DNA of 64,000 nucleotides from a virus. The position numbers and the translations under genes are program-made. Positions 1-64,000 of this stretch are shown here, in pieces (within the stretch, counting starts at the first letter, position 1; every line of letters starts with the position of its first letter). The notes beneath the pieces were generated by a model, which worked only from the letters and a program-made list of their open reading frames with translations, was not told the DNA's origin and searched no databases. The stretch covers positions 1 through 64,000 of IMG/VR virus record IMGVR_UViG_3300023174_000056; one strand, given 5' to 3'.

Positions 1-8
1 TTAACGGT

Positions 9-338
9 CTAATCACCCTTTGGACTAAACTGAATTACGTTATCCTTATTTTCTGATTTCTTCTTTTTGTCTTTTTGCTTTGGATTAGGCGAAGGATTCA
101 GATAAATAAACCTAGCAACAAACTTCTTGTTTGGAACAGTAATAGTTGTTTTACATTCTTTACAATTAATCTGTAGACCTGTTCCACCATCAAGAATTGC
201 AATACCCCATTGCATATTTGCTTCTTCGTAATCACCATCACAGCAATTACAAACAGGCTCAGTTAGCCTAATGTCAATTCTGTCAAACATTTGTTTGCGC
301 CTTATCCATTTCTTTAGTTTGTTGAGCATGAATACCAT
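9..338 (-). CDS. hypothetical zinc-binding protein
   Basis: I do not recognise this 109-residue protein. It starts with a basic amphipathic stretch, carries CNCC near residue 30 and CKEC near residue 60 (four likely zinc ligands), and ends in a lysine-rich, disordered tail. It is the last gene of the tRNA operon: its start codon directly follows the CCA end of the tRNA-Ser gene, so 5' processing of that tRNA would leave a leaderless message. A second ATG three codons in is an equally possible start; neither has a visible Shine-Dalgarno sequence. Confidence 0.6.
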   Translation of the reverse strand: MVFMLNKLKKWIRRKQMFDRIDIRLTEPVCNCCDGDYEEANMQWGIAILDGGTGLQINCKECKTTITVPNKKFVARFIYLNPSPNPKQKDKKKKSENKDNVIQFSPKGD

Positions 339-428
339 TGGAGGAAAGAGAAGGATTTGAACCTTCGGAACCCGTTAAGGTTCATCAGTTTTCAAGACTG
401 ACTGTTTAAGCCGCTCACACACCTTTCC
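339..428 (-). tRNA. tRNA-Ser(UGA)
   Basis: Class II cloverleaf with acceptor GGAAAGG/TCTTTCC, anticodon loop CTTGAAA (anticodon TGA), a long variable arm closed by AACC/GGTT, a T-arm with TTCAAAT loop, and an encoded CCA end. The discriminator reads T, unusual for a serine tRNA (normally G). Confidence 0.9.
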
Positions 429-433
429 ATAAT

Positions 434-510
434 TGGCGATCCCGATAGGAGTCGAACCTATAACCTACGAGGTAGAAGCTCGTTGCTCTATCCAATTGAG
501 CTACGGGACC
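434..510 (-). tRNA. tRNA-Arg(UCU)
   Basis: Cloverleaf with acceptor GGTCCCG/CGGGATC, anticodon stem ACGAG/CTCGT and loop CTTCTAC (anticodon TCT), T-loop TTCGACT, discriminator G and encoded CCA. It reads AGA/AGG codons, common in AT-rich phage genes. Confidence 0.93.
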
Positions 511-523
511 GTTATTTCAAAAT

Positions 524-597
524 TGGTTCGGGATGATGGATTTGAACCACCATAGGCAGATTCAAAGTCTGCCGTCCTGCCCTTAGACGAATCCCGA
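524..597 (-). tRNA. tRNA-Gln(UUG)
   Basis: Cloverleaf with acceptor TCGGGAT/ATCCCGA, anticodon stem GCAGA/TCTGC and loop CTTTGAA (anticodon TTG), T-loop TTCAAAT, discriminator A and encoded CCA. Confidence 0.93.
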
Positions 598-615
598 ATA
601 AAAACTATTTATAGT

Positions 616-825
616 ATGACTTACACACAAGGACAACTAATAGTTATCCGCACTAGATTACTTCTGAGAGGTGCCATAGATGCTGGGGGCGAATCCGAAG
701 CAATCTATATGTTTTTATCTTCAGAAGACGGTATTGCAAAAGTATACAAACTTTCTACTGGCGACACAATACTTATTGATTTAAGTGATCCAAGAATCAT
801 ATCGCACCAACCTTACAATGGGTAA
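616..825 (+). CDS. possible small plus-strand protein (69 aa)
   Basis: One of very few plus-strand reading frames that look protein-like rather than a shadow of a minus-strand gene: nothing else occupies this interval. The 69-residue product has alternating hydrophobic stretches (QLIVIRTRLLL, KVYKLSTGDTILIDL) typical of a small beta-barrel. Against it: no Shine-Dalgarno sequence precedes the ATG, no plus-strand promoter is visible, and the flanking tRNA genes run the other way. It may be spurious, or a small gene inserted in the tRNA cluster. Confidence 0.35.
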   Translation: MTYTQGQLIVIRTRLLLRGAIDAGGESEAIYMFLSSEDGIAKVYKLSTGDTILIDLSDPRIISHQPYNG

Positions 826-833
826 AAAAACAT

Positions 834-969
834 TATGCGGGGTTGGTTTCTCGACCCAACGACTATCTGCGCTTCCATAATTTTGTCTCAAGGCAATTGG
901 TGTTCAATGCACCAAACCCGACTGGGTGTTCGCAGCAGAGTTGAACACCAATAATAATTAGCCCGCATA
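834..969 (-). ncRNA. candidate structured RNA in the tRNA cluster
   Basis: No tRNA or minus-strand gene fits here, but the segment is closed by an 8-bp perfect helix (TATGCGGG at 834-841 with CCCGCATA at 962-969). Just inside lies a 5-bp hairpin (842-846 with 856-860), placed like a T-arm beside an acceptor stem, and a 12-bp perfect helix (896-907 with 941-952). CTGCG at 867-871 can pair with CGCAG at 931-935, which would form a pseudoknot. It lies between tRNA-Trp and tRNA-Gln, so the minus strand is assumed. I cannot assign it to a known RNA family. Confidence 0.45.
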
Positions 970-982
970 GTCTTTAAATTGT

Positions 983-1056
983 TGGCAGGGAATGTAGGAA
1001 TCGAACCCACGACAGGAGTTTTGGAGACTCTTATGATACCATTTCACTAATTCCCT
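983..1056 (-). tRNA. tRNA-Trp(CCA)
   Basis: Cloverleaf with acceptor AGGGAAT/ATTCCCT, anticodon loop CTCCAAA (anticodon CCA), T-loop TTCGATT, discriminator G and encoded CCA, all as in bacterial tRNA-Trp. Confidence 0.92.
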
Positions 1057-1067
1057 GTGAATGATGT

Positions 1068-1140
1068 TGAACCCTCGTATGGGACTTGAACCCATATGAA
1101 CGATCCCTCGTTATCTTGCCGTTAGACGAACGAGGATTCA
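1068..1140 (-). tRNA. tRNA-like element with collapsed anticodon arm
   Basis: D-arm (GTC/GAT with a GG-containing loop) and T-arm (ATGGG, TTCAAGT, CCCAT) are normal, but the terminal helix is 11 bp (1130-1140 with 1068-1078) instead of 7. The anticodon arm is only about 12-14 bases: AACGA/TCGTT around GGGA, with no seven-base loop and no T33. No CCA is encoded. It cannot decode in the usual way. It may be a decayed tRNA or a tRNA mimic; compare 1408-1485 and 3203-3273. Confidence 0.55.
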
Positions 1141-1152
1141 GCATCAAATTGC

Positions 1153-1228
1153 TGGTGCCGCCCCTTGGGATCGAACCAAGTTTGTCGGTTCTTCAGACCG
1201 ATGCAATGACCACATCTGCTAAAGCGGC
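1153..1228 (-). tRNA. tRNA-Phe(GAA)
   Basis: Cloverleaf with acceptor GCCGCTT/GGGCGGC (two G-T pairs), anticodon stem TCGGT/ACCGA and loop CTGAAGA (anticodon GAA), T-loop TTCGATC, discriminator A and encoded CCA. Confidence 0.92.
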
Positions 1229-1237
1229 ATTACGAAT

Positions 1238-1312
1238 TGGTGACCCTAAGCGGATTTGAACCGCTGTAACAGCCTTGAAAGGGCTGTGTCCTAACCGTTA
1301 GACGATAGGGCC
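1238..1312 (-). tRNA. tRNA-Glu(UUC)
   Basis: Cloverleaf with acceptor GGCCCTA/TAGGGTC, anticodon loop CTTTCAA (anticodon TTC), T-arm AGCGG/CCGCT, discriminator A and encoded CCA. Confidence 0.93.
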
Positions 1313-1316
1313 AAAT

Positions 1317-1392
1317 TGGTGAGGAAGGTGGGACTCGAACCCACAACTAACGGCTTAAAAGGCCGCTACTCTAACCATTGAGTTACTTCCCC
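1317..1392 (-). tRNA. tRNA-Lys(UUU)
   Basis: Cloverleaf with acceptor GGGGAAG/CTTCCTC, anticodon stem GCGGC/GCCGT and loop CTTTTAA (anticodon TTT), T-arm GTGGG/CCCAC, discriminator A and encoded CCA. Confidence 0.93.
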
Positions 1393-1407
1393 GAAAAGTA
1401 CTGTAAC

Positions 1408-1485
1408 TAAAGAGAACAGGAGTCGAACCTATTATTACAAGGGTGCCCCCTTGCTGTGATTATGTATCCGTTTCACTCTCTCTTG
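1408..1485 (-). tRNA. tRNA-like element with aberrant anticodon loop
   Basis: Acceptor-like helix (AAGAGA/TCTCTT plus a mismatch), a D-arm GTGA/TCAC with an oversized loop, and a standard T-arm (ATAGG, TTCGACT, CCTGT). The central arm is CAAGG/CCTTG around GGGCAC, giving a 6- or 8-base loop without T33. No CCA is encoded. It was probably a tRNA once; as it stands no anticodon can be assigned. It sits between tRNA-Lys and the intron-containing tRNA-Asn. Confidence 0.5.
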
Positions 1486-1495
1486 TTAAGAAAAT

Positions 1496-1779
1496 TGGCT
1501 GGCGAAGTAGGATTCGAACCTACGACCCGATGGTTACATACCACTATAGTTTTCACTACCCATTTCTGGTTTGTGGTCTGGACTATTCCATCATCCGCTT
1601 GGGATGGACTGATTATAGTCTCTGCACGTTCCTGATTTCTCAGGCTTCGCTCAAGATTGCCACGCTTAATACTTTAAGCAGAGGGTTCCTTGAATTTACA
1701 GTCTTTTCATTTTGATGTTACCATCAAACGCTGCTATTTTGTTTACAGCCATCTGCTCTGCCTACTGAGCTATTCGCCA
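1496..1779 (-). tRNA. tRNA-Asn(GUU) interrupted by a group I intron
   Basis: Two tRNA halves flank a 208-base insert. The 5' half (1745-1779) gives acceptor TGGCGAA, D-arm GCTC/GAGC and GATGGCTGT; the 3' half (1496-1536) gives TAACCATC, a T-arm with TTCGAAT, acceptor TTCGCCA, discriminator G and encoded CCA. Joining after T1745 and before T1536 yields stem GATGG/CCATC with the seven-base loop CTGTTAA and anticodon GTT, closely matching bacterial tRNA-Asn including G73. Joins one base either way fail to give a seven-base loop with intron-terminal G. The HNH gene upstream ends inside this gene: its TAG stop is tRNA bases 8-10. Confidence 0.9.
1537..1744 (-). ncRNA. group I intron in the anticodon loop of tRNA-Asn
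   Basis: Self-splicing intron signature is clear. The 5' exon ends in GCTGT, which pairs with the intron guide GCAGC so that the last exon base forms the required U-G wobble; the intron ends in G. P2 is a perfect hairpin with a GTAA tetraloop (1711-1728). Q-like AATCTTGAGCGAAGCC (1643-1658), R-like GTGCAGAGACT (1617-1627) and S-like ATAGTCC (1580-1586) match the conserved core, with R and S able to form P7. The size and core resemble the small tRNA introns of cyanobacteria and proteobacteria (subgroup IC3). It splits the anticodon between its second and third bases and contains no reading frame. Confidence 0.9.
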
Positions 1780-2327
1780 ACTAAACCTAATACTTTTGCT
1801 CTCTTTCTTATTGCATTATCCGATACGCCCAGCATTTTTCCTATTGCTACCATGCTATGCGAATCTAATAAACTCTTTAGATCAACACTATCCCAATTAA
1901 CTTTTCTGTTCTTTATATGAGCGCACTTTTCCGAACAAGTTACATTATTTCTATTTTTTTTCTTGCCACAAACAGGGCACTCATTCATTTTATCCAATCT
2001 TTCAGTTTCTCTATAATTTTCAAAGATTGGATTGAAGGTTGGCAAATTATTTGGTATTTCAACCAAACCTTCATGGTATTCTCTATGGCACCGACAGCAT
2101 AGGATAACACATTTTTTGACTTCAGAAACGAGTCTTGACCAGCTTTTTATATTACCTCTTGCTGCTCCTAATGCAAACTCTTTAGTAGATGGATCAATGT
2201 GATGAAAATCTAAAGCGCCTTCACATTTAGAATAATTACATATTACACATTTTCCGCCCATAGCTTCCAACAATCTCAACTTTGTTTTAAGTCTCCATTG
2301 TTTTACCTTATCCGAACTTTGACTCAT
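1770..2327 (-). CDS. HNH homing endonuclease
   Basis: A 185-residue DNA endonuclease with an N-terminal HNH zinc finger: CVICNYS near residue 27, the catalytic DFHHID near residue 40, and CCRCHREYH near residue 76. A second CPVC / CSEKC zinc site follows at about residues 118-132, and the C-terminus has a helix-turn-helix (VAIGKMLGVSDNAIRKRA) for target binding. AGGAG precedes the ATG. It is not inside the intron: it lies immediately upstream, and its last codons and stop overlap the start of tRNA-Asn. That arrangement suggests a free-standing endonuclease promoting spread of the nearby intron. Confidence 0.9.
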   Translation of the reverse strand: MSQSSDKVKQWRLKTKLRLLEAMGGKCVICNYSKCEGALDFHHIDPSTKEFALGAARGNIKSWSRLVSEVKKCVILCCRCHREYHEGLVEIPNNLPTFNPIFENYRETERLDKMNECPVCGKKKNRNNVTCSEKCAHIKNRKVNWDSVDLKSLLDSHSMVAIGKMLGVSDNAIRKRAKVLGLVGE

Positions 2328-2387
2328 ATTTATTATCTCCTACTATAATAAATAGTATCATGGTTCGAAAAAGATGTTAAAATAAAC

Positions 2388-2449
2388 ACCGATTGTTTCA
2401 GTTGGCACAATCGGTAAAGCACTTGTTATCTTAGGCACATACACCTAAG
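2388..2449 (-). other. two hairpins in the leader of the HNH gene
   Basis: ACCGATTG (2388-2395) pairs with CAATCGGT (2408-2415), and CTTAGG (2430-2435) with CCTAAG (2444-2449). They lie between the 3' end of tRNA-Leu and the HNH start. They could be a decayed tRNA, a processing site or a translational control element; no terminator T-run follows. Confidence 0.4.
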
Positions 2450-2454
2450 AACAT

Positions 2455-2541
2455 TGGTGGGGGAAGTCGGAATCGAACCGACAAGACCGTTAAGTCGGCA
2501 GATTTTAAGTCTGCTGTGTTTACCTATTTCACCATACCCCC
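2455..2541 (-). tRNA. tRNA-Leu(UAA)
   Basis: Class II cloverleaf with acceptor GGGGGTA/TTCCCCC (one T-T mismatch), anticodon stem GCAGA/TCTGC and loop CTTAAAA (anticodon TAA), long variable arm, T-arm GTCGG/CCGAC, discriminator A and encoded CCA. Confidence 0.92.
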
Positions 2542-2548
2542 GAAAAGT

Positions 2549-2638
2549 TGGTCGGCCTGCTAGGAGTCGAACCTAGTCTAGGCGGTCATCTACCGCAAAG
2601 CGATTATAAGTCGCTCTCGCAATCCGATGCACAGGCCG
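2549..2638 (-). tRNA. class II tRNA with UAU anticodon
   Basis: Acceptor CGGCCTG/CAGGCCG, anticodon stem AGCGA/TCGCT, loop CTTATAA with T33 and anticodon TAT, T-arm CTAGG/CCTAG, discriminator A and encoded CCA. The anticodon predicts isoleucine (AUA codons), yet a long variable arm (GCGGT/ACCGC helix) makes it class II, a shape otherwise used for Leu, Ser, bacterial Tyr and Sec. Charging could therefore be unusual; A73 plus a long arm are leucine features. It is the first gene of the tRNA operon. Confidence 0.8.
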
Positions 2639-2667
2639 ATATAACTAACAATAACACGGTATTATTC

Positions 2668-2721
2668 AATTGTTAAAGAACTTTTTTGTTTCGCTGTCGT
2701 GGCTTTCGTCCAACCACCGAC
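2668..2721 (-). promoter_or_regulatory. rRNA-operon-like boxB-boxA leader of the tRNA operon
   Basis: Directly downstream of the last tandem promoter the transcript would form a hairpin (2696-2721, GTGG/CCAC with flanking GTCG/CGAC) and then carry GTTCTTTAACAATT (2668-2681). The latter closely matches the boxA of bacterial rRNA leaders (E. coli TGCTCTTTAACA), which recruits NusB/S10 for antitermination. The order hairpin then boxA, followed by stable RNA genes, is that of an rRNA leader. Confidence 0.6.
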
Positions 2722-2728
2722 AAGAACC

Positions 2729-2757
2729 AGTCTATCACAGAGCGTCGAGCGTGTCAA
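2729..2757 (-). promoter_or_regulatory. sigma70 promoter, tRNA operon (proximal)
   Basis: -35 TTGACA, 17-base spacer ending in TGA (extended -10), -10 TAGACT. Third of three tandem promoters reading toward the tRNA operon; the early transcript begins with a TTCTTGTCG motif shared with the next promoter upstream. Confidence 0.85.
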
Positions 2758-2816
2758 GCACTCTTTTTTTTCTTTCGTTCTGCGCTGCGTTCTCTTTCAT
2801 CGCAGCGACAAGAACC

Positions 2817-2845
2817 ATTCTAGCAGAGCGTCGAGGACTTGTCAA
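2817..2845 (-). promoter_or_regulatory. sigma70 promoter, tRNA operon (middle)
   Basis: -35 TTGACA, 17-base spacer ending in TGC, -10 TAGAAT. The transcript starts into a perfect 7-bp hairpin (CGCTGCG/CGCAGCG) with an ATGAAAG-containing loop. Confidence 0.85.
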
Positions 2846-2904
2846 GCACCCTCTCGCTCTTTTTTTCGTCGGTGCGCCTTGCTTTCATCGCCACCGTGAA
2901 GAAC

Positions 2905-2933
2905 AGTCTATCATGCGCCGCTCACGTTGTCAA
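2905..2933 (-). promoter_or_regulatory. sigma70 promoter, tRNA operon (distal)
   Basis: -35 TTGACA, 17-base spacer ending in TGA, -10 TAGACT. It overlaps the 3' end of the upstream gene. Its leader forms a bulged CGGTG/CACCG hairpin whose loop also holds ATGAAAG. Confidence 0.85.
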
Positions 2934-3182
2934 GCGGCTTCTTTTACTTTTTTTGCGGTAAATCAGTTGTGCGCTGTCATCAATATAGAAAATCCCATTG
3001 TCCGTTTGATTTCCTACTGAATCGTTTATCAACACGCCTTTCCATTTAACATCATCTTTATTTTCAAACATCTTTTCAATTAGCAATACAGTTCTTGTGT
3101 ACGGATGTTTAATTCTATGCAAATCTGGATCTGCACCATAGCAGAATTGCACAATATCAAATGGCTTGAATCGCTTACGCAT
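2922..3182 (-). CDS. hypothetical small protein (86 aa)
   Basis: Unrecognised basic protein with an N-terminal FDIVQFCYG stretch and alternating strands, suggestive of a small SH3-like beta-barrel of the sort frequent among phage early proteins. GAAGG lies six bases before the ATG. Its last codons contain the -35 box of the distal tRNA-operon promoter. A tRNA-like element lies just upstream. Confidence 0.7.
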   Translation of the reverse strand: MRKRFKPFDIVQFCYGADPDLHRIKHPYTRTVLLIEKMFENKDDVKWKGVLINDSVGNQTDNGIFYIDDSAQLIYRKKSKRSRLTT

Positions 3183-3202
3183 TTTGCCTTCTTTTGCCTT
3201 GC

Positions 3203-3273
3203 AAGGTGATTCTGGTTAGAACCAGAATTTATATTTAGGGGTTGTCTCTCAACCAATTCTACCAGATCACCTT
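3203..3273 (-). tRNA. tRNA-like element, third of its kind
   Basis: An 8-bp perfect terminal helix AAGGTGAT/ATCACCTT (3266-3273 with 3203-3210), a T-arm-like hairpin TTCTGG/CCAGAA around TTCTAA, and a central hairpin GGTTG/CAACC with a five-base loop. No canonical anticodon arm and no CCA. It stands 70 codons away from the main tRNA cluster, between two small genes. Confidence 0.45.
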
Positions 3274-3277
3274 AGTT

Positions 3278-3400
3278 TTAGCGCCAATTATGACGTAAAC
3301 TTCTAATCTGTGTAGGTTGAGAGAAAAGGGGCAAGCAATAACTCTCAAGCGATGTTGCATCGCTTGGAAACTTTTTAAGTTTTGTAGTTAGGTTGTCCAT
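3278..3400 (-). CDS. possible 40-residue protein
   Basis: An open frame with ATG start eight bases after an AGGG, filling the otherwise empty gap between the tRNA-like element and the next gene. The product is basic with no recognisable motif. Composition gives little support either way, so this is a tentative call. Confidence 0.35.
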   Translation of the reverse strand: MDNLTTKLKKFPSDATSLESYCLPLFSQPTQIRSLRHNWR

Positions 3401-3444
3401 AATATAACCCTAAATAGTATCCAGTTTTAGAATCTACCTTTTTA

Positions 3445-3801
3445 TTACCAACTTGAATGGTAAACTAGTTTTGATCCTGCTTTTACATCTTCCAGCAATT
3501 CCTCAAACTTCTTTATTGATTCTGTTACGTCTTGCATGAAATACTGATCATAGTCCGTTGAACCAAAGAAGAATCCATCACTTGTTGGTAGTAATACCTT
3601 TGCAGTTAATGGGGCTTGCTTAATAGCCTTCATAATGTAAATAAGGTTTTCAAGATCCTCAGTTGTCAAAGCTCTGGATGGTTCGCAATTATCAATACCA
3701 TTTTGGCAGTTCTTCACAAACCAAGCATGAAGTGCATTGAACTTTCGCCAGTATGCAACCTCATTACCATATTCATCATTGATATACATATCAAGACCCA
3801 T
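3445..3801 (-). CDS. conserved phage protein (MGLDMY type)
   Basis: A 118-residue protein beginning MGLDMYI and followed by AYWRKFNALHAWFVKN; this opening is familiar from small conserved proteins of phages and their hosts, function unknown. A helical middle (about residues 45-65) precedes a C-terminal region ending in KLVYHSSW. It starts a run of overlapping small genes. Confidence 0.75.
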   Translation of the reverse strand: MGLDMYINDEYGNEVAYWRKFNALHAWFVKNCQNGIDNCEPSRALTTEDLENLIYIMKAIKQAPLTAKVLLPTSDGFFFGSTDYDQYFMQDVTESIKKFEELLEDVKAGSKLVYHSSW

Positions 3802-3813
3802 TACACAATCTCC

Positions 3814-4056
3814 TTATTCGATAACAACTTTTGCCTTAACCTTCTCAAACCTATCTTCAACCTTAAAACGACTCAAACAACCATTTTCTAGGTTAACGCA
3901 AAGCACAGTATCGCAATCCTGGTTAAAGTCATCTCCGTAATTTAAGCCATCGTCAGTAATAACATAATACGTACCAGCATTTTTGAATACGGTTCCAAAG
4001 TCCATTTCGCCAATTTCTTCCATGTTCTTACACTTCCGCTTATCTTCAATCTTCAT
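3814..4056 (-). CDS. hypothetical small protein (80 aa)
   Basis: Unrecognised. The central part, GTVFKNAGTYYVITDDG, reads as paired beta-strands, and the whole may be a small barrel. Its start overlaps the end of the upstream gene by 11 bases, implying translational coupling. Confidence 0.7.
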   Translation of the reverse strand: MKIEDKRKCKNMEEIGEMDFGTVFKNAGTYYVITDDGLNYGDDFNQDCDTVLCVNLENGCLSRFKVEDRFEKVKAKVVIE

Positions 4057-4330
4057 TTGGTTTATCCTTTAATTTAAGAGGTTCAGATGAACCGATTTCT
4101 GGACGTTCATACTTTTCCATCTTGCCTAAGAACTTACCTTCGTAATAAGAGTCTAACCATTTGCCACATTCTTTACAATGGTAAATAAGCCAAATACTTT
4201 GTGACCAAGAATATTTATCGTTCTTTTCCCAGATAGGCTGATGCATTTTGCCTTCTTTACCTTTGCACCATTTCCTAGTATTCTTCTTTGACCTGTGTTT
4301 AGGGATTTCATCATCTTTGTCTATACTCAT
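4046..4330 (-). CDS. hypothetical zinc-binding protein (94 aa)
   Basis: Unrecognised. A basic N-terminal third is followed by a stretch with HCKECGKW near residue 51, one CxxC knuckle that could bind zinc with the upstream cysteine/histidines. Its start overlaps the stop of the upstream gene (ATGA-type junction). Confidence 0.7.
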   Translation of the reverse strand: MSIDKDDEIPKHRSKKNTRKWCKGKEGKMHQPIWEKNDKYSWSQSIWLIYHCKECGKWLDSYYEGKFLGKMEKYERPEIGSSEPLKLKDKPNED

Positions 4331-4527
4331 ATTGGTTCAGCAGTTTGGAATATAACAATCTTTATTCCTTGTTTATCTATTACCTTTGGTGGATTGTAAA
4401 CTATCTTTCTATATCTCGTCGGTCCACGGTTAACAATCCTAGCAATTATCTTATCAGCGTATTTCAAATCACAACGCTTGACACCTTCGATTGTATTGTG
4501 GGCATGGACTTTCTTACAGTATGGCAT
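4327..4527 (-). CDS. hypothetical small basic protein (66 aa)
   Basis: Unrecognised, strongly basic. The preceding small gene ends in TAG directly before this ATG, and GGTGAG in its last codons serves as ribosome binding site. Confidence 0.7.
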   Translation of the reverse strand: MPYCKKVHAHNTIEGVKRCDLKYADKIIARIVNRGPTRYRKIVYNPPKVIDKQGIKIVIFQTAEPI

Positions 4528-4662
4528 CTACTCACCAAAATGCACAGTCACACCATTCTTCCCAAATGATAGACCGTAATGTTTGCCTTCGATATTCACT
4601 CCAAGGAACAAAGCCCAAAGGATTGCAACGGTAATTGCAATATTGCGGATATTGTCAATCAA
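4528..4662 (-). CDS. small membrane protein (44 aa, TTG start)
   Basis: A TTG-initiated frame whose start overlaps the TGA of the upstream gene (TTGA, the analogue of ATGA). GGAG sits about nine bases upstream and the stop abuts the next ATG, which is good evidence for a real coupled gene. One hydrophobic segment (IAITVAILWALFLGV) spans about residues 8-22, followed by a short hydrophilic tail. Function unknown. Confidence 0.65.
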   Translation of the reverse strand: MIDNIRNIAITVAILWALFLGVNIEGKHYGLSFGKNGVTVHFGE

Positions 4663-4958
4663 GACAGAATCTCCAAATCATTGATGTTTTCGGTAAAGAT
4701 TTCTCCTTCTTCATCTTCAACGACAACAACCTGATCTCCCTGTTTAGAATAAGCAATAATCTCTAATTCAGAATCTGGGTAGTGTCCTGAAATGACTTTA
4801 GTTCCAAGTGGAACATCCCTTGCTTTCAAATCCTTGCTAATTGGCTGCTTATCAATAACTTTTTCAAGTCTATCCAAGGCAGAATTAAGCCTACTCTCAA
4901 GTTTGTTAATATGCAACCAAAGACGATCAATTGAATGTTCCATCTCATTAAATTCCAT
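4659..4958 (-). CDS. hypothetical coiled-coil protein (99 aa)
   Basis: Unrecognised. Residues 5-40 form a likely coiled coil (leucines spaced in heptads), followed by a strand-rich acidic domain with VISGHYPDSELEIIAYS and VVVVEDEEGEI. Coupled at both ends: its start overlaps the upstream stop by one base and its TGA overlaps the next TTG. Confidence 0.72.
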   Translation of the reverse strand: MEFNEMEHSIDRLWLHINKLESRLNSALDRLEKVIDKQPISKDLKARDVPLGTKVISGHYPDSELEIIAYSKQGDQVVVVEDEEGEIFTENINDLEILS

Positions 4959-5200
4959 TACTTAATCTCCCGAACGGTAACAATAGCGTTGCACTCGCAA
5001 CGATTATAATTGGTAGAGTAAACAGCATTAGGCGAACAGGCAGCAGCGCACTTTGAATAGAAGTCACCCTTCTGCATTTCTTCTAGTTGCCGTTCAGTCT
5101 TTGCGGTACTAATCATCATAGCGCCAGTAGCAATAACGGTAAGACCGATAAAACAGCCAATTGCAACCATCGCAGTATCGTAAAACTTTTCCTTAGTCAT
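4958..5200 (-). CDS. small membrane protein with cysteine-rich tail (80 aa)
   Basis: The start is taken at the ATG seven bases after GGAG (MTKEKFYD); the longer frame lacks a ribosome binding site. One transmembrane helix (VAIGCFIGLTVIATGAMM, about residues 10-28) is followed by CAAAC and CECN, which could form disulfides or bind metal. Function unknown. Confidence 0.68.
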   Translation of the reverse strand: MTKEKFYDTAMVAIGCFIGLTVIATGAMMISTAKTERQLEEMQKGDFYSKCAAACSPNAVYSTNYNRCECNAIVTVREIK

Positions 5201-5450
5201 CTTTCTTCTCCTTTGCATGATACATATTGGGAACACACCACTCACAAAGATCAATACCCTTTACAATCTCAACACCAACAGCATATCCGCTTCCAGCTAA
5301 GACGTAAAAACCATAATCAAAAGTGGGGTCATCGTGTTTAAAGAATTCATCGTACTCCATCTCCCCCTTACACTTGATGCAGACAAATGTTTTTGTTGGC
5401 TCCTCCGCAATATCATTTGCGGCGGCTGGTAACTCATATGGATCAACCAT
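5193..5450 (-). CDS. hypothetical zinc-binding protein (85 aa)
   Basis: Start chosen at MVDPYE, preceded by GGAAGG; it overlaps the upstream stop. CIKCKGE near residue 22 and CEWC near residue 68 give a four-cysteine zinc site flanking a strand-rich middle. A 15-base repeat found also at 10389 and 13792 lies within its coding sequence, here specifying PAAAN. Confidence 0.68.
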   Translation of the reverse strand: MVDPYELPAAANDIAEEPTKTFVCIKCKGEMEYDEFFKHDDPTFDYGFYVLAGSGYAVGVEIVKGIDLCEWCVPNMYHAKEKKDD

Positions 5451-5778
5451 CACTAAGCACCTTCCAACCATATTCATTAATCTTTCCCGTGTTCAATTTC
5501 TTCATCAGGTCTGCTGCACCAATTTCAGTATCGCTATGCTGCCCAACCGCAGAAAGTTTAAACGCATAACGGTTACGATAATAACGCTGAGGATAAATAC
5601 CAATCACAAGATAAAGCAATTGTTCATATTTTGAAACCTGCTTTTTGGTTTCTAGATTATATTCATATCCAGTCCATTCGTGAACTGAAACCAGCTTACC
5701 TACATAGGACTTATACTTCTTGTATGTGTCTGATTCGGTATAATTTCTTTCCCGCAAAGGCTTATAACCGTAACTCAT
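5443..5778 (-). CDS. hypothetical protein (111 aa)
   Basis: Start chosen at MSYGYKP because GGAGG lies eight bases upstream; the longer frame would begin upstream of the mapped promoter. Tyrosine-rich, with a YVGKLVSVHEW beginning that suggests a small barrel. It is the first gene after promoter 5816-5844. Confidence 0.7.
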   Translation of the reverse strand: MSYGYKPLRERNYTESDTYKKYKSYVGKLVSVHEWTGYEYNLETKKQVSKYEQLLYLVIGIYPQRYYRNRYAFKLSAVGQHSDTEIGAADLMKKLNTGKINEYGWKVLSDG

Positions 5779-5815
5779 TACCTGTCCTCCGTGTCTGTGA
5801 TCAATTAACAAGGAC

Positions 5816-5844
5816 AGGATACCATAGGTTCCCGTCCGAGTCAA
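5816..5844 (-). promoter_or_regulatory. sigma70 promoter
   Basis: -35 TTGACT, 17-base spacer ending in TGG, -10 TATCCT. It reads toward the operon starting at 5778. The -10 is poorer than in its relatives. Confidence 0.7.
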
Positions 5845-5859
5845 GATGATATTAGTCAG

Positions 5860-6678
5860 TTACTCACTAAGAATTTTAAGATCACGCTCCATCATTATAG
5901 TCTCTTGGCTATTTGCAATCCACATGATTTTAAGCCTTCTTGAGCCATAGCCATAAGAATGATTCTCGTCAAACTTAGAAATCATGCCAAGACGAGGAGC
6001 ATCCTTATTTTCCATATCCCAATAAAATGGATCTTTATTTCTATTATTCTTCAATTTATCACGCAATTGGACAAGAGTTCCAATTTTTAAAGTACGAGGT
6101 CTTGCGTTTTCTAGTTTATTACGGAAGCTAGAATCATTTGTAGCAATTGCAAACTCTACAATGGTAGGAACATCCGTTGTGTTATTGTGGTCATTCCACA
6201 CTTCACGCAAGCCGGGGCGCTTTGAAAACCATTCTTGAAATGCAATCTCATACTTTTGAAATTCATTCGTCTGTGTTGCCAAATAGGCAAGGATCGAATC
6301 AAACTTTTCAAGAGTTTGGTATGAAACGCCAGTTCCATAAGCTGCACGGAGCGTACTATAATTTGCAGACGCTGCCTTAAACTCGGTATACCAAACCTCT
6401 CTGCCCTTTTCAAGATAAGGCATAAATTGCTTTACCTCATCGTCCGTAAAAGAAAGTTCGGCTTTTGTTGCCGTACTCTTGAAGTCAAAATTTGCAGGAA
6501 CAAGATCCTTCAATTTATTTCTTGAAGCGTAATCGGCAACAATATTTGCTGCCATAGCGACATCATAACTATTTCCACGCCAATACCATCGACGGCGAAA
6601 ATCCTTAAAAGTTAAGGTCTTGCCTTCATTGGTCTTATACTTGAAATCAAGCTTGTAATGGATATTCTTATTAGACAT
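5860..6678 (-). CDS. phage protein, paralogue of the gene at 7557-8258
   Basis: About 272 residues if started at MSNKNIHY, which follows GAGGG; an upstream ATG adds 15 residues without a binding site. The N-terminal two thirds are helical. The C-terminal ~80 residues (IGTLVQLRDK, LGMISKF, GSRRLKIMWIA, MERDLKIL) mirror the end of 7557-8258 (IGAVVEIRQT, CAVLSYE, GSRQYSVMPF, YEKDIKKY), so both share a small barrel-like terminal domain. Function unknown. Its start overlaps the upstream stop. Confidence 0.75.
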   Translation of the reverse strand: MSNKNIHYKLDFKYKTNEGKTLTFKDFRRRWYWRGNSYDVAMAANIVADYASRNKLKDLVPANFDFKSTATKAELSFTDDEVKQFMPYLEKGREVWYTEFKAASANYSTLRAAYGTGVSYQTLEKFDSILAYLATQTNEFQKYEIAFQEWFSKRPGLREVWNDHNNTTDVPTIVEFAIATNDSSFRNKLENARPRTLKIGTLVQLRDKLKNNRNKDPFYWDMENKDAPRLGMISKFDENHSYGYGSRRLKIMWIANSQETIMMERDLKILSE

Positions 6679-6937
6679 TATCAACAGCCCTCGTTTGGAA
6701 GATAGGAAGATCCATTTGCTCATTTTCGGAGCGATATTGTGAATGACGAATAAAGAGAATATTTAGACAATTCTTCTCTAGAACCTTGCTATTAAAGTCT
6801 AAAGAAAAATCTTCCCAATTCCAATTCTCGTTATCCTTGAGTTCTGGATGCTTTGAATAGACATACTCCATCAAAATGTTTTGAACTTCCTCACCAGTAA
6901 GATCAATATTAACAACTTCGCTCTTAGTAGAATTCAT
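6671..6937 (-). CDS. hypothetical acidic protein (88 aa)
   Basis: Start taken at MNSTKSE, eight bases after GAGAG. Acidic helix-forming protein containing LTGEEVQNILMEYVYSK. Unrecognised. Ends inside the start of the next gene. Confidence 0.68.
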   Translation of the reverse strand: MNSTKSEVVNIDLTGEEVQNILMEYVYSKHPELKDNENWNWEDFSLDFNSKVLEKNCLNILFIRHSQYRSENEQMDLPIFQTRAVDNV

Positions 6938-6954
6938 GTTTGAAACTCTCTCCA

Positions 6955-7149
6955 TTATTTGGTTAAGTCAGGGTTATAGTGTTCAAGAAGTTCAGCATCA
7001 ATATCGAATGATCCATCTACATAATCTGCTTTTACATCTGCAAGTTTTAACTCATTCCAAGCAATGTCGCAAGCTTCATCAATATTTGTCGCTTCGATCT
7101 CTTTTACACCATACATTTCCCAACGTACTGGAATACGAAACTTTGGCAT
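6955..7149 (-). CDS. hypothetical small protein (64 aa)
   Basis: Start at MPKFRIPV, with GGTGA upstream in the end of the previous gene. The pattern PVRWEMYGVKEIEATNIDEACDIAW, split between strands and one helix, resembles small DpnD/PcfM-type phage domains in layout, but I would not name it. Acidic C-terminus. Confidence 0.66.
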   Translation of the reverse strand: MPKFRIPVRWEMYGVKEIEATNIDEACDIAWNELKLADVKADYVDGSFDIDAELLEHYNPDLTK

Positions 7150-7151
7150 AT

Positions 7152-7340
7152 TTAATTCACCCATTTCTGCAATTTGCCTTCTGCAAGTGCTTGCATGGTC
7201 CAAAGCATTGTTTCAGTAAATTCCTTTTGAGTCCACCCATGTTCGCTAAAATGGTCTTCAAAGAGAGCTTTGTTTGCTGTTTCTAGCGTAGCCTGATAAA
7301 TAAATTCCATCTGCTCAAACGTCAACTTCTTTTCAGTCAT
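7152..7340 (-). CDS. hypothetical small helical protein (62 aa)
   Basis: Start at MTEKKLTF, preceded by GAGG. All-helical in appearance, with FEQMEFIYQATLETANKAL followed by TQKEFTETMLWTMQALAEG. Unrecognised; part of the 5.8-8.3 kb operon. Confidence 0.66.
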   Translation of the reverse strand: MTEKKLTFEQMEFIYQATLETANKALFEDHFSEHGWTQKEFTETMLWTMQALAEGKLQKWVN

Positions 7341-7342
7341 TT

Positions 7343-7573
7343 TTAAAACCTCATCTTTCGTTGAATGATGCAATCAAAAACTTCGATTCCAGTATCGTCC
7401 CTAAGAGTGATCACCATTCTATTACCAGAAATAGAATATGCGATATATTCATTTGGATCTTCTGCAAGATATTTTACGCCCTCAACCGCCCATTCATCAC
7501 GTTGATATTCTGGAATTTCCACTCCCTTTTGTTCCCGCCAAATAGCCTTTACATCATTAGTAGCGATACCCAT
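7343..7573 (-). CDS. hypothetical protein (76 aa)
   Basis: Start at MGIATNDV, following AGGAGG; it overlaps the end of the upstream gene by 17 bases, so the two are coupled. Contains YIAYSISGNRMVITLRD, likely strands. Unrecognised. Confidence 0.68.
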   Translation of the reverse strand: MGIATNDVKAIWREQKGVEIPEYQRDEWAVEGVKYLAEDPNEYIAYSISGNRMVITLRDDTGIEVFDCIIQRKMRF

Positions 7574-8258
7574 TGTTGTCCTCCTCGATAGGGTTTTCGT
7601 GTTCATCCTTCGGACGATACTTCTTAATATCCTTCTCGTAAACGGTGATCTTCTGGTCTTCACCAAAAGGCATAACCGAATACTGGCGAGAACCCCTTGC
7701 AGGACCAACTACGTTTTCGTATGAGAGAACAGCACAAATCTTATTAGTGCCGTAATGACGAGCAGTTTGCCGAATCTCAACAACTGCACCAATTTCAAAC
7801 TTAGGAGGAGTTTCCAGATTCTCCATGATGCGATTGGCATACTTGTTTTCGCACATAGCACGATACTGCTTTTCGCTAGGCGTCCAAGAGGGATCGGCAA
7901 TGACACGAACAGCAATATCACGAAAATAAGGAGTCTGTGCATAATATTGGGCGCACACATTAAGCCTTGCACGCATTTCGGGAGTAAAATTGGCAAGCCA
8001 ATCATTTTGCGCTTGCGTGCGAGTCGCAATCACGCTTGCATCATAACGGAGTTCACACTTCTGCAAAGCGCCATACTGACCAGCAGTAAGCGACTTATAC
8101 TTATTCCAACCCTGCTTCAGCGATTCGCAAAAAGCCTTATCATTAAGCGAGATTGCAGGATTGTTGATAAGCAGATCAAGACGATTAGGAATCGTCGCAT
8201 CATCCACCTTCTGCACAACAACCTTCGGTTTCGCAAAACGATTGTAACCCCAACGCAT
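7557..8258 (-). CDS. phage protein, paralogue of the gene at 5860-6678
   Basis: A 233-residue protein with a helical body and a C-terminal strand-rich domain alignable to that of 5860-6678. GAGGAG precedes the ATG at nine bases. Its own promoter is 8296-8324, with an intervening CGCTG/CAGCG leader hairpin. Function unknown; duplication within one phage operon suggests a shared ligand or partner. Confidence 0.76.
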   Translation of the reverse strand: MRWGYNRFAKPKVVVQKVDDATIPNRLDLLINNPAISLNDKAFCESLKQGWNKYKSLTAGQYGALQKCELRYDASVIATRTQAQNDWLANFTPEMRARLNVCAQYYAQTPYFRDIAVRVIADPSWTPSEKQYRAMCENKYANRIMENLETPPKFEIGAVVEIRQTARHYGTNKICAVLSYENVVGPARGSRQYSVMPFGEDQKITVYEKDIKKYRPKDEHENPIEEDNNGYRY

Positions 8259-8295
8259 AATTCATTTCTCCTCGCTGACCACCAGCGTTAAGAAC

Positions 8296-8324
8296 ATATT
8301 ATCACGGCAGGTGCCGCCCGTCAA
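8296..8324 (-). promoter_or_regulatory. sigma70 promoter
   Basis: -35 TTGACG, 17-base spacer ending in TGA, -10 TAATAT. Drives the gene starting at 8258; the leader carries a 5-bp hairpin just before the ribosome binding site. Overlaps the end of the upstream gene. Confidence 0.82.
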
Positions 8325-8572
8325 GAGATTTTTTTGAGGAATTCTAGTAAATCTTTATTGTAGGGGAATGTTCGATCTTCCGATTTGCCTTCAATATCTA
8401 CAAAAATCATTCTCTTTTCGCCTGAATATTCATCATCGTAGAACTCAACTAATAGATATGTTCTGGTTACAAACCCACCATTCTCAATAACTTGCGAAAA
8501 CTTATTCATCTCATATTCATAAAGATGCCCAATTTGAAAATACTCACTAAGTGTCGGTTTCTTCTTTCTCAT
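8321..8572 (-). CDS. hypothetical protein (83 aa)
   Basis: Start taken at the ATG MRKKKPTL; a TTG three codons earlier is possible. Strand-rich middle (TYLLVEFYDDE, KRMIFVDIEG). Unrecognised. Overlaps the upstream gene by 26 bases. Confidence 0.66.
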   Translation of the reverse strand: MRKKKPTLSEYFQIGHLYEYEMNKFSQVIENGGFVTRTYLLVEFYDDEYSGEKRMIFVDIEGKSEDRTFPYNKDLLEFLKKIS

Positions 8573-8777
8573 TTTTATCAATCGTCTTTAGTATCTTTTG
8601 ATATTTAACTTTAACCAAAGGCTTACCATCTTCGGTATTCACAAATTCAGCATTTACCAATTCATACTTCTCGTATTTAATTTCGTAGAACTCTGCTTCA
8701 ATAGCTTTGTGAATTAATTTTAGAATTGCTTCTTCATCAAAGACAGCATTAATTTCTTGAATTTGTTGTAGATACAT
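8547..8777 (-). CDS. hypothetical protein (76 aa)
   Basis: Acidic, helix then strands, unrecognised. Its ATG follows the TGA of the small zinc protein gene by three bases, indicating coupled translation. Confidence 0.66.
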   Translation of the reverse strand: MYLQQIQEINAVFDEEAILKLIHKAIEAEFYEIKYEKYELVNAEFVNTEDGKPLVKVKYQKILKTIDKNEKEETDT

Positions 8778-8780
8778 CTA

Positions 8781-8924
8781 TCACTCACTTTCTTCTTCAT
8801 AATCGTTTTGTTCGGGAGCGCAGGAAACACAATGAGCAGCGGAATGGTTATCGTCTAATTCAACCCAAACAACTTCGTCATCGTGAAGATAGCAACCACA
8901 AACAAAACACTTTAGAACACCCAT
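8781..8924 (-). CDS. small zinc-ribbon protein (47 aa)
   Basis: Short frame with GGAGG seven bases before ATG and a TAATG overlap with the upstream stop. CFVCGC near the N-terminus and CVSCAP near residue 32 form a classical two-knuckle zinc ribbon, followed by an acidic tail. Function unknown. Confidence 0.7.
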   Translation of the reverse strand: MGVLKCFVCGCYLHDDEVVWVELDDNHSAAHCVSCAPEQNDYEEESE

Positions 8925-9079
8925 TATACATCCTCCACAATATTAATATCGCTATTGTTCTTCTCACAAAAATCAACAATCAAGTCAATTGCTTCACAAC
9001 AAGCAGCACCATTATCTAAACTTTCATCAGTCAAAACCTTGAAAACGCTCTTGAGCAAATCGTGATACTTGGTTTCCAT
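8924..9079 (-). CDS. small helical protein (51 aa)
   Basis: Short frame tightly coupled at both ends: its ATG overlaps the upstream TAA and its TAA overlaps the next ATG (TAATG). The product is helical and acidic with a CC pair near residue 28. Unrecognised. Confidence 0.65.
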   Translation of the reverse strand: METKYHDLLKSVFKVLTDESLDNGAACCEAIDLIVDFCEKNNSDINIVEDV

Positions 9080-9294
9080 TATGCCTTCTCATCCCATTTC
9101 TGGAACATCTTGATATGACCCCAATATGCTTCATCTTCACCATCATAACGGTCAAAGTCTAATTCATTATATTCTACCTCGTCATGAATTATTCTAAATA
9201 CCATTGTTTCCCAACCAGAAAATATAACATCGCTAGTTGAAACTAAGTAATTACCGTTTGCAGTTTTATGCTGCCATTTTACGCCTTGACTCAT
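9079..9294 (-). CDS. hypothetical protein (71 aa)
   Basis: Start assigned to MSQGVKWQH; a TTG 21 codons earlier would extend it without a better binding site. Contains GNYLVSTSDVIFSGWETMVF, a beta-rich pattern. Unrecognised. Confidence 0.6.
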   Translation of the reverse strand: MSQGVKWQHKTANGNYLVSTSDVIFSGWETMVFRIIHDEVEYNELDFDRYDGEDEAYWGHIKMFQKWDEKA

Positions 9295-9331
9295 TTGATT
9301 TATTCCAGGTAAAATTATCCAGCTTTTCTCA

Positions 9332-9394
9332 TTACTCAATGGAAAGAACAAACCCAATAAGTAATGTTGCTACGCAAGTTACAAACATAATCAT
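9332..9394 (-). CDS. possible 20-residue membrane peptide
   Basis: ATG six bases after GGAG opens a 20-codon frame coding an almost wholly hydrophobic peptide (MFVTCVATLLIGFVL). A good ribosome site and fit into a gap argue for a leader or small membrane peptide; the length makes this tentative. Confidence 0.35.
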   Translation of the reverse strand: MIMFVTCVATLLIGFVLSIE

Positions 9395-9412
9395 ATGGCT
9401 CTCCTAACGCCG

Positions 9413-9434
9413 AAAGCCCCAACAAAGGGGCTTT
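9413..9434 (-). terminator. hairpin, probable terminator
   Basis: AAAGCCCC/GGGGCTTT around a six-base loop, extended by GCC/GGC. It follows the gene ending at 9456. No T-run beyond the stem, so efficiency is uncertain. Confidence 0.5.
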
Positions 9435-9455
9435 GGCTTAGTTAGATTTTAAAGA

Positions 9456-9776
9456 TTAGATAGACAGATCAACGATCTCAATATCGGAATCACCGTCGCT
9501 ATTATCATCAGCAGTATCATCGTCAACAGAAATCTTCGTAGCAGTAATGCTGCTATCGCTGTTCTTCTTACGATCAATTACCATACCAGCGATAATCACA
9601 CCACCGTTACGACCACGCAAACCCTGAATCTTGCTATCCTTCTTGAGACTAAGGATAGTCTCCGAAACATCATCACCGAACTTATCGGTCAAATAGTGAC
9701 TCGGGCAGGGACGGCTATTCTTTTCGATGTACGACTGAATTGCAGCGAGAACGTCGATGTTATTGATAGTAGGCAT
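9456..9776 (-). CDS. putative winged-helix regulator with acidic tail (106 aa)
   Basis: Residues 1-65 read as a helix-turn-helix/winged-helix domain: a first helix (IDVLAAIQSYIEK), then HYLTDKFGDDVSETILSLKKDSKI and a wing-like GLRGRNGGVIIAG. The last 35 residues are highly acidic. It has its own promoter (9826-9854) and ends at a hairpin, so it is a one-gene transcript, as expected for an early regulator. The DNA-binding role is inferred from the pattern only. Confidence 0.7.
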   Translation of the reverse strand: MPTINNIDVLAAIQSYIEKNSRPCPSHYLTDKFGDDVSETILSLKKDSKIQGLRGRNGGVIIAGMVIDRKKNSDSSITATKISVDDDTADDNSDGDSDIEIVDLSI

Positions 9777-9825
9777 ATTGGTTTTTTCCTTTGCTCACTC
9801 TGGAGCGGTTAAATAGTCTTGCTTA

Positions 9826-9854
9826 ATCTTACAGGGTTAAGGGTTAAAAGTCAA
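9826..9854 (-). promoter_or_regulatory. sigma70 promoter
   Basis: -35 TTGACT, 17-base spacer, -10 TAAGAT; the TG sits directly against the -10 rather than one base away. The leader carries a GCTC/GAGC hairpin with loop CAGAGT, a loop also seen in the leader of 15325-15609. Confidence 0.75.
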
Positions 9855-9864
9855 CTGGTTTCTT

Positions 9865-10041
9865 CTACTGGTTATCAACTAACTCACGTTCGCTCTCCTC
9901 AAATACATACTGGGTATCACCGCAAAAATCACAAACCCATTTCTCCGCATCACGCTGAACGAGGATATCACCTTCCTCCCAATAAAGCTCTTTGATGCTT
10001 CCGTTAAACTGCATGAAGTGTTCGCAATTCGTATTGCTCAT
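9865..10041 (-). CDS. hypothetical zinc-binding protein (58 aa)
   Basis: Start at MSNTNCEH, six bases after GGAGGGG. CEH near the N-terminus and CDFCGD near residue 38 can bind one zinc ion. Acidic C-terminus. Driven by promoter 10065-10093 with a very short leader. Confidence 0.7.
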   Translation of the reverse strand: MSNTNCEHFMQFNGSIKELYWEEGDILVQRDAEKWVCDFCGDTQYVFEESERELVDNQ

Positions 10042-10064
10042 CTGTTTCCCCTCCATCTATTACC

Positions 10065-10093
10065 AGTCTATCACAGACTCACAGCGGAGTCAA
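10065..10093 (-). promoter_or_regulatory. sigma70 promoter
   Basis: -35 TTGACT, 17-base spacer ending in TGA, -10 TAGACT. Drives the gene starting at 10041; leader about 18 bases. Confidence 0.85.
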
Positions 10094-10113
10094 GACTTAT
10101 TTTTGCTGGAATA

Positions 10114-10377
10114 TCAATATGATACGACTTTCATACCACCGTTATCCAGCATTTCATTAACTTGATGCGCTCCATTCCAATTAGTTTTATCAATACTCAC
10201 AGGATCGGGAGTACCAACTTTCCAAAAATGCACAGCATAAGTCATTGGTGCATTTTTTAATTTCTCTATACGGACGATCTGATAAAAACCTCCACCGTCT
10301 TTTTCATAAACACAATACTGAAGGATACTCCCCACTCGATATTGGTCAAGCCTTGGTTTATTTTTGTTTTTTGCCAT
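10114..10377 (-). CDS. hypothetical protein (87 aa)
   Basis: Basic N-terminus followed by YRVGSILQYCVYEKDGGGFYQIV, resembling the small SH3-like barrels common in this phage. No clear Shine-Dalgarno; a 15-base repeat (10389-10403) lies in its leader. Unrecognised. Confidence 0.66.
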   Translation of the reverse strand: MAKNKNKPRLDQYRVGSILQYCVYEKDGGGFYQIVRIEKLKNAPMTYAVHFWKVGTPDPVSIDKTNWNGAHQVNEMLDNGGMKVVSY

Positions 10378-10388
10378 TTTGCAAACCG

Positions 10389-10403
10389 ATTTGCGGCGGC
10401 TGG
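10389..10403. repeat. 15-base repeat, copy 2 of 3
   Basis: ATTTGCGGCGGCTGG, identical to 5415-5429 (inside a coding sequence) and 13792-13806 (intergenic); a partial copy lies at about 13834-13846. GC-rich in an AT-rich genome. Confidence 0.6.
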
Positions 10404-10441
10404 CAACCGATTACCAGATTGCCAACCAACCGCATTTTAGG

Positions 10442-11722
10442 TTAATCGACCGAAACAACTCGCTCAGTCGTTTGGAAGTAAGGCGAATTAGCACCATGCT
10501 TATCAGTCATCCACATACGGGGGCAACGTGAAGGCACAGGCTTAGGCGCATACATATCCGTAAGAATGATATGACCATCAAACTCGGGATGCTTGTTAAC
10601 ATATTCGGTGGGCTTATTGAAATCCGTACCACCAAACTTCACACGCTTCGCCTTTTCGTGCTTACCCTTCTTCCAAACATAGATAAGCTTTTCATCAATC
10701 TCACAGTCAAACGGAACAACCGTGAAAGTTGCAAGCTTCGCAAGACCATTAAGCTCCGCAAAGAACTTCGTGAGCATTTCATCGGAAACCGAACCCGACT
10801 GGTCAATGGAGATTGCGATATTTGCTCGTCGCTCAACCTTGCGTCCAGCGTGAATATACGGGAAACGCTTGTTAAGACGCTTCACGGTATTCTGCTTATC
10901 TGCACGCTGCGAAGTCTTGATGAAATAGCGAAGGACGTTACGCCAGTTCACCTTATTGGAGATACGGTCCATAATGTCGGCACGCATATCCGACGAAACG
11001 CTACCCCAAGACTTCTTATTGGCTTCCTCCGCAGCCTCCTTCATCATTTCCTTAAGACGCTGCTTTGCAATTTCCTTCACGCTAGGGTCGATTTCACCTT
11101 CACCCCAACCCTCATGGTCATCAAGCGAATCACCAAAACCATCGCCTTCACCATCTCCATTTTCCTTCTGCTTCTTCTTCAATTCCGCATAGTACCATTC
11201 AGCGGTCTTGAGCGGAGGCAAATCAGCAAATGGACCACGTTCAGGGATACAACCAAACGCAGGAATCTCATCGGGGATATGGGTGTTGATCGAAAGATCG
11301 GTAGCAACATTCCAAAGACGGTTCATCTTCTTGCCAGAACCATCTTCTGCATCGGGCAAACGAGCAGAAACGTGTTCAAGAATAAGATGATAAAACTCAT
11401 GCTTGAGAACGCCCAAACGCTCCTTCAGCGTAAACTCTGCAAAGAAATACGGATTATAAAGCATCTCGTAATGACCTTCGCTGGTAACACGAACACCAGC
11501 AGTAGGCACCGAAAGCGTTGCACGCTTTTCGACATGACGAGAAATTGCAGCAAAGAACGGTTCATTATCAAGCAGCGAAATGATATGGTCATTCATATCA
11601 AATTTGCTAAGTGCATCGTTCAGATTGCCGCTCTTAGAAAGCTCCTTCACGTTATCAAGCTTTGCTTGCGATTCCTCAACAGCCTTATCGGTAACAGGGG
11701 CAGGATTCTTCTTCTTGGCCAT
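10442..11722 (-). CDS. VWA / metallopeptidase-like protein (DUF2201 type)
   Basis: A 426-residue protein with two parts. Around residue 105 is KHEFYHLILEH, a zinc-metallopeptidase-like HExxH motif, in the N-terminal domain known from VWA-like DUF2201 proteins. After an acidic linker, residues ~300-420 form a von Willebrand A domain with a metal-binding DQSGSVS and a GGTDF. The neighbouring gene encodes a MoxR-type AAA+ ATPase; such MoxR-VWA pairs act together as chaperone or remodelling machines (RavA-ViaA, gas-vesicle and NorQ-NorD systems). The target in this phage is unknown. Own promoter at 11764-11792. Confidence 0.85.
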   Translation of the reverse strand: MAKKKNPAPVTDKAVEESQAKLDNVKELSKSGNLNDALSKFDMNDHIISLLDNEPFFAAISRHVEKRATLSVPTAGVRVTSEGHYEMLYNPYFFAEFTLKERLGVLKHEFYHLILEHVSARLPDAEDGSGKKMNRLWNVATDLSINTHIPDEIPAFGCIPERGPFADLPPLKTAEWYYAELKKKQKENGDGEGDGFGDSLDDHEGWGEGEIDPSVKEIAKQRLKEMMKEAAEEANKKSWGSVSSDMRADIMDRISNKVNWRNVLRYFIKTSQRADKQNTVKRLNKRFPYIHAGRKVERRANIAISIDQSGSVSDEMLTKFFAELNGLAKLATFTVVPFDCEIDEKLIYVWKKGKHEKAKRVKFGGTDFNKPTEYVNKHPEFDGHIILTDMYAPKPVPSRCPRMWMTDKHGANSPYFQTTERVVSVD

Positions 11723-11763
11723 TTAATACCTCAAACCGTGGCGGAATTGCCACCTTGTAGAAC

Positions 11764-11792
11764 AGTCTATCACAAGTTAATTTTGGCGTCAA
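11764..11792 (-). promoter_or_regulatory. sigma70 promoter
   Basis: -35 TTGACG, 17-base spacer ending in TGA, -10 TAGACT. Drives the VWA gene; leader has a GTGGC/GCCAC hairpin before the GAGG binding site. Confidence 0.84.
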
Positions 11793-11809
11793 GCCCGTAA
11801 TAAGCAGTT

Positions 11810-11837
11810 GGGGGAAGTGGTTTTGCCACTTGCCCCC
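11810..11837 (-). terminator. strong hairpin after the MoxR gene
   Basis: GGGGG-AAGTGG pairs with CCACTT-CCCCC (one bulge). It lies between the MoxR gene and the promoter of the VWA gene. No T-run follows, so it may act as a weak terminator or 3' stabiliser. Confidence 0.5.
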
Positions 11838-11854
11838 TATGCTGTTTATATGGA

Positions 11855-12916
11855 TTACTTCTTGTTAGAACCGCCGGTCATAATCGACACGATGTAATCG
11901 TTGCAAAGCTTGTGAAGCTCAACAGCGTTATACACGTTCGCATTACCAGCGATCTTCCACAGCTTCATCGAAGCCTCGGCAGGAATCATTCGGATATAAT
12001 CCGAAATGTTCTTGAGCGAAGCAGCATCAAGCTTGGTCTTGAGCTTATCGGAAGCCTGAATCTTCTCGATAAGGGCAAGGTGGTCGTTTACGGGCAGACC
12101 CTTAAGGGCATCGTGCTTACCGTTGAAGATGTCGTCAATCGAAATCTGACGCTCATACTTCTCAACGAAATCACGGAAAGCAACCGCACCCTCCATACCA
12201 ATAAACGCACAACCAAGCTCGTACATGGTAGGAAGAAACTGCTTCGTTTCGTCCTTCTTCTTACCAAGCATATCGGCAGAAGTCAGGCACTCATTGAAGC
12301 GGAACCACGAACGACGGCTAGGATAAACCTTGTTAGGCTCAAACTCGCCCTTATGCTCAAGGTGGATGCGATTCTGGTTGAGGAAGTCCCAAACAACCAT
12401 ATTCACCTTGTCCTTAGCGAAATCAAGGAAATCCTCGACAGTAGGCTCAAGGTCGAAAACGGTCCAACGGTCAAGCTCCGCAGGGTCCATTTCGCCAACC
12501 TGATACTGCGAACCGTGATTACCACCGTTTACAGCGGCAAAGATAAGCGTATCCTTATGCAGATGCCAACCATTCAGCTTACGGCTATCGGTAAGCTCGA
12601 AAAGACCCTGCCGAACCTCAAGAACCGCACGGTCAACCTCATCGAAGAAAAGCACAACAGGCGTATCACAAGCGGTCTTGAACCAATCCGGCGGATTCCA
12701 CTTGGTCGAACGAGCCTCAATATTCGGCAAACCGATAAGGTCGCCTTCGGTCATCTGCGATGCACGACGCTCGACAACGGGCAAACCAGCGGCATTAGCA
12801 AACTGGTAAACCTGCTCCGACTTACCGATACCGTGCTTACCACGAATCAGCACAGGCTTCTTAACCTTGACAACGTGCGGAACAACCTTGGCGAACGTCT
12901 TGAAATCAACAGCCAT
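11855..12916 (-). CDS. MoxR-family AAA+ ATPase
   Basis: A 353-residue ATPase with Walker A GKHGIGKS near residue 31, Walker B VVLFFDEVDR near residue 85 and a sensor 1 region IFAAVNGG near residue 128. The arrangement and the adjacent VWA gene place it in the MoxR group, which hydrolyses ATP to remodel protein complexes together with a VWA partner. Transcribed from two tandem promoters (12993, 13070) and separated from the VWA gene by a hairpin and another promoter, so the two proteins can be made at different levels. Confidence 0.9.
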   Translation of the reverse strand: MAVDFKTFAKVVPHVVKVKKPVLIRGKHGIGKSEQVYQFANAAGLPVVERRASQMTEGDLIGLPNIEARSTKWNPPDWFKTACDTPVVLFFDEVDRAVLEVRQGLFELTDSRKLNGWHLHKDTLIFAAVNGGNHGSQYQVGEMDPAELDRWTVFDLEPTVEDFLDFAKDKVNMVVWDFLNQNRIHLEHKGEFEPNKVYPSRRSWFRFNECLTSADMLGKKKDETKQFLPTMYELGCAFIGMEGAVAFRDFVEKYERQISIDDIFNGKHDALKGLPVNDHLALIEKIQASDKLKTKLDAASLKNISDYIRMIPAEASMKLWKIAGNANVYNAVELHKLCNDYIVSIMTGGSNKK

Positions 12917-12992
12917 TTTTATTACCTACCCTTTTTCGTCTTGCGTTTTTGTTTTGAACAGCGAACCATTCGCCGCTCAACCTTACTTAACT

Positions 12993-13021
12993 ACTCTACC
13001 ACACCATGCGGCAGCGGTCAA
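12993..13021 (-). promoter_or_regulatory. sigma70 promoter
   Basis: -35 TTGACC, 17-base spacer ending in TGG, -10 TAGAGT. Proximal promoter of the MoxR gene; leader holds a GCGAA/TTCGC hairpin. Confidence 0.82.
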
Positions 13022-13069
13022 CTTATTTTTTCGTCGCTGTTTTTCCGTTCAAGCGCAGCGACAAGAGAC

Positions 13070-13098
13070 AGTCTATCACGGGCGAGAGCGCCAGTCAA
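13070..13098 (-). promoter_or_regulatory. sigma70 promoter
   Basis: -35 TTGACT, 17-base spacer ending in TGA, -10 TAGACT. Distal promoter of the MoxR gene. The leader repeats the CTTGTCGCTGCG start and a GTCGCTG/CAGCGAC hairpin seen at the tRNA-operon promoters. Confidence 0.85.
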
Positions 13099-13124
13099 CT
13101 CTTTTTTTCTAAGAATTGCTTACA

Positions 13125-13697
13125 TTACTTAAGTCGCTTAGGAAAATTTACAGTAGTGCCATCAAACCATTCAATAGGCGGTTTAATTGAATCAGGCATT
13201 GCTGGGTTCTCTGCAACCATGTTGCGATCATTGTTAATATAGTATTCACGCTCTTTATCATTTCTGCCAAAGTACGACGGAGCATTAATTCCACTCTCAA
13301 CACAATCCTCGCCAATTACCAACACCCTAAATGGGTAGGAATAATGATCGTCCTGATTAATATAATCCCACCTAATATCTTTAATAAAATAAAAAGTAGT
13401 TTGACTCTGCCAAGAAATACGCTTAACAATAGCACCAATACCAATACCAGCTTTCTTCATATCTTCAAGAAAACGGCTGCGGTATGCCGCATTTTCAGTA
13501 ATCCAAACATTACGTTCACTTTTCAGTTTTTCACACTTACGCCTATCATGTTCATTTTCATAACAAAAACTGCAACGGCGAGACTTGCGTCGATATTTGT
13601 TATGGTATTCCTTGTCAGCGTTTTTGGCTTCCTGCGAACGTGAAGGGCAAGTCCTACGATTATGTCCAGTATTACCACAGTTACGACAATAGCGCAT
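13125..13697 (-). CDS. double zinc-knuckle nucleic-acid-binding protein
   Basis: A 190-residue protein with two CCHC knuckles of the retroviral nucleocapsid spacing (Cx2Cx4Hx4C): CRNCGNTGHNRRTC at residues 4-17 and CSFCYENEHDRRKC near residue 42. Such knuckles bind single-stranded nucleic acid, usually RNA; the basic residues between them fit. The rest (about residues 65-190) is a globular, aromatic-rich domain I do not recognise. CCHC pairs are rare in phages. GGAG lies ten bases before the ATG; promoter at 13736-13764. Confidence 0.78.
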   Translation of the reverse strand: MRYCRNCGNTGHNRRTCPSRSQEAKNADKEYHNKYRRKSRRCSFCYENEHDRRKCEKLKSERNVWITENAAYRSRFLEDMKKAGIGIGAIVKRISWQSQTTFYFIKDIRWDYINQDDHYSYPFRVLVIGEDCVESGINAPSYFGRNDKEREYYINNDRNMVAENPAMPDSIKPPIEWFDGTTVNFPKRLK

Positions 13698-13735
13698 TTA
13701 GTGTTTTCTCCATCGGAACCGTCCGAATTATAGAC

Positions 13736-13764
13736 AGTCTAGCACGGGGGCAGCAGGGAGTCAA
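13736..13764 (-). promoter_or_regulatory. sigma70 promoter
   Basis: -35 TTGACT, 17-base spacer ending in TGC, -10 TAGACT. Drives the zinc-knuckle gene; leader has a TCGGA/TCCGA hairpin. Confidence 0.84.
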
Positions 13765-13791
13765 CTTCTTATTTAGCAGTTAGTTAATTAG

Positions 13792-13806
13792 ATTTGCGGC
13801 GGCTGG
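13792..13806. repeat. 15-base repeat, copy 3 of 3
   Basis: Same sequence as 10389-10403 and 5415-5429. A near copy (AAATGGCGGCTGG) follows 40 bases downstream, within the 446-base gene-free stretch 13698-14143. Confidence 0.6.
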
Positions 13807-13869
13807 GCACCAGTATTTGCGCTAATTAGCACAAATGGCGGCTGGCATCGAACACTCTGCGACAATAAC

Positions 13870-13898
13870 ATATTACTACGGCTGCTGTCCCATGTCAA
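13870..13898 (-). promoter_or_regulatory. sigma70 promoter
   Basis: -35 TTGACA, 17-base spacer, -10 TAATAT, without the TG extension. Distal promoter reading toward the zinc-knuckle gene; back to back with the plus-strand promoter at 13956. Confidence 0.75.
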
Positions 13899-13955
13899 GC
13901 GATATTTTAACTCTAGCGTTAGAGTGTGTCATTATTCGCTGGGAATATATACTCG

Positions 13956-13984
13956 TTGACACGGGAATATTCCGTTGCTAGAGT
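13956..13984 (+). promoter_or_regulatory. plus-strand sigma70 promoter
   Basis: -35 TTGACA, exactly 17 bases, TGC extension and -10 TAGAGT: the same class as the minus-strand promoters but pointing right, divergent from 13870-13898. The only strong promoter of this class I found on the plus strand. No plus-strand gene lies downstream. Confidence 0.75.
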
Positions 13985-13989
13985 GTCTA

Positions 13990-14064
13990 AGTGGCTGAAA
14001 TCTCAGAGAGTTTTGTCTATTCTACCGCTGGGTGTTGTAAGTATCGGAAACAATAAGTTTTTTT
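13990..14064 (+). ncRNA. candidate short plus-strand RNA
   Basis: Starts at the predicted site of promoter 13956-13984, contains a CTGA/TCAG hairpin and a TTGT/ACAA pairing, and runs into seven Ts at 14058-14064 that could end transcription. No reading frame over a dozen codons is present. Longer transcripts would be antisense to the gene at 14144-14683. Ends are estimates. Confidence 0.35.
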
Positions 14065-14143
14065 GTATCTAAATGTTTTGTTTTCTACTTAACAATACGG
14101 TAAGAACATAAATATTTCTAACTAATATTGTTAGAATAATAAT

Positions 14144-14683
14144 TTAGATACTTGAAAACTGTGTTGTTCCCCAATTGTGATTTTGAATTGACCAGTTCAA
14201 GACATCCTGCACAATCTCTTCTTTTGTTACGACTGTCATCTTAGAAAATGAAATTAAATTTTCTGAGTAATGCTCTTGTTGCCTTGTTGCTGATTCACCA
14301 GGAAATAGCGTACCTTCTCTTGCTTCCCACTCTACAATATACACTCTCTGACCGAAAAGATCAATATCTTTCTTTTTAACGTCTAAGCGTTCTTTTACAG
14401 TTCCAATGTATTTTGTATGGAACATATAAAAACCACCATCGTCATCAGCATCTTTACAATATTCTATTTGAGTATTGTAGTCTTTTCCAAGATATTTCCA
14501 CCAAACTTCTAATGGCAGGGAGCTTGCATAAAGATCATAAAAACGTTTTACTTCTTCTTTGCTAAGACGCCTTGAACGCATTAAAACTTTTTCGCCAGCA
14601 TAGAAAGAACCTTGCTTTGTAAGGTCATCAGAGGAGATACCCCCACCCTGGGGGTACTCTGGTGGTATATTACTGGTGTTCAT
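14144..14683 (-). CDS. hypothetical protein (179 aa)
   Basis: Unrecognised acidic protein with a proline-rich N-terminus (residues 1-15), a helical segment near residue 45 and alternating strands beyond (FYMFHTKYIGTV, VYIVEWEARE). AGGA precedes the ATG at a long spacing. Followed by two further unknown genes in the same orientation. Confidence 0.75.
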   Translation of the reverse strand: MNTSNIPPEYPQGGGISSDDLTKQGSFYAGEKVLMRSRRLSKEEVKRFYDLYASSLPLEVWWKYLGKDYNTQIEYCKDADDDGGFYMFHTKYIGTVKERLDVKKKDIDLFGQRVYIVEWEAREGTLFPGESATRQQEHYSENLISFSKMTVVTKEEIVQDVLNWSIQNHNWGTTQFSSI

Positions 14684-14721
14684 CTATTACATATCCTACC
14701 AAACATATTTTATCTTGTAAA

Positions 14722-15009
14722 TTAAAAAATACAATACATCTGCTCCCAGTATTTTTTTCTTATAGACTCTTTATCTAAGGACAAATCAGCAGCATTTATT
14801 AAAAAATAAACATTGTTTTTTAGCAATAAAGCGCCCTCTTTATCAATCGGGAATTCGTTTCCTTTATCATAAAATTTTATATGACACTCTAATTGCATTT
14901 CATCAACTGCTGTTATTAGCCCAAAACCATACCAAGGATCAAATAATAAATCGCCAATTTTTAATTTTTTTAATCCCTGCTCCATATCTTGGATTAAATA
15001 TTTTTTCAT
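14722..15009 (-). CDS. hypothetical protein (95 aa)
   Basis: Contains KIGDLLFDPWYGFGLITAV, a pattern typical of small Tudor/SH3-like barrels, then a helical C-terminus. Unrecognised. Lies 10 bases downstream of the neighbouring gene. Confidence 0.7.
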   Translation of the reverse strand: MKKYLIQDMEQGLKKLKIGDLLFDPWYGFGLITAVDEMQLECHIKFYDKGNEFPIDKEGALLLKNNVYFLINAADLSLDKESIRKKYWEQMYCIF

Positions 15010-15019
15010 TCATATTTAA

Positions 15020-15250
15020 TTATTGTTCTCTTGTGCTAAAGAATGGTTTAGCTCTAAAATCTCCAAAATTAAGATTAGTTCCTTCGTAAATTTCATACCA
15101 TTTTGCCTTACCATGCATTACAAAATTACTTACAAAGTTTTTCACTTGTTGCAAATCGCTTTGAATCTCTGGATTGATCGCTAGCGAAAACTTTTCAGCA
15201 AAAGTACCATCTATTCTTCTTGTAACAACTGTTACAATTCTATTGTTCAT
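15020..15250 (-). CDS. hypothetical protein (76 aa)
   Basis: Strand-rich N-terminus (IVTVVTRRIDG) and helical middle. Unrecognised. It follows a strong terminator, yet no promoter is visible between; an internal AT-rich promoter may exist. Confidence 0.7.
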   Translation of the reverse strand: MNNRIVTVVTRRIDGTFAEKFSLAINPEIQSDLQQVKNFVSNFVMHGKAKWYEIYEGTNLNFGDFRAKPFFSTREQ

Positions 15251-15266
15251 TTTATTATCTCCTAAT

Positions 15267-15303
15267 AAAAAGCCCCGCCTTGAAAAAACAGGGCGGGGCT
15301 TTT
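15267..15303 (-). terminator. intrinsic terminator
   Basis: AAAGCCCCGCC/GGCGGGGCTTT with a short A-rich loop, followed on the minus strand by TTTTTATT. Symmetric enough to work in both directions. Ends the transcript of 15325-15609. Confidence 0.9.
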
Positions 15304-15324
15304 GGTTATTAGCTAATTCCTAAA

Positions 15325-15609
15325 TTAGCGGGCTAGGGTATTTAGCTCACGGTCTAGGAAGCTCTTAAACGCACGGGCTTCGGCTAGTGTCATAACAAAA
15401 CGTTGTGACTTCTCATTATCGCTTGACCACTTCCAAACGACTACATTGCTATAATCACCATGACGAGTATCACCACGGCGGATGCCCATACCAATACGCT
15501 TTAGCTTACGCTCGCTACGGTAAATGCCTTGTGAAGCATCGTGAACATTACGGCGGGTGCTGCGTGAATTTGTGTTTGTTGAACGGTTGGTTGAATTACG
15601 AACTGACAT
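15325..15609 (-). CDS. hypothetical basic protein (94 aa)
   Basis: N-terminal third is Ser/Asn/Thr/Arg-rich and disordered; the rest contains VVVWKWSSDNEKSQRFVMTL and a final helix. The strong positive charge suggests nucleic-acid or ribosome contact, but no family is recognised. Single-gene transcript between promoter 15673 and terminator 15267. GGAG precedes the ATG, behind a GCC/GGC hairpin with a CAGAGT loop. Confidence 0.75.
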   Translation of the reverse strand: MSVRNSTNRSTNTNSRSTRRNVHDASQGIYRSERKLKRIGMGIRRGDTRHGDYSNVVVWKWSSDNEKSQRFVMTLAEARAFKSFLDRELNTLAR

Positions 15610-15672
15610 CTCATTCTCCTTGCCACTCTGGGCGGTTATTTTGGCTGGCCTCTCGGCTCACCTTATAGAACT

Positions 15673-15701
15673 ACTCTAGCAGACCTTCTCTCACCTGTAA
15701 A
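15673..15701 (-). promoter_or_regulatory. sigma70 promoter
   Basis: -35 TTTACA, 17-base spacer ending in TGC, -10 TAGAGT. Drives 15325-15609; overlaps the end of the upstream gene. Confidence 0.82.
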
Positions 15702-16050
15702 GAACTTTCTTTTTCAGACTCTCGACGTACTTATTAAAGTCAGACAGCAGCGTGAGTGGAATCTTTGTATAATTTTTATTATACTCACGCAGATTAAATT
15801 CGTCCGACTCTCCTAACTCTGGAATATTATATTCAAACCATTTAACTGTGGCTATTTCTACTTGGCTTTCACTTTTTTCAAAGTATTTTGACATATTATA
15901 GTATGGGTGTTTCCAATCATCAATTTTGATATCTAATATAATTCCTGCGACTGGCAACGTTTCTACTTTATTTGGATTATTCCAGTTGTGAATATATCTG
16001 CGGTCGGTCCTCATTTTAACAAGCTGACCAACTTCCAGTTTATGATGCAA
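15691..16050 (-). CDS. hypothetical protein (119 aa)
   Basis: Begins with LEVGQLVKMRTD and PVAGIILDIKID, the opening of a small barrel; tyrosine-rich thereafter. Unrecognised. Its start overlaps the SWIM protein gene by 11 bases. Confidence 0.72.
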   Translation of the reverse strand: MHHKLEVGQLVKMRTDRRYIHNWNNPNKVETLPVAGIILDIKIDDWKHPYYNMSKYFEKSESQVEIATVKWFEYNIPELGESDEFNLREYNKNYTKIPLTLLSDFNKYVESLKKKVLYR

Positions 16051-16375
16051 TTTTATTTACCACCTTTTGAACTCCAACAGCGTGCTTACAAGTCTTTCGA
16101 TAGCGGAATCCGCTACATTCACAGGTAATGCTCTTGTTTTTCCACACCTCGACTTTATATGTTTTACCCTTGCTTTTAACTTCATATTTTTTGAGCGGCG
16201 CTTCTGTGACATATTCTTTTTTCCTCATATAAAGATGAACATTGTCTATTGTTGTGCCTTCTGGTACAGGCAACCATTGCCCGCCTCCAACTGCATACAA
16301 TTGCTTATTATCTGTGCCACGAATTAGACATGGGCTATAAGTTGATTCCACGGGATATTTTGGCGTCGTCAGCAT
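16040..16375 (-). CDS. SWIM zinc-finger protein
   Basis: A 111-residue protein whose C-terminal half carries CECSGFRYRKTCKH, the CxCx8CxH signature of SWIM domains, which bind DNA or protein in recombination and transposition proteins. Start set at the second in-frame initiator, ATG: the predicted transcription start of promoter 16382-16410 falls on or next to this ATG, so the message would be leaderless. A GTG two codons earlier lies too close to the -10. Confidence 0.78.
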   Translation of the reverse strand: MLTTPKYPVESTYSPCLIRGTDNKQLYAVGGGQWLPVPEGTTIDNVHLYMRKKEYVTEAPLKKYEVKSKGKTYKVEVWKNKSITCECSGFRYRKTCKHAVGVQKVVNKIAS

Positions 16376-16381
16376 AGACAC

Positions 16382-16410
16382 ACTCTATCACAGGGACTGT
16401 GGCGTGTCAA
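16382..16410 (-). promoter_or_regulatory. sigma70 promoter (leaderless output)
   Basis: -35 TTGACA, 17-base spacer ending in TGA, -10 TAGAGT. The ATG of the SWIM gene begins seven bases after the -10. Confidence 0.83.
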
Positions 16411-16606
16411 GTCCTTGAAATTCCACAGTATATCTACCATCCTTGTTCATGGCTAGAATCATCATGTGTTCTATCAGATAAGAAAAATCATCTGCGTTAA
16501 AACCATCTTGCTCCCTAGGTATATCAAAGCTTATAATTACTCTCTCAGCGTCTTTAGAGATCTTAGCCTCAAACTTGCCTTGAGTTATTTTTATCGTTTC
16601 CATCAT
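16388..16606 (-). CDS. hypothetical protein (72 aa)
   Basis: Two adjacent ATGs follow GAGAGG; either may be used. Strand-rich (IKITQGKFEAKIS, VIISFDIP), then a helix. Unrecognised. Coupled to purA: its start overlaps the upstream stop by four bases, and its end overlaps promoter 16382. Confidence 0.7.
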   Translation of the reverse strand: MMETIKITQGKFEAKISKDAERVIISFDIPREQDGFNADDFSYLIEHMMILAMNKDGRYTVEFQGLDTPQSL

Positions 16607-17601
16607 AGCCTCTCTGGTGAGTCAGACCAATAAATTTCTGTTGATCTTGGGAGTTTATTAACAAACCACTCCTTCATCTGATCCTCTGATTTGAATTCTA
16701 ATAGCGCACCAGATTCATCATAAATCTTCCATTGCTTAATATCTCTCAGGATATCGGCTTTATTAAATACAATCTTATTAGCTCCATTTAGATCGATAGC
16801 CTTGAAAAGGCTTTTTGTATTAATCCAATTACATTGTCTTGCTCTTCCAGTTGTTGCGCCATATTCTGCACCTTTTTCACGGATTTCATTAAAAATTGAA
16901 TCCTCTGGCTCAAACTTTTTCATTCCAACATAAGTCTCATAAACCTTAGCAACGCCCCAGACATTACGGATCCTTCTTGGAGGAACACCATTAGCAATTG
17001 CAGCAGCAACAGTACATCCACTAGAAGTAACATAAGGATAGTCTCCCCAGTCAATATCCAATCCAAAGCCCTGCGCACCTTCAAAAAGGATTCTATTAAT
17101 CTCTCTAGAAGTGTATAGTTCTTCATACATATCAATTAGATATGGCTTTAAAATTTCTACCTGTTCCGCTCGTATGCCCTTACGCCAATGTTTGTCACGA
17201 TAGGCTTGACCGACTCCACGCTTGGTTGTTCCGATAGTGTTATCTTGTCGGTCTTCTTCAATGTGTTCGCTAGTAATGATGTGCGCATTGCGGGCGATGA
17301 AAACAACGCCATCAGTTTTAATACCACCATCTTGAAGCTCCTTTAATTCTTTAAAAAAATGTTCAACGTTTACCACACAGCCCGGTCCAATGATGCTCTT
17401 AATACCAAAAAATACTCCGCTTGGAATACTGTGTGTTACAAACTTTTTTCCTTGATGATAAATTGTATGACCAGCATTATTACCACCGTTATAACGAACA
17501 ACGTGTGTATAATTTTCTCTTTTGCATAATTGGTGTGTTACTTTGCCCTTGCCGCTATCTCCATAAGCCAAATCTACTACAACATCTGCGTAATCAATCA
17601 T
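16603..17601 (-). CDS. purA: adenylosuccinate synthetase family (PurA/PurZ)
   Basis: A 332-residue enzyme that joins aspartate to a purine nucleotide using a nucleoside triphosphate. Visible: the phosphate loop GDSGKGK near residue 14, NAGHT with the catalytic His near residue 45, IGTTKRGVGQAY, EGAQG, YPYVTSSGC, and TTGRARQ near the substrate pocket. Cellular PurA has GDEGKGK and about 430 residues; the shorter form is typical of phage and archaeal members. Phage relatives include PurZ, which acts on dGMP to make diaminopurine for Z-DNA; the Glu-to-Ser change in the loop makes that worth testing, though the catalytic Asp is kept. Start is the ATG after GGGAG, not the upstream TTG. Promoter 17640-17668. 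Confidence 0.88.
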   Translation of the reverse strand: MIDYADVVVDLAYGDSGKGKVTHQLCKRENYTHVVRYNGGNNAGHTIYHQGKKFVTHSIPSGVFFGIKSIIGPGCVVNVEHFFKELKELQDGGIKTDGVVFIARNAHIITSEHIEEDRQDNTIGTTKRGVGQAYRDKHWRKGIRAEQVEILKPYLIDMYEELYTSREINRILFEGAQGFGLDIDWGDYPYVTSSGCTVAAAIANGVPPRRIRNVWGVAKVYETYVGMKKFEPEDSIFNEIREKGAEYGATTGRARQCNWINTKSLFKAIDLNGANKIVFNKADILRDIKQWKIYDESGALLEFKSEDQMKEWFVNKLPRSTEIYWSDSPERL

Positions 17602-18296
17602 ATATTCTCCCAATCAAATTGTATCTTGACTCTATCATCACTATAGCACAGCCTACGGTAGTGTTCAACATCTGCGCTCCACCGCATACCCGTCCACCAT
17701 TCAAAACCGTCGTAATAGCTTTTATAAATTGAACAGCTTTCATACCCAGAAGATAAATAAACAAAATCATATTTTTTTAATTTTGCATAAGAGCATAAGT
17801 AATGAATATTTAATCTTCCAAGAGATAGTTTAGAATCTTCATAATCCCAAGCAAATTCAACAGCAAATATGTTATTTGCCAATAATTTAAAAAAACAAAA
17901 GCCAATTATTTTTCCATCGTAAGTATAATAAACATGACCATTTGAGGTTTTTATTATATCTTCTAATGTATAATCTTGGCTTTTGAAATTTTTATATTTT
18001 ATGTATTTATTGTATATTTCACCAAATATTTTTTTCTTATTTTCTGTGAGAGAAATATCAAAATAGACTTTTATTTTTTTACTTTTACTTAAAAGTTTTT
18101 TATTTGGTAAATAATTTTTAATATTGATTCTTGTTGATCTTGTTTGAAACCATAAATTATTAACTAATGGACACCATCCACCCTCTATGGCTTGGCTATA
18201 TTCTTCTTCGCCTACTATGGCACCAATTGGAACATAAATATATGATTGATCACGCATTTTACCGAAACCATGCGTGTGGTCATATATTATCTTCAT
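17598..18296 (-). CDS. GNAT-fold protein, arginyl/leucyl-transferase-like
   Basis: A 232-residue protein. Residues ~115-215 (GHVYYTYDGKIIGFCFFKLL, VYLSSGYESCSIYKSYYDGF) follow the layout of the GNAT domain of aminoacyl-tRNA-protein transferases (Ate1/Bpt), including the tyrosine-glycine-tyrosine like turn before a basic helix. Such enzymes tag N-termini for degradation by ClpP-type proteases. The N-terminal half is lysine-rich and unassigned. The match is by pattern only; another GNAT function is possible. The promoter for purA lies in its last codons. Confidence 0.6.
   Translation of the reverse strand: MKIIYDHTHGFGKMRDQSYIYVPIGAIVGEEEYSQAIEGGWCPLVNNLWFQTRSTRINIKNYLPNKKLLSKSKKIKVYFDISLTENKKKIFGEIYNKYIKYKNFKSQDYTLEDIIKTSNGHVYYTYDGKIIGFCFFKLLANNIFAVEFAWDYEDSKLSLGRLNIHYLCSYAKLKKYDFVYLSSGYESCSIYKSYYDGFEWWTGMRWSADVEHYRRLCYSDDRVKIQFDWENI
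17640..17668 (-). promoter_or_regulatory. sigma70 promoter for purA, inside a coding sequence
   Basis: -35 TTGAAC, 17-base spacer ending in TGC, -10 TATAGT; lies in the 3' end of the upstream gene. Confidence 0.72.
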
Positions 18297-18299
18297 ACT

Positions 18300-18581
18300 T
18301 TAATCGTCTTCTGGATCTGTCGGATAATCTAAATCGTCTTCCGACACTTCATCGTGGATTAATTCGTTTTCGTCTACTTCATCTTCGTATGATCCACGAA
18401 GAACATCTTTTTTAGCTAAATCCCAATAAGCAAGCTCATCAGCTGCTTCGGCTATCAACTCTTCAACTTTTTCTTGATGATCTTCATCCAAAAGATCTAA
18501 TTCAAGAAATTCTTGATAGCGTTCTTCGGCTTCTTCAACTGACATCTTGTGATTTTTTAATCCACGACAAATCAAGCACAT
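18300..18581 (-). CDS. hypothetical acidic protein (93 aa)
   Basis: Begins MCLICRG, a single CxxC, then a long acidic helix and a tail of Asp/Glu with very low complexity. Unrecognised; the charge suggests a DNA mimic or chaperone-like role, which is speculation. GGAG precedes the start; promoter 18616-18644. Confidence 0.72.
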   Translation of the reverse strand: MCLICRGLKNHKMSVEEAEERYQEFLELDLLDEDHQEKVEELIAEAADELAYWDLAKKDVLRGSYEDEVDENELIHDEVSEDDLDYPTDPEDD

Positions 18582-18615
18582 TTATTTTCTCCAATAAGTT
18601 AATGGTAATAGAAAT

Positions 18616-18644
18616 CTTATAGCATGTTTTTTTTATGCTGTAAA
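18616..18644 (-). promoter_or_regulatory. sigma70 promoter
   Basis: -35 TTTACA, 17-base spacer ending in TGC, -10 TATAAG. The spacer and flanks form GCATAAA/TTTATGC-like symmetry (AT-rich hairpin GCAT/ATGC), possibly also ending the upstream transcript. Confidence 0.75.
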
Positions 18645-18649
18645 GACAC

Positions 18650-19015
18650 TTATTTAAGTGTTAATAAATATTTAAGCTTGCTAATATTTCCAAGCATTTC
18701 ATCACGAATATTTAATAAATCGGTATCAGTCTGTGGATCTAACTGTTCTGATAGGCTTGTTAGGAACTCTGATGTTCCTTCAACAAAGTCAGATAGATCT
18801 AGTTGACTCATATTTATAATTTGTATTGAATTATTTTTTAATACAAATCTTCCATATTTGCCCATAACTCCTTCCATGAAGGAATCAATTAAATCGCCAA
18901 GGGCAGCATAAGTATCACCAAATGCTTTATGTTGTGCATAACTTTCTGTTTGCCAATGCAAAATTCTTAATTGTTGTTCTATACCGATCAAAGTATTAAT
19001 CATAATTGGATCCAT
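18650..19015 (-). CDS. ferritin-like phage protein (DUF5856 type)
   Basis: A 121-residue helical protein with IEQQLRILHWQTESYAQHKA, AFGDTYAALGDLIDSFME, a pattern I recognise from DUF5856 proteins of large phages. The His/Gln/Glu spacing recalls Dps/ferritin helices, but metal ligands cannot be confirmed. It heads the probable virion-gene block to its left and is followed (upstream) by a HAD gene with one base between. Confidence 0.75.
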   Translation of the reverse strand: MDPIMINTLIGIEQQLRILHWQTESYAQHKAFGDTYAALGDLIDSFMEGVMGKYGRFVLKNNSIQIINMSQLDLSDFVEGTSEFLTSLSEQLDPQTDTDLLNIRDEMLGNISKLKYLLTLK

Positions 19016-19016
19016 T

Positions 19017-19529
19017 TTAGCTCCTTCTACCTTCTATTTTGTTTATATTAAATTTATATTTATCTTTGAACTCTTTTGTATATAGTTCAACCTTATCTGG
19101 TTCGTCTTCCCACATTTCAATTTCTTTTATTGTTGGGTTGTCTTTTAACAACATATGAATTTTTTCTAACTTAAATTCTCCAGTGCTTCTTCCAAATTCA
19201 TTACACCAAATATGCTTAAAATTTAAGTTCTTCTGTGCAACTAATTCAGTAATACGGTCGTGAAAAACATTACCAACTCTACCTGTCATCAGAATAACGC
19301 AATTCGTTGCATCACTTAGCTCTTTTTTCGCTGCTTCTACTACTTCCATGTTCCAATAAGAATCATCCGGCGCTTCAGGGACTGCTGGTGGATTTAAAGA
19401 TTTTGCTTCGATCCACCAATTACCTTTATATCCTTCTGGTTTCTCTGGGCTTTTAAACAGAGTCCCATCAAAATCAAAAACAGATAATTTTATACATTTT
19501 TTACTGCCAGATATCTTTATCTTTATCAT
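19017..19529 (-). CDS. HAD-superfamily phosphatase-like protein
   Basis: A 170-residue protein with HAD motif I FDFDGTLF (residues ~17-24), motif II in CVILMTGR and acidic motif IV in EMWEDEPDK. The compact form without a cap resembles the HAD-like domain linked to RNA repair in large phages. Likely acts on phosphorylated nucleotides or nucleic acid ends; substrate not determinable. Confidence 0.8.
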   Translation of the reverse strand: MIKIKISGSKKCIKLSVFDFDGTLFKSPEKPEGYKGNWWIEAKSLNPPAVPEAPDDSYWNMEVVEAAKKELSDATNCVILMTGRVGNVFHDRITELVAQKNLNFKHIWCNEFGRSTGEFKLEKIHMLLKDNPTIKEIEMWEDEPDKVELYTKEFKDKYKFNINKIEGRRS

Positions 19530-19530
19530 T

Positions 19531-19875
19531 TTATCCTGTTCTACCGCCCTTCATGTAACGGGCTACTGAATTCAACATTGAAGATGCAACCGCAATTTTT
19601 TCTTCTACCCAAGGTTCTAAATTCTCGTCGTCCTGTATCATGTCCACCAGCATCATAGCATCCTCTGCTGCGTTACGCAAGTTATTTTTTGCCATGCTGC
19701 CTTCATATCCATCGGGATCTTTTGGTCTGTCGCCATGAATAGTAGGTTCTTCTGTTTGCATTCCTTTTGCGCCACCAATATAGCCATGAGCTTGCAAAGG
19801 AGTTCCAACGCCTAATTTAATAACTTTTAGTTCATCCTCAATCATTTCTCTTAACAAGTTTTTTGTGATCTTCAT
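19531..19875 (-). CDS. virion-type protein with N-terminal KITKxxLRxxIxxEL tag
   Basis: A 114-residue protein beginning MKITKNLLREMIEDEL, an amphipathic tag shared with 32252-32518 and, less closely, 24272-24682. A glycine-rich linker follows, then a helical bundle (NNLRNAAEDAMMLVDMIQ). Tags of this sort resemble the capsid-targeting sequences of T4 internal proteins, so a head-internal location is plausible. Its start overlaps the upstream stop by four bases. Confidence 0.72.
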   Translation of the reverse strand: MKITKNLLREMIEDELKVIKLGVGTPLQAHGYIGGAKGMQTEEPTIHGDRPKDPDGYEGSMAKNNLRNAAEDAMMLVDMIQDDENLEPWVEEKIAVASSMLNSVARYMKGGRTG

Positions 19876-20441
19876 TTCTTTTTTCCTTTTGCTTTTAGTT
19901 GTTTTTCTAATTTTTCTATACGTTCCTCTAAGTCCTCTAGAGGATTGCTATTAGCCGTTAGTAAACTAGATTCTTTATTTTCTAATGCTGCAACTCTTGC
20001 AGAAATAGAAGCAAACTTTGCAGAAGCTTTTATTTGATGTGTTTTACAGTCGGTTGGTTCATCTTTTTCTTCTTCTGGCGTTTTATTATTTTTAGCTTTA
20101 AATTTATTTTTGATAAAACTTTTAGCTAAATTTGTTAAAGCGGGCATCCCTGCTGATGAAACCGCACCTGCCAATGCGCCTACTATTGCAGTAACAGCAG
20201 CGCTATGATCTGCTGCTGGTTCTGGCTTTTTTACAACTGGGTCGGATTTTGCCTGTTCCACCGTTGCTACAGTTTTTACTGTATCAACTTTTTCTTCAGC
20301 TTTAAAGGATGATTCATCATCTCCAAAAAAAGAAATAGAGTCTAGATCTTGACGATCAGAATATTTTGATAATTCTGATAGGTCTTTTACCTCTATTTTT
20401 GTACCATCTTTTAGGGTTACTAATGCTTTTTGCTCTGCCAT
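19872..20441 (-). CDS. membrane-associated coiled-coil protein (189 aa)
   Basis: N-terminal strand region, a low-complexity middle, a hydrophobic Ala/Gly-rich segment (AVTAIVGALAGAVSSAGM, about residues 83-100), then a lysine-rich region and a C-terminal coiled coil (LEDLEERIEKLEKQLKAK). Unrecognised. Next to two other membrane or exported proteins, so possibly part of a lysis or envelope module. Confidence 0.7.
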   Translation of the reverse strand: MAEQKALVTLKDGTKIEVKDLSELSKYSDRQDLDSISFFGDDESSFKAEEKVDTVKTVATVEQAKSDPVVKKPEPAADHSAAVTAIVGALAGAVSSAGMPALTNLAKSFIKNKFKAKNNKTPEEEKDEPTDCKTHQIKASAKFASISARVAALENKESSLLTANSNPLEDLEERIEKLEKQLKAKGKKK

Positions 20442-20442
20442 G

Positions 20443-20904
20443 TTATCTTATCTCTATGATAAATTGCTCTTTCTTTACGCCCTTGTCTAATATGTATTGC
20501 TCTGCTTCTTTTGCGAAATCTTTGCTTAACTTTCCGGACTTATTATAAAATATAATTTTTATGTTCTTAAGGCTACTATTTTTTAATAATGCTATAGCAG
20601 AATTATCAAGTATTGGAATTATTTTCTTTTTTTCTTCTGCATCTTCTTTGACGAAAAAATCTTTTTTCTTTGGTTGCTCTTCTTTATCTTTTTTGCCTTT
20701 TATCTCTTCATATTGTATTTTAAAACAATTTGGCATATTTGAACAATTATGTTTTGTAGCTAAATCATACCAAAACAATTGAACACATCCTTGACTATCT
20801 ATTTCTATACCTTCCCAATTACAATTAATTTTTTCTACTGTTTCACCATCACTTTTTAAACTCAAACATAAAATAGCTAATAAAATTATAAATAAGCGTT
20901 TCAA
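20443..20904 (-). CDS. exported protein (153 aa)
   Basis: A signal peptide (MKRLFIILLAILCLSLKSDG) is followed by four cysteines (CNW, CVQ, CSN, NCFK) that could form two disulfides, a lysine/glutamate-rich linker and a C-terminal domain with IKIIFYNKSGKLSKDF and EQFIIEI. The end resembles a small peptidoglycan-associated (OmpA-like) fold in layout but without diagnostic residues. Likely periplasmic. Confidence 0.7.
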   Translation of the reverse strand: MKRLFIILLAILCLSLKSDGETVEKINCNWEGIEIDSQGCVQLFWYDLATKHNCSNMPNCFKIQYEEIKGKKDKEEQPKKKDFFVKEDAEEKKKIIPILDNSAIALLKNSSLKNIKIIFYNKSGKLSKDFAKEAEQYILDKGVKKEQFIIEIR

Positions 20905-20919
20905 TTTAGTTTCCTCCGC

Positions 20920-21204
20920 TTATTTTTTACCCTTGGCTTCCTTTGCTTTCTTTTTTAGCTTATCGGCTTTAGCTTTGGCTTCGGCAGCTTTTGCTTCTAA
21001 TTCTAATTTTTTCATTTCAAGTTCGTGTTTTTGTTCGCTTTTCTTTTGCCAGAACTTCCAGCCAGCGCCTGAGCCTAAGACGACAACTGCGACTAGGATA
21101 ACTGTTACAACTGGATTGCCGCCAGTTAATTCTTTTAATTGGCCTAACTCGCCAGCCATCGTTTGTGGTTGTGCGATACTAGCTACTGTTTCTTGATTTT
21201 CCAT
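20920..21204 (-). CDS. single-pass membrane coiled-coil protein (94 aa)
   Basis: One transmembrane helix (VVTVILVAVVVLGSGAGW, about residues 32-49) followed by a long charged coiled coil rich in Lys, Ala and Glu. The topology is that of inner-membrane spanins or of small holin-like proteins. GGAG precedes the ATG directly. Neighbour of an exported protein, compatible with a lysis role. Confidence 0.7.
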   Translation of the reverse strand: MENQETVASIAQPQTMAGELGQLKELTGGNPVVTVILVAVVVLGSGAGWKFWQKKSEQKHELEMKKLELEAKAAEAKAKADKLKKKAKEAKGKK

Positions 21205-21469
21205 CTCCTTTCTCCTCCTTGGGGAAAATTATTTTTGCTGCCTTTGGGTAAAAATAGTTGCAGCAACCGTGCTTACTCGATACATATGCTTTCACATCTG
21301 AGTTCTCGCAGAAATCCTCTTCATTAAGGCTGCGGCATGAGCCACAGGCGAAACCTTTTGCTTCCTCACTTATTTCCATATAACCAACATGCTTGTCGGC
21401 AATACGGTTTAATGTTTTTTTATTGTTTTTTGCTAATGTTTTATTTTCAATTATTAATAGTTTAATCAT
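21179..21469 (-). CDS. cysteine-rich protein, possible Fe-S or zinc protein (96 aa)
   Basis: Start set at MIKLLIIEN, two bases after the upstream stop. The middle has CGSCRSL, a further Cys, and HGCCNYF, with spacing like high-potential iron-sulfur proteins (Cx2C ... C ... C). Basic N- and C-termini. Function unknown. Confidence 0.68.
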   Translation of the reverse strand: MIKLLIIENKTLAKNNKKTLNRIADKHVGYMEISEEAKGFACGSCRSLNEEDFCENSDVKAYVSSKHGCCNYFYPKAAKIIFPKEEKGDGKSRNSS

Positions 21470-21470
21470 T

Positions 21471-23369
21471 TTATTCCGACTCTCCAAAACTTTCACCGGG
21501 GGCAGCAGTTGCCGCACCGGCAGATTTGCTTTTTATTTTTTTAACTTTTTCTCTGTATCCGCCAGCAACACCTTTACCATGAACTGGTTTTAATGGAACA
21601 GATATAGAGCTTTTATCTTTTTCTGGAGTTCCTGGTCCAAATTTTGGTGGCATCCCGTCTTTTCTTTTTGCTTCCATTTTTTGTTTTCTAATTTCTTTCA
21701 TTTTTTGTAAATATTTTTTCATGGAATCAGCAAGCGTTTTGGCACCCTCAATTTCTTTTAAATATTCTTCTTCAAGCTCAGGGTATTTCTTGTGCATTTC
21801 AGTCTGGCGCTTGTGCGCCCATTTTAAATCTTGTTTTGTATAATCTCTTTCTTGTCTTTTAGCTCTAGCTTTTGCTCTCTTTTTCCAAATTTTGCTTAAA
21901 CGGGCTTCTTGTAAAGATTCGATCCCTATTGCAATATCGTAAAGAGTCATACCAGCGTCAACTAGTAGATCCTCCAAAGATTCTATAGTCCAGCCATTTG
22001 GTATTAGTTCCTCACAAGTAGCAAGGGCTTCATGCGCTTTCATCAGGTAAGTATCTGTGTTTTCCCCACTATAGATATAAGCCTTATTTAATGGATCTCC
22101 ATCATATCTTGGGTGTATAACACAGTCGTCTTCTTCTGTTGGAGTTTTTGGTTTTTTAATATCATCAAATGAATCATGCACTTCACCAGTTTTTGGATCT
22201 CTAACTGTTTTAGTTTTAACACCTGATGATGACATATCAACCCATGCTTTTGTAGCAGATGGGCTGACAAAATCACGGTCTGGCGTTAGACCTTCTGGGT
22301 GGTCTGACATAACTATTTTATATAAAAACTTTCCAAGGCCCTTACCTTTTAAATTTTTGTTAACAGCAGAAACCTTAACATGGCTTGCATTCATACAAGT
22401 GCCATATTCTGATTTTAGTTCTGGTGTATTTTCTGCAATTTTAATAGCACTGACAACAATATTATTATCAATTAAATCTTTTTTCTTTATGTCGGGATTT
22501 TGTGGATCTAAGGATTTGTAAAAATTTAGTAGTTTATCTATATCAATTAATACATAATTAACGTTTAAACCACTACCAACTTTTACTACTCCAAAATTAC
22601 TTTTTTCTGATTGCTCTTTTAAAAAATTTCTAAAATTTATTGTGAGAGATTCTGCTGTTGGTTGCATAGTTGGTGTTTTAACTCCTTTAAAGCTGTCATA
22701 TGACACGATTTGATCAAAACCTTCCGAGCTATGCGGTTTGGTTATTTTAGAAAACATTACGTCATATACCTTGCTTGGAACATCTCTAGTAAATGACGAC
22801 CCAAGCTCCTTTTTCATTTGCGCCGCTCTTTCAGAGGCTCTTTTTTCTATTTCTTTTCTATATTGCTCAAACTCAAAATAAACAGCAACTGTCCTGTACT
22901 CAGGGTGACTTTTAACTAAATTTAAAGCTTTTGATCTTTCTACGCTTGTTCCATTTACTGCATCAATGATAATATTATCTGGTTTTGTGATAAAACTTGC
23001 TAAAATTTGTTTTTTAATTTGCTTTTCTACTTCTTCATTTGCTTCAAGAATATTTTTAAAAGCTTTCTTGCCTCTTCTATCTTCTATAACTTTACCATAC
23101 TTCTCAAAACCACTTATAGTTTCACCAATTTTAGAATCTTTTGGAGGAACTAATGTGTATAATTCGTTGTTTGCTATATTATATTTTGGAAAAATTTGGT
23201 CTTCTATAATTTGGTCACGGCTTATAACAGTATATGTTTCTCCACTTTCCTCAATAAAATGTTTAATCCAGCTTGTTTTTCCAACAGCAGGAGGGCCAAC
23301 AAGAACATAAAATGTCTTACTTGTCTCTTCTTCTTCACGAAGCCAATTATGAAATTTTTTTGTATTCAT
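21471..23369 (-). CDS. P-loop kinase / GNAT acetyltransferase fusion
   Basis: A 632-residue multidomain protein. Residues 1-15 (KFHNWLREEE) form a short acidic-amphipathic tag. Residues ~20-235 are a P-loop kinase like polynucleotide or zeta-toxin kinases: Walker A GPPAVGKTS near residue 26, IISRDQ, IIIDAVNG. A second tag-like INFRNFLKEQ occurs near residue 248, then a GNAT domain (HVKVSAVNKNLKGKGLGKFL near residue 335, the acetyl-CoA loop). The C-terminal 150 residues are strongly basic and helical. The two repeated tags suggest fusion of two once separate tagged proteins. It may be an injected modifying enzyme. Confidence 0.78.
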   Translation of the reverse strand: MNTKKFHNWLREEEETSKTFYVLVGPPAVGKTSWIKHFIEESGETYTVISRDQIIEDQIFPKYNIANNELYTLVPPKDSKIGETISGFEKYGKVIEDRRGKKAFKNILEANEEVEKQIKKQILASFITKPDNIIIDAVNGTSVERSKALNLVKSHPEYRTVAVYFEFEQYRKEIEKRASERAAQMKKELGSSFTRDVPSKVYDVMFSKITKPHSSEGFDQIVSYDSFKGVKTPTMQPTAESLTINFRNFLKEQSEKSNFGVVKVGSGLNVNYVLIDIDKLLNFYKSLDPQNPDIKKKDLIDNNIVVSAIKIAENTPELKSEYGTCMNASHVKVSAVNKNLKGKGLGKFLYKIVMSDHPEGLTPDRDFVSPSATKAWVDMSSSGVKTKTVRDPKTGEVHDSFDDIKKPKTPTEEDDCVIHPRYDGDPLNKAYIYSGENTDTYLMKAHEALATCEELIPNGWTIESLEDLLVDAGMTLYDIAIGIESLQEARLSKIWKKRAKARAKRQERDYTKQDLKWAHKRQTEMHKKYPELEEEYLKEIEGAKTLADSMKKYLQKMKEIRKQKMEAKRKDGMPPKFGPGTPEKDKSSISVPLKPVHGKGVAGGYREKVKKIKSKSAGAATAAPGESFGESE

Positions 23370-23370
23370 T

Positions 23371-24270
23371 TCATTTTCCTGTTATCTTACTCAATATTTT
23401 TTCTGCGTCTTTTTCGTTCTTTTTTACTTTTTCTAATGAAGATTTAGAAAATGCATTTGATCTTCTGGAGGCTTTAATGCCCTTTTCGTAGCCAGCTCTT
23501 ACATCTAAGTTCTTGTGCGCTTCTACGATTTTTGTCATTTTATCCATAGCTTGCATCAATGTTTGAACATCTGCTAGCGCAGCGTGCCAGTTTTTATTGC
23601 TTATATCTAAAGTCCTTGATAGACTTCCTAATGTAAACGATGGAATACCTTTAGGTGCTATTTTTTTCTTTAATTCTAGCTCTTTTACTGTTTCAATTAT
23701 TGGATAAAATACCTCTCTTGCAAATACAAGGCTATTCATTGTTTTTGGGTTTAAAGCTTTTATACCGTATTTAGAAGATCTGACCGACACAAAATTCCTA
23801 TCAAATGTTGCGTTATGTGCAACTAAAACAACTTCTTTGCCGGTAGAGATTTTATTTATAAAATCATTAAACTCACGCATTGCATCTGATTCATCAATTC
23901 TATCAGCGTCATCTTTCCAATAATCAGTCATTTTTAATATTTCTTCTATAGATTTACCACCTTTAGCAATTATTTCTGGGTGGTTCTTTTCATCTTCAAT
24001 TCTTTTCTTTGTTTCATCAGTTAAATTTACTTTTTTGTGGTAAACGTTATCTGGAGAAATTTCAGAATTTAAATTTTCTGGATCTACAGCGACAGCTGCA
24101 ATTTCTGTAATTTGTCGTTTATGTGCTAGAAGACCAGTGGTTTCTGTATCAAATATAATCCAGATTTTATTTTCTTTATACTTGTTAAAATTAGATAATA
24201 ATTGACCAGCAGTAACTGCAACCTTTTTATCTTCTTCTTTTAAGAATCTTTTTATTTTAATTTTAAGCAT
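23371..24270 (-). CDS. DEDDh 3'-5' exonuclease (DnaQ/RNase T family)
   Basis: Start set at MLKIKIKRFLKEED, which follows AGGAAG; the longer frame runs through the previous gene. After the tag comes a DnaQ-type exonuclease: IIFDTETTGL (Exo I) near residue 42, VAHNATFDRNFV (Exo II) near residue 155, and HAALADVQTL (Exo III) near residue 250. It removes 3' nucleotides from DNA or RNA and could proofread for the phage DnaE, which lacks its own exonuclease. The tag instead hints at packaging in the capsid. Confidence 0.88.
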   Translation of the reverse strand: MLKIKIKRFLKEEDKKVAVTAGQLLSNFNKYKENKIWIIFDTETTGLLAHKRQITEIAAVAVDPENLNSEISPDNVYHKKVNLTDETKKRIEDEKNHPEIIAKGGKSIEEILKMTDYWKDDADRIDESDAMREFNDFINKISTGKEVVLVAHNATFDRNFVSVRSSKYGIKALNPKTMNSLVFAREVFYPIIETVKELELKKKIAPKGIPSFTLGSLSRTLDISNKNWHAALADVQTLMQAMDKMTKIVEAHKNLDVRAGYEKGIKASRRSNAFSKSSLEKVKKNEKDAEKILSKITGK

Positions 24271-24271
24271 A

Positions 24272-24682
24272 TTACCACTTCCTGCATGACCAATAACGAG
24301 CTTTGGTTCTTGGCCCAGGATTTGAGCAATTATGACGGGCACGAAATGATTTGCGGCGCTTTGGATTGCTTTTCTTAATACGCATCTTTTTATCACCAAA
24401 GTTTACTTTTTTAATGTTTCCGGTTTTTGGATCACGTACATAAACTTTAAACTTCTTGACATCACCACGCATTGGTTTACCAAGTGGTACTTTATGACCA
24501 CGGTATTCTGCTTCTTCCAATTTATCTGGGCATCCACAAGTTAAATCTTCATATAAACAAGCTTCGCAAACTGGTGTACCGTCTTCAAGGACGGCATCAT
24601 CATCACCCAACTCTTCAATAATCAAGGTTTCTTCGATGGACTCTTTAATTATTTTAATCAATTCCTCTTTTAAAATTTTCAT
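24272..24682 (-). CDS. conserved basic virion-type protein
   Basis: A 136-residue protein: N-terminal amphipathic tag MKILKEELIKIIKESIEE, a CEAC ... CGCP zinc-like site, and a basic C-terminal domain (KVYVRDPKTGNIKKVNFGDK, SFRARHNCS, TKARYWSCRKW). The last part is a block I recognise from many large marine and jumbo phages, generally associated with virion proteins; its role is unknown. Starts directly beside the previous gene's stop. Confidence 0.78.
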   Translation of the reverse strand: MKILKEELIKIIKESIEETLIIEELGDDDAVLEDGTPVCEACLYEDLTCGCPDKLEEAEYRGHKVPLGKPMRGDVKKFKVYVRDPKTGNIKKVNFGDKKMRIKKSNPKRRKSFRARHNCSNPGPRTKARYWSCRKW

Positions 24683-25393
24683 TTATTCTTCCTCTTTCTT
24701 TTTTGGTTTCCATGAAACTCTGCTTGAACTTTTCTTTTTGGACGTTCCAGAACGTGTGCAAGCACTTGGAGTTGGTCTACAGGCAGGATACTTTGAACGC
24801 TTTTCGCCCTCTCCACGACCACATGATTTACAAGTTTTTCGACCAGTCTCTGGGTCTTTGCGACAAGTGTTACAATCAATCCATCCCTTTTTCTTACCTT
24901 TTTCACCACGGCGTCCAAACCAAACACTTAAATCTTCTTTTTCTTCTTCAATAAAAGTGTCCTCTTCTAACACGCTTAAATCAAGTTCTAAGGATTCTTC
25001 TTTTTTTGATTTTTTCTTACGTTTGCGGCCAACTTTACCCTTGCGGCAGCGAACTATAAAGCCAGAAGCATATGCACTTGGGAATACTTTGTACTTACGT
25101 TTTGCCAAGTGATAGCAGCGGTCTTTTTTTTCGTATAAAGTCTCATCAGGTAATTCTATTTCTTCTTCGTCACTATCTAATATATCAAAATATTTAACTT
25201 TTTCTTCATGGTTGCTGCCATCTTCCATTGCATATCTTGGCAAAGATATAGGATTATGGTCGTGACCAGCAGTTTTAGTGTATTCGTCAGATGCTCCAAA
25301 CCCGCTAATTTTTGTTGGGGTATGTTGAACGTCTACCTTTTCTATAGGTTTGCGGTTTCGTGACTCATCAGTCAAAATTTTTATTTTAATCAT
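24683..25393 (-). CDS. DUF5872-like basic virion-type protein
   Basis: A 236-residue protein with two characteristic blocks: CYHLAKRKYKVFPSAYASG (near residue 92) and a region from residue ~158 with SVWFGRR, GWIDCNTCRK, CGRGEGEKRSKYPACRP. These resemble DUF5872-type sequences found in large phages and giant viruses. Highly charged, with lysine-rich linkers; nucleic-acid contact is likely. First gene before terminator 25415. Confidence 0.78.
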   Translation of the reverse strand: MIKIKILTDESRNRKPIEKVDVQHTPTKISGFGASDEYTKTAGHDHNPISLPRYAMEDGSNHEEKVKYFDILDSDEEEIELPDETLYEKKDRCYHLAKRKYKVFPSAYASGFIVRCRKGKVGRKRKKKSKKEESLELDLSVLEEDTFIEEEKEDLSVWFGRRGEKGKKKGWIDCNTCRKDPETGRKTCKSCGRGEGEKRSKYPACRPTPSACTRSGTSKKKSSSRVSWKPKKKEEE

Positions 25394-25414
25394 GCTATAA
25401 GTAGTTTACATAAA

Positions 25415-25444
25415 ACAAAACGGGAGGCGTTTCTGCCTCCCGTT
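25415..25444 (-). terminator. intrinsic terminator
   Basis: AACGGGAGGC/GCCTCCCGTT with a TTTC-type loop and a T-rich tail on the minus strand (TTTTGTTTTA). Ends the transcript of the heat-shock gene. Confidence 0.9.
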
Positions 25445-25466
25445 ATATTAACATATAATTATGTTT

Positions 25467-25832
25467 TTAGTTTACTTTAATATTTACAGATTTCTTTTCT
25501 GGCCGAATCCTTGGAATAGTAACTGTTAAAAGCCCATTTTCCAATTTTGCTGAGATGTTTGAGACATCTGCATCGTCTTTTAATGAAAAACTAATATTTG
25601 AAGCTCTAACAAACTTTGATGTTTTTGTTGGTTTAGTTTCAACTAGCAACCGTTTTTCTTCAACCCTAACACTTAGTTCTTCTTTAGAAATTCCAATAAG
25701 CGGCGTCTCTATAACATATGAATCCTTAGAAGAATATGTAAAATACGTTTCATGCGAAATTGTTGAATAATCAAACTCTTTCATAATATCTCTAAATAAT
25801 CTCTCATACGGTGTATACACTACTTGTGACAT
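25467..25832 (-). CDS. small heat-shock protein (Hsp20/alpha-crystallin)
   Basis: A 121-residue chaperone. The alpha-crystallin core is clear: VIETPLIGISKEELSVRVE (about residues 40-58), then SFSLKDDADVSNISAKLENG and LLTVTIPR with the usual C-terminal beta sandwich, ending in the KKSVNIKV strand. It binds unfolding proteins without ATP. Many cyanophages and jumbo phages carry one. Monocistronic between promoter 25876 and terminator 25415. Confidence 0.92.
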   Translation of the reverse strand: MSQVVYTPYERLFRDIMKEFDYSTISHETYFTYSSKDSYVIETPLIGISKEELSVRVEEKRLLVETKPTKTSKFVRASNISFSLKDDADVSNISAKLENGLLTVTIPRIRPEKKSVNIKVN

Positions 25833-25875
25833 TTTTTTCTCCTTTTTGTTAAGCTGAACACCGCCAGCACAAAAT

Positions 25876-25903
25876 AAGATAAAGCTTTTTATTTTTTTGT
25901 CAA
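25876..25903 (-). promoter_or_regulatory. probable promoter of the heat-shock gene
   Basis: -35 TTGACA, 16-base A/T-rich spacer, -10 TATCTT. Weaker than the TGn family and lacking the extension. Confidence 0.5.
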
Positions 25904-25906
25904 GAA

Positions 25907-26299
25907 CTAATTTAGAGAACAGCTAAAATTAAACGTTTGTAGTAACATTTCTTTTCTTGCTTCTACTGCAAGATAGAAATGTTGCATCACGTCCAATTCA
26001 TCTTTTGTGAAGAGTACATCTTTTATGTTGTTTTTTATAGTTATTTCAACTTCCTGGTCTGTTGGATTATTTATTTTATCATCTAGGAAAGCACGATAAG
26101 AATCCACTAAAAGAAAAGTTTCTAAAAATTGTGGTATAGGGCTCTCATACCATTCTTCAATATTTGTTGTAGAAATCATATCCTTTAATTTATCAGACAA
26201 TATAAAATATGTTTTGTCAACTTCCGTGACAATTTCCATATATTTTTCAAATACAATTGTATAGTACTGAACTTTTGGTTTCTTTTTTGCTGGGGGCAT
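25907..26299 (-). CDS. hypothetical helical protein (130 aa)
   Basis: Lysine/proline N-terminus then mostly helices (LETFLLVDSYRAFLDDKI). Unrecognised. Its ATG overlaps the upstream gene by one base. Confidence 0.72.
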   Translation of the reverse strand: MPPAKKKPKVQYYTIVFEKYMEIVTEVDKTYFILSDKLKDMISTTNIEEWYESPIPQFLETFLLVDSYRAFLDDKINNPTDQEVEITIKNNIKDVLFTKDELDVMQHFYLAVEARKEMLLQTFNFSCSLN

Positions 26300-26814
26300 T
26301 ATACTCTTTCTCCCTCACCCCAGAAATTTTCATTTTTTCTATCATCAATAATTAATTCAACAACAGCTAGCTCTTGACCAAATTTGTTTATTTTACCGAA
26401 TCTATGTAATTCTAAATTACCATATTTCTTTTTTCCCTTTTTATTAATAGAAATAGAATTTAAATAATTTACGCAGCGTTTAATAATTTCGGAATCGTGC
26501 CATCTTAAAATTTTATATTTATTCCAATCCAATTTTAGATAGCCGCCTACGACCCATTTATTTTTTCCAAACCCATTAATGCTGTATATACTTGTCATAT
26601 ATCTGCCAGATTTTAATTCTGGGGATGGAATATGCGCATATTGTGACAAAGGAATAAATTCGCACTCAATTGAAGACTCTGCATTTTCTGGCGGTTCGAT
26701 AAATACTTCTTCTTGTTTCTTAGGCATTTCAGATACAAATACTGCTCCAGACTTATTTGTATCTTTTGGTGGTCTTCCTAGTCTTTTTCCATTTTTGCTT
26801 AATTTAACTGCCAT
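26299..26814 (-). CDS. hypothetical protein with AT-hook-like N-terminus
   Basis: A 171-residue protein with KRLGRPPKD at residues ~10-18, an AT-hook-like minor-groove binding motif. A beta-rich C-terminal domain (GRYMTSIYSINGFGKNKWVVGGYL) follows. Unrecognised beyond that. GGAG precedes the ATG. Confidence 0.72.
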   Translation of the reverse strand: MAVKLSKNGKRLGRPPKDTNKSGAVFVSEMPKKQEEVFIEPPENAESSIECEFIPLSQYAHIPSPELKSGRYMTSIYSINGFGKNKWVVGGYLKLDWNKYKILRWHDSEIIKRCVNYLNSISINKKGKKKYGNLELHRFGKINKFGQELAVVELIIDDRKNENFWGEGERV

Positions 26815-27055
26815 TTTTATCTCCTAAATCATAGATCCATTCATTGTACACATAAACAAATTTATCTTCATAAATTAGTTTTGAAACATTATCATTAAAA
26901 TTTTCTACAAATATAGCAACTGATGGTTTTTTTATTTCTTGAAAGAATGTAAGACTAAGCTCTGAGTTTACTTCATCAGCCATCCATGCTTTATAGCATA
27001 TAACGCCTTGAGGCAAGCTAACTACGTCTCCTTTATTCGGTTGTATGCTCAACAT
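26804..27055 (-). CDS. hypothetical protein (83 aa)
   Basis: Strand-rich small protein (NKGDVVSLPQGVICYKAW, FVYVYNEWIYDLG), unrecognised. Overlaps both neighbours and has an own promoter (27105-27133) inside the upstream gene. Confidence 0.68.
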   Translation of the reverse strand: MLSIQPNKGDVVSLPQGVICYKAWMADEVNSELSLTFFQEIKKPSVAIFVENFNDNVSKLIYEDKFVYVYNEWIYDLGDKNGS

Positions 27056-27329
27056 TTTTTTCTTCTGGCTCCTGTGTTTTGTACCTCACAAGGCCACCAA
27101 GGATACTATAGCAGTCCTCTAGCCGTGAGTCAAGCAGCGTAAGTTTTTGTCGAGTGTCATCTAATAGTTCAATTTGGTTTAAGAGATCTTTTTTTGCTGC
27201 TACATCTTTTGATGTATTAATAACATCGTTTGAAAGGGATTCAAGTTCTCTTGAAATTTCGCCTAAAATACCTGCAACTGTTAAATGCAATCTTTCTACT
27301 GGCACTGTTATTGTTATCTTTGCGTTCAT
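27033..27329 (-). CDS. hypothetical coiled-coil protein (98 aa)
   Basis: Short strand then a long helix with heptads (LGEISRELESLSNDVIN, LLDDTRQKLTLLDSRLEDC). Unrecognised. Follows a terminator, so it starts or restarts a transcript. Confidence 0.7.
   Translation of the reverse strand: MNAKITITVPVERLHLTVAGILGEISRELESLSNDVINTSKDVAAKKDLLNQIELLDDTRQKLTLLDSRLEDCYSILGGLVRYKTQEPEEKNVEHTTE
27105..27133 (-). promoter_or_regulatory. sigma70 promoter inside a coding sequence
   Basis: -35 TTGACT, 17-base spacer ending in TGC, -10 TATAGT. Reads toward 26804-27055 and beyond. Confidence 0.75.
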
Positions 27330-27341
27330 TATTTCTCCAAT

Positions 27342-27371
27342 AAAAAAGGACGGGTTTTTGACCCGTCCTTT
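27342..27371 (-). terminator. intrinsic terminator
   Basis: AAAGGACGGGT/ACCCGTCCTTT with a T-rich tail. Separates 27402-27725 from the genes to its left. Confidence 0.9.
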
Positions 27372-27401
27372 AATCTAGCACAAGTTTTTAAAGAAGTAAA
27401 G

Positions 27402-27725
27402 CTACTGTATAATCTTAAATATTGACTGTAATAATGACATCGCAACGCCAGAAGCAACAAGCCAGAGTATTTTATTATAGGTTTGTTGTGAATTTTTTAA
27501 TAGAACTAAATCTTCGATCAAATTTTTTGGTATAGTCTGCTCGATAACAGTAATTCTTTTTTCTTGCGAACTAACGGCTGTACTAATGGTTTCAATAGTT
27601 TTCTCTAACTTTTCTATTGAATCATAGATTTGATCCATTTTTACACAAATTGTTTGTGTATTTATTTTTAGTTCATTTAAATTTTCATTTAATTCCTTTA
27701 TTTCTTCCGGTGCTAATTGTGCCAT
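27402..27725 (-). CDS. tail-anchored coiled-coil membrane protein (107 aa)
   Basis: Residues 5-80 form a long coiled coil with regular hydrophobic spacing; residues ~88-105 (ILWLVASGVAMSLLQSIF) form one C-terminal transmembrane helix. Layout matches small phage membrane proteins (holin- or superinfection-type), role unknown. Cotranscribed with groEL. Confidence 0.72.
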   Translation of the reverse strand: MAQLAPEEIKELNENLNELKINTQTICVKMDQIYDSIEKLEKTIETISTAVSSQEKRITVIEQTIPKNLIEDLVLLKNSQQTYNKILWLVASGVAMSLLQSIFKIIQ

Positions 27726-27759
27726 ATTTGTTCCTCACGCTGATTAATAATAATTAGTA

Positions 27760-29340
27760 TTATGTATCAACAATTGCATGAGAAGTAGTCAATAAAGTGG
27801 ACGCCGCAGATACAGCATTTTGTAATGCACAACGTGTTACCTTTGCTGGGTCTATAATTCCAGCTTTATCCATATTTACGTACTCTCCAGTAGCGAAATT
27901 CCTACCAGCCCAGATGTCATCACCGCATTTATTTAATACAGTTTCGACAACTACATCTGGCTTGTCCCCACAATTTTCCGCTAATTTACGTATTGGTTCT
28001 TCACACGCTCTTTGAAGAATTTTTACTCCAAACCGTTCGTCTTGATTATCCACAGAAACATTCTGCTCTAAGCCTCTAGACAATTTTAATAATGCACAAC
28101 CTCCTCCTGGTAAAATACCTTCTAATTGCGCTGATTTAACAGCCTCTAGAGCATCTTCGATGCGATGCTTGCGCTCGACCATATCTACCTCTGTCGTACC
28201 GCCCACACGAATTATGGCGACCCCGCTAGCGAGTCTGGTAATTCTTTCTTGGATGCGCTCGCACTCTGCAAGGTCTTCGGTCTGCAAAATTTCCTGCTTT
28301 AACCTGTCAATATGGCGCTCGACCTCCTCATAATTGCCGCCACCGCCCACAATTGTTGTATGCAGTTTTAGCGATTCAACTGTTTTAGCGGTTCCTAGAT
28401 CCTTCAGTTTAACATCACGTAATGGTCTTCCGCTTTCACGTGTAATAAAAGTAGCACCAGTCGCTAGAGCAAGATCTTTCATAATATTTCTACGCTCTTC
28501 TCCGTACTTTGGAGCCTTAATCACACCAATCTTCATACTGCCACGAACAGCATTTAAGATAAGTGCTGCCAATGCTTGGCCTTCAACATTTTCTGCAATG
28601 ATAACAAAAGGCTTCTTCTCTCTTGCCATAATTTCTAGAGCAGGGAATAGATCATCAAGATTATCTATGCTGTGGTCTGTAATAAGAAGCCGAACATCGT
28701 CAAACCTCATTGCGGCACGAGCTTCGTCAGTAACAAATTGTGGAGAAAGATAACCAGAACTAACTTGGAAACCTTCAACGATATCTAAGCTTGTTTCTAC
28801 GCTTTTTCCTGCCTCAATAGTGATAGCGCCGTCTTTACCAACCTTGTCTACAGCAGTAGCAATAAGTTTACCAATCTTTTTATCACCATTTGCTGAAATT
28901 GTTGCGACATGCTCAATCTCTTCCAAGCTTTTAATTGTAACAGACCTATCTTCTATATTCTTAACAATATATTCAACAGCTGCATCCATTCCACGCTTTA
29001 GATCAGTTGGGGACGCACCAGCAATTATATATTTTTGTGCTTCATTCATAATAGCTCTAGCTAAAACAGTAGCTGTTGTAGTACCGTCGCCAGCCTCTGT
29101 AGCTGTAACCGCAGAAGCTTGTTTTAGCACTTGCGCTCCAACGTTTTCAAATGGATCCTGCAATTCAACTGCCTGAGCTACAGTTACACCATCCTTAGTG
29201 ATAATTGGATTACGGCCCTTCAAGTGGATTACTACATTTTTACCTTTTGGTCCTAAAGTAGCCGAAACTGCGTCCGCTAATTTATTTACACCTGTTAAAA
29301 TTTTTGTATTTAAAGATAAACCATTATCATATACTTTCAC
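27760..29340 (-). CDS. groEL: GroEL-type chaperonin
   Basis: A 526-residue group I chaperonin. ATP site: TLGPKGKNVV, ITKDGVTVA, GDGTTTATVLA (with the hydrolytic Asp), and RIEDALEAVKSA in the C-terminal equatorial part with the second catalytic Asp. Apical domain VEGFQVSSGYLSPQF is present. The C-terminal GGM tail of cellular GroEL is missing. Phage chaperonins fold capsid or other phage proteins; a GroES-like partner is encoded at 44295. Neighbours are a membrane protein, a nuclease-like protein and a ClpP protease, consistent with an assembly block. Confidence 0.97.
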   Translation of the reverse strand: MKVYDNGLSLNTKILTGVNKLADAVSATLGPKGKNVVIHLKGRNPIITKDGVTVAQAVELQDPFENVGAQVLKQASAVTATEAGDGTTTATVLARAIMNEAQKYIIAGASPTDLKRGMDAAVEYIVKNIEDRSVTIKSLEEIEHVATISANGDKKIGKLIATAVDKVGKDGAITIEAGKSVETSLDIVEGFQVSSGYLSPQFVTDEARAAMRFDDVRLLITDHSIDNLDDLFPALEIMAREKKPFVIIAENVEGQALAALILNAVRGSMKIGVIKAPKYGEERRNIMKDLALATGATFITRESGRPLRDVKLKDLGTAKTVESLKLHTTIVGGGGNYEEVERHIDRLKQEILQTEDLAECERIQERITRLASGVAIIRVGGTTEVDMVERKHRIEDALEAVKSAQLEGILPGGGCALLKLSRGLEQNVSVDNQDERFGVKILQRACEEPIRKLAENCGDKPDVVVETVLNKCGDDIWAGRNFATGEYVNMDKAGIIDPAKVTRCALQNAVSAASTLLTTSHAIVDT

Positions 29341-29358
29341 GTTTACACCAGACCTTTC

Positions 29359-30618
29359 TTATCGGGTTTTAATTTTTAGATCATCTCGTTTGGATGATAA
29401 CATATTTGAGTGAAACTTTAAGCCGTGAATAGTTAAGGGATCTAGCCCTGGAATGTCGATTATAATTTTTGCACCGTCTGTTTTAACTATGTCTTTTTTA
29501 CCCATGTTAGAAGCCCTTATTTTTTCTATATCTGGTTTGCTTCTATCTTTTTCCTCTAGTCTTATTCCATCAACATCCGAAACTAGCACGTAAAGTTTAT
29601 CATAACTTGTACGCTCATCTTCATCGCCAAGTTGTGCATCGTTAACCATATTCACAAGCTCTTTTAGCTTCATGCTCCTTAGATTGCTAACAAATACTTC
29701 ACGCACCTTTTCGTATACTTCTTCCATAGCTTCTTTATATAAGTCCGAACGGTCTTCTTTTGCTTTTTCCATCCAAGAAGGTGGTTCAAAATCTTCAGAT
29801 TTTGGAGTGTAAACACGACCTAGTTTTTTCGCAAATATTTGCCTTCCTACCATCCACCAAGGTTTACCATTGGGATTTTTAACTATATTTTCCTCTTGTT
29901 CATCTCCATACCCAAGATTTCTATTATATGTAAACCTTAATTCTCTACCTTCTTCCGTGACAAGCTTAATGGATAAGCCTTCTCTATTGCCACTTTCTGT
30001 AGTTAAAATTAAGTCAGCTTTAGAGTTCTTACTTCCTAGAGATTTTGTAGAAGCAATTTTTCCTAGCTTATCCTCTATTAACTTTTTGCCTTGTAATGCT
30101 ATGTCTAGTACATCAGAATATTCGCCTTTTAATTTTTCTTTTACTTCTTGTTTAGAAGCTTCTGGTGGTAAATCTAGACGATTCTTTAATTCATCGGTAA
30201 TTTTACCAGTTAGCACTAATGCAACAACATGTTCTAGTGCAAGACCTTCTCTTGAACCTATATCGTATTTATAAACAAGATAAATTCTACCGCTGCCATC
30301 TTTATAAGAAACTTCTGTACATTCTATTGAGGAATCATATTTTGGTATATAGCGGTTTTCTACACTAATACCATCAGATTTTATAGCATTTACCACTTTT
30401 TTTCTGGCCTTCTCAATATTTTCCTTGTCTTCAAAGCGTATAACTAATGCCATGTCACTTTTATTTGATGGAGTGACGGAAATAATACTTAATGATTCAA
30501 AATCTAATTTTGATAATGAATCCTGTACTTGTTTTTTTAATTGTTCTTGCTTTTCTAATTCTTCTTCAAGAGCAATTGAAGACAATTCTAAAAGAAGTTT
30601 TTTAAATGCCTTTTTCAA
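29359..30618 (-). CDS. putative PD-(D/E)XK nuclease-like protein (419 aa)
   Basis: Residues ~130-235 fit the restriction-endonuclease fold: a helix with LALEHVVALVL supplying the Glu, KADLILTTESG supplying the Asp, and a GLSIKLVTEEG strand supplying the Lys. The N-terminal 30 residues form an amphipathic helix (KKLLLELSSIALEEEL) reminiscent of capsid-targeting tags. The C-terminal part is unassigned. Nuclease assignment is by pattern and not proven. Confidence 0.6.
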   Translation of the reverse strand: MKKAFKKLLLELSSIALEEELEKQEQLKKQVQDSLSKLDFESLSIISVTPSNKSDMALVIRFEDKENIEKARKKVVNAIKSDGISVENRYIPKYDSSIECTEVSYKDGSGRIYLVYKYDIGSREGLALEHVVALVLTGKITDELKNRLDLPPEASKQEVKEKLKGEYSDVLDIALQGKKLIEDKLGKIASTKSLGSKNSKADLILTTESGNREGLSIKLVTEEGRELRFTYNRNLGYGDEQEENIVKNPNGKPWWMVGRQIFAKKLGRVYTPKSEDFEPPSWMEKAKEDRSDLYKEAMEEVYEKVREVFVSNLRSMKLKELVNMVNDAQLGDEDERTSYDKLYVLVSDVDGIRLEEKDRSKPDIEKIRASNMGKKDIVKTDGAKIIIDIPGLDPLTIHGLKFHSNMLSSKRDDLKIKTR

Positions 30619-30620
30619 TA

Positions 30621-31250
30621 TTAAATTACCTCGTCAGCTATTCCGTATTTTACTGCTTCTTCTGCTGATAAATAAACATTCACATGTCTTTGCAACAATT
30701 TATTCATAGTTGCTTGTGTCATTTTTGTTTCTTCAATTAATGCACCAATGTATCGTTCCTGTGTCCAGCGAATTTCAGCCATTTCATTTTCAAGATTATG
30801 TAATGGACCTTCATTACCAGCTAATACTGAGTGTATCATGACTCTGCAATGCTTACCAATTTTGCGCTTGCCTTTTGTACCGGCAGCTAAAAGTAAAACA
30901 CCAGCGCTCATCACTTTTCCTAAACCAATTGTATGAATTTCACAATCTTTACGAACTTGACGCATTACATCATAAATCGCAAACATGTCTGACGCAGAAC
31001 CTCCATGAGTTGAAAGATAAAACTCAAAAGGCTCATATGCTTGTTTTTTATTTTTTCCTTTATGTTGTTCATTGTCTAGTTTTCCATACTCTTTAAGAGC
31101 TAACATTCCATAAATTACATCAGCAGCCTTTTCTTCATCAACATCGCCAATCAGGCCAATAGTACGCATTGTAATCTTTGGTTCTTCACTTGGCAGCATG
31201 ATTACTGAAGTTGTTTCTTCTGCTTGCTTATCTTCTTTTTTATTTAGCAT
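30621..31250 (-). CDS. clpP: ClpP-like serine protease
   Basis: A 209-residue protease with the ClpP fold: EFYLSTHGGSASDMFAIYD (oxyanion region), the nucleophilic Ser in GKVMSAGVLLLAAG (cell ClpP has ASMGA), and the catalytic His in CRVMIHSV. C-terminal AEEAVKYGIADEVI is typical. In several phages a ClpP-type enzyme is the prohead protease; its place beside scaffold-like and tagged proteins supports that, but it may also act with a host Clp ATPase. Confidence 0.92.
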   Translation of the reverse strand: MLNKKEDKQAEETTSVIMLPSEEPKITMRTIGLIGDVDEEKAADVIYGMLALKEYGKLDNEQHKGKNKKQAYEPFEFYLSTHGGSASDMFAIYDVMRQVRKDCEIHTIGLGKVMSAGVLLLAAGTKGKRKIGKHCRVMIHSVLAGNEGPLHNLENEMAEIRWTQERYIGALIEETKMTQATMNKLLQRHVNVYLSAEEAVKYGIADEVI

Positions 31251-31563
31251 TTTTTGCTCTTTTCTTTCTTGTTTTACAAGAACGTTGGATTCGTACTTCC
31301 TTACCTGCTCTATATTTTACTTCAACAATTTTTATGGGACATTTCTTTGCCCACTCTATCCATTCTTTTTCAGAAGAGAACTTTTTAATTAAGATTTTTA
31401 CTTCATTCTTGTTGTTTACGTTCCAGCCATCTGCAAATTGCTTCCATTCCTTAAATAGTTTTGAAAATGTCGTTTTATCACCGTGTTTAATTTCGTTTAT
31501 CTGCAATTTGTACTCATACTCATTTGTGTATTCATTCCGCCACGCACAAGCATCCATTTTCAT
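31240..31563 (-). CDS. hypothetical basic protein (107 aa)
   Basis: Basic throughout and lysine/arginine-rich at the C-terminus. Residues 20-70 read as strand-helix-strand (YKLQINEIKHG, FKEWKQFADGW, VKILIKKF). Unrecognised. Its end overlaps the start of clpP by 11 bases. Confidence 0.7.
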   Translation of the reverse strand: MKMDACAWRNEYTNEYEYKLQINEIKHGDKTTFSKLFKEWKQFADGWNVNNKNEVKILIKKFSSEKEWIEWAKKCPIKIVEVKYRAGKEVRIQRSCKTRKKRAKNAK

Positions 31564-31805
31564 TTTTCGTCCTTCTTTCCCTTTTTAACCTTTATTTTAC
31601 CATCCTGCCAAAAAAGTGTTATCTCTTCGTTCAAATGTTTTTCTATTTCTTTTAAGTAATAAGTGATTACACTAGCTTCTTTATTATTTTCTAACGCCCA
31701 TGAAAGAGCAGAATTTGCCATAAAAAATCTTTCTGCCCGATAGAGATTGTCATCTACCTTCATATATATCTTTATCATTCTTTTAAATTCGTTAGCTGGA
31801 CTCAT
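31560..31805 (-). CDS. hypothetical helical protein (81 aa)
   Basis: Mostly helical, basic C-terminus (IKVKKGKKDEK). Unrecognised. Overlaps neighbours at both ends, so translated as part of the clpP operon. Confidence 0.7.
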   Translation of the reverse strand: MSPANEFKRMIKIYMKVDDNLYRAERFFMANSALSWALENNKEASVITYYLKEIEKHLNEEITLFWQDGKIKVKKGKKDEK

Positions 31806-32178
31806 CTCTTATTTTCTTCATAAGTGTATCAATATATTTAGTAGCCTCCTCCCAGTTTTTATACTCTGTTTCGTAACCTAATGATTTATTTAGCTCTTTA
31901 ATCCAATCATCACAAATTTTGCTATATTTAGCATTAAAAGTTTCTACTATTTTTTCATAATCTCTAGCGTATTGCTCGTCTGTTTCTGCTGCTTTTTCAT
32001 ATATAATTTTCAACATTTCAAGCATCTGATATTTATATGAAATAAAGTGTGCAGATCCCAAAAGGAATCTTATCTCTAATTCTCTTAGATTTTTTTTATG
32101 GGCTTGTTCATTTGCATAAAACGCATAAACTGTAATAATGAAAGCAGTAACAATAAAAACAGTTGTAAAAATGTCCAT
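31792..32178 (-). CDS. membrane-anchored protein (128 aa)
   Basis: An N-terminal transmembrane helix (FTTVFIVTAFIITVYAFY, residues 4-21) followed by an all-helical charged domain likely in the cytoplasm. Unrecognised. Confidence 0.72.
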   Translation of the reverse strand: MDIFTTVFIVTAFIITVYAFYANEQAHKKNLRELEIRFLLGSAHFISYKYQMLEMLKIIYEKAAETDEQYARDYEKIVETFNAKYSKICDDWIKELNKSLGYETEYKNWEEATKYIDTLMKKIRDESS

Positions 32179-32193
32179 TTAAAATCCCATAAA

Positions 32194-32224
32194 ATAAAAC
32201 CCGCTACCTTATTAAAGTAGCGGG
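32194..32224 (-). terminator. intrinsic terminator
   Basis: CCCGCTAC/GTAGCGGG stem with a TTTAATAAG-type loop and TTTTATTTTA tail. Ends the transcript of 32252-32518. Confidence 0.9.
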
Positions 32225-32251
32225 CTGTTATTTATAACTATACTACAGTTT

Positions 32252-32518
32252 TTATTCTTCTACAACTTCTTTTAATAAAGGAGCGACGATTTCTTCTGGA
32301 AGGTTATTCATGAATGCCTCAAAAGCAATTTTTGGTATTTTTGTTTCTTGTAGAACTTCTAAGAAGTCAATAATTGCTTCCTTGGAAATTGTGTCCTCAT
32401 CTATTTCATAAGATAGGCTATAGTTTTCAATCAAGGTTTCAACTTGGTCACTTTCGTTTGCAATATTTTCCATTTCTTCAGAAATTATTTGCTTTAGCTG
32501 GCTTTTTGTAATTTGCAT
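32252..32518 (-). CDS. tagged acidic protein (88 aa)
   Basis: Start chosen at the ATG giving MQITKSQLKQIISEEM, preceded by AAGGGA; this opening matches the tag of 19531-19875. The rest is acidic and helical (IIDFLEVLQETKIPKIAF). Likely a small head-internal protein; unrecognised otherwise. Confidence 0.7.
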   Translation of the reverse strand: MQITKSQLKQIISEEMENIANESDQVETLIENYSLSYEIDEDTISKEAIIDFLEVLQETKIPKIAFEAFMNNLPEEIVAPLLKEVVEE

Positions 32519-32538
32519 TTTTTTATCCCTTATAGTCC

Positions 32539-32573
32539 AACACCGACACACCTTTATAGGATATGTCGGTGTT
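32539..32573 (-). terminator. hairpin between virion genes
   Basis: AACACCGACA/TGTCGGTGTT with a 15-base loop, after the scaffold-like gene. No long T-run; likely a weak terminator or processing site. Confidence 0.6.
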
Positions 32574-32596
32574 AAACATAGATTATCTATTTTAGA

Positions 32597-33547
32597 TTAT
32601 TTCTTGTTGCCACCCTTGCCAGTTACAGGGCTTGTTTTACCGTGGCTTACTGTGTGTTTGCCTTCGCTTGGAGCTGCATGTAATTCATGACCGCCCTTTG
32701 AATTCTTTTCGCCTTCCTTCCATTCTTGATCAGCTTGTTTTTTTGTTCCAAAAACGCTTGAACCTGGACCGTGGCCTTTTGCAACACCAGCTTTGCTGCC
32801 ATTTGACATTGATGATTTTGGAGCAGGGGCATTAGCTTCTTTTAGCTCTTTTTTATCATCTGCGCCATCTGCTTTTTTCTTTTTTGCTGCTGCTGCTTTT
32901 TTCTTCATTTCTTCTTTCTTCTTTTCAGCGGCAGTCATCTTTTTCTTCTTCTTAGCTTCTTCTAGAAGACGAGCGGTAACACGTGCCAATACAGTATTGA
33001 TAAGTGCTTCATCCATCTTGTGATCATACTTTTTGGCTTCGTCTGTTTCTTCTTCTTGCTCTTCCATCATTGGAGTTTCGCCTTCGTTCTCTTCGTCGGC
33101 TTCGCCTTCTTCTGATTCTTCAGAATCTTCTTCGCCTTCTTCTTCCTCTTTTTCATCAGCTGGTGCTTCCATTTCTTCTTCATCAGCTGCTTCACCACTA
33201 GCGTCCATCTCAACGTCTACGCCAACTAGATCAGCTAACATTGTTACTAGCTCTTGAAACTTAGCTTCTTTGTCTTCGCCACCAGCAGCTTCTTCTTCAC
33301 CGCCCATCTCTTCGCCAGCGTCTTCTTGATCGCCGCCTAATTCGTCGGCAGCCATATCAAGCATTTCTTCTTCTTGAACAGTTTCGTTTTCATTTCTTGC
33401 TAGTGAACCATATTCTTGTCTATCTTCTGGTTTTGCAGCCATTGGCAGATTTTCGTTAATTTCTGGTCTGTTGATGACTGGAATATCCGCAAGTGCCATA
33501 AAACGACGAACTTCTGACTCTGTTAATAGCTGTTTCTTATTGCTCAT
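32597..33547 (-). CDS. scaffold- or prohead-core-like protein
   Basis: A 316-residue protein of striking composition: LLTESEVRRFMALADI near the N-terminus, an extremely acidic middle (residues ~45-170), then a Lys/Ala-rich block (residues ~195-235) and a glycine-rich end. The opening motif recurs in other large-phage virion proteins. Charged, disordered, helix-rich proteins of this kind serve as capsid scaffold or internal core and are often cut by the prohead protease. Position beside clpP and tagged genes agrees. GGAG precedes the ATG. Confidence 0.72.
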   Translation of the reverse strand: MSNKKQLLTESEVRRFMALADIPVINRPEINENLPMAAKPEDRQEYGSLARNENETVQEEEMLDMAADELGGDQEDAGEEMGGEEEAAGGEDKEAKFQELVTMLADLVGVDVEMDASGEAADEEEMEAPADEKEEEEGEEDSEESEEGEADEENEGETPMMEEQEEETDEAKKYDHKMDEALINTVLARVTARLLEEAKKKKKMTAAEKKKEEMKKKAAAAKKKKADGADDKKELKEANAPAPKSSMSNGSKAGVAKGHGPGSSVFGTKKQADQEWKEGEKNSKGGHELHAAPSEGKHTVSHGKTSPVTGKGGNKK

Positions 33548-33624
33548 TTTTTATCTCCTAAAGGATTTTAGTTTCAAAATTTAAAATAAATAGTTACATT
33601 CATCACAAAAGGAACTATTCAACA

Positions 33625-33885
33625 TCATAAATAGTTTCCAATATCTATTTGATCCTTAATTTTTTCTAATACTTCTTCTTCTATTTGTTTTACTCGCACA
33701 AAACTACAGCCAATTCTTTTAGAAACATCTCGTAACGTCATGTTACCATTCTTTTCTACTGCTATATGAACGCAATTAAGGTCTTCCTCAAAATCAATCC
33801 AGCTTCTGCATTCTTTATTTGGACAAGATTCTTCTAATGTTTTGCAGGCTTCTGTACATGTTTTAAACTTATAATCACTCATCAT
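33625..33885 (-). CDS. sigma-70 region 4-like helix-turn-helix protein
   Basis: An 86-residue protein. Residues ~48-80, MTLRDVSKRIGCSFVRVKQI, match the DNA-binding helix-turn-helix of sigma factor region 4. The N-terminal half has CTEACKTLEESC, CRSW and LNC, a possible zinc site. It could be a transcription modulator for late genes, since the TGn promoters are nearly absent from the flanking virion block. Confidence 0.78.
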   Translation of the reverse strand: MMSDYKFKTCTEACKTLEESCPNKECRSWIDFEEDLNCVHIAVEKNGNMTLRDVSKRIGCSFVRVKQIEEEVLEKIKDQIDIGNYL

Positions 33886-34186
33886 TATCTTCCAATTCTA
33901 TTTGGTCGTAAATATCAGCTACTTCCTCTTCGGATAGCATAAAATATTCTTCTTGCTTTTGCTGTTCTTTTTCGTCTTTTTTCATTTTTTTTAATGATCT
34001 TTTACCTATTCTTTCTTCATTCAGTTCTTTTATTAAAGAACGCATATGAGGATTATCTTCAACATATGCCTTTACAAGCATTTTAAAAAAAGTTTGTTGT
34101 GGTAAATTATCATAACGAAATTTTAATCTCATATCTGCATGAGCTGTATTGCTTAAATAAAAGGTATACTTCTTCCAACCTTCCAT
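33875..34186 (-). CDS. hypothetical protein with RHH-like N-terminus (103 aa)
   Basis: A strand (KYTFYLSNTAHADM) followed by two helices (LPQQTFFKMLVKAYVEDN), the shape of a ribbon-helix-helix DNA-binding domain, then a basic linker and an acidic tail. Coupled to the helix-turn-helix gene by an 11-base overlap. The DNA-binding role is inference. Confidence 0.62.
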   Translation of the reverse strand: MEGWKKYTFYLSNTAHADMRLKFRYDNLPQQTFFKMLVKAYVEDNPHMRSLIKELNEERIGKRSLKKMKKDEKEQQKQEEYFMLSEEEVADIYDQIELEDNDE

Positions 34187-35211
34187 TAACGGTTCCTAGA
34201 AAGAATGTGTGTAGAGCTTTCGTGTTGACCAGCACTCGTTTGACGGATAAACTCCGACCTAGCTTGTAGTCCACCAATATTTATAGCACCAGTATACGAT
34301 AAACCGCTCTTAATATTACCAACAAGATCATTAAAAATATTTTCTACTGGGCCTTTATACGGTACAGTTGTAGCAATGCCTTCTGGGGCTGAGGATTTAC
34401 CACGCCACTCTTCTTGAGCTTCACGGGAAGCCATGCCACGATAGGCTTTCATTTTCATGCCATAAATTAGTGATTCGGTAATTTCACCTGGTGCTTCGTC
34501 TGTTCCTGCTAGTAATGAACCTAACATTACAAAATCCGCTCCAGCGGCTAACGCCTTAATAATATCTCCAGCGTTTTTGATACCACCGTCAGCAATAAGA
34601 GTAGCGGTAGTAGCAACTTTAGCGCAATCCATAATAGCAGTAATATTAGGGACACCATGACCTGTTTGAATCCTTGTGGAACAAATTGAACCACCACCAA
34701 TACCAACACGAATAGAATTCGCACCCCACGCTTGCAATGCTTCAAAAGCTTCTGCTGTAGCTACATTGCCAGCCATAATATGGATAGATGGTCCATAGTG
34801 GTCACGGATACTACGAATAGCATTATAAACATTGAGGTGATGACCGTGAGCAACGTCAATGCAGATAAAATCAACACCAGCATTATACAGGGCAGTAACC
34901 CGCTCCATATAATCGCCAGTGCTACCAACAGCAGCGCCGACACGTTCGCCATTGCGCTTAACTGAACGAACAATTTCAGCTTGCTCCTCAATTGAGTTGT
35001 AACGGTGAATAATAGCTACACCACCTAGCTTTGATAGCGCTACAGCCATATCAAAACCACTAACTGTGTCCATTGGACTTGCAATGATAGGTGTTTGAAA
35101 CTCTAAACTTGGTCCAAGACCACTTTTTAAAGTCACTTGTGACCGACTTTCGATTTCGCTATAATGTGGAACTAGTAATACATCATCATAACTTAATGCT
35201 TCTTTAAACAT
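34186..35211 (-). CDS. IMP dehydrogenase / GMP reductase family enzyme
   Basis: A 341-residue TIM-barrel. Start at [11 protein letters not shown] after GAGG. Signatures: [17 protein letters not shown], the catalytic loop [13 protein letters not shown] (Cys nucleophile), DGGIKNAGD, and [10 protein letters not shown]. No CBS domains, as in GMP reductase (about 347 residues), but the flap region ends in APEG like IMP dehydrogenase. So it either oxidises IMP to XMP or reduces GMP to IMP; the sequence does not settle which. With the PurA/PurZ-family enzyme it implies phage control of purine branch points. Confidence 0.88.
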
Positions 35212-35428
35212 TTTTCCTCTTTTCTTGGCAGGATGGGCAATAAAGATCAACTCGTTTTTGTTCGCTGAACACCTCTACGAACCAAGTCATCGCCATCTGC
35301 TTGTCTTTTTTATCAAAAATTGCGTCACAAGTCAAGCATTTGTTTGGCATATCAAGCATCAAATTTACGCTCTTAAATGCCTCTTTTCCCATTAGTTTTT
35401 CAGCTGTACGTCTTTCTTTGCGGTTCAT
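35204..35428 (-). CDS. small zinc-finger protein (74 aa)
   Basis: Begins MNRKERR, basic, then CLTCDAIF near residue 30 and CPSCQEK near residue 65, a two-knuckle zinc ribbon. Similar openings occur in small phage proteins of unknown role. Overlaps both dut and the purine enzyme gene. Confidence 0.72.
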   Translation of the reverse strand: MNRKERRTAEKLMGKEAFKSVNLMLDMPNKCLTCDAIFDKKDKQMAMTWFVEVFSEQKRVDLYCPSCQEKRKNV

Positions 35429-35934
35429 TTTGCACCACTTGATCCAAACCCGCCAGAACCTCGGCTATTCTCTGGTGTGGAAAATTCTTCCACTTGCACA
35501 AGTTCGCTTTGCCAAACACGTTGCACTGTAAATTGTGCAATCTTATCATGGTGGTTGACTACCACTCTTTCAGTTGTAGCATTATGAAGAACAATACCCC
35601 AAGGACCAGTATAAAAACTATCTACAAGACCAAGGATAACAAGCTTACCCTTGCTATTCATGCCGCTTCTACCACGGATATCACAACACCAACCATTTGG
35701 TGGCATAATAGCTAAACCAGTTGGTACAATTCGTGTATCACCTGGAAGTAGAACAATTGGCTCATTTGGGCAATCCGCATAAAGATCCCAAGCCGCATCT
35801 TCGGCATGTGCTTTTTGTGGACCTTTTGCTGTTTGTGTTAGTGGTTTCCACTGCAATGTTGCAGAAATCATATTTTCCCATACTTTCTTTTTTTCTTTTA
35901 AAGATTCCCATGTTTCTAGATTAATTGTTGTCAT
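35425..35934 (-). CDS. dut: dUTPase
   Basis: A 169-residue trimeric-type dUTP pyrophosphatase. All five motifs are visible: DAAWDLYA (1), IRGRSGMN (2), GLVDSFYTG (3, catalytic Asp), KIAQFTVQRV (4) and RGSGGFGSSG (5, C-terminal lid). It removes dUTP and yields dUMP for the phage ThyX. An N-terminal extension of ~35 residues is unusual. Confidence 0.95.
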   Translation of the reverse strand: MTTINLETWESLKEKKKVWENMISATLQWKPLTQTAKGPQKAHAEDAAWDLYADCPNEPIVLLPGDTRIVPTGLAIMPPNGWCCDIRGRSGMNSKGKLVILGLVDSFYTGPWGIVLHNATTERVVVNHHDKIAQFTVQRVWQSELVQVEEFSTPENSRGSGGFGSSGAK

Positions 35935-35942
35935 TTTATCTC

Positions 35943-36164
35943 CTAAAAAATTTTATCTGCCTTGTTTTCCATTTCATGGGCAAGGTTTTTAAGCATATTT
36001 GCCGTATCTACCAAAACTCTTCTAGCTCCAAGATGGTGTAATTCAGGTTCTTTACAGGCCATCAATTCTAAGACAATACCATTGTGTTCTAAAATAATGT
36101 GACTTTTAGAATGAATTTCACTATTAACCGCTTTAATATCTGTGTGTTTAATTTCCCACTTCAT
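35943..36164 (-). CDS. hypothetical protein (73 aa)
   Basis: Strand-rich N-terminus (SHIILEHNGIVLELMAC) and a C-terminal helix. Unrecognised. One base from the next gene. Confidence 0.68.
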   Translation of the reverse strand: MKWEIKHTDIKAVNSEIHSKSHIILEHNGIVLELMACKEPELHHLGARRVLVDTANMLKNLAHEMENKADKIF

Positions 36165-36165
36165 T

Positions 36166-36564
36166 TTAACCCTTTTTGAGAAGCCAAGAAGAGCTTTGTA
36201 TTTTTTCTCCTAGCCCGTCTACCATTTCTATTCCTAATTCTTGACAAATCTTAGCCTCTGGTATTTCTGATGAAAACCTATCGCCCCCCTTGGCAAAAAT
36301 GTTAGGCTTCACCAGAGCTAAAGTATCGCACACCGTGCCATCCTTGTCAATCGAAAGAATAACTTCGTCCACGCAGCGGAGAGCAGCGACGATTTCCATA
36401 CGCTCGTCTTCTTTCATGAATTCTTTAGAGCCTTTTAAAGATCTTTGGTGGTCGCTATTAACAATAACAACTAAGTGATCTCCTAATTGTTTTGCTTTTT
36501 CTAGGTATTCTACGTGTCCTTTATGGAGTGGGTTAAAATAACCACTTGTTGCTATTTTTTTCAT
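36166..36564 (-). CDS. nucleotidyltransferase of the HldE/TagD type
   Basis: A 132-residue cytidylyltransferase-like enzyme: GYFNPLHKGHVEYL carries the HxGH nucleotide site (residues ~8-21) and FAKGGDRF replaces the RTxGISTT-like region, as in heptose-phosphate adenylyltransferases (HldE C-domain). It would activate a sugar phosphate or alcohol phosphate. Overlaps a cupin isomerase gene by four bases, pointing to sugar metabolism. Confidence 0.85.
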   Translation of the reverse strand: MKKIATSGYFNPLHKGHVEYLEKAKQLGDHLVVIVNSDHQRSLKGSKEFMKEDERMEIVAALRCVDEVILSIDKDGTVCDTLALVKPNIFAKGGDRFSSEIPEAKICQELGIEMVDGLGEKIQSSSWLLKKG

Positions 36565-36905
36565 TTAACTCTCCCATAAATGTCATCAAATCTTTGTATG
36601 TCGTCCTCACCAAAATAAGTACCAGTTTGTACTTCAACAAACTCAAGATTATTTTTACCAATATTTTCTATTCTGTGCATAAAACCAACAGGTACAATAA
36701 CGGTATTCCCTGTTTTTACTTCCCAATCATTTCCATTAACGTGAACGTTCCCTGTACCAGCAACAACAACCCAAATTTCACTTCTTTTTTGATGCTTTTG
36801 CAAACTAATTTTTTGTCCAGGGTTAACTACAATACGCTTTACTTTATGCGTTTCGGTATCTTCTAAAATAATGTAATGTCCCCAAGGTCTTTCTGTTTTT
36901 TCCAT
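36561..36905 (-). CDS. cupin, phosphomannose isomerase type II-like
   Basis: A 114-residue single cupin: RPWGHY, LQKHQKRSEIWVVVAGTG (metal-binding His/Glu), GFMHRIEN (second His), and EVQTGTYFGEDDI. This is the C-terminal domain of ManC-type enzymes, which interconverts fructose-6-P and mannose-6-P. With the phosphomannomutase at 45089 it suggests mannose nucleotide supply, perhaps for modifying DNA or capsid. Confidence 0.88.
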   Translation of the reverse strand: MEKTERPWGHYIILEDTETHKVKRIVVNPGQKISLQKHQKRSEIWVVVAGTGNVHVNGNDWEVKTGNTVIVPVGFMHRIENIGKNNLEFVEVQTGTYFGEDDIQRFDDIYGRVK

Positions 36906-36909
36906 ATTT

Positions 36910-39900
36910 TTATCCTAATAGTTTGAAATTGTATTTAATACTTCTCGTGCTAAATCCCCAGTCGTCTTTTTGTAATTTTCCAAGATATGGTCTGTTTTTC
37001 CAAATTTTATCTTTTTTAGGATCAACACCCCAACACTTAATATTAGTAATTTTGTTAGTTGTGTCAGTAACTTCAAGAACCCAATAAAGTTTACCATTTT
37101 TAGTTTTCTTTTCTATTATATTTCTAGGAATAAACCAAACAACTTCTCCTAGTTCCTGTTCGTTTTCTCCAATTGATGGAATGTATTTCTCTTCTAATCT
37201 TTTAAGAATTTGCGGATCCATTACAAGATTGATTGGATAGATACCAGACAAGGATGTAAGATTATCAATCTTTTCCTCTAATGTAAAATCTCCTTCTGGT
37301 TTATATTTTTCAATATTTTCATCAAGCTTCTTTTTTGTCTTTGGCCGGTCAACAACGCAAGCAGACCAAAAATGCTTCAAGCCTGTAAAACGTTTATCTA
37401 CCAGCGATGTTAGAGCTTCACTTCTTGTAAGTGAATCGAGTGCTTTCTTATTAAGCTTGCTATATGTAACTTCTGGGTGGAACAGCAAATCTTCAGCCGT
37501 TTTGAACGGACGGTATTTCATAATCTGTTCAATCGCCGTATCTCCTAAACCCTTGATTGACGACAGCGGTTGAATAAGTGTTTTGGCATCGTTTACGTCT
37601 ACTTCCCATTTAACACCAGATTTATTGATATCAAGGTTTCTTACAGTGAATCCAAAAGATTTAGCAGTTGCGATTGCCGCTTCCTTGCGCTCTTCTGGTT
37701 CTTTATCAAGGAATGCCGCAAGCCATTCAGCTGGAAAATGGTAGAAGAGGTAAGCACACTGATAAGATAGAATTGAGTAACAGACAGCGTGGCTAAGATT
37801 AAAGCCATATCCCGAGAAGAATTCCATAGTTTTCCAGAGATTAATTGCATCGACTTCTGCAATTGATTTTTCTTTGCATCCTTCAATGAATTTTCCATAT
37901 AGTTTTTCCTTTACTTGCGCTTCCTTACCAGTGCCTTTTTTAGTTAGAACTTTACGTAATTCGTTACCTTCATCAAGAGTAATATCCTTGCCAAGCTTGT
38001 GTGCAAGTAGCGACAATTGTTCTTGGAAGACAATAAATCCATAAGTCTCTTCAGTTACTTCTCTGACTAAATCATGGATATATTGAATATTGCTTGGATC
38101 ATTTTTAGCTTCAATATATTTGTTATGAACATTCGCAGATAATGGCCCAGGTCGATAAATTGAGGTAATAGCAGCAATATCTACAATATTTTTTGGTTTT
38201 GCATCCATACAGAATTTTCTGGCTCCATGATTTGTGAACTGGAACGTCCCACAAAAATTGCCTTCTTGGAATACATGTTCATAAACTTTTTCATCGTTGA
38301 GGTTGATCTTTTCTGGGCTTAGGAAGTTGTCGTAATACTTCTTAATATCTTTAAAAGTCGGCTCTTTAACTCCGTGATGACGCTTCAAAATATGCTCGAT
38401 ACAAGTTTCGATCATTCTAAGAGAAGCAAGACCAAGAACGTCAAACTTAATAAAACCAAGTGGTTCCAAATGACGAACTGTTTGCCCCTCAGTCCAAGGC
38501 GTTTGAACAACGCCGCCGCTGTTGATTAGCGGCATTTTTTCATTCAAGTTGTCGGCAAATAGAACACCACCAGCATGGCGAGAAATTGAACGAATTTGAC
38601 CTTGCAAGTTTTCAACGTGTGTCGCAACATGTGGATATTTTGTTAAGAACCCTAGCAATGATGGTGAATGCTGTTTGAGTTCATCCCACGTTGGATTATA
38701 AACACCAGCAGTAATGCCATGTAATTGCTTGCAAATTGGAGTTGCTTCACTTAACATTTTGCTAGTTACTTCATTCACTTCTTGGAAGTTAATATCATAA
38801 AGTTTAGAAATATCCTTTATTAGCGAACGAATTTGTAGTGTGTTGTAGTTTGAAATCGGAACAACGCAGTTTTCACCAAATTCTTTAATCATTGCTTCTT
38901 TAATTTCCATTGGATCGGAAACGTCGAAGTCAATATCTGGGTAATCTTTAGCATTCTTACGAATAAAACGTGAGAACTGGAGCTTGTATTTGATTGGATC
39001 AACTTCTGTAATGTTTAACAAATATGAAACTAGCGAGCCAGCACCAGAGCCACGACCTGCGCCACACAATTGTTTTTCTTTTGACTTGTCAGCAATTGTT
39101 TTCATAGTCAAGAAATACTTAGAAAATCCACGATCCTTAATTGTGTGCAATTCTTCCTTGAGGCGAGCGACATATTCGCTATCCTTGTGAAGATTGTTTT
39201 TCTTTAGATTTTCAATAGCAATTTTTACCAAAGTATCATCAGCCGTTTCGCCTTCTGGGACGACGAAAGACGGAAGTTTGATGGTTGTATCTGGCGTATA
39301 ATTTTCAATACGATTTTCTAGAATCTCTGACGTTCTTTCAATGCTGTCAGCAATAAGCTGATCGTCATAAGCAAAGCCCAGCTTTTTAGAAGTAAGTTTA
39401 TAGAATTCATATAGTTGATCGCCATTCTTTGGATAAAGTTGATAAGCCATTTCATCCAATGAAACAGGAAGATTGCCAATGCTCAGTTCATCCTTGTTCT
39501 TTCCAAGCCAACCAAGCATTTTATAGATTTCACGATCCTTCCACATGTCTGGAGAAGGGTAATGGGCATCGCAAGTCGTGATTAATTGGAAGCCATATTG
39601 TTTAGAAAGTTGAATAATGAATTGATTGATCTTGTGTTGGTCTGGATTCATAGCCCATTGAAGTTCGCCATAGAAGCGATCTCCAAAGATATCCATCATT
39701 TTTTCGACTGTCTTAGCCATCGCTCCAAGAACTGCACTATCGCCATTGTCACGATTGCGCCAATAATCATTCCCAAGAATACCACCAATACAAGCGGAAG
39801 ATGCAATAATACCATTGCTATGACGCTTGAGAAGATCATAATCCATCCTAGGGAAGCGGTAAAAATTATCCCCACGATAGGAGTCGCTAACCATTTTGAA

Positions 39901-40344
39901 AAGATTGTTAAGACCCTCTTGATTGATTGCGTTAAGGACAAGGTGACTTCTTTGGTTGAGCGTACCATGTTTACCCTTCTTTGTTTCACTTTCGTCTTCT
40001 ACAACAAGTCCAACGTCATCATCAACTTGTTTTGCAAGTTTGGCGTCTTCCTTGTGCTTTTCTTTATCTTTTTTCCAATCTGGAATCGATGGATGTATGT
40101 AAGCTTCAATACCATAAATAACCTTGAAATCGGTTTTGCCTTCATCCTTCATCTTTTTAGACTTCATCATTGCATATGAAAATGAATTCATATTACCATG
40201 ATTGGTAAAAGCCATACCATCAAGACCATTGCTATATGCAAAATCAATATGTTCGTCTGGAAAACCCATTCCATCAAAAATACTGAAAGTATCGTGTCCG
40301 TGAAGATTTGTAAATTTTAGTGATGGTTTCTTACGCTCTGTCAT
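36910..40344 (-). CDS. dnaE: DNA polymerase III alpha subunit (DnaE)
   Basis: A 1,144-residue replicative polymerase, near full cellular length. Start at MTERKKP, five bases after GGAG. PHP domain (NLHGHDTFS, FTNHGN, CDAHY) at residues 10-280; palm with GRGSGAGSLVSYLL and the catalytic PDIDFDVSD near residue 465; third Asp in GFIKFDVLGL; RSISRHAGGV; fingers with TFQFTNHGAR and FVFQEQ-like block; a helix-hairpin-helix (LSSIKGLGDTAI) and a C-terminal OB-like region. A cellular-type replicase is rare in phages, most of which use family A or B enzymes. Proofreading may come from the exonuclease at 23371. Confidence 0.96.
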   Translation of the reverse strand: MTERKKPSLKFTNLHGHDTFSIFDGMGFPDEHIDFAYSNGLDGMAFTNHGNMNSFSYAMMKSKKMKDEGKTDFKVIYGIEAYIHPSIPDWKKDKEKHKEDAKLAKQVDDDVGLVVEDESETKKGKHGTLNQRSHLVLNAINQEGLNNLFKMVSDSYRGDNFYRFPRMDYDLLKRHSNGIIASSACIGGILGNDYWRNRDNGDSAVLGAMAKTVEKMMDIFGDRFYGELQWAMNPDQHKINQFIIQLSKQYGFQLITTCDAHYPSPDMWKDREIYKMLGWLGKNKDELSIGNLPVSLDEMAYQLYPKNGDQLYEFYKLTSKKLGFAYDDQLIADSIERTSEILENRIENYTPDTTIKLPSFVVPEGETADDTLVKIAIENLKKNNLHKDSEYVARLKEELHTIKDRGFSKYFLTMKTIADKSKEKQLCGAGRGSGAGSLVSYLLNITEVDPIKYKLQFSRFIRKNAKDYPDIDFDVSDPMEIKEAMIKEFGENCVVPISNYNTLQIRSLIKDISKLYDINFQEVNEVTSKMLSEATPICKQLHGITAGVYNPTWDELKQHSPSLLGFLTKYPHVATHVENLQGQIRSISRHAGGVLFADNLNEKMPLINSGGVVQTPWTEGQTVRHLEPLGFIKFDVLGLASLRMIETCIEHILKRHHGVKEPTFKDIKKYYDNFLSPEKINLNDEKVYEHVFQEGNFCGTFQFTNHGARKFCMDAKPKNIVDIAAITSIYRPGPLSANVHNKYIEAKNDPSNIQYIHDLVREVTEETYGFIVFQEQLSLLAHKLGKDITLDEGNELRKVLTKKGTGKEAQVKEKLYGKFIEGCKEKSIAEVDAINLWKTMEFFSGYGFNLSHAVCYSILSYQCAYLFYHFPAEWLAAFLDKEPEERKEAAIATAKSFGFTVRNLDINKSGVKWEVDVNDAKTLIQPLSSIKGLGDTAIEQIMKYRPFKTAEDLLFHPEVTYSKLNKKALDSLTRSEALTSLVDKRFTGLKHFWSACVVDRPKTKKKLDENIEKYKPEGDFTLEEKIDNLTSLSGIYPINLVMDPQILKRLEEKYIPSIGENEQELGEVVWFIPRNIIEKKTKNGKLYWVLEVTDTTNKITNIKCWGVDPKKDKIWKNRPYLGKLQKDDWGFSTRSIKYNFKLLG

Positions 40345-40394
40345 TTTTTCTCCACTCAATAAAATAATGAGCTGCTACGTTGCCTATGAAAAGT

Positions 40395-40423
40395 ATACTA
40401 ACACGCCATAAAAATTCTTGCAA
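40395..40423 (-). promoter_or_regulatory. probable promoter of dnaE
   Basis: -35 TTGCAA, 17-base spacer ending in TGT, -10 TAGTAT. -35 is weak; spacing and extension fit the phage family. Confidence 0.6.
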
Positions 40424-40433
40424 GGTGAATGTA

Positions 40434-41267
40434 TCATACATTTTCACCTCTTTTTTTAAACATGTGGATTGCATAGTCCACTGGTTGTCCAAGTGTGCCG
40501 CTCTCGTAATCTTCTGGTTCGGTGTTTTCGTGAGTGATGCCTAGCTTTTCATAAAAAAGTAAAATATCTTCTTTTTTAATTGCATTCTTATTACGAAGAA
40601 TACTTTTTACATTACTCATATCCGTACTTTTATTATTACATGATTCTAGTAATTTTGCTAAAACCTGTTCATAATTTGAAGGCCATAAAGAATAATCAGT
40701 TCCTAAATATTTCTTTAATCTCCAAGGAAAATATTTACCAGATAAATTATCTACACGAATAATTTTCTGATCTTCTAACCCTTCCCAACCATCGACCATC
40801 CAAATAAATTTACCATCAGTGGCAATTTTACAATTAGCAATATCAAAACGATTTAGAACTTCTTCTGGCGAACCCGTACTTTTGGCAATAAATTGGAACT
40901 TAACAACAGCTGGTTTTTTCATGCTGTTTAATCTCAAGCCGCCATTTCCCTCATATGCAAAACCAGTTACGCTGTTTGGAGCAAATGTAGAGGGTCTAGG
41001 GATAAACGTTCCAACGTGCTTGGTAAAATATTCAAAAGCTTCTTGAGCGTGCTGCTCAGAGTAGAAAAAGAAATCAATATCTCCTGCTGATAATCCGTCT
41101 TTGATAGTTTCTATAACACTACCATTCTTAATTACCTTACGTAGAAATCCACCCGCTAGATAACCTCCGTTAATAAAATAGTTTGATTGGCTATCATAAA
41201 ACTCCATGAAATCTGGGACTTTACCTAATAGCCACGAAATATCTTTTTTAATAACACTAGTTGCCAT
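40434..41267 (-). CDS. nucleotidyltransferase-fold protein (277 aa)
   Basis: Residues ~30-75 show the polymerase-beta-like nucleotidyltransferase signature: GGYLAGGFLRKVI (the glycine-rich hG motif) and, 30 residues on, AGDIDFFFYS with the metal-binding DxD. KFQFIA near residue 125 could give the third acid's strand. Similar proteins occur in T4-like and jumbo phages; substrate unknown (RNA end, protein or small molecule). Overlaps the next gene by 11 bases. Confidence 0.78.
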   Translation of the reverse strand: MATSVIKKDISWLLGKVPDFMEFYDSQSNYFINGGYLAGGFLRKVIKNGSVIETIKDGLSAGDIDFFFYSEQHAQEAFEYFTKHVGTFIPRPSTFAPNSVTGFAYEGNGGLRLNSMKKPAVVKFQFIAKSTGSPEEVLNRFDIANCKIATDGKFIWMVDGWEGLEDQKIIRVDNLSGKYFPWRLKKYLGTDYSLWPSNYEQVLAKLLESCNNKSTDMSNVKSILRNKNAIKKEDILLFYEKLGITHENTEPEDYESGTLGQPVDYAIHMFKKRGENV

Positions 41268-41481
41268 TTTTCAAATCCTTTTCAAAGTTTTCAATTAGTT
41301 TAATTGCTTCAAACAACTCTTTCGTTGGCTCACCAATAAATTCACCATCATATCCACTGTTGCGCAATCTTTTTGCTGCAAAATAACAACGGTATAATAC
41401 ATCGTTGTATCGGTCAAGTCTATCGAAATTAATCTTCAGATTGTCGTATTTGTTCTTCCAGTCTTCCTTGTTTTTGCTCAT
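41257..41481 (-). CDS. hypothetical helical protein (74 aa)
   Basis: All-helical, basic N-terminus, unrecognised. Its start overlaps the upstream gene by 53 bases in another frame, unusually long for this genome. Confidence 0.6.
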   Translation of the reverse strand: MSKNKEDWKNKYDNLKINFDRLDRYNDVLYRCYFAAKRLRNSGYDGEFIGEPTKELFEAIKLIENFEKDLKNGN

Positions 41482-42349
41482 CCATATCTCTTTCAGTTGG
41501 AAATATTTTTCTTTTTTCTTTAATAAAGACTTCTTTATGTCTTTTTAATTGTAAGGCTTGCTGACTCGAAGTATATTTACAATATTTTTCCCACGAACTG
41601 ATCTCATGGAACCAAGGTAACTCTACCACAGAGTTACTACCCGTGTCAAGAGGCTCAAATATTTCTTGTAGAGAAAATTCTCTAGCATCCTTTTCTTTTC
41701 TTTTTTCCCAATCTTCTATATTTTTTTTCTTAACTATATCTCTACAATTTTTATAATCTTTTGCATCGAATGTAAATGGGAGATGGAAACCGTCTTTAAT
41801 GGTTTTATTTTCATAAGAAAAAAAAGTTTGCTTTTCTGATCTTAAAAAGTTTTGTCTTTCTGATTTAATTGCCTCTGGTGGAACTATGCCGTAAGGAAAC
41901 GAGCAAAAAAATCTTGTTGGAGCAGTCCATTTACTAATAAAGCAAGAAACTCTAAAAGCAGAATCTGCACCGTGTAAAACACTCCATCCTAAAGAATCCC
42001 TTCTATCATAATCTTTTGGTAGGATTGGAACATAAAAAATTGGTATGTGTTTTCTTATGCTGGAATATTTATAAGTCTCGCTTGCTACTTCATTTGCTGG
42101 GTCTAGTACATAATCTCCAAGCCTGTGCCTTACCAGTGGAGTTATGCCTTTATGACCCACTATCCATATTGTTTCACAACCAGCAATTGCACATTGATAA
42201 ACAGATTGTTCTACCGCTAAATAATCAGGTGCCACTGGCATTAAGGAATCATGCCAAGGCATTCGAAAATCTAAAATTTTTCCACCAATAGGAACAATAC
42301 CAGCTAAGTGGTCAATTTGATTGTACTTGTAATTTTTGTATTTCGCCAT
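41429..42349 (-). CDS. sugar-nucleotide transferase-like protein (306 aa)
   Basis: N-terminus HLAGIVPIGGKILDFRMPWH then YLAVEQSVYQCAIAGCETIWIVG recalls the nucleotide-binding start of sugar-phosphate nucleotidyltransferases (GlmU/ManC fold), including a GG turn and an alternating beta-helix pattern. The GXG-T-R loop is not canonical, so catalytic activity is uncertain. C-terminal third is lysine-rich and helical. Other sugar genes nearby support the reading. Confidence 0.65.
   Translation of the reverse strand: MAKYKNYKYNQIDHLAGIVPIGGKILDFRMPWHDSLMPVAPDYLAVEQSVYQCAIAGCETIWIVGHKGITPLVRHRLGDYVLDPANEVASETYKYSSIRKHIPIFYVPILPKDYDRRDSLGWSVLHGADSAFRVSCFISKWTAPTRFFCSFPYGIVPPEAIKSERQNFLRSEKQTFFSYENKTIKDGFHLPFTFDAKDYKNCRDIVKKKNIEDWEKRKEKDAREFSLQEIFEPLDTGSNSVVELPWFHEISSWEKYCKYTSSQQALQLKRHKEVFIKEKRKIFPTERDMDEQKQGRLEEQIRQSED
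41620..41649 (-). promoter_or_regulatory. possible promoter inside a coding sequence
   Basis: -35 TTGACA, 18-base spacer ending in TGG, -10 TAGAGT. Would serve 41257-41481 and 40434-41267. Confidence 0.55.
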
Positions 42350-43136
42350 ATAATTCCTCTTTTAAAGTTGGTGCAGGAACATTATACAGCAATTGTATAT
42401 TGTTTGGAAGATCTTTATAGATTAAAGTATAGGAAGGATATATAAATCGGCATATTGATTCAAGTTTTATTTTCTTGAAGTATCCATTTGTTTTATCCCA
42501 TCGTCCTTTTATTCCTGCTTTTTCCATGAAATGTGCGGTTTTCATTCTTGCAGCTATTTCTGAGCAGTCGAATCTTTCCATGTCCTCTTGCTTTATATAT
42601 GATAGAGCAACGCAGTCTTTTTTATTATCCGTATTCTTATAAAAGAAACGACTAGATAATTCAAACTTTATTTTTTTAACAAAGTTATCGCCATCAGTAT
42701 CTAATTCCCAATAATCATGGTAAAGGCCAGAGCGAACGCTTATTGTATCTGCAACAAGATTTATATGATTATGTGTTTCATACTCTGGTGGCATTCCTTC
42801 TAAATTTATTGCACCAGCATTTGTAACCCACAATTTATTGAATTTTATGTTAATAACAAAATTTTGTGTTGTTATTAATTTTAAATTATTGTTATCCTCT
42901 AGTCTTGCAGAATATGCATTTTGTGTTGGGAATAATCCAAGTAAAGAAATTCTAGAATATAAATTCTCGTATTCCTTTCTTTTTATCTGTGGGTCTACAA
43001 AATCATAATTTGGAGGAAAATTAATTGAACTAATCGTATAAAATAACGGTATATTTTTTGTATAAGCAAAACGAAGCGAGTCTAGATTTAGACCGAAGAT
43101 TATCTCATCGTATTCTAATTCTAAGACTCGCTGCAT
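42312..43136 (-). CDS. hypothetical protein (274 aa)
   Basis: Opens with EIIFGLNLDSLRFAYTKNIPLFYT, a Rossmann-like start in which a nucleotide- or flavin-binding loop is not evident. I do not recognise the family. No transmembrane segment. Overlaps the preceding gene by 38 bases. Confidence 0.75.
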   Translation of the reverse strand: MQRVLELEYDEIIFGLNLDSLRFAYTKNIPLFYTISSINFPPNYDFVDPQIKRKEYENLYSRISLLGLFPTQNAYSARLEDNNNLKLITTQNFVINIKFNKLWVTNAGAINLEGMPPEYETHNHINLVADTISVRSGLYHDYWELDTDGDNFVKKIKFELSSRFFYKNTDNKKDCVALSYIKQEDMERFDCSEIAARMKTAHFMEKAGIKGRWDKTNGYFKKIKLESICRFIYPSYTLIYKDLPNNIQLLYNVPAPTLKEELYGEIQKLQVQSN

Positions 43137-43145
43137 TTTTAAATA

Positions 43146-43613
43146 CTATTTTCCTTCTAGGGCATTATTTACGGCTTTAGCTTTACTGTCAATGTCTCCA
43201 TCGCCAAAACCATCCCTTACTGGGGTATTTTTAACTGTCCATTCAGCAAGAGCTTTTGTAAAAACAAAGCGATTGTGATTTTCTTTGTAAATATCAGTAG
43301 ATGCCACAGTAGCTCTTACAGCAACTGTCCCTGGCTTTCTCTTCCAAAACATTAACATATAAACAAAGTTCATAAATAGACGCTTCCAATTTACTTGGTA
43401 TTTTCTACGATATACACGCCTTACTTCAATTACTTCTTCAAGTTCAAAAGCCTTTAAAAAAGAAGGTAGATTACGTTTTTTATTAAAACCGCTGCAATCT
43501 CCACACAACATAAAAAGATCATCAGTTTTAAGATTGATGGATTTATATAGTGCTTCTTCTTTCTCGCTTAATTTTTTAATTGCTTTATTGCATTTTTTAC
43601 AATTTAGTTCCAT
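43146..43613 (-). CDS. zinc-ribbon protein (155 aa)
   Basis: CKKCNKA at residues 4-10 and CGDCSGF near residue 37 form a zinc ribbon; the middle is basic with an RRVYRRKYQ stretch, and RATVASTDIYKENHNRF follows. Unrecognised; a nucleic-acid-binding role is plausible. Overlaps thyX by 17 bases. Confidence 0.74.
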   Translation of the reverse strand: MELNCKKCNKAIKKLSEKEEALYKSINLKTDDLFMLCGDCSGFNKKRNLPSFLKAFELEEVIEVRRVYRRKYQVNWKRLFMNFVYMLMFWKRKPGTVAVRATVASTDIYKENHNRFVFTKALAEWTVKNTPVRDGFGDGDIDSKAKAVNNALEGK

Positions 43614-44292
43614 TTTTTACCTCGTTATATGCTTTAATTGTTTCTGGAAACAAATCCTCAAGAATTTTTAGCATTGCTTCAGCAACTTTTTGGATTTCAA
43701 GTTGCGCTCCTTCGTGAGAGCGTAATTCAATAAACTTGAGAATGTTGTTAAGATTTGCACTTGCGTAATATTCAGTGTACATATTTTGTGGAAGAATTCC
43801 ACGGGCTTGTTCACGGCATACACCTTTTCGCATCATTTCTTCGTAGAGAAACACAGCAGCCAAATGGTGATCTCTGATAGCTCTTGAAGCTGTAACTTCT
43901 CCAAGTTCATAAACAATTGGATCAATTAAATCATCTTCATTGCTAGCCTGACGGTTTTTTTCATGTTGAGTTCTGAACTTCATTGGTTCATAAAATTCTA
44001 GATTCTCCGCTGTATAGCGACGAGAGATTTCATTGTATGACCAAGTACGATGCCGGTGATGCTGCGAACGGATAAAGAGCGGAACCTTTACCCGAAACGT
44101 AACAAAACAATGCTCTAACGTGCTTGTGTGCTTATGCTTAATAAGATAACGAATAAGTTTACGATCCTTGTCGTCTAGTTCAGATTTATGAACCCCAAAT
44201 GATACCCGAGCAGAATTAACAATAGTAAGGTCTGAACCGATAGAGTCAACAAGTTCAACTTTTCCAATCCCATCTCCATATATATCAATCAT
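43597..44292 (-). CDS. thyX: flavin-dependent thymidylate synthase ThyX
   Basis: A 231-residue enzyme converting dUMP to dTMP with FAD and methylene-tetrahydrofolate. The ThyX signature RHR(x)7S reads RHRTWSYNEIS (residues ~82-92), preceded by HTSTLEHCFVTFRV; CREQARGILPQNMYTEYYAS and the C-terminal SHEGAQLEI complete the substrate site. Works downstream of dUTPase and dCMP deaminase encoded nearby. Confidence 0.97.
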   Translation of the reverse strand: MIDIYGDGIGKVELVDSIGSDLTIVNSARVSFGVHKSELDDKDRKLIRYLIKHKHTSTLEHCFVTFRVKVPLFIRSQHHRHRTWSYNEISRRYTAENLEFYEPMKFRTQHEKNRQASNEDDLIDPIVYELGEVTASRAIRDHHLAAVFLYEEMMRKGVCREQARGILPQNMYTEYYASANLNNILKFIELRSHEGAQLEIQKVAEAMLKILEDLFPETIKAYNEVKNGTKL

Positions 44293-44294
44293 TA

Positions 44295-44588
44295 TTATAC
44301 CTTTACAACCACGCCATAAACAACGTGTTCTGGGACTACTGATACTTTCAGTCCATCGAATTCAACTGTTTCAATATTATGAGAGGGTACTAAAAGATAT
44401 GAACCCTCATCTTTTGAATAATCTGAACCTTTTGCAGCGGAAACTAATTTAACAACAGCTAGCGGGCTGCTCTGCCGTTTATATTCTGGTGGCAGAACAA
44501 AACCGCTAAATGTTGTATTAGTATTATCCTCTGCTTTTTCTTCTGGCAATTCCACATGAAGGTACTTGTTGCGAGGATAAAAATACAT
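44295..44588 (-). CDS. GroES/gp31-like co-chaperonin
   Basis: A 97-residue protein following the GroES plan: PRNKYLHVELPEE first strand, an extended mobile loop ending in SGFVLP (GroES has GGIVLT), LAVVKLVSAAKG, a YLLVPSHNIETVEFDG turn and a closing VPEHVVYGVVV strand. Identity is low, as with T4 gp31, so the call rests on the pattern and on the phage groEL at 27760. It is not adjacent to groEL. Confidence 0.72.
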   Translation of the reverse strand: MYFYPRNKYLHVELPEEKAEDNTNTTFSGFVLPPEYKRQSSPLAVVKLVSAAKGSDYSKDEGSYLLVPSHNIETVEFDGLKVSVVPEHVVYGVVVKV

Positions 44589-44851
44589 TATGCACCTTTA
44601 ACTTTCTTGTACATTTCTAGAAGAGCATCCATGTCTGTTTCATCTTTTACAAGGCGCATCGCCTTGGTTAGATTGCTCATCTCGTTCTTATCTAGCCAAC
44701 CATTTTCGACATAGTTCTTCTTTAGATCTCTACGTTGATCCTTGAATGGCTCCATAGCTTGTTCGACCGCACGCATTGATTTTACGAAATCTTTAACTCT
44801 CTCTTCTTTGCTCTTTGGCTTCTCGTCGCTAACACCCATCACTGATCCCAT
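44588..44851 (-). CDS. helical protein, possibly GapR-like (87 aa)
   Basis: Charged, all-helical: VKDFVKSMRAVEQAMEPFK, DLKKNYVENGWLDKN, TKAMRLVKDETDMDALLEMY. The rhythm resembles GapR/DUF2312 DNA-clamp proteins, but the match is weak and could be chance. GGAG before the ATG; one-base overlap with the co-chaperonin gene. Confidence 0.68.
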   Translation of the reverse strand: MGSVMGVSDEKPKSKEERVKDFVKSMRAVEQAMEPFKDQRRDLKKNYVENGWLDKNEMSNLTKAMRLVKDETDMDALLEMYKKVKGA

Positions 44852-44852
44852 T

Positions 44853-45092
44853 TTATTCTCCGTTTAATTTAGAAGCTAGCTTGTCTAGCTGTCTGTCTAA
44901 GATACCACGCTGTTCGTACTCTGTCAAGTCATCTAGGTCGAATTTAATTCCGGTGTCCTTACCTTCTACAAAGATCTTACGGTATAACGCCATCTCTTCA
45001 GAAGAATAATAGCCTTCTTTAGATAATTCTATTTTTTTGCTTAACCGCTTTGTTAATTCTTTTTCTAAAAATTCTTTATTCAACTTCTTCAC
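44853..45092 (-). CDS. hypothetical helical protein (79 aa)
   Basis: Basic first half (KELTKRLSKKIELSKEGYY), acidic second half. Unrecognised. Coupled to the phosphomannomutase gene by a four-base overlap. Confidence 0.68.
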   Translation of the reverse strand: MKKLNKEFLEKELTKRLSKKIELSKEGYYSSEEMALYRKIFVEGKDTGIKFDLDDLTEYEQRGILDRQLDKLASKLNGE

Positions 45093-45793
45093 TTTGTCTC
45101 CAAAATTAGATGCAATTGTCCTGGACTTTGAATACTATACCACTCTCCATCCCCGATGTCAACTATATCTTTGACGATATCATAGTCATTTCCATTTTTG
45201 TCCGTTCTATCGCCAAAGAACAAAATCTTTCCACCAATATTTTTACGAATCCATTTTGATGCTAGACTTTTATTATTTCCTTTGTTCTGGATGTCGATGC
45301 TGATTTGACCACCAATTCTTGCTTCTAATGTATCAAAATTAGAATTAATAAAGTTGGTAATAGTTCTACGTTCATTATTTTTCAAATCATAAAGATAATA
45401 TTGCTCCCTTTCTTCATTTGAAGAATTGCGGCCAGCAATTGAAAAATTCAACATTCCTTTGCGATATTCAAAATTGTTTGAACGTTTTGGTGAGTATGCA
45501 GAATGCATGAGAAATATATTTAAATATTCTAAAACTTTTTCTGGTAATTCTAGCTCGTTTGAATATACTAACTTACCCTTAATATAAAATTCATTCGCCA
45601 TAGAACAAAATATACCAGCACAACTATCAATAATTCTTTGTGATAGTTGTTCTTTTACTTTTTTCATGTCACTACCAGTTACAAGATACACGCTTTTATC
45701 TTGCATCCAATTAAAGAAAAAGTCTTCAAATTTTGGATCTATCGGCTGTCTTGGTAATGTTAAAGTGCCATCAATATCAAATAAATAATTCAT
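45089..45793 (-). CDS. phosphomannomutase-like HAD enzyme
   Basis: A 234-residue HAD protein with FDIDGTLT (motif I), YLVTGSD (motif II), a C2-type cap containing RKGMLNFSIAGR and GGQISIDI, then NKSLASKWI (motif III Lys) and ILFFGDRTDKNGNDYD (motif IV). This matches eukaryotic-type phosphomannomutase, which makes mannose-1-phosphate. Starts just after the composite promoter/terminator at 45799-45842. Confidence 0.88.
   Translation of the reverse strand: MNYLFDIDGTLTLPRQPIDPKFEDFFFNWMQDKSVYLVTGSDMKKVKEQLSQRIIDSCAGIFCSMANEFYIKGKLVYSNELELPEKVLEYLNIFLMHSAYSPKRSNNFEYRKGMLNFSIAGRNSSNEEREQYYLYDLKNNERRTITNFINSNFDTLEARIGGQISIDIQNKGNNKSLASKWIRKNIGGKILFFGDRTDKNGNDYDIVKDIVDIGDGEWYSIQSPGQLHLILETK
45134..45162 (-). 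promoter_or_regulatory. sigma70 promoter inside a coding sequence
   Basis: -35 TTGACA, 17-base spacer ending in TGG, -10 TATAGT. Near the end of the phosphomannomutase gene, reading toward the co-chaperonin and thyX operon. Confidence 0.77.
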
Positions 45794-45798
45794 AAAAG

Positions 45799-45842
45799 AA
45801 CCCCTCTGTGACTTTTATATCACAGAGGGGTTTGAGTGTAAA
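45799..45842 (-). promoter_or_regulatory. composite terminator with nested promoter
   Basis: A 13-bp perfect hairpin (45799-45811 with 45820-45832) followed by TTCTTTT ends the nrdJ transcript. A promoter lies in the same DNA: -35 TTTACA (45837-45842), 17-base spacer ending in TGA, and -10 TATAAA placed in the hairpin loop. Transcripts starting here carry only the right arm and cannot form the terminator. Confidence 0.82.
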
Positions 45843-45850
45843 GAGCCTAA

Positions 45851-48241
45851 TTAATAACACTTACTCCAGCCACAGCCTTCTTTACAGGTAGCGCAGCCAT
45901 CTTGATAAACTAGTTTGCCACTACAATCTGGACAGGTAGATGCTGAACCAGTTACTTCCTCGCCTTGCTTGATGTATTCTTTCAATACACGGGCAACTGC
46001 TTTACTAAAAGTTGTCATGCTTTCAGTTTCGCTCTTGAGAATTTGCTCAACGATAAACTTAACATCAGCACCGTGGCGTAGTGATAGTGAAATCAAACGA
46101 GTCAAGTCGGCGTATTGAGTATTTTGGAATGCATCCTTGATATCATCAATTAGTCCGTCTTCACCAAAGGTTAGTTGGTAATGACCTGTTTTCTTTTTAA
46201 TTACCTTGCCTGATTTGATGCTTGAAGGAATGGTAATTTTATTTGCTTGTCCACCAAAGACTTCATATGGCTTCCCGTCAAATAAGCCAACCAACACGAC
46301 CCACTTTTCACCTTTAACTGTCAAGTGATGAATGTTGCAGTCTAGAGCTTGCTTGCGTTTTGGAGCCTTGTGTTGTTGGAATTCTTCTTCCTTCTTTGGT
46401 TCCGCCGTGATTAATACACCGTCACGTGAACCATCAACATAAACAGTAATACCCTTTAAGCCTAGCTTCCAGCCATTTAGGTATAGTTCACCAACAACTT
46501 CTGGTGTTGTGCCTCTTGGAAGATTAATTGTTGATGAAATTGAGTGGTCAATATAGTTCTGAATCGTCGCTTGGATCTTAACACGATTCTGCCAGTTAAT
46601 ATTATCGCTCTCAACGAAGAAATCTGGAACCGTATCGGTTTTCATCATTTCAAGATATTCTAGTACGTTATGATGATAAACCTTGAAGTTAATCCAGCGA
46701 TCACCAAGTTGATCAACGAAATCAGCCTTTGTATTCATCTCTGATTGATCTAGTTTACGACGACGAATATAGAAGTTCTTGAATACTGGTTCAATACCAG
46801 ATGATGTTTGTGATTCAATAGAAACTGATCCTGTTGGAGCATTGGTCAATAAGGCAATGTTGCGGCGACCGTGTTTTGCCATTTCCTTCTTGATTTGCTC
46901 TGGGAGGCGTTTGATGAATTCATTTTCTTTCTCTAGACCCCAGTTGAAGATTGGGAATGCGCCACGCTCTTTAGCCATATTAACGCTCATGGCATAAGCT
47001 GAATCACGTAATACCTTATAGATTTGGTCAATTAGTTCAATACCTTCTTCTGAATCATAGCGAATGCCGCAACGAGCAATAGCATCAGCTAGACCGTGTG
47101 TGCCTAAACCAGTTCTACGCCCATCTTCACAAGCCTTTAATAGTTTAGTCCAAAGCTCTTTTTCATTTTGTGTATCACATAGATTAATAATTGCAGTGAG
47201 CTTTTCAATCTCAAGGTCAATCAAATCATCTGATAGACGCATAGCTTTACGAGCTACTTGCTCAAAATGAGTTAAATCAAAATAAGCCTCTTTAGTAAAA
47301 GCGTTCTTTACAAAGTGCTTTAGGTTAATTGAGATTAAGCGGCAGCTATCGTAAGCAGATAGTGGGATCTCTCCGCATGGGTTTGTTGTTAGGGTCTTAA
47401 ATTGTGGATAGCTATGAGCTGGTAGATTCTTTACAATATTGTCCCACATCAACAAACCAGGTTCAGCAGTCTTTGTAGCTGATTCTACTACTAGTTTCCA
47501 GATTTCCTTGGCTTTTACAACCTTAGTGAATTTTGGATTTGGTGAACCAACTGGGAAGTGAAGGGTAAAATCTTCATCAGCTTCTACAGCCTTCATGAAA
47601 TCATCAGTAATACGAATTGATACGTTCGCACCTGTTACCTTGGTGAGATCGTGCTTCATTACTGCAAATTTCTCAACGTCTGGATGGCGAACGTCAATTG
47701 AAATCATAAGAGCGCCACGGCGGCCATTTTGACCAATCATACGGCAAACATATGAATAAAAGTCAGCAAATGACCAAGCACCAGTTGTAGTACCAGCACT
47801 ATTATTTACTGGCATATTCTCTGGACGTAGATCGGTAATATCAATACCAACACCGCAACGACGCTTAAATAGGTTTGCTAGATCCTTACCCGCATCAATA
47901 ATTGACGTAACTGTATCTTCTGGATTAGCAACTACAACACAGTTGCTTAATGAAGATAGCGCAAAGTTGTTACCAATACCATACATTGGTGAACCTTGTG
48001 GTACAACCCATTTAAATTCCTTGAATAGTTCAAGAATCTCTTGCTCTGACATGGCATTAGGATATTTAGCTTCTACTCTAGCAAATTCCTTAGCAAGACG
48101 GCTATGCATATCGTCTGGTGTCAGTTCGTAATAATTCTCTTGCTTATCTTTTAGGGCGTATTTAAAGAATACGTTTGCAGCCAGACCATCGCCCTTAAAG
48201 TATTTATTTGTAGCTTCTTGTACTTGTTGTTTAGTATACAT
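45851..48241 (-). CDS. nrdJ: class II (B12-dependent) ribonucleotide reductase
   Basis: A 796-residue enzyme reducing ribonucleotides to deoxyribonucleotides with adenosylcobalamin. Seen: SLSNCVVVANP, the B12/substrate region AGTTTGAWSFADFYSYV, GRRGALM, NPCGEIPLSAYDSCRL (catalytic Asn-Cys-Glu), NAPTGSVSIE phosphate loop, and a C-terminal cysteine cluster (CPDCSG, CATCKEGCGW) that relays electrons from thioredoxin. A thioredoxin gene lies three bases upstream. No NrdB is needed. The phage thus depends on host cobalamin. Confidence 0.96.
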   Translation of the reverse strand: MYTKQQVQEATNKYFKGDGLAANVFFKYALKDKQENYYELTPDDMHSRLAKEFARVEAKYPNAMSEQEILELFKEFKWVVPQGSPMYGIGNNFALSSLSNCVVVANPEDTVTSIIDAGKDLANLFKRRCGVGIDITDLRPENMPVNNSAGTTTGAWSFADFYSYVCRMIGQNGRRGALMISIDVRHPDVEKFAVMKHDLTKVTGANVSIRITDDFMKAVEADEDFTLHFPVGSPNPKFTKVVKAKEIWKLVVESATKTAEPGLLMWDNIVKNLPAHSYPQFKTLTTNPCGEIPLSAYDSCRLISINLKHFVKNAFTKEAYFDLTHFEQVARKAMRLSDDLIDLEIEKLTAIINLCDTQNEKELWTKLLKACEDGRRTGLGTHGLADAIARCGIRYDSEEGIELIDQIYKVLRDSAYAMSVNMAKERGAFPIFNWGLEKENEFIKRLPEQIKKEMAKHGRRNIALLTNAPTGSVSIESQTSSGIEPVFKNFYIRRRKLDQSEMNTKADFVDQLGDRWINFKVYHHNVLEYLEMMKTDTVPDFFVESDNINWQNRVKIQATIQNYIDHSISSTINLPRGTTPEVVGELYLNGWKLGLKGITVYVDGSRDGVLITAEPKKEEEFQQHKAPKRKQALDCNIHHLTVKGEKWVVLVGLFDGKPYEVFGGQANKITIPSSIKSGKVIKKKTGHYQLTFGEDGLIDDIKDAFQNTQYADLTRLISLSLRHGADVKFIVEQILKSETESMTTFSKAVARVLKEYIKQGEEVTGSASTCPDCSGKLVYQDGCATCKEGCGWSKCY

Positions 48242-48243
48242 TA

Positions 48244-48498
48244 TTAACCCTCTAGGAATTCCTTAACTCTTACTACGTTTTGTGCTCCAACTAGACGCTT
48301 AACTTCTTCATTGTCTTCGATAAGCATAAAAGTTGGAACACCTCTAATATCAAAATCTTTTGCCATATCAGACTGTTCATCAATATCTACAACTTCAAAC
48401 TGTACGTCACTTCTTGCCTCTTTTAACTGTTGGAATACGGGTTTCGCTTGTTTACATGGCCCACACCAACTTGCGGAAAACATTACAATTTTTTTCAT
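48244..48498 (-). CDS. trxA: thioredoxin
   Basis: An 84-residue thioredoxin with the redox site SASWCGPCKQ (residues ~8-17) and the cis-proline in RGVPTFML. Shorter than cellular thioredoxin (~105). Position directly upstream of nrdJ indicates it reduces the ribonucleotide reductase. Overlaps the helicase gene by four bases. Confidence 0.95.
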   Translation of the reverse strand: MKKIVMFSASWCGPCKQAKPVFQQLKEARSDVQFEVVDIDEQSDMAKDFDIRGVPTFMLIEDNEEVKRLVGAQNVVRVKEFLEG

Positions 48499-49877
48499 GA
48501 TGCCCTTTGCTCCTTTTTATAATTTTTATACTTTTGTTTTAAGTTTTCTTCTTGTTTCTTTGTTGCTTTTTCCATAATTTCCGTTGCGGTTTCCGTGCTT
48601 TGTTGTAATACTTTAATTTTAACGTTCGCAGTATCCATGAAAATTGGGAACACCAATCCATCAGGACCATTTCTGTTCTTGGCAACAAAAATACGCCCTT
48701 CGTTTGTGTTCTTATCCTTTATTGTTCTGGAAATTGTGAAAATGAAGTCTGCGACGAAGCATTTATTGAAGGCTTCTGAAATGCTTTCCATCGTAATAAC
48801 CTCTGCGTTGAGTCCGCTTCGGTTAGTCTGAGATGCAGTCCAAACAGGACACCCATAGATCTGTGCAATAGCCCGCATTTCTTCATAGATGCTCTCCAAT
48901 TCATTACGCTTCTCTCTCTGAGCTGTGATAGGTCTAATTAGATCTCCGTAATCTACAATGACCATATCAATTTTAAAATCTTTACGTTTTAATTTTTCAA
49001 GATGGTTTTTAATTGTATTTGTCGTGGCCGACTTAGTTGGGTATTCTTTAACAATAAGTTTACCTTTGATATCCTTAATGTTTTCCCAAACCATCTCTTT
49101 TTGGTCTTTTACATCTGATAAAGCAATACCAGAAATACAAGAGTCATAACGTAGTGCCACAACTTTGTCTTGTAATTCCAATGAGTAGTGTACCACATTC
49201 TTGCCAGCTTTTAATGCAGCTGCTCCAAGATGCACAAGCGCCATACTTTTACCTGCGCCAGTTGGTGCAATAACTACTCCAAGTTCACCTTTACCTAATC
49301 CACCTTTTGTGATGCTATCAATCAGTTCCCAATCTGTTGAAAGAGGATTACGTGCCATAACTTCAAAGCGCTTCTCAAAATCAACAATAAAATCATAACC
49401 ATGATTATTATCAGTTCCAAGCTTTAACGCATCATTGATAATCTTGCTAATTTCATCATATGATGATTGTTGAATCAACCCAACTGATTTAATCATTGCT
49501 TCTTTTAATTTTTGTTTTCTACAAAAATCGAGAGAAACATCCTTAATATGTTGCTCGCCGTCCAATGAAAATTCATTAGCCTGAACTCTTGCAAAGAATT
49601 CTCTTGTTTGCTTCTGTAACAGCTCTGGTTCTTTTTCAATCTCTGTACGTAAAATAGTTGTAATCGTATCTCTTGAAGGATGCGTGCCATATTTCTTACG
49701 ATATTCAAAAACTTTTTCTACGAAAAGACGTAAATATTTTAATTCAAAAAAAATAGGATCCAGTACTTCACTAATTTGATCACAAAATACACGGTCATCT
49801 AACATAATTTGTACTAAATTTTCTTGGAACTTTGTTCCATATTTTTCAAAAGTCGCTTTTTCATTTACAAATGACAT
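48495..49877 (-). CDS. dnaB: replicative DNA helicase (DnaB/gp41 family)
   Basis: A 460-residue hexameric 5'-3' helicase. N-terminal helical domain, then the RecA-like motor: Walker A VIAPTGAGKSMALVH near residue 205, VVHYSLEL, Walker B IDMVIVDYGDLI near residue 305, WTASQTNR (motif H3) and AKNRNGPDG near the end. Acts with the phage DnaE at the fork. The C-terminus is a lysine-rich helix. Confidence 0.95.
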   Translation of the reverse strand: MSFVNEKATFEKYGTKFQENLVQIMLDDRVFCDQISEVLDPIFFELKYLRLFVEKVFEYRKKYGTHPSRDTITTILRTEIEKEPELLQKQTREFFARVQANEFSLDGEQHIKDVSLDFCRKQKLKEAMIKSVGLIQQSSYDEISKIINDALKLGTDNNHGYDFIVDFEKRFEVMARNPLSTDWELIDSITKGGLGKGELGVVIAPTGAGKSMALVHLGAAALKAGKNVVHYSLELQDKVVALRYDSCISGIALSDVKDQKEMVWENIKDIKGKLIVKEYPTKSATTNTIKNHLEKLKRKDFKIDMVIVDYGDLIRPITAQREKRNELESIYEEMRAIAQIYGCPVWTASQTNRSGLNAEVITMESISEAFNKCFVADFIFTISRTIKDKNTNEGRIFVAKNRNGPDGLVFPIFMDTANVKIKVLQQSTETATEIMEKATKKQEENLKQKYKNYKKEQRAS

Positions 49878-49898
49878 CTTAACCCCGTTGGAAGTCTA

Positions 49899-49928
49899 AC
49901 TATACAACAGAACATTAACAGTTTTCAA
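49899..49928 (-). promoter_or_regulatory. possible promoter of the helicase operon
   Basis: -35 TTGAAA, 18-base spacer, -10 TATAGT; overlaps the end of the exonuclease gene. Weaker than the consensus family. Confidence 0.5.
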
Positions 49929-50880
49929 GCTGAATCTTTTTGAGCTGCATAAACAGGTCTGAAAAATCCATTTCGCCAAATCCATCTTGAATGGACATAC
50001 GAATAATTTCCAATTTATTAAATGTACATTCACTATTTTCTAGTGCATAGTTTATGCTTAGGCTATCTTGTACAGATATATTTGGCACACCTAATTGCAT
50101 TATTTTATAATTATCTCTAACACGGTTTTGTTGTTCTAGTACCATCTTATATGCTTTTACTTCCGCTTCTGTTGTTTTACAAACTTCTAAAATATCATCA
50201 ATCGTGTAACTTTTTTCTTCTTTTAGCATCGGAAAACGTTTTGCTACAGTTGGCAATCCAATACCATCAACGCCATCAATATTATCTGACTTATCGCCCG
50301 ATAATGCACGGGCTAAACAAAAATTGTTAGGATGAATACCGTATTCTTCAACAATCTTTTTTTTATTTAAGACTTCGTGTTGCACTGGTCTATAAAGTAC
50401 AGTTGATTCGTTACACAATTGTATAAAATCTTTATCACTTGATACTATAACTTTGTTATATTCTTTCAGTGTATGATGATTAGCAACGGCAGAAATAAGA
50501 TCATCGGCTTCTACTCCATCAAGTAAAAGTTGTATAACTGGCATTTCATTAATATACTCTGCAAGTCTTGTCATTTGCCAGATTTTATTATCAATTTCTT
50601 CGTTGTCTGATAGGTTCTGTATGTTCCTATTTAATCTAATAGGTTTTCTGCCTTCTTTGTAATTTTTATTCATTGCCTTACGTTTGGCAGATCCGCCTTT
50701 GCCATCCCAACAAATAACAACACGGTTGGGGTTTACTTCACGACAAAGTTTTTGTAGAATTTTAAGAAACCCTTTTAATCCACCAATTGGCTGACCATTC
50801 GTTGAAACACTTGGATCAACTATATAAGCACGAAAATAGTTATTATTTCCATCAATAATTAAAACTTTTTTCTTATCCAT
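49915..50880 (-). CDS. 5'-3' exonuclease / flap endonuclease
   Basis: A 321-residue FEN-family nuclease like T5 D15 and T4 RNase H. Acidic metal sites: IIDGNNNYFRAY (N-terminal), VVICWDGKG, LDGVEADDLI, VSSDKDFIQL, and the helix-3-turn region LSGDKSDNIDGVDGIG. It removes RNA primers and 5' flaps; with the PolA-type enzyme at 57187 it could process Okazaki fragments. Confidence 0.94.
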   Translation of the reverse strand: MDKKKVLIIDGNNNYFRAYIVDPSVSTNGQPIGGLKGFLKILQKLCREVNPNRVVICWDGKGGSAKRKAMNKNYKEGRKPIRLNRNIQNLSDNEEIDNKIWQMTRLAEYINEMPVIQLLLDGVEADDLISAVANHHTLKEYNKVIVSSDKDFIQLCNESTVLYRPVQHEVLNKKKIVEEYGIHPNNFCLARALSGDKSDNIDGVDGIGLPTVAKRFPMLKEEKSYTIDDILEVCKTTEAEVKAYKMVLEQQNRVRDNYKIMQLGVPNISVQDSLSINYALENSECTFNKLEIIRMSIQDGFGEMDFSDLFMQLKKIQLENC

Positions 50881-51209
50881 TATTTACCCCTTGGATATTG
50901 CTTATAAATCTCTTCAACTGTTAAATCAAGAATTTCATTAGCATAATCTTCGGCATCGAGCCAATGTTCTTGACAGCGAATGTACCAAGCAATTGCTTCT
51001 TGGATTTCATTACGTTCTTTCTGCATTTCGTCAGCAAAATCAGCCTCGCAGCCAATTATTGTAACGGCCATTTTAGCCCTATCTAATAGGGTTGTTTCTA
51101 TTTCCTTGCCGTCAATAGTTACAAGCCCAGCTGGGTATAGTGCTTCGTAGGCTTCTTTTATTTGAGCTTTTAAATTTTTATTTTCTTCCAATAATTCTTC
51201 GTAAGTCAT
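50880..51209 (-). CDS. hypothetical coiled-coil protein (109 aa)
   Basis: Start at MTYEELLEE after GAGG; the longer frame overlaps the deaminase gene without a binding site. An N-terminal coiled coil (LLEENKNLKAQIKEAYEAL), then helices with CEADFADEMQKER. Acidic, unrecognised. One-base overlap with the exonuclease gene. Confidence 0.7.
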   Translation of the reverse strand: MTYEELLEENKNLKAQIKEAYEALYPAGLVTIDGKEIETTLLDRAKMAVTIIGCEADFADEMQKERNEIQEAIAWYIRCQEHWLDAEDYANEILDLTVEEIYKQYPRGK

Positions 51210-51216
51210 ATTATCC

Positions 51217-51567
51217 TCAAAATTTGTAAGTTCCAATAAATTCATTATCAACAGAATAATAAACCTGCCTGATACCACGCTCCTGCATTAATGCATGACA
51301 CATAGTGCAAGGCTTGCTCATTCTGTCTTCTTTTTTACCCTTAGAAGCTCTTGCAACATACATAATAGCGCCCTTAGTTTGCGAGCGAGGAATGTTAAGA
51401 AGAGCTTTAACCTCTGCGTGATACGTAGAAACACCTTTTTCTTCGGGACGAAACTTTGCACCAACAGAAGAATACTTTTCAGAATTAATACCGAGATTAA
51501 TGACAGCACCGCCCCTAACAAGAACAGCACCATGACGAAAATTACCATAAGTTGAACATTCTGCCAT
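51217..51567 (-). CDS. dCMP/cytidine deaminase-family enzyme
   Basis: A 116-residue zinc-dependent deaminase: YHAEVKALL (zinc His and catalytic Glu, residues ~49-57) and KPCTMCHALM (two zinc Cys, near residue 85). FRHGAVLVRGG is the usual first strand. In this context it most likely turns dCMP into dUMP for ThyX. It lacks the extra insertion and allosteric region of T4 dCMP deaminase, so a tRNA- or cytidine-directed role cannot be excluded. Confidence 0.88.
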   Translation of the reverse strand: MAECSTYGNFRHGAVLVRGGAVINLGINSEKYSSVGAKFRPEEKGVSTYHAEVKALLNIPRSQTKGAIMYVARASKGKKEDRMSKPCTMCHALMQERGIRQVYYSVDNEFIGTYKF

Positions 51568-51571
51568 TTTC

Positions 51572-51655
51572 TTAGCTAACTGAAAGATACCTCCGTACTC
51601 TGTTGCTTGTATCCTTCTTTGCTACAATAATCTCCTGCGGGTCGTCGTTGTCCAT
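51572..51655 (-). CDS. possible 27-residue leader peptide
   Basis: Frame of 27 codons directly after the composite promoter 51665-51708, with AGGAGG nine bases before its ATG. It ends four bases before the deaminase ATG, so it could be a small protein or a leader coupling deaminase translation. No recognisable sequence. Confidence 0.45.
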   Translation of the reverse strand: MDNDDPQEIIVAKKDTSNRVRRYLSVS

Positions 51656-51664
51656 AAAGTAGAA

Positions 51665-51708
51665 CCTCCTAGTGTTCTCATACTACCACTAGGAGGCTCA
51701 GTTGTCAA
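51665..51708 (-). promoter_or_regulatory. composite terminator with nested promoter
   Basis: Perfect 10-bp hairpin CCTCCTAGTG/CACTAGGAGG (51665-51674 with 51687-51696) ends the operon to its right. -35 TTGACA (51703-51708), 17-base spacer ending in TGG, and -10 TAGTAT inside the loop start the deaminase operon. The right arm supplies the AGGAGG ribosome binding site in the new transcript. Confidence 0.82.
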
Positions 51709-51905
51709 GAGGCACTCGACAGAAGTTTTAAATTCCAAGGATATACATAATTCCTATCTTTTTCATCAAGAATTAATTTGATGTTAACAGTGCCATTATG
51801 TTCGCTTGTTTTATTTATTTTCATTACAAGAGCTATGGTTTTTCTATCGCCATTCCACGTATCAGTATATTCTACTAAGTCTCCAACTTTTGGTTTGTAC
51901 CCCAT
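51705..51905 (-). CDS. hypothetical SH3-like protein (66 aa)
   Basis: KVGDLVEYTDTW, RKTIALVMKIN and VNIKLILD form a compact small-barrel pattern. Unrecognised. Its stop touches the -35 of promoter 51665-51708. Overlaps the next gene by 31 bases. Confidence 0.7.
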   Translation of the reverse strand: MGYKPKVGDLVEYTDTWNGDRKTIALVMKINKTSEHNGTVNIKLILDEKDRNYVYPWNLKLLSSAS

Positions 51906-52354
51906 TGTGCGCTCCTAACTGCATCGTATTCTTTTCTGCAAGGATCGCAAAGAGTTATAATCCAACCTTCATTATTTTGTTTACCTGGATTACCGCAATG
52001 TTCACAAGTGCGGGCCGACATACCTTCAGCCATACTGATTAAGCCATAAATATATTCGTCTGTTGAATTTGTATAAAATCTTAAGCCACCAAATTTTTCT
52101 TTTACTTGTGTTGCTTGAATTACAGGAATAAGATCAGACTCTTTTGCTTTTCCATCTTCGATATCTCTTTGTATCTTCCAATTTAAATTACGGTTATACC
52201 CCATAATTCTGCCGCAAAGAGCATCAATAATATTATACCATCCATCGCCGCATTCAATTCCCCAACACATACAAGTTTGTGACATTGGAAGATCTTTTTG
52301 CACAAATATTTCAGGGTATTTTTCAAATAGTTTTTTCTCTAATTCTTCTTTCAT
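51875..52354 (-). CDS. conserved phage zinc-binding protein (159 aa)
   Basis: CMCWGIECGDGWYNIIDALC (residues ~28-47), EKFGGLRFYTN and CEHCGNPG ... LCDPC are blocks seen in a conserved but uncharacterised family of phage and bacterial proteins. The C-terminal cysteines form a zinc ribbon. Function unknown. Confidence 0.78.
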   Translation of the reverse strand: MKEELEKKLFEKYPEIFVQKDLPMSQTCMCWGIECGDGWYNIIDALCGRIMGYNRNLNWKIQRDIEDGKAKESDLIPVIQATQVKEKFGGLRFYTNSTDEYIYGLISMAEGMSARTCEHCGNPGKQNNEGWIITLCDPCRKEYDAVRSAQWGTNQKLET

Positions 52355-52356
52355 TA

Positions 52357-52629
52357 CTAAAACCTTTCTCTAAGGAATAAAAAGATAACTGTTCCAACGG
52401 TGTAACCAAATCCATTAAAAAATGCAATTTTTAATTTGTTTATCAACCCTTCTTCTTCTACCAATAAGATCATCGGCAACATACTAATAAATGGATAAGT
52501 AAAATTGGCAAGAATTGCAACTGTATAATTGTTATGATTTGCCGACCAAGCACACATCGAAAACCAAAATTCTAAGAGAAGAGATGATACAAATGCAAAT
52601 ATATATTTATGTTTTTTTATAAAATCCAT
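52357..52629 (-). CDS. membrane protein with three helices (90 aa)
   Basis: Hydrophobic segments at about residues 9-29, 35-55 and 68-87, short loops, basic N-terminus inside. Size and topology fit small phage membrane proteins such as holins, but there is no diagnostic motif. Starts with a one-base overlap at the UV endonuclease stop. Confidence 0.72.
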   Translation of the reverse strand: MDFIKKHKYIFAFVSSLLLEFWFSMCAWSANHNNYTVAILANFTYPFISMLPMILLVEEEGLINKLKIAFFNGFGYTVGTVIFLFLRERF

Positions 52630-53558
52630 TAATTTTCAATTCCAAATTCTTGGCGCATTTTTAATAGAGCGATATTTTTCATTTTTGCCTCGACATCAAC
52701 ATCGATTATGTTACCACGAATCGCTTCCAGTTGCAAGGGTGGAACATAACGAATCATTTGTGAATGCGCTCGCTTTTGGTTGAACGCAGCATTTTCCATG
52801 CCGATTTCAGTATTTGAGATATGCTGGAGAGGCTTGATACCGCCCCAAGTGTCAATAGTGCTACGAAAAGCATCATCAAATAATAGATCGCCACTACCAA
52901 AGTTATAATGGTGGCTATCAAAAACAATAGGGACATTAGTGCGGCTGCTAATATCGAGTAGCTGGCGGACATTATAGCATTTTTCATCATTTTCAAGTGT
53001 TAATCTTCCCTTGACTGATTCTGGAAGAGTCTGAATTACTTCAACCAACTTTTCAGAACGTTTTGCCTTACCACCATGAATGTTAATTGCATAATAAGGA
53101 GTTCTATCAAAATTCATCATATCAAAAATCCAAGCATGGTATTCCAATTCCTTAATACTGTTCTGGACAACAGAATCTCTGTCGCTGCTGATGACACAAA
53201 ATTGACCTGGATGTGTTGTCACTCTAATATTTGAGGCTTTGAACCGCTTTCCAGCAAGCTGCAAGTCGTTTTTAATTTGTTCATCGTTTCTAGCAATATC
53301 TCCACAGAATTCAAATAGTGGGAACAAGCTACTTGAAATTCGGAAAGATTTGATATTGTGTTCGTTGAGTCGAGGAATGATTTGCAGGATTTCCTTGACG
53401 TTTCCACGATAAGTTGCAAGAATTCTCTCTCTGCTATATTTGCCATTTTTGTATGCGCCTAATTGTAGAGACTTTTCATCAATAATATTTTCACTAAGTA
53501 GCTTGCCGTTTCGATTTGTTCTCTGTTCGATCCACTGACAACACAACCCAAGACTCAT
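52629..53558 (-). CDS. uvsE: UV damage endonuclease (UvsE/UVDE)
   Basis: A 309-residue TIM-barrel repair nuclease that nicks DNA 5' to UV lesions. MSLGLCCQWIE start, FRISSSLFPL, VTTHPGQFCVIS, YAINIHGGKAKR, LTLENDEK, VPIVFDSHHYN and the C-terminal HSQMI carry the metal-binding His/Glu/Asp set. Presence in a phage suggests exposure to sunlight or protection of the phage genome. Confidence 0.94.
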   Translation of the reverse strand: MSLGLCCQWIEQRTNRNGKLLSENIIDEKSLQLGAYKNGKYSRERILATYRGNVKEILQIIPRLNEHNIKSFRISSSLFPLFEFCGDIARNDEQIKNDLQLAGKRFKASNIRVTTHPGQFCVISSDRDSVVQNSIKELEYHAWIFDMMNFDRTPYYAINIHGGKAKRSEKLVEVIQTLPESVKGRLTLENDEKCYNVRQLLDISSRTNVPIVFDSHHYNFGSGDLLFDDAFRSTIDTWGGIKPLQHISNTEIGMENAAFNQKRAHSQMIRYVPPLQLEAIRGNIIDVDVEAKMKNIALLKMRQEFGIEN

Positions 53559-53779
53559 TTTAAATCTCCAATTTCATATATTACGCTATCAAGCGCAGCT
53601 TGCCTTGCCTCTTCTATTGTGGAAGCATATCCTTTTTCTTCCACTTTAACGTGCCACCAATACAGTCCATCTTCGGGCCTTGGGCCACCAATGATAATTT
53701 TGATAGGGCCATTGTCGCCAATAATTTTAACTTTCTCTGCGTGTTTAAGATCTAGCGTAGTCCATTCAAGTTTAGACAT
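53555..53779 (-). CDS. hypothetical protein (74 aa)
   Basis: Start at MSKLEWTT after GAGG. Strand-rich with YWWHVKVEEKGYASTIEEARQAAL, a typical small alpha-beta plait seen in many host-like helper proteins. Unrecognised. Immediately follows the composite promoter and overlaps uvsE by four bases. Confidence 0.7.
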   Translation of the reverse strand: MSKLEWTTLDLKHAEKVKIIGDNGPIKIIIGGPRPEDGLYWWHVKVEEKGYASTIEEARQAALDSVIYEIGDLK

Positions 53780-53785
53780 AAAAAA

Positions 53786-53827
53786 CCTCACCCTCTAGAT
53801 AGTAGCAGGGTGAGGTAGAGATGTCAA
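53786..53827 (-). promoter_or_regulatory. composite terminator with nested promoter
   Basis: Hairpin CCTCACCCT/AGGGTGAGG (53786-53794 with 53807-53815) plus six Ts ends the recA transcript. -35 TTGACA (53822-53827), 17-base spacer ending in TGC and -10 TACTAT in the loop start the uvsE operon. Confidence 0.82.
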
Positions 53828-53833
53828 GCTCTT

Positions 53834-54967
53834 TTATTCTGCGTGCGCTTCTTCGCTTTCACCTTCTAGGTTATAAAAGGCTTTTGCGTCACCTTCACGA
53901 TTATCAAACTTAACAACAACTTCATTTTCCATCAAATCGTAAACCGTTTTCTGGAACTCTGCGTCTGTTCGCATTAATTCGACCCATTGCTTTTCTTGGA
54001 ACTTCTTTGGTTTACCGCCAACATCTAGTTCATACCAAGCACCGCTTTGCTTAATAAACGGCTTAACGGCTTCAAAGATTGATTCTTCATCTAGAACACC
54101 GATTTGATCGGCCCACATAATACGGAAGAAGCATTCACGTCCTTGTGAACCAAAGCGTGACTTCTCAAGGCGGCATTTAACTTCAGAGCCAACACGATAA
54201 CCACGTTCGTCAACAACATAGGAATCTTTTGCTTTACGACCTGTCAACCAAATACGCAAGCTGTATGAATAAGCTAATGCTTTTCCACCAGGAGTTGAGT
54301 ATTTTTCAGAATCGGTTGCATACTTTGGATTTTGAACTGTTAAGTTTGTTTTTAATTGGTTCAAGATCAATAAGGTTGCTTGTTTGTTAGCAATTGGTTG
54401 AATCAATTTTGACAAACCTTTTGCTAGAATACGTGGTTTGACTGCCATTGATGATTGTGGATCAAAGTCACCTTCCAAATCAGTTTTGCTTGGCGTTAAA
54501 GCCATTGAATCCCAAACAAATAAGAACTTCTCGTCTGTTGTTTTTAGGAGATCTTCAATTGTTTCAAGAACGAATTCAACTGAATCGGCTTGAACATATA
54601 GAAGTTTTTGGATATCACAGCCAGCTTTTTCTAGGAAGTCTGGATCGATAGCGCTTTCGGAGTCAAAGTATACAACCGAAATGCCTTGTTTTTGTGCATT
54701 AGCAGCAATTTGTGCTGCCATATAACTTTTACCAGAACCTTCAAGCCCAGCTAATTCTGTAACTTTGCCAACTGGAATGCCAGCTAGCTTACCACGGCAA
54801 ATAATTGAATCTAGCCAACGTGAGCCTGTTGAAATCCAATCTGTGACTTCGGTTGGATTATCTTCGTGCAAATCAAATGCAACTTCACGACCTAATTTTT
54901 TATTAATCATTGAGCGCATATCTGCGATTGAAACTTTTCCTGCGCCTGTGTTTTCTTTTTTCTTCAT
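53834..54967 (-). CDS. recA: RecA/UvsX recombinase
   Basis: A 377-residue strand-exchange ATPase closer to bacterial RecA than to T4 UvsX. Walker A LEGSGKSYMA near residue 76, DSESAIDPDFLEKAG, Walker B FVWDSMAL, LLILNQLKTN, and TPGGKALAYS near loop L2 are visible. C-terminal acidic tail. Used for recombination-dependent replication and repair. Follows a small helical gene by one base. Confidence 0.95.
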   Translation of the reverse strand: MKKKENTGAGKVSIADMRSMINKKLGREVAFDLHEDNPTEVTDWISTGSRWLDSIICRGKLAGIPVGKVTELAGLEGSGKSYMAAQIAANAQKQGISVVYFDSESAIDPDFLEKAGCDIQKLLYVQADSVEFVLETIEDLLKTTDEKFLFVWDSMALTPSKTDLEGDFDPQSSMAVKPRILAKGLSKLIQPIANKQATLLILNQLKTNLTVQNPKYATDSEKYSTPGGKALAYSYSLRIWLTGRKAKDSYVVDERGYRVGSEVKCRLEKSRFGSQGRECFFRIMWADQIGVLDEESIFEAVKPFIKQSGAWYELDVGGKPKKFQEKQWVELMRTDAEFQKTVYDLMENEVVVKFDNREGDAKAFYNLEGESEEAHAE

Positions 54968-54968
54968 G

Positions 54969-55187
54969 TTAGATTACACTCCGTTCTTTTAAGCTTTCTT
55001 CAAAAATGTATAAAATGTTAGCCATAGCTTGGTTTTCATTACTCGATTTTATTGATTTTAAATTTTCTTGCAATTGTGCAAAAGATTTCCAAGCTATTTT
55101 TGTATCATTTCCGTTTTTATTGACGATCCTATCATCAACTAATTTACATTGGTACTTATTTAATAAATTTTCAAAATCTTTATTCAT
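54969..55187 (-). CDS. hypothetical protein (72 aa)
   Basis: Helical, with CKLVDDRIVNKNGNDTKIAW in the middle. Unrecognised. Cotranscribed with recA downstream of terminator 55199. Confidence 0.68.
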   Translation of the reverse strand: MNKDFENLLNKYQCKLVDDRIVNKNGNDTKIAWKSFAQLQENLKSIKSSNENQAMANILYIFEESLKERSVI

Positions 55188-55198
55188 TTTATCTCCTA

Positions 55199-55231
55199 GT
55201 AAAAGAGGGACAGGTTTTACCCTGTCCCTCT
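55199..55231 (-). terminator. intrinsic terminator
   Basis: AGAGGGACAGG/CCTGTCCCTCT with a TTTTA-type loop and a TTTTAC tail on the minus strand. Ends the SSB transcript. Confidence 0.9.
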
Positions 55232-55256
55232 GTTATACTACTTTACATTTTTAGTG

Positions 55257-56051
55257 TTAAGCGTCCATTAATTCATCAAAAGCTGCATCTACTGCATTCT
55301 TTGCGAATGCCTTTGGCGCAGTCTTAGCAACTGTCTTTGCACCAAATTTGGTTGTTTCTTTTGATTCTTTTTCTACTTCCTCTTCGCTATGATCGCCAGC
55401 TAGATATTCATCTAGGATAGCAGCAACCTCTTCAGTTGTTTTACGAGTGTGTAGCTTCTCAAAATCTGGGATCGACTCTAGAAGCTGCTTGCATTCGTCG
55501 CCAGTCCCTTGGCATAGCTTACTTGTCTTAACACGTGCAACAACCTTCGTCATTGGGAAGCTTTGACCTGGGGCTTTGCTTGTGGTCAAAGTTAGATCAC
55601 GGCCTTCTTCTGGGTCTGTAATATCGCCATAATCTGGGTTTAGTACGAGGCCGATTAGCTCTTGATAAACGTTCTTGCCATAACCCCAAACCTTAACGCC
55701 TTCCTTTTCTTCGCCACGAACAACAACTGGTGAGAAGAAGCGTTGACGAGGCAGGAACTTCTTAGCCATCTTGGCTGATTCTTCGTTCTTTTCCTTGTAT
55801 AGCTTGCTTGCAAAATCACAGGCTGGGCATACATCGCCGTGATTCTTTTTTGGGCACAGAAAACCACCTTGGGTGCCTAGCTCATAGTGAAACCAGTATT
55901 CCTTGAATGGATCGCCGTCTGGCGTTGGCACAACACGGACTGAATAAGAATTACCTTCTTTTGGTGAGAAGAAGCTTGTCTTGCTTCCGCTTCCACCCTT
56001 GTTTTGTAGTGCATTAAGCTTGGCTTGCATTTTCTTTACGTCGATACCCAT
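55257..56051 (-). CDS. single-stranded DNA-binding protein (gp32-like)
   Basis: A 264-residue SSB. Start at MGIDVKKM, seven bases after GGAG. FSPKEGNSYSVRVVP begins the OB fold; CPKKNHGDVCPACDF is a gp32-like zinc loop; basic-aromatic strands follow, then a linker and an acidic tip (AFDELMDA) of the kind SSBs use to recruit partners. It coats single-stranded DNA for the phage RecA and polymerase. Own promoter 56100-56128 and terminator 55199. Confidence 0.9.
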   Translation of the reverse strand: MGIDVKKMQAKLNALQNKGGSGSKTSFFSPKEGNSYSVRVVPTPDGDPFKEYWFHYELGTQGGFLCPKKNHGDVCPACDFASKLYKEKNEESAKMAKKFLPRQRFFSPVVVRGEEKEGVKVWGYGKNVYQELIGLVLNPDYGDITDPEEGRDLTLTTSKAPGQSFPMTKVVARVKTSKLCQGTGDECKQLLESIPDFEKLHTRKTTEEVAAILDEYLAGDHSEEEVEKESKETTKFGAKTVAKTAPKAFAKNAVDAAFDELMDA

Positions 56052-56099
56052 GTGTATTTCTCCTTTGTCGGGGGCAAATCTTCCCACCGAACTGTTATG

Positions 56100-56128
56100 A
56101 CTCTACCACGGTCTGTGGCGAGAGTAAA
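56100..56128 (-). promoter_or_regulatory. sigma70 promoter of the SSB gene
   Basis: -35 TTTACT, 17-base spacer ending in TGG, -10 TAGAGT. Confidence 0.8.
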
Positions 56129-56129
56129 G

Positions 56130-56363
56130 CTAAAAATTAATATCTTTTTCTACGACCTGACCTACGACGGCATTCCAATTGAAAACACGAAATTCACGTA
56201 GTTCTAAATCATATACTACCTCAGAACCTTGAGATTGTTTAGCAGATTTACCACCTTTTAACGTTTCAGATAAAAATTGTGGTGGCAGATCTTTAAGTTT
56301 TGCAAAAGTCATAGTCCTGACGCTTCCATCTTTCTTCTTAAATGACCCAATATACGCTTTCAT
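56130..56363 (-). CDS. hypothetical protein (77 aa)
   Basis: YIGSFKKKDGSVRTMTFAKLKDLP then EVVYDLELREFRVFNW: a small strand-rich fold similar in layout to DUF2693-type proteins. Function unknown. Overlaps the tubulin-like gene by four bases; promoter 56427-56454 lies in that gene. Confidence 0.72.
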   Translation of the reverse strand: MKAYIGSFKKKDGSVRTMTFAKLKDLPPQFLSETLKGGKSAKQSQGSEVVYDLELREFRVFNWNAVVGQVVEKDINF

Positions 56364-57187
56364 TCTTGAACCTTTCTTGAATAAGCAACCACATAACAGT
56401 AGCTCTGATTCTGTGGCGTGCTATGTATTCTATACGAAATTTTCGTGCTGTCAAGAACTTTTTGACGCATATTTTCTTTTATTACCCTAAATAGTTTTCC
56501 ATTAGATTTTAATTCGCTTTCATTTATTACAAAATAATAGCATTTATCGTCGATAAATTCAAGAGGATATAATAATTTTTCAATATCATTTTCTAAATCA
56601 TAAACTCCAAAAGTCACTATTCTGCTAATTTCTTTTGGAGGCGTTGAATTATCAATAATAGCCTCTTGCGATGAAAGCTTCAGATACCCTGATAAACAGT
56701 TATGTATAACTTTATTTAAAGTCTCATTATATTCCATAATTGGAATATCTCCAACTATATTTTCTATCATTTGATTACTAACTATAAATGTGTTTTTAAA
56801 CACACCAGATCTTGCATATTCTTGAAATACATTAAATGTTAATTTATCTTGCAATTTTCCTGTTGTTGCTAACAACGATGTATCTGGTCTTATATAAGCA
56901 ACATTTAGCTCTTTTCCCTTTAATTCGCTTAAGACCCTCAGAGAACACCCAGAAACCTTCCCAGATCCACCAACAATTAATATAATTTTTTCTGTAACAT
57001 CTGAGAAATATTCAGAAAGATCTGGGGTATTTGCTTCGTACAACTCTGGCGTATTCTGTTTTTTTAAAGAAAAACAATTTTCGCCTTCTATGTCAACATC
57101 TATAAGTTTAACTTTAAATGCAGCGTCTCCTTCAAATTTTTCAGCAACATTGCACCCAGCAGAACCAAGACCAATTATTGTATACAT
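56360..57187 (-). CDS. divergent tubulin/FtsZ-like GTPase
   Basis: A 275-residue protein. IIGLGSAGCNVAEKFEG at residues 4-20 matches the first nucleotide loop of FtsZ/tubulin (GxGGxGxN), LIDVD follows at the place of FtsZ's NTD, and LIVGGSGKVSGCSLRVLSEL near residue 70 stands where the GGGTGSG signature loop belongs. NVAYIRPDTSLL, then FIVSNQMIENIVGD and EYNETLNKVIHNCL continue the FtsZ order. Loop glycines are partly replaced, so filament formation is unproven. A plain Rossmann protein is the alternative. Phage tubulins (PhuZ, TubZ) position DNA in the cell. Confidence 0.65.
   Translation of the reverse strand: MYTIIGLGSAGCNVAEKFEGDAAFKVKLIDVDIEGENCFSLKKQNTPELYEANTPDLSEYFSDVTEKIILIVGGSGKVSGCSLRVLSELKGKELNVAYIRPDTSLLATTGKLQDKLTFNVFQEYARSGVFKNTFIVSNQMIENIVGDIPIMEYNETLNKVIHNCLSGYLKLSSQEAIIDNSTPPKEISRIVTFGVYDLENDIEKLLYPLEFIDDKCYYFVINESELKSNGKLFRVIKENMRQKVLDSTKISYRIHSTPQNQSYCYVVAYSRKVQE
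56427..56454 (-). promoter_or_regulatory. probable promoter inside a coding sequence
   Basis: -35 TTGACA, 16-base spacer, -10 TAGAAT, near the end of the tubulin-like gene; reads toward 56130-56363. Confidence 0.6.
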
Positions 57188-58395
57188 TATTCTACCTTAA
57201 GATTTAATTTCTTCATATTACCATAATCACGACCAACTTTAATGTTACAAAGAAATTTACCAAACTGAGTGTTTTGAACAATTTTTGCAATTTCTAGCAA
57301 ATTTTGTTTTTCATCATCAGTAATATCAAGTACAAATTCGTCATGTAATAAAAAAGCAACAAAGCTTTTCTTGTCTGACAAATAATCATCGACTTTAATG
57401 ACTTGCCTGTGGAATAAATCAATAAAAGTTGACTGATTTAAGTATGGGATTGCATGATGATCATCGGCTTCAATTTTTCTACCAAATGGTGTATACACAA
57501 AACCATTTACATAATATAGTGATTTGAGAACTTCTTTTTTGAAGACATTATCAAGATTTTGAGCATATTGCTGGTATGTAGGATTGCTTGAGTTGTATAA
57601 CCACTCGATAACAACCTTCTTTGATTTATCTCTTGATAAACCTCCGATGATATCCCTCCCGATCCATTCATATAAATCTTCCTGTGGCTGAACGCAATTT
57701 AATAATGCTAATGAAGTTCTTAACTCGGCTGCATTTATATCAAATGCAACAAACCAATCGTTATGAGGTTTTAAGGCATATCTAAACTGTTTTTGAAAAC
57801 TTTGAATAGGAAAACTTCCCTTTTTCATAGCCAATCTTCCAGTAACAGCACCAAACAAATTATAATCAATTACTTTACTAACATCTCGCATCTTATGGTA
57901 ATAAGATAGATCTTTTTCATTTAAGATATTTTTCTTTAATGATTCAAGGTCAATATTTAATGGTCGATACTTTATGTCAATAAGTAACTCATTAAATCTG
58001 CGAAAGAAATCATACTGCTCTGGTTTTGGATAAGTGTCAAATACATGTCTAGTAATTTTATTTTTAATGTCACAATATTGCTCCAGAAATTTTTGTGGCG
58101 TTAAATCAAAAAAACAATTTTCTTCTAATGAAACTTTTGCTTCAATAAAAGAAGACATAAAGGCTTTTAACCTAGATCTAATTTCTGTCCATTCATTTTT
58201 TAAATGTTCTGGACAAACTTCGTCAAGTGTTTTGCCTTCACAATATAAGTTTGCATATTGGATTTTTTGCCCTTTTAAATAGGGCGAATAGCTCCAAGAT
58301 GCCGTTAAATTTTCTGGAATTTTATCAAAATGGAGTTTGCCATTCGCATAAACCCCAACGCATTCTTTTTTATCATCTAGTGTCTGGAATAGCAA
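57187..58395 (-). CDS. family A DNA polymerase domain
   Basis: A 402-residue protein with polymerase I catalytic motifs only: VTGRLAMKKGSFPIQ, motif A VAFDINAAELRTSLAL (metal Asp and the Glu-Leu-Arg), a motif B helix with SRDKSKKVVIEWLYNS, FGRKIEAD, and motif C LLHDEFVLDI. The 3'-5' and 5'-3' exonuclease domains are absent. As a second polymerase beside DnaE it may fill gaps or bypass lesions; Z-genome phages use a family A enzyme (DpoZ), an alternative to test. One-base overlap with the tubulin-like gene. Confidence 0.88.
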   Translation of the reverse strand: MLFQTLDDKKECVGVYANGKLHFDKIPENLTASWSYSPYLKGQKIQYANLYCEGKTLDEVCPEHLKNEWTEIRSRLKAFMSSFIEAKVSLEENCFFDLTPQKFLEQYCDIKNKITRHVFDTYPKPEQYDFFRRFNELLIDIKYRPLNIDLESLKKNILNEKDLSYYHKMRDVSKVIDYNLFGAVTGRLAMKKGSFPIQSFQKQFRYALKPHNDWFVAFDINAAELRTSLALLNCVQPQEDLYEWIGRDIIGGLSRDKSKKVVIEWLYNSSNPTYQQYAQNLDNVFKKEVLKSLYYVNGFVYTPFGRKIEADDHHAIPYLNQSTFIDLFHRQVIKVDDYLSDKKSFVAFLLHDEFVLDITDDEKQNLLEIAKIVQNTQFGKFLCNIKVGRDYGNMKKLNLKVE

Positions 58396-58403
58396 GTTTA
58401 CCT

Positions 58404-59612
58404 CTAATATTTTGAAAGTTGCTGGTAGTCAACCTGTGTTTTATTTAATTTTATAAAATTGTTTATAAAATTTTGCGACGACTGGAACTTGTTCTGGTCG
58501 CCCGCTACTACACCATACTTCAAAACATTTTGCATGTCAAGCACCGCTTTATTATAGACTGCTTTATTTAAGGTAATATTTTCTTCAACCAAACGAATGT
58601 CAAAATATAATTTTAACCATTCAAACTCTGAATACTCGTTGCTAACATTTTTTTCGCTAATAAGTTCTCTTTGCTGTTTTTTAATTATTGGAGATTGGCA
58701 ATCATTTATATCAACAATTGTGTCTATGCTTGGTTCATTAATACTATAAAAAGTATAGGAATGATGCAAGAATGATTTTAAAATACTTATATCCGTATAG
58801 AAAGCCTTGTAGAATCTTTTTTCGTATACATCGCTCTCGTCAGACAAGTTATATTTTGATAAATATTTTTGTGCCGCCTCAGAGTTAAAATCAAAGTGTA
58901 TCACCCAAGGTGCGTTCTTGTCAACAAAAAAAGAATGTCTTCTGCATGATTCTAGGAAAAATGGAAAATTATTATCTTTAACATAAATTTCTAGTTTTGA
59001 ATAGTCATCATCATATTGTTGGTTTGATAATGAAATTGAAAAACCAGACATAAAGCTATTAGAAAGATTTGTACCAAGAAATTTTGTTCTGGTCACAAAG
59101 ATCGTGCCTTTTTCTAAATTAATAAAATTAATAAAAGCTTTGACATAATCTTTAAAATTAATTATTTCTTTTTTATTGTAACTTGTTTTAACGTAGTCTA
59201 TTAAATATAAATTAAATTTAGATAGATAATCGCTATATTGTTTATGCACACTTATAAAAGATCTAACAGGAAGTATACCAGAATAAGGGCTACCAGGACT
59301 TCTAAGTTTTTTTGTTGCAACGCCTTTTTTAAAATATACATCTAGTTCGTTATAGGCATCCCTAACAAAATCATGAACAAATAAAAGATTGTTTATTTTT
59401 GGATTTAATTCTTTTAAAAATTTTTCAGATGGAAAGATCGAATTATTTTCTTTATCAATTCTACCAAATAATGGCTTTTCAAAATTTTGATCATAAAGCA
59501 TTCCTTGAAATCTATCTATAAATTTAGGATAAATTTCGTTTTTGAAATTATCTCTTGATAATATTAAATTGTTTGCTTCAAAATCATTTGAATCTTTTAA
59601 AAAAATAGCCAT
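58404..59612 (-). CDS. structural or tail-associated protein (402 aa)
   Basis: Unrecognised. Aromatic-rich with many Asn/Lys, no signal or membrane segment. Internal SPGSPYSGILPVRSFISVH suggests a turn between two domains. Placed between the replication genes and the baseplate genes; six bases from the large tail protein gene, so probably virion-related. Confidence 0.68.
   Translation of the reverse strand: MAIFLKDSNDFEANNLILSRDNFKNEIYPKFIDRFQGMLYDQNFEKPLFGRIDKENNSIFPSEKFLKELNPKINNLLFVHDFVRDAYNELDVYFKKGVATKKLRSPGSPYSGILPVRSFISVHKQYSDYLSKFNLYLIDYVKTSYNKKEIINFKDYVKAFINFINLEKGTIFVTRTKFLGTNLSNSFMSGFSISLSNQQYDDDYSKLEIYVKDNNFPFFLESCRRHSFFVDKNAPWVIHFDFNSEAAQKYLSKYNLSDESDVYEKRFYKAFYTDISILKSFLHHSYTFYSINEPSIDTIVDINDCQSPIIKKQQRELISEKNVSNEYSEFEWLKLYFDIRLVEENITLNKAVYNKAVLDMQNVLKYGVVAGDQNKFQSSQNFINNFIKLNKTQVDYQQLSKY
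58514..58542 (-). promoter_or_regulatory. possible promoter inside a coding sequence
   Basis: -35 TTGACA, 17-base spacer, -10 TATGGT, no TG extension. Would serve the polymerase gene starting at 58395. Confidence 0.4.
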
Positions 59613-59618
59613 TATATT

Positions 59619-62030
59619 TTATCCCAAAATTCCATAATTTGTAAATCTACATCCTATTTCTGTGGAAAACTTGCCAGATTGTATTACATTTTTTGTTCTA
59701 TAAACAATGTAGAATCCACCTAGGCCAAGTTGTTGTATTGCTTCGCTTGTACCCGCTTTTGTGCTTGGTATACTTAATGTATACGCAGCATCTATATAAA
59801 CGGTAGATCCTGGTTTAAATATAGTATTTCCAACCATTGATACTTCAGCATTATATGGTGCTCTTAAAATTTGTGAATTTACAGTTCCTTGTTTTGAATA
59901 AATTAAAACTGGCATGGCTGGGTTATCGTCTTTGGCAAAATTTATTTGTTTTACAAGACCTCTATCAACACCCATCTTTAAATGGTATGTACCCTGTTGA
60001 GCATTTAAGTTTTCATTAATTATAAATGGATAATCTATATCACTATAATATATCTGCATATATAAATAAGGGATAATATTTAAATTTTGTAAATTACTGA
60101 ATTTTATTGACTGGTCGATTCTTTCAAGATCTTTGACTGTAATAATTTTACCTTCGTTTAAACCATTGCCATTATTTGCTGTATTTTTTAATGGGTCTTT
60201 GCCTCCCTGTTCAACAACATTTAATATGTGTATGTCTGTTTTTGGATTTGCGCTAACAAAGCTTTTTCCAAAACAAGATGGCCCTAAAACGTTGACAATA
60301 AATTTGCTTAGAACTGATGATAGAAATGATCTAAGTGTTACAGTTCTTCTTCTTTGAGCAACAATTTCGCTGTTAAACCAATCTAAAAACAACTCTAACG
60401 ATATTGGTAAGTCTGCAATATTAGTTTTTATAGTAACATTTGTTTTTTTCGAACGTGGTAAATCTTTTCTTTGCTGTAATTCTCTTATTGAGGAACTTTC
60501 TATCCTTTCATAAATTATAGGACCAGTTATAAGACGCAAAGGTTCATTAGCTTTATCGTCTTTGGCTGTTATATTTATATTTTCAATTATTAAATCTAAT
60601 AAATCTCCAAAATAAAAATAAGGAATCACAAATTCCTGTGTTGTGCCATCTTTTGTTACATTATTACCCAAAAAGGTTTTTTTAAGCTCTTCAATAGAAG
60701 CAGAAACATCTGTTTCGTTTCCTTTACCCTTTTTTTTAAGATCCCTATATTTTTGCTGAACGCCAGGAGCTTCGTCAATCTTCAAAAATTTTATATTAAC
60801 TAAGCTTGGTGTTTTTACACTTGGGTATAAGGCAGTTTTTAGTTTTAAAATGTCCTTATCGGTTAATTTACAGAAATTTATTAAACCTTTTTCAAAGAAT
60901 TTATCTAAAAAGTCAGAATATATTTCAAAATTTAAATTTGATTCTTTTAATTCTAATTCTTTTTCTAATTCTTGAATTTTAGCAGCAATTTCTTTATCAT
61001 CTGCTCTTAATTTTTGTTCATCACTTTTTTCTTCAATACTTTTTTGTATTGTTTGTATTTCATCTAATGATTTTGTGTTAGCAAGAATATTAGAGCGTGT
61101 TTCATCATTAATTCTAGCCTCTTGCGCCGATTGATAGTTAATACTAACAGTTACTCTACCTTGTTGGTCTATTTGAAGATCATGACCTTTATTATAAAGA
61201 TAAAGAACGTAGTTATTAGCTTTTATAGCTTTTTTTAATGCTTCTAAATTTCCGGTATATTGAAGATTATTTAAAACAGAGTCTTCAAACTCCCATCCAA
61301 TAGATATTTTTATTTTAAATTTTCTTGGATTAGCTACCTGTTGATCGGCTTGTAAATCTTTATCTGGTGCCGATGCATTTACTTTTGCTGGCACTTGATA
61401 TATCAGTTCCAAAAAGCTAAATTTTTTATATTCATCTTTATCTGGGACTTTTTTTGGGTCACCTGCGATTATACCAGTTCTTACTTTTGTAAAAGAATCT
61501 AAATTTGAGAACTTCATTATAAGTGTAGCACTTATGTTTCTATCAAATTCATTAAAACTGGTATTTTCCCATGAAAAACTTTCAAGACCATATCCAAAAC
61601 CTTTACCAATATGCTCTGACAAAATATCTTCTTGTGAGATTTTATCCTCCATTGGGAGTTCGATATCAAATTTTTGCCCTCCATCCAAAATATAACTTTT
61701 GTAAAGTCTTATTTTTGGAACAAGCGCAGATAAAATATGATTTGGAACATTAATAAATGGCATAAAATACTTGGAACCATGAATAATATTATTAGCACTT
61801 CTAATTTCGTCTTGATTTAAAGCTTTTAGATAAAATAAATTGTCATAATAATAGCCATTTTCTGGATCTCTTATTTTAAGTCTCTCAAGGAATTGATTTA
61901 ACTCCTTAATCATAATACATTGTTGATCATATTTACTAAAATTCTTTAAAATCTCCTTACCCTCTTTACTACTTGGGTCTGGAGGCGTTGGGTTTGCATC
62001 TGGTAAATCTGTTTTTGTTGCTTCTGCCAT
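59619..62030 (-). CDS. large tail/baseplate structural protein (803 aa)
   Basis: A disordered Pro-rich N-terminus, strand-rich domains (residues ~100-330), a coiled coil near residues 335-365, and a C-terminal strand-rich part (GTYHLKMGVDRGLVKQI, GSTVYIDAAYTLSIP, LGGFYIVYRTKNVI). The last segment resembles insertion or fibre-bearing baseplate proteins, but no family is certain. Four bases from the gp53-like gene, so likely a baseplate component. Confidence 0.7.
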   Translation of the reverse strand: MAEATKTDLPDANPTPPDPSSKEGKEILKNFSKYDQQCIMIKELNQFLERLKIRDPENGYYYDNLFYLKALNQDEIRSANNIIHGSKYFMPFINVPNHILSALVPKIRLYKSYILDGGQKFDIELPMEDKISQEDILSEHIGKGFGYGLESFSWENTSFNEFDRNISATLIMKFSNLDSFTKVRTGIIAGDPKKVPDKDEYKKFSFLELIYQVPAKVNASAPDKDLQADQQVANPRKFKIKISIGWEFEDSVLNNLQYTGNLEALKKAIKANNYVLYLYNKGHDLQIDQQGRVTVSINYQSAQEARINDETRSNILANTKSLDEIQTIQKSIEEKSDEQKLRADDKEIAAKIQELEKELELKESNLNFEIYSDFLDKFFEKGLINFCKLTDKDILKLKTALYPSVKTPSLVNIKFLKIDEAPGVQQKYRDLKKKGKGNETDVSASIEELKKTFLGNNVTKDGTTQEFVIPYFYFGDLLDLIIENINITAKDDKANEPLRLITGPIIYERIESSSIRELQQRKDLPRSKKTNVTIKTNIADLPISLELFLDWFNSEIVAQRRRTVTLRSFLSSVLSKFIVNVLGPSCFGKSFVSANPKTDIHILNVVEQGGKDPLKNTANNGNGLNEGKIITVKDLERIDQSIKFSNLQNLNIIPYLYMQIYYSDIDYPFIINENLNAQQGTYHLKMGVDRGLVKQINFAKDDNPAMPVLIYSKQGTVNSQILRAPYNAEVSMVGNTIFKPGSTVYIDAAYTLSIPSTKAGTSEAIQQLGLGGFYIVYRTKNVIQSGKFSTEIGCRFTNYGILG

Positions 62031-62033
62031 TTA

Positions 62034-62372
62034 TTAACCCTTAATATAAAATAAAATCTTATCTAGCGGTTGTGGTATTATAATTACATCTCCCGCTTTT
62101 AGTTCTGCTTCAGTTGGTTTTTTATTGTAAAAAGAAATAACCCACCAGTATTTTGGATCGCCATAATATTTGTCGGATAATCTCCAAAATTTATCGTGTT
62201 GCTTCCAGACATATTGGCTTAGTGTAAGCTCCGATATTTGTTCTAGGTCTGGATATGATAACTCTTGCGTGCCGTATTGTTTAATTACTTTTATATTTCT
62301 ATCTTGCAAAGATTTATCATATAAAAAATTATTATTAGAAAATATCTCTGATCTCTCGTATCTTTCTGACAT
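62034..62372 (-). CDS. LysM baseplate protein (gp53-like)
   Basis: A 112-residue protein ending in a LysM-like domain: YVWKQHDKFWRLSDKYYGD, WWVISFYNKK, ELKAGDVIIIPQPLDKIL. This is the pattern of T4 gp53-type baseplate wedge proteins and related LysM tail proteins that join sheath and hub. It supports a contractile-tail assignment. Confidence 0.85.
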   Translation of the reverse strand: MSERYERSEIFSNNNFLYDKSLQDRNIKVIKQYGTQELSYPDLEQISELTLSQYVWKQHDKFWRLSDKYYGDPKYWWVISFYNKKPTEAELKAGDVIIIPQPLDKILFYIKG

Positions 62373-62383
62373 TTTATATTTTC

Positions 62384-63232
62384 CTATGTAGGTTCAAGTA
62401 TACCTGCTGATGCGTTTTGTAGTGCATCATTTACCGCTTCGCTTTCTGCTACTTTTTGTGCTTGTTCTTTATTTAATACACCTTCTGTTGTTGAGAAGCC
62501 GTAAGGATAATAGCTTGTATTTGCTTGTTCATCACGTGATCCAAAAACATAAGTTCTTTCTGCGCCTTGCTTTGTATTTTGAATCCACCCTACAGAATGT
62601 TCGTGGATTACGTTAAATCCAGATATATTAATACTAAATAATTTTGGAACAAAATATCTTGGAATATTATTTGTGTCTAGGACTTTTTTTGATAATTCAT
62701 TAACGTTATAATCAACATCTTTATCGTTTCGAGAAAACGAGTGAAAACCAGCTTCTAAATTAGGAGAAAAATTTATATTTTTAATTTTACCTAATAATCC
62801 ATTATTAAAAGTGCTAGAATCAACGCTGAAATTGGAGAATTTTAATCTAACAAGAGGTGAGGATGAAATTGTCAAGGCATTTCCACCCTGCTTATAAGAT
62901 GGATATAAAAATTGCTTTAGAAGCGACATCTTCTGCATATTTTCAATAGCTTCTTCTATTCCATAGGATGGAACCTCAAAAGCAATGCTCACTATTCTTT
63001 TTGTACTTTGAAAAGTAGAAATATCATCCATTCTACCATAAACAGATTCATCTGACCATGTTGACTGGTGATCGTCACTAAATTCTGTTATAAAAGCTTT
63101 AAATCTAACAGCTTGATTTGTCAATAAATGATAAACTTCAATATAAGATCTATCGTTATTTGTTGTTAAATCGGTGCTTGATTCACCGTTTCTAAAATTA
63201 TATGGAAGATATCTTGTTTTATCGTTTGCCAT
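62384..63232 (-). CDS. tail/baseplate structural protein (282 aa)
   Basis: Beta-rich, with YIEVYHLLTNQAVRFKAFITE at the start and FSINISGFNVIHEHSVGW near residue 205, followed by a low-complexity C-terminus. Similar placements next to LysM genes are usual for tail tube or baseplate proteins. Family not recognised. Confidence 0.7.
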   Translation of the reverse strand: MANDKTRYLPYNFRNGESSTDLTTNNDRSYIEVYHLLTNQAVRFKAFITEFSDDHQSTWSDESVYGRMDDISTFQSTKRIVSIAFEVPSYGIEEAIENMQKMSLLKQFLYPSYKQGGNALTISSSPLVRLKFSNFSVDSSTFNNGLLGKIKNINFSPNLEAGFHSFSRNDKDVDYNVNELSKKVLDTNNIPRYFVPKLFSINISGFNVIHEHSVGWIQNTKQGAERTYVFGSRDEQANTSYYPYGFSTTEGVLNKEQAQKVAESEAVNDALQNASAGILEPT

Positions 63233-63244
63233 TTATTATGCCTC

Positions 63245-64000
63245 TTATATAGCTTGTGGTCTTAATTCTGCATTTGCCAATCTTGCTATTTCTCTTCCGT
63301 TTGCTTGGATGACTAATGGACGATTTGCTAAAGCCATCATTGCTTGATACATTTTATCATCATTATTGCCAGAATTACGACCAGCTTTTGTAAAATCTAC
63401 TAGCATAGCAGTATCATTTTGTGTACCACTTATAAGTTTGCCAGCAGCGGTTTTAATAACTGGTAATCCAGGCGATGAAAGAACGTCCTCTCCTTTTTCA
63501 TCTGGTTTCAATGCTGTAGAAGATTTATTATCTGGAGCCATCTTATCCGTGAGTACTCCTCCAACACCCTTCATAAAATCTTCTGCAATGCCTAGTTTAT
63601 TCAATCCTTTTACTAAAACATCACCAGCACTCCATCCAAAAGCACCTGCAAGACCATTAACTATACTTAAACCAATACCAATTGGTCCTCCAAAAGCTAA
63701 AAGACCATTTAATATAGTATTGGCACCACCTTTTACGGCTATCTCGCCAACAGTTTTTTTAAGACCATCATCTGGCGTTTTCCCACCAGCTGTACCAGTT
63801 TCAATAGCATCCTTGATATCTTTATAAGTGAAAAACACGTCTAAGGCTGGTCCAAGGAATTTTAAAGCAGTTTTCAAGGCACCTTTTGCTGCTGCTTTAG
63901 CACCACCAGCAGCAACTTTGCCTCCAACATCAGCAGTGGCTTCTAGACCAGCTCTTTCTGCACCGCTTGCTAATTTATAAGCTTCTTTTGCGGTTTTTCC
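63245..64000 (-). CDS. C-terminal part of a tape-measure-like tail protein (partial)
   Basis: The frame stays open to the right window edge, so only the last 251 residues are visible. It is Ala/Gly/Lys-rich with a hydrophobic segment (LLAFGGPIGIGLSIVNGLAG, near residue 105 of the visible part), as in the membrane-inserting part of tape-measure proteins, and ends in RPLVIQANGREIARL. The position, just before baseplate genes, fits. An apparent TTG start at 63877 is internal. Confidence 0.7.
   Translation of the reverse strand, partial: GKTAKEAYKLASGAERAGLEATADVGGKVAAGGAKAAAKGALKTALKFLGPALDVFFTYKDIKDAIETGTAGGKTPDDGLKKTVGEIAVKGGANTILNGLLAFGGPIGIGLSIVNGLAGAFGWSAGDVLVKGLNKLGIAEDFMKGVGGVLTDKMAPDNKSSTALKPDEKGEDVLSSPGLPVIKTAAGKLISGTQNDTAMLVDFTKAGRNSGNNDDKMYQAMMALANRPLVIQANGREIARLANAELRPQAI

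Follow-up and report, generated by a model that had tools for sequence, protein, structure and literature searches.

A group I intron in the anticodon loop of a phage tRNA-Asn gene and its relatives in phage tRNA arrays

A preliminary description had proposed that a group I intron splits a phage tRNA-Asn gene in positions 1 to 64,000 of the metagenome contig IMGVR_UViG_3300023174_000056 (hereafter the window, the whole 64,000-nt stretch that was analysed). We found that the insert, taken as a whole, is very probably just that: a group I intron of the known bacterial tRNA-intron kind, residing in the tRNA-Asn of a large uncultured phage. Gene prediction returned the proposed coordinates, the Rfam group I model matched the insert above its cut-off, and the fold covaries across related introns. 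The phage origin of the record was also borne out, as it encodes an intact terminase frame, DNA polymerase III alpha, DnaB, RNR and GroEL. Moreover, predicted group I introns are common in phage tRNA genes.

The split tRNA-Asn gene and its ribozyme core

With introns allowed, ARAGORN called a tRNA-Asn at c[1496,1779] with anticodon gtt and an intron of 208 nt. Both default ARAGORN and the Rfam tRNA model skipped 1496-1779. In 20 dinucleotide-shuffled copies of the window (1.28 Mb), ARAGORN called no tRNA with a 100-400-nt intron. The intron lies in the anticodon loop, with its junction inside the anticodon (GU|U), and ends in a guanosine at 1537. Joining the exons there produces a perfect tRNA-Asn(GUU): the acceptor stem has seven pairs (T1-A72) and the anticodon stem five, and a D arm, a T arm and an encoded CCA are present. 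The joined loop CTGTTAA, the anticodon GTT and the discriminator G73 are those read in the preliminary description. No second tRNA-Asn was found in the 168-kb record.

The joined exons align with the annotated intronless tRNA-Asn of PA5oct-like Pseudomonas phages across the full 76 bases with no gaps (blastn, 85.5% identity). Judged by its sequence, that gene is an empty site, matching exactly the product that splicing would yield. A search of IMG/VR with the 287-aa neighbour (5860-6723) found no near phage relative, so no empty allele of the same lineage was recovered and the evidence for an empty site comes from other phages. The 803-aa protein had no match in the phage collection, and relatives of the polymerase reached only about 30%.

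The covariance-model hit predicted at 1537-1744 was obtained with RF00028 at 1754-1556 on the minus strand (62.5 bits, E 1.8e-13; gathering cut-off 50). Our own covariance model, R1, was built from 50 related introns and scored the window intron at 170 bits, the window being one of its 50 training sequences. Helices P1 to P9 were assigned by hand and then checked on the 50 related introns (Table 1). Across the whole fold, 89.1% of cells pair, compared with 69.9% for shuffled sequences and 30-43% when the partners are slid. Double changes occur in 46 of 59 pairs, with covariation in P2, P3, P4, P6a, P7, P8 and P9. The core-defining helices P3, P7 and P9 are preserved in nearly all sequences of the alignment; support is weak for P5, which is poorly resolved there, and for the sixth P7 pair. 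The U.G pair at the splice site is kept in 42 of the 47 aligned relatives. All of the elements named in the preliminary description are in the sequence, including the 5' wobble between exon and guide, the terminal G, Q, R and S, and the GTAA-capped P2.

Table 1. Features of the split tRNA-Asn locus and its neighbours in the window
Feature	Position	Strand	Support
tRNA-Asn exon 1 (T1 to U35), ending in ..GGCTGT	1745..1779	-	ARAGORN -i and ARAGORN on joined exons
Group I intron, 208 nt, between U35 and U36, terminal G at 1537	1537..1744	-	RF00028, model R1, covariation
tRNA-Asn exon 2 (U36 to encoded CCA)	1496..1536	-	ARAGORN, blastn of joined exons
Internal guide GCAGC, P1 with exon GCTGT (1749-1745), U.G at splice site	1730..1734	-	sequence
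P2 hairpin TTTGATG-GTAA-CATCAAA	1711..1728	-	96.7% of cells paired, double changes in 7/7 pairs
P3 5' strand GACTG, partner 1611-1607	1699..1703	-	99.6% of cells paired, double changes in 5/5 pairs
P4 (1693-1689 with 1655-1651) around P5	1651..1693	-	98.8% of cells paired, double changes in 4/5 pairs (P4)
P6 and GAAA-capped P6a	1626..1650	-	P6 100%, P6a 85.5% of cells paired
P7 5' strand GACTAT, partner 1586-1581	1615..1620	-	pairs 1-5 in 50/50 sequences, sixth in 16/50
P8 hairpin CATCC-GGATG	1592..1606	-	86% of cells paired, double changes in 4/5 pairs
P9 (ACCAC with GTGGT) around P9a and P9b; relative-finding signature	1540..1577	-	P9, P9b 100% paired
HNH endonuclease gene, 185 aa, outside the intron	1770..2327	-	phrog_35854, 1.5e-35
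tRNA-Leu(UAA), intronless, upstream neighbour in tRNA array	2455..2541	-	ARAGORN
tRNA-Lys(UUU), downstream neighbour in tRNA array	1317..1392	-	ARAGORN

This anatomy predicts splicing in infected cells. The precursor RNA would fold into P1 to P9, guanosine would attack after U35 at the U.G pair of P1, and the freed exon would then attack after the terminal G to give the joined tRNA. As a speculation, the split anticodon may hide the precursor from host anticodon nucleases.

The adjoining HNH gene, intron activity and the phage genome

The 208-nt intron encodes no endonuclease, and an HNH gene, which the preliminary description does not mention, lies beside it. The TAG stop codon of this gene (1772-1770) is U8-A9-G10 of the tRNA, an overlap of 10 nt. 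A locus of another phage (L354) has the same 10-nt overlap, with an HNH domain 45% identical to that of the window. The C-terminus of the window HNH also matches phrog_10822, the family of the internal HNH encoded by the long tRNA introns that we examined (about 670-945 nt). Homologues of the HNH gene are present on 15 of 27 contigs with an intron-bearing tRNA-Asn versus 9 of 113 with other intron-bearing tRNAs (Fisher 1.7e-7, a p-value that is indicative only, as the contigs are not independent).

The simplest reading is that an endonuclease-less intron and a free-standing HNH would share the tRNA-Asn site, an arrangement comparable to what has been termed collaborative homing in other phages (PMC3984707, PMC10448857). 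The HNH enzyme would cut intronless tRNA-Asn alleles and so move the locus in trans. We consider this its likeliest role, a plausible one, and put it at about an even chance. The gene could instead be unrelated to the intron, a free-standing homing gene with tRNA arrays as its target, located here by coincidence. Its closest relatives (L250-L253) adjoin intronless tRNA-Asn genes, and the gene may therefore home into tRNA arrays alone; however, its association in various phages with tRNA-Asn genes that bear introns, and the recurrence of the 10-nt overlap, speak against coincidence, and we rate this alternative somewhat short of even.

Could the intron be real but dead? It would then be a degraded insertion that has cost the phage its tRNA-Asn, with no selection against the loss as the host supplies one. 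Phage tRNAs are often dispensable, and two neighbouring stretches on the minus strand (1067-1137 and 1404-1484) look degenerate: both are tRNA-like, with acceptor and T arms, and in both the anticodon arm is odd (a GGGA loop of four bases in one, no U33 in the other). Neither was called as a tRNA by ARAGORN or matched by Rfam at E up to 1. In the window, however, no core helix is damaged, the sequence obeys both splice-site rules, and joining the exons gives a perfect tRNA with its identity bases and CCA, so that a dead insertion is improbable. A protein-spliced (bulge-helix-bulge) intron as in archaea would fit the anticodon-loop position but is ruled out by the group I core (Rfam, covariation), the 208-nt length and the bacterial-type tailed phage genes, and its chance is negligible.

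Elsewhere in the window, on the minus strand, are the GroEL chaperonin (27760-29340, phrog_5725, 1.8e-145), a short PurZ-like relative of adenylosuccinate synthetase (16603-17613, phrog_1211; below the cut-off of NCBIfam PurZ) and a partial family A polymerase that matches DpoZ weakly (57187-58395). From the PurZ-like and DpoZ matches, this phage may replace adenine by 2-aminoadenine.

Relatives in phages and bacteria

We searched for relatives with the pattern GTCCAGACYACAAACN{8,30}TAGTRGT, which describes the conserved 3' end of the intron. At least 119 stretches in IMG/VR match it, and among the matches listed, 103 lie inside intron-bearing tRNA genes called independently by ARAGORN. A site script placed the introns, among those same matches, in Leu(UAA) after U34 (54, plus 13 miscalled), Arg(UCU) after U33 or U34 (11), CAU after U33 (10) and Asn(GUU) after U35 (6), with single cases elsewhere. 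The ARAGORN anticodons Tyr(ata), Phe(aaa), Stop(tta) and Leu(tag) at some loci were rejected as junction artefacts; re-read by the terminal-G rule, these loci are Leu(UAA) or CAU.

A tRNA-Asn-specific pattern in IMG/VR resolved 25 tRNA-Asn introns, among which at least 7 different sequences occur. The other 43 of its 68 matches were left out of tRNA-Asn, being mostly chance matches in other sequence with a few other intron-bearing or truncated tRNAs. The first scan had contributed two further tRNA-Asn introns (L060 and L106). Thus, at least 27 viral contigs have an intron at the same tRNA-Asn position, and the window intron is not a lone case, which corrects that part of the novelty argument in the preliminary description. 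The intron nearest to the window's is L060, at 78% over the alignment versus 71% for the exons.

In GTDB genomes, the same 3'-end pattern matched at least 119 stretches, with introns mainly in Tyr(GUA), Leu(UAA), Thr(UGU), CAU, Arg(UCU) and Arg(CCU) tRNAs and none in tRNA-Asn among the matches listed; some of these contigs may be prophage or misbinned. R1 matched 24 of 79 genomes in the phylum of a Gastranaerophilales MAG (G001; Cyanobacteria in the broad sense), and all 12 of the loci inspected (L328-L339) are intron-containing tRNAs, including five Leu(UAA) and three Met(CAU). Since R1 recovers cyanobacterial tRNA-Leu and tRNA-Met introns, the phage introns belong with the known bacterial tRNA introns. 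The preliminary description was correct that the anticodon is split, but as a novelty this does not hold: most phage and bacterial relatives also have their introns inside the anticodon, the Leu(UAA) introns after U34 among them.

Cultured phages have such introns too. Outside the training set, R1 scored 169 bits for a tRNA-Leu intron of Agrobacterium phage Atu_ph07, 165 bits for an intron between two capsid-gene parts of Pelagibacter phage HTVC120P, and 83-114 bits for DnaB introns of crAss-like phages. The tRNA-Arg(CCU) intron of Microcoleus phage My-WqHQDG scored 149 bits, a partly circular value as this intron is in the training set. The same holds for the tRNA-Lys intron of the huge phage LR756508, which also has a tRNA-Arg intron; the introns of these two tRNAs score 146 and 107 bits. 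None of these cultured-phage relatives matched RF00028 at E up to 0.1, a sub-threshold search, and yet they reach 83-169 bits with R1; Rfam therefore under-detects this intron family. The PS119XW match and the phiM19 locus were rejected as holders of a window-type intron.

The crAss-like DnaB introns of the R1 family (L004 2857-3071, L005 2829-3097 and L006 2835-3063) have a GIY-YIG gene immediately upstream. One of these introns matches the window intron at 90% identity over its 3' 70 nt, which suggests intron transfer between tRNA and protein genes. In LR756508, an HNH-associated HEARO RNA (144 bits; L011 3620-3844) lies just downstream of the two intron-bearing tRNAs.

Some tRNA introns of Lak phages now score with R1 as well. 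One tRNA-Leu(UAA), in both Lak-C1 (MK250029, 332138-332674) and Lak-B1 (290953-291354; L312 and L314), contains two group I cores, one after U34 and the other apparently in the D-loop (GGAATTGGT|AAAGTG...TTTTTG|AGACACG). Removal of both cores leaves a perfect 87-nt tRNA-Leu in each phage. We know of no other D-loop group I intron. Lak-B1 (MK250020) also has a tRNA at 412033-412349 (L311) in which a group I intron (62.9 bits) divides the anticodon as CU|A; the joined tRNA is Gln-like with anticodon CUA, of the amber-suppressor type. The intron-bearing tRNA of baboon Lak phages has been called Tyr(GTA) (PMC6784885). No intact second copy of the CUA tRNA was found in Lak-B1. An alternative code has been reported for Lak phages, and with the CUA tRNA split by an intron, reading of TAG may depend on splicing. 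Such a case would tie stop-codon reassignment to ribozyme splicing.

Comparison with known systems

The group I introns of cyanobacterial and plastid tRNA-Leu(UAA) and of cyanobacterial tRNA-fMet(CAU) belong to subgroup IC3. Like the cyanobacterial Leu and fMet introns, the window intron has a homologous fold, an anticodon-loop position, a 5' exon that ends in U and a terminal G, and the cyanobacterial and plastid Leu(UAA) intron splits the anticodon as well. Unlike the cyanobacterial introns, the window's lies in a tRNA-Asn, in a phage, and with an HNH gene that is outside the intron and overlaps the tRNA. The group I introns of phage protein genes, including crAss DnaB, are of the same ribozyme class but differ in host gene. 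According to a 2014 review, all phage introns then known were in protein genes despite the many tRNAs of phages (PMC3984707). The introns in phage tRNA genes described here contradict the review's view that phage introns avoid such genes.

Introns in phage tRNAs are not in themselves new. Those of the Lak megaphages (Devoto 2019) were reported as new, enigmatic and unclassified (PMC6784885); they lie in other tRNA types and are AT-rich and divergent. The tRNA introns of Atu_ph07, My-WqHQDG and LR756508 belong to the same family as the window's and also occupy anticodon loops, in other isoacceptors. Among these genes, only that of the Microcoleus phage is annotated as a tRNA (286 nt). tRNAscan-SE 2.0 was not designed for group I introns in tRNAs (PMC8450103). 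Routine annotation misses such introns, as default ARAGORN skips the tRNA-Asn gene of the window and Rfam misses several relatives with high R1 scores, and some phage tRNA inventories are incomplete. A full-text literature search, with most subscription journals outside its scope and therefore weak as evidence of absence, turned up no account of such introns across the tRNAs of phages or in tRNA-Asn.

Why would these introns be found in so many phage tRNAs? We tentatively propose, with rather less than even confidence, that phage tRNA arrays have been overlooked as a major habitat of group I introns, which would spread between isoacceptors by changing their guide, and that the tRNA-Asn intron and the neighbouring HNH gene, whose frame ends inside the tRNA, travel together as a two-part element. 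How group I introns spread between the tRNAs of phages and bacteria becomes directly testable. Set against the known systems, the mechanism is familiar, and what is new is the host gene, the abundance of these introns in phages and the linked HNH gene.
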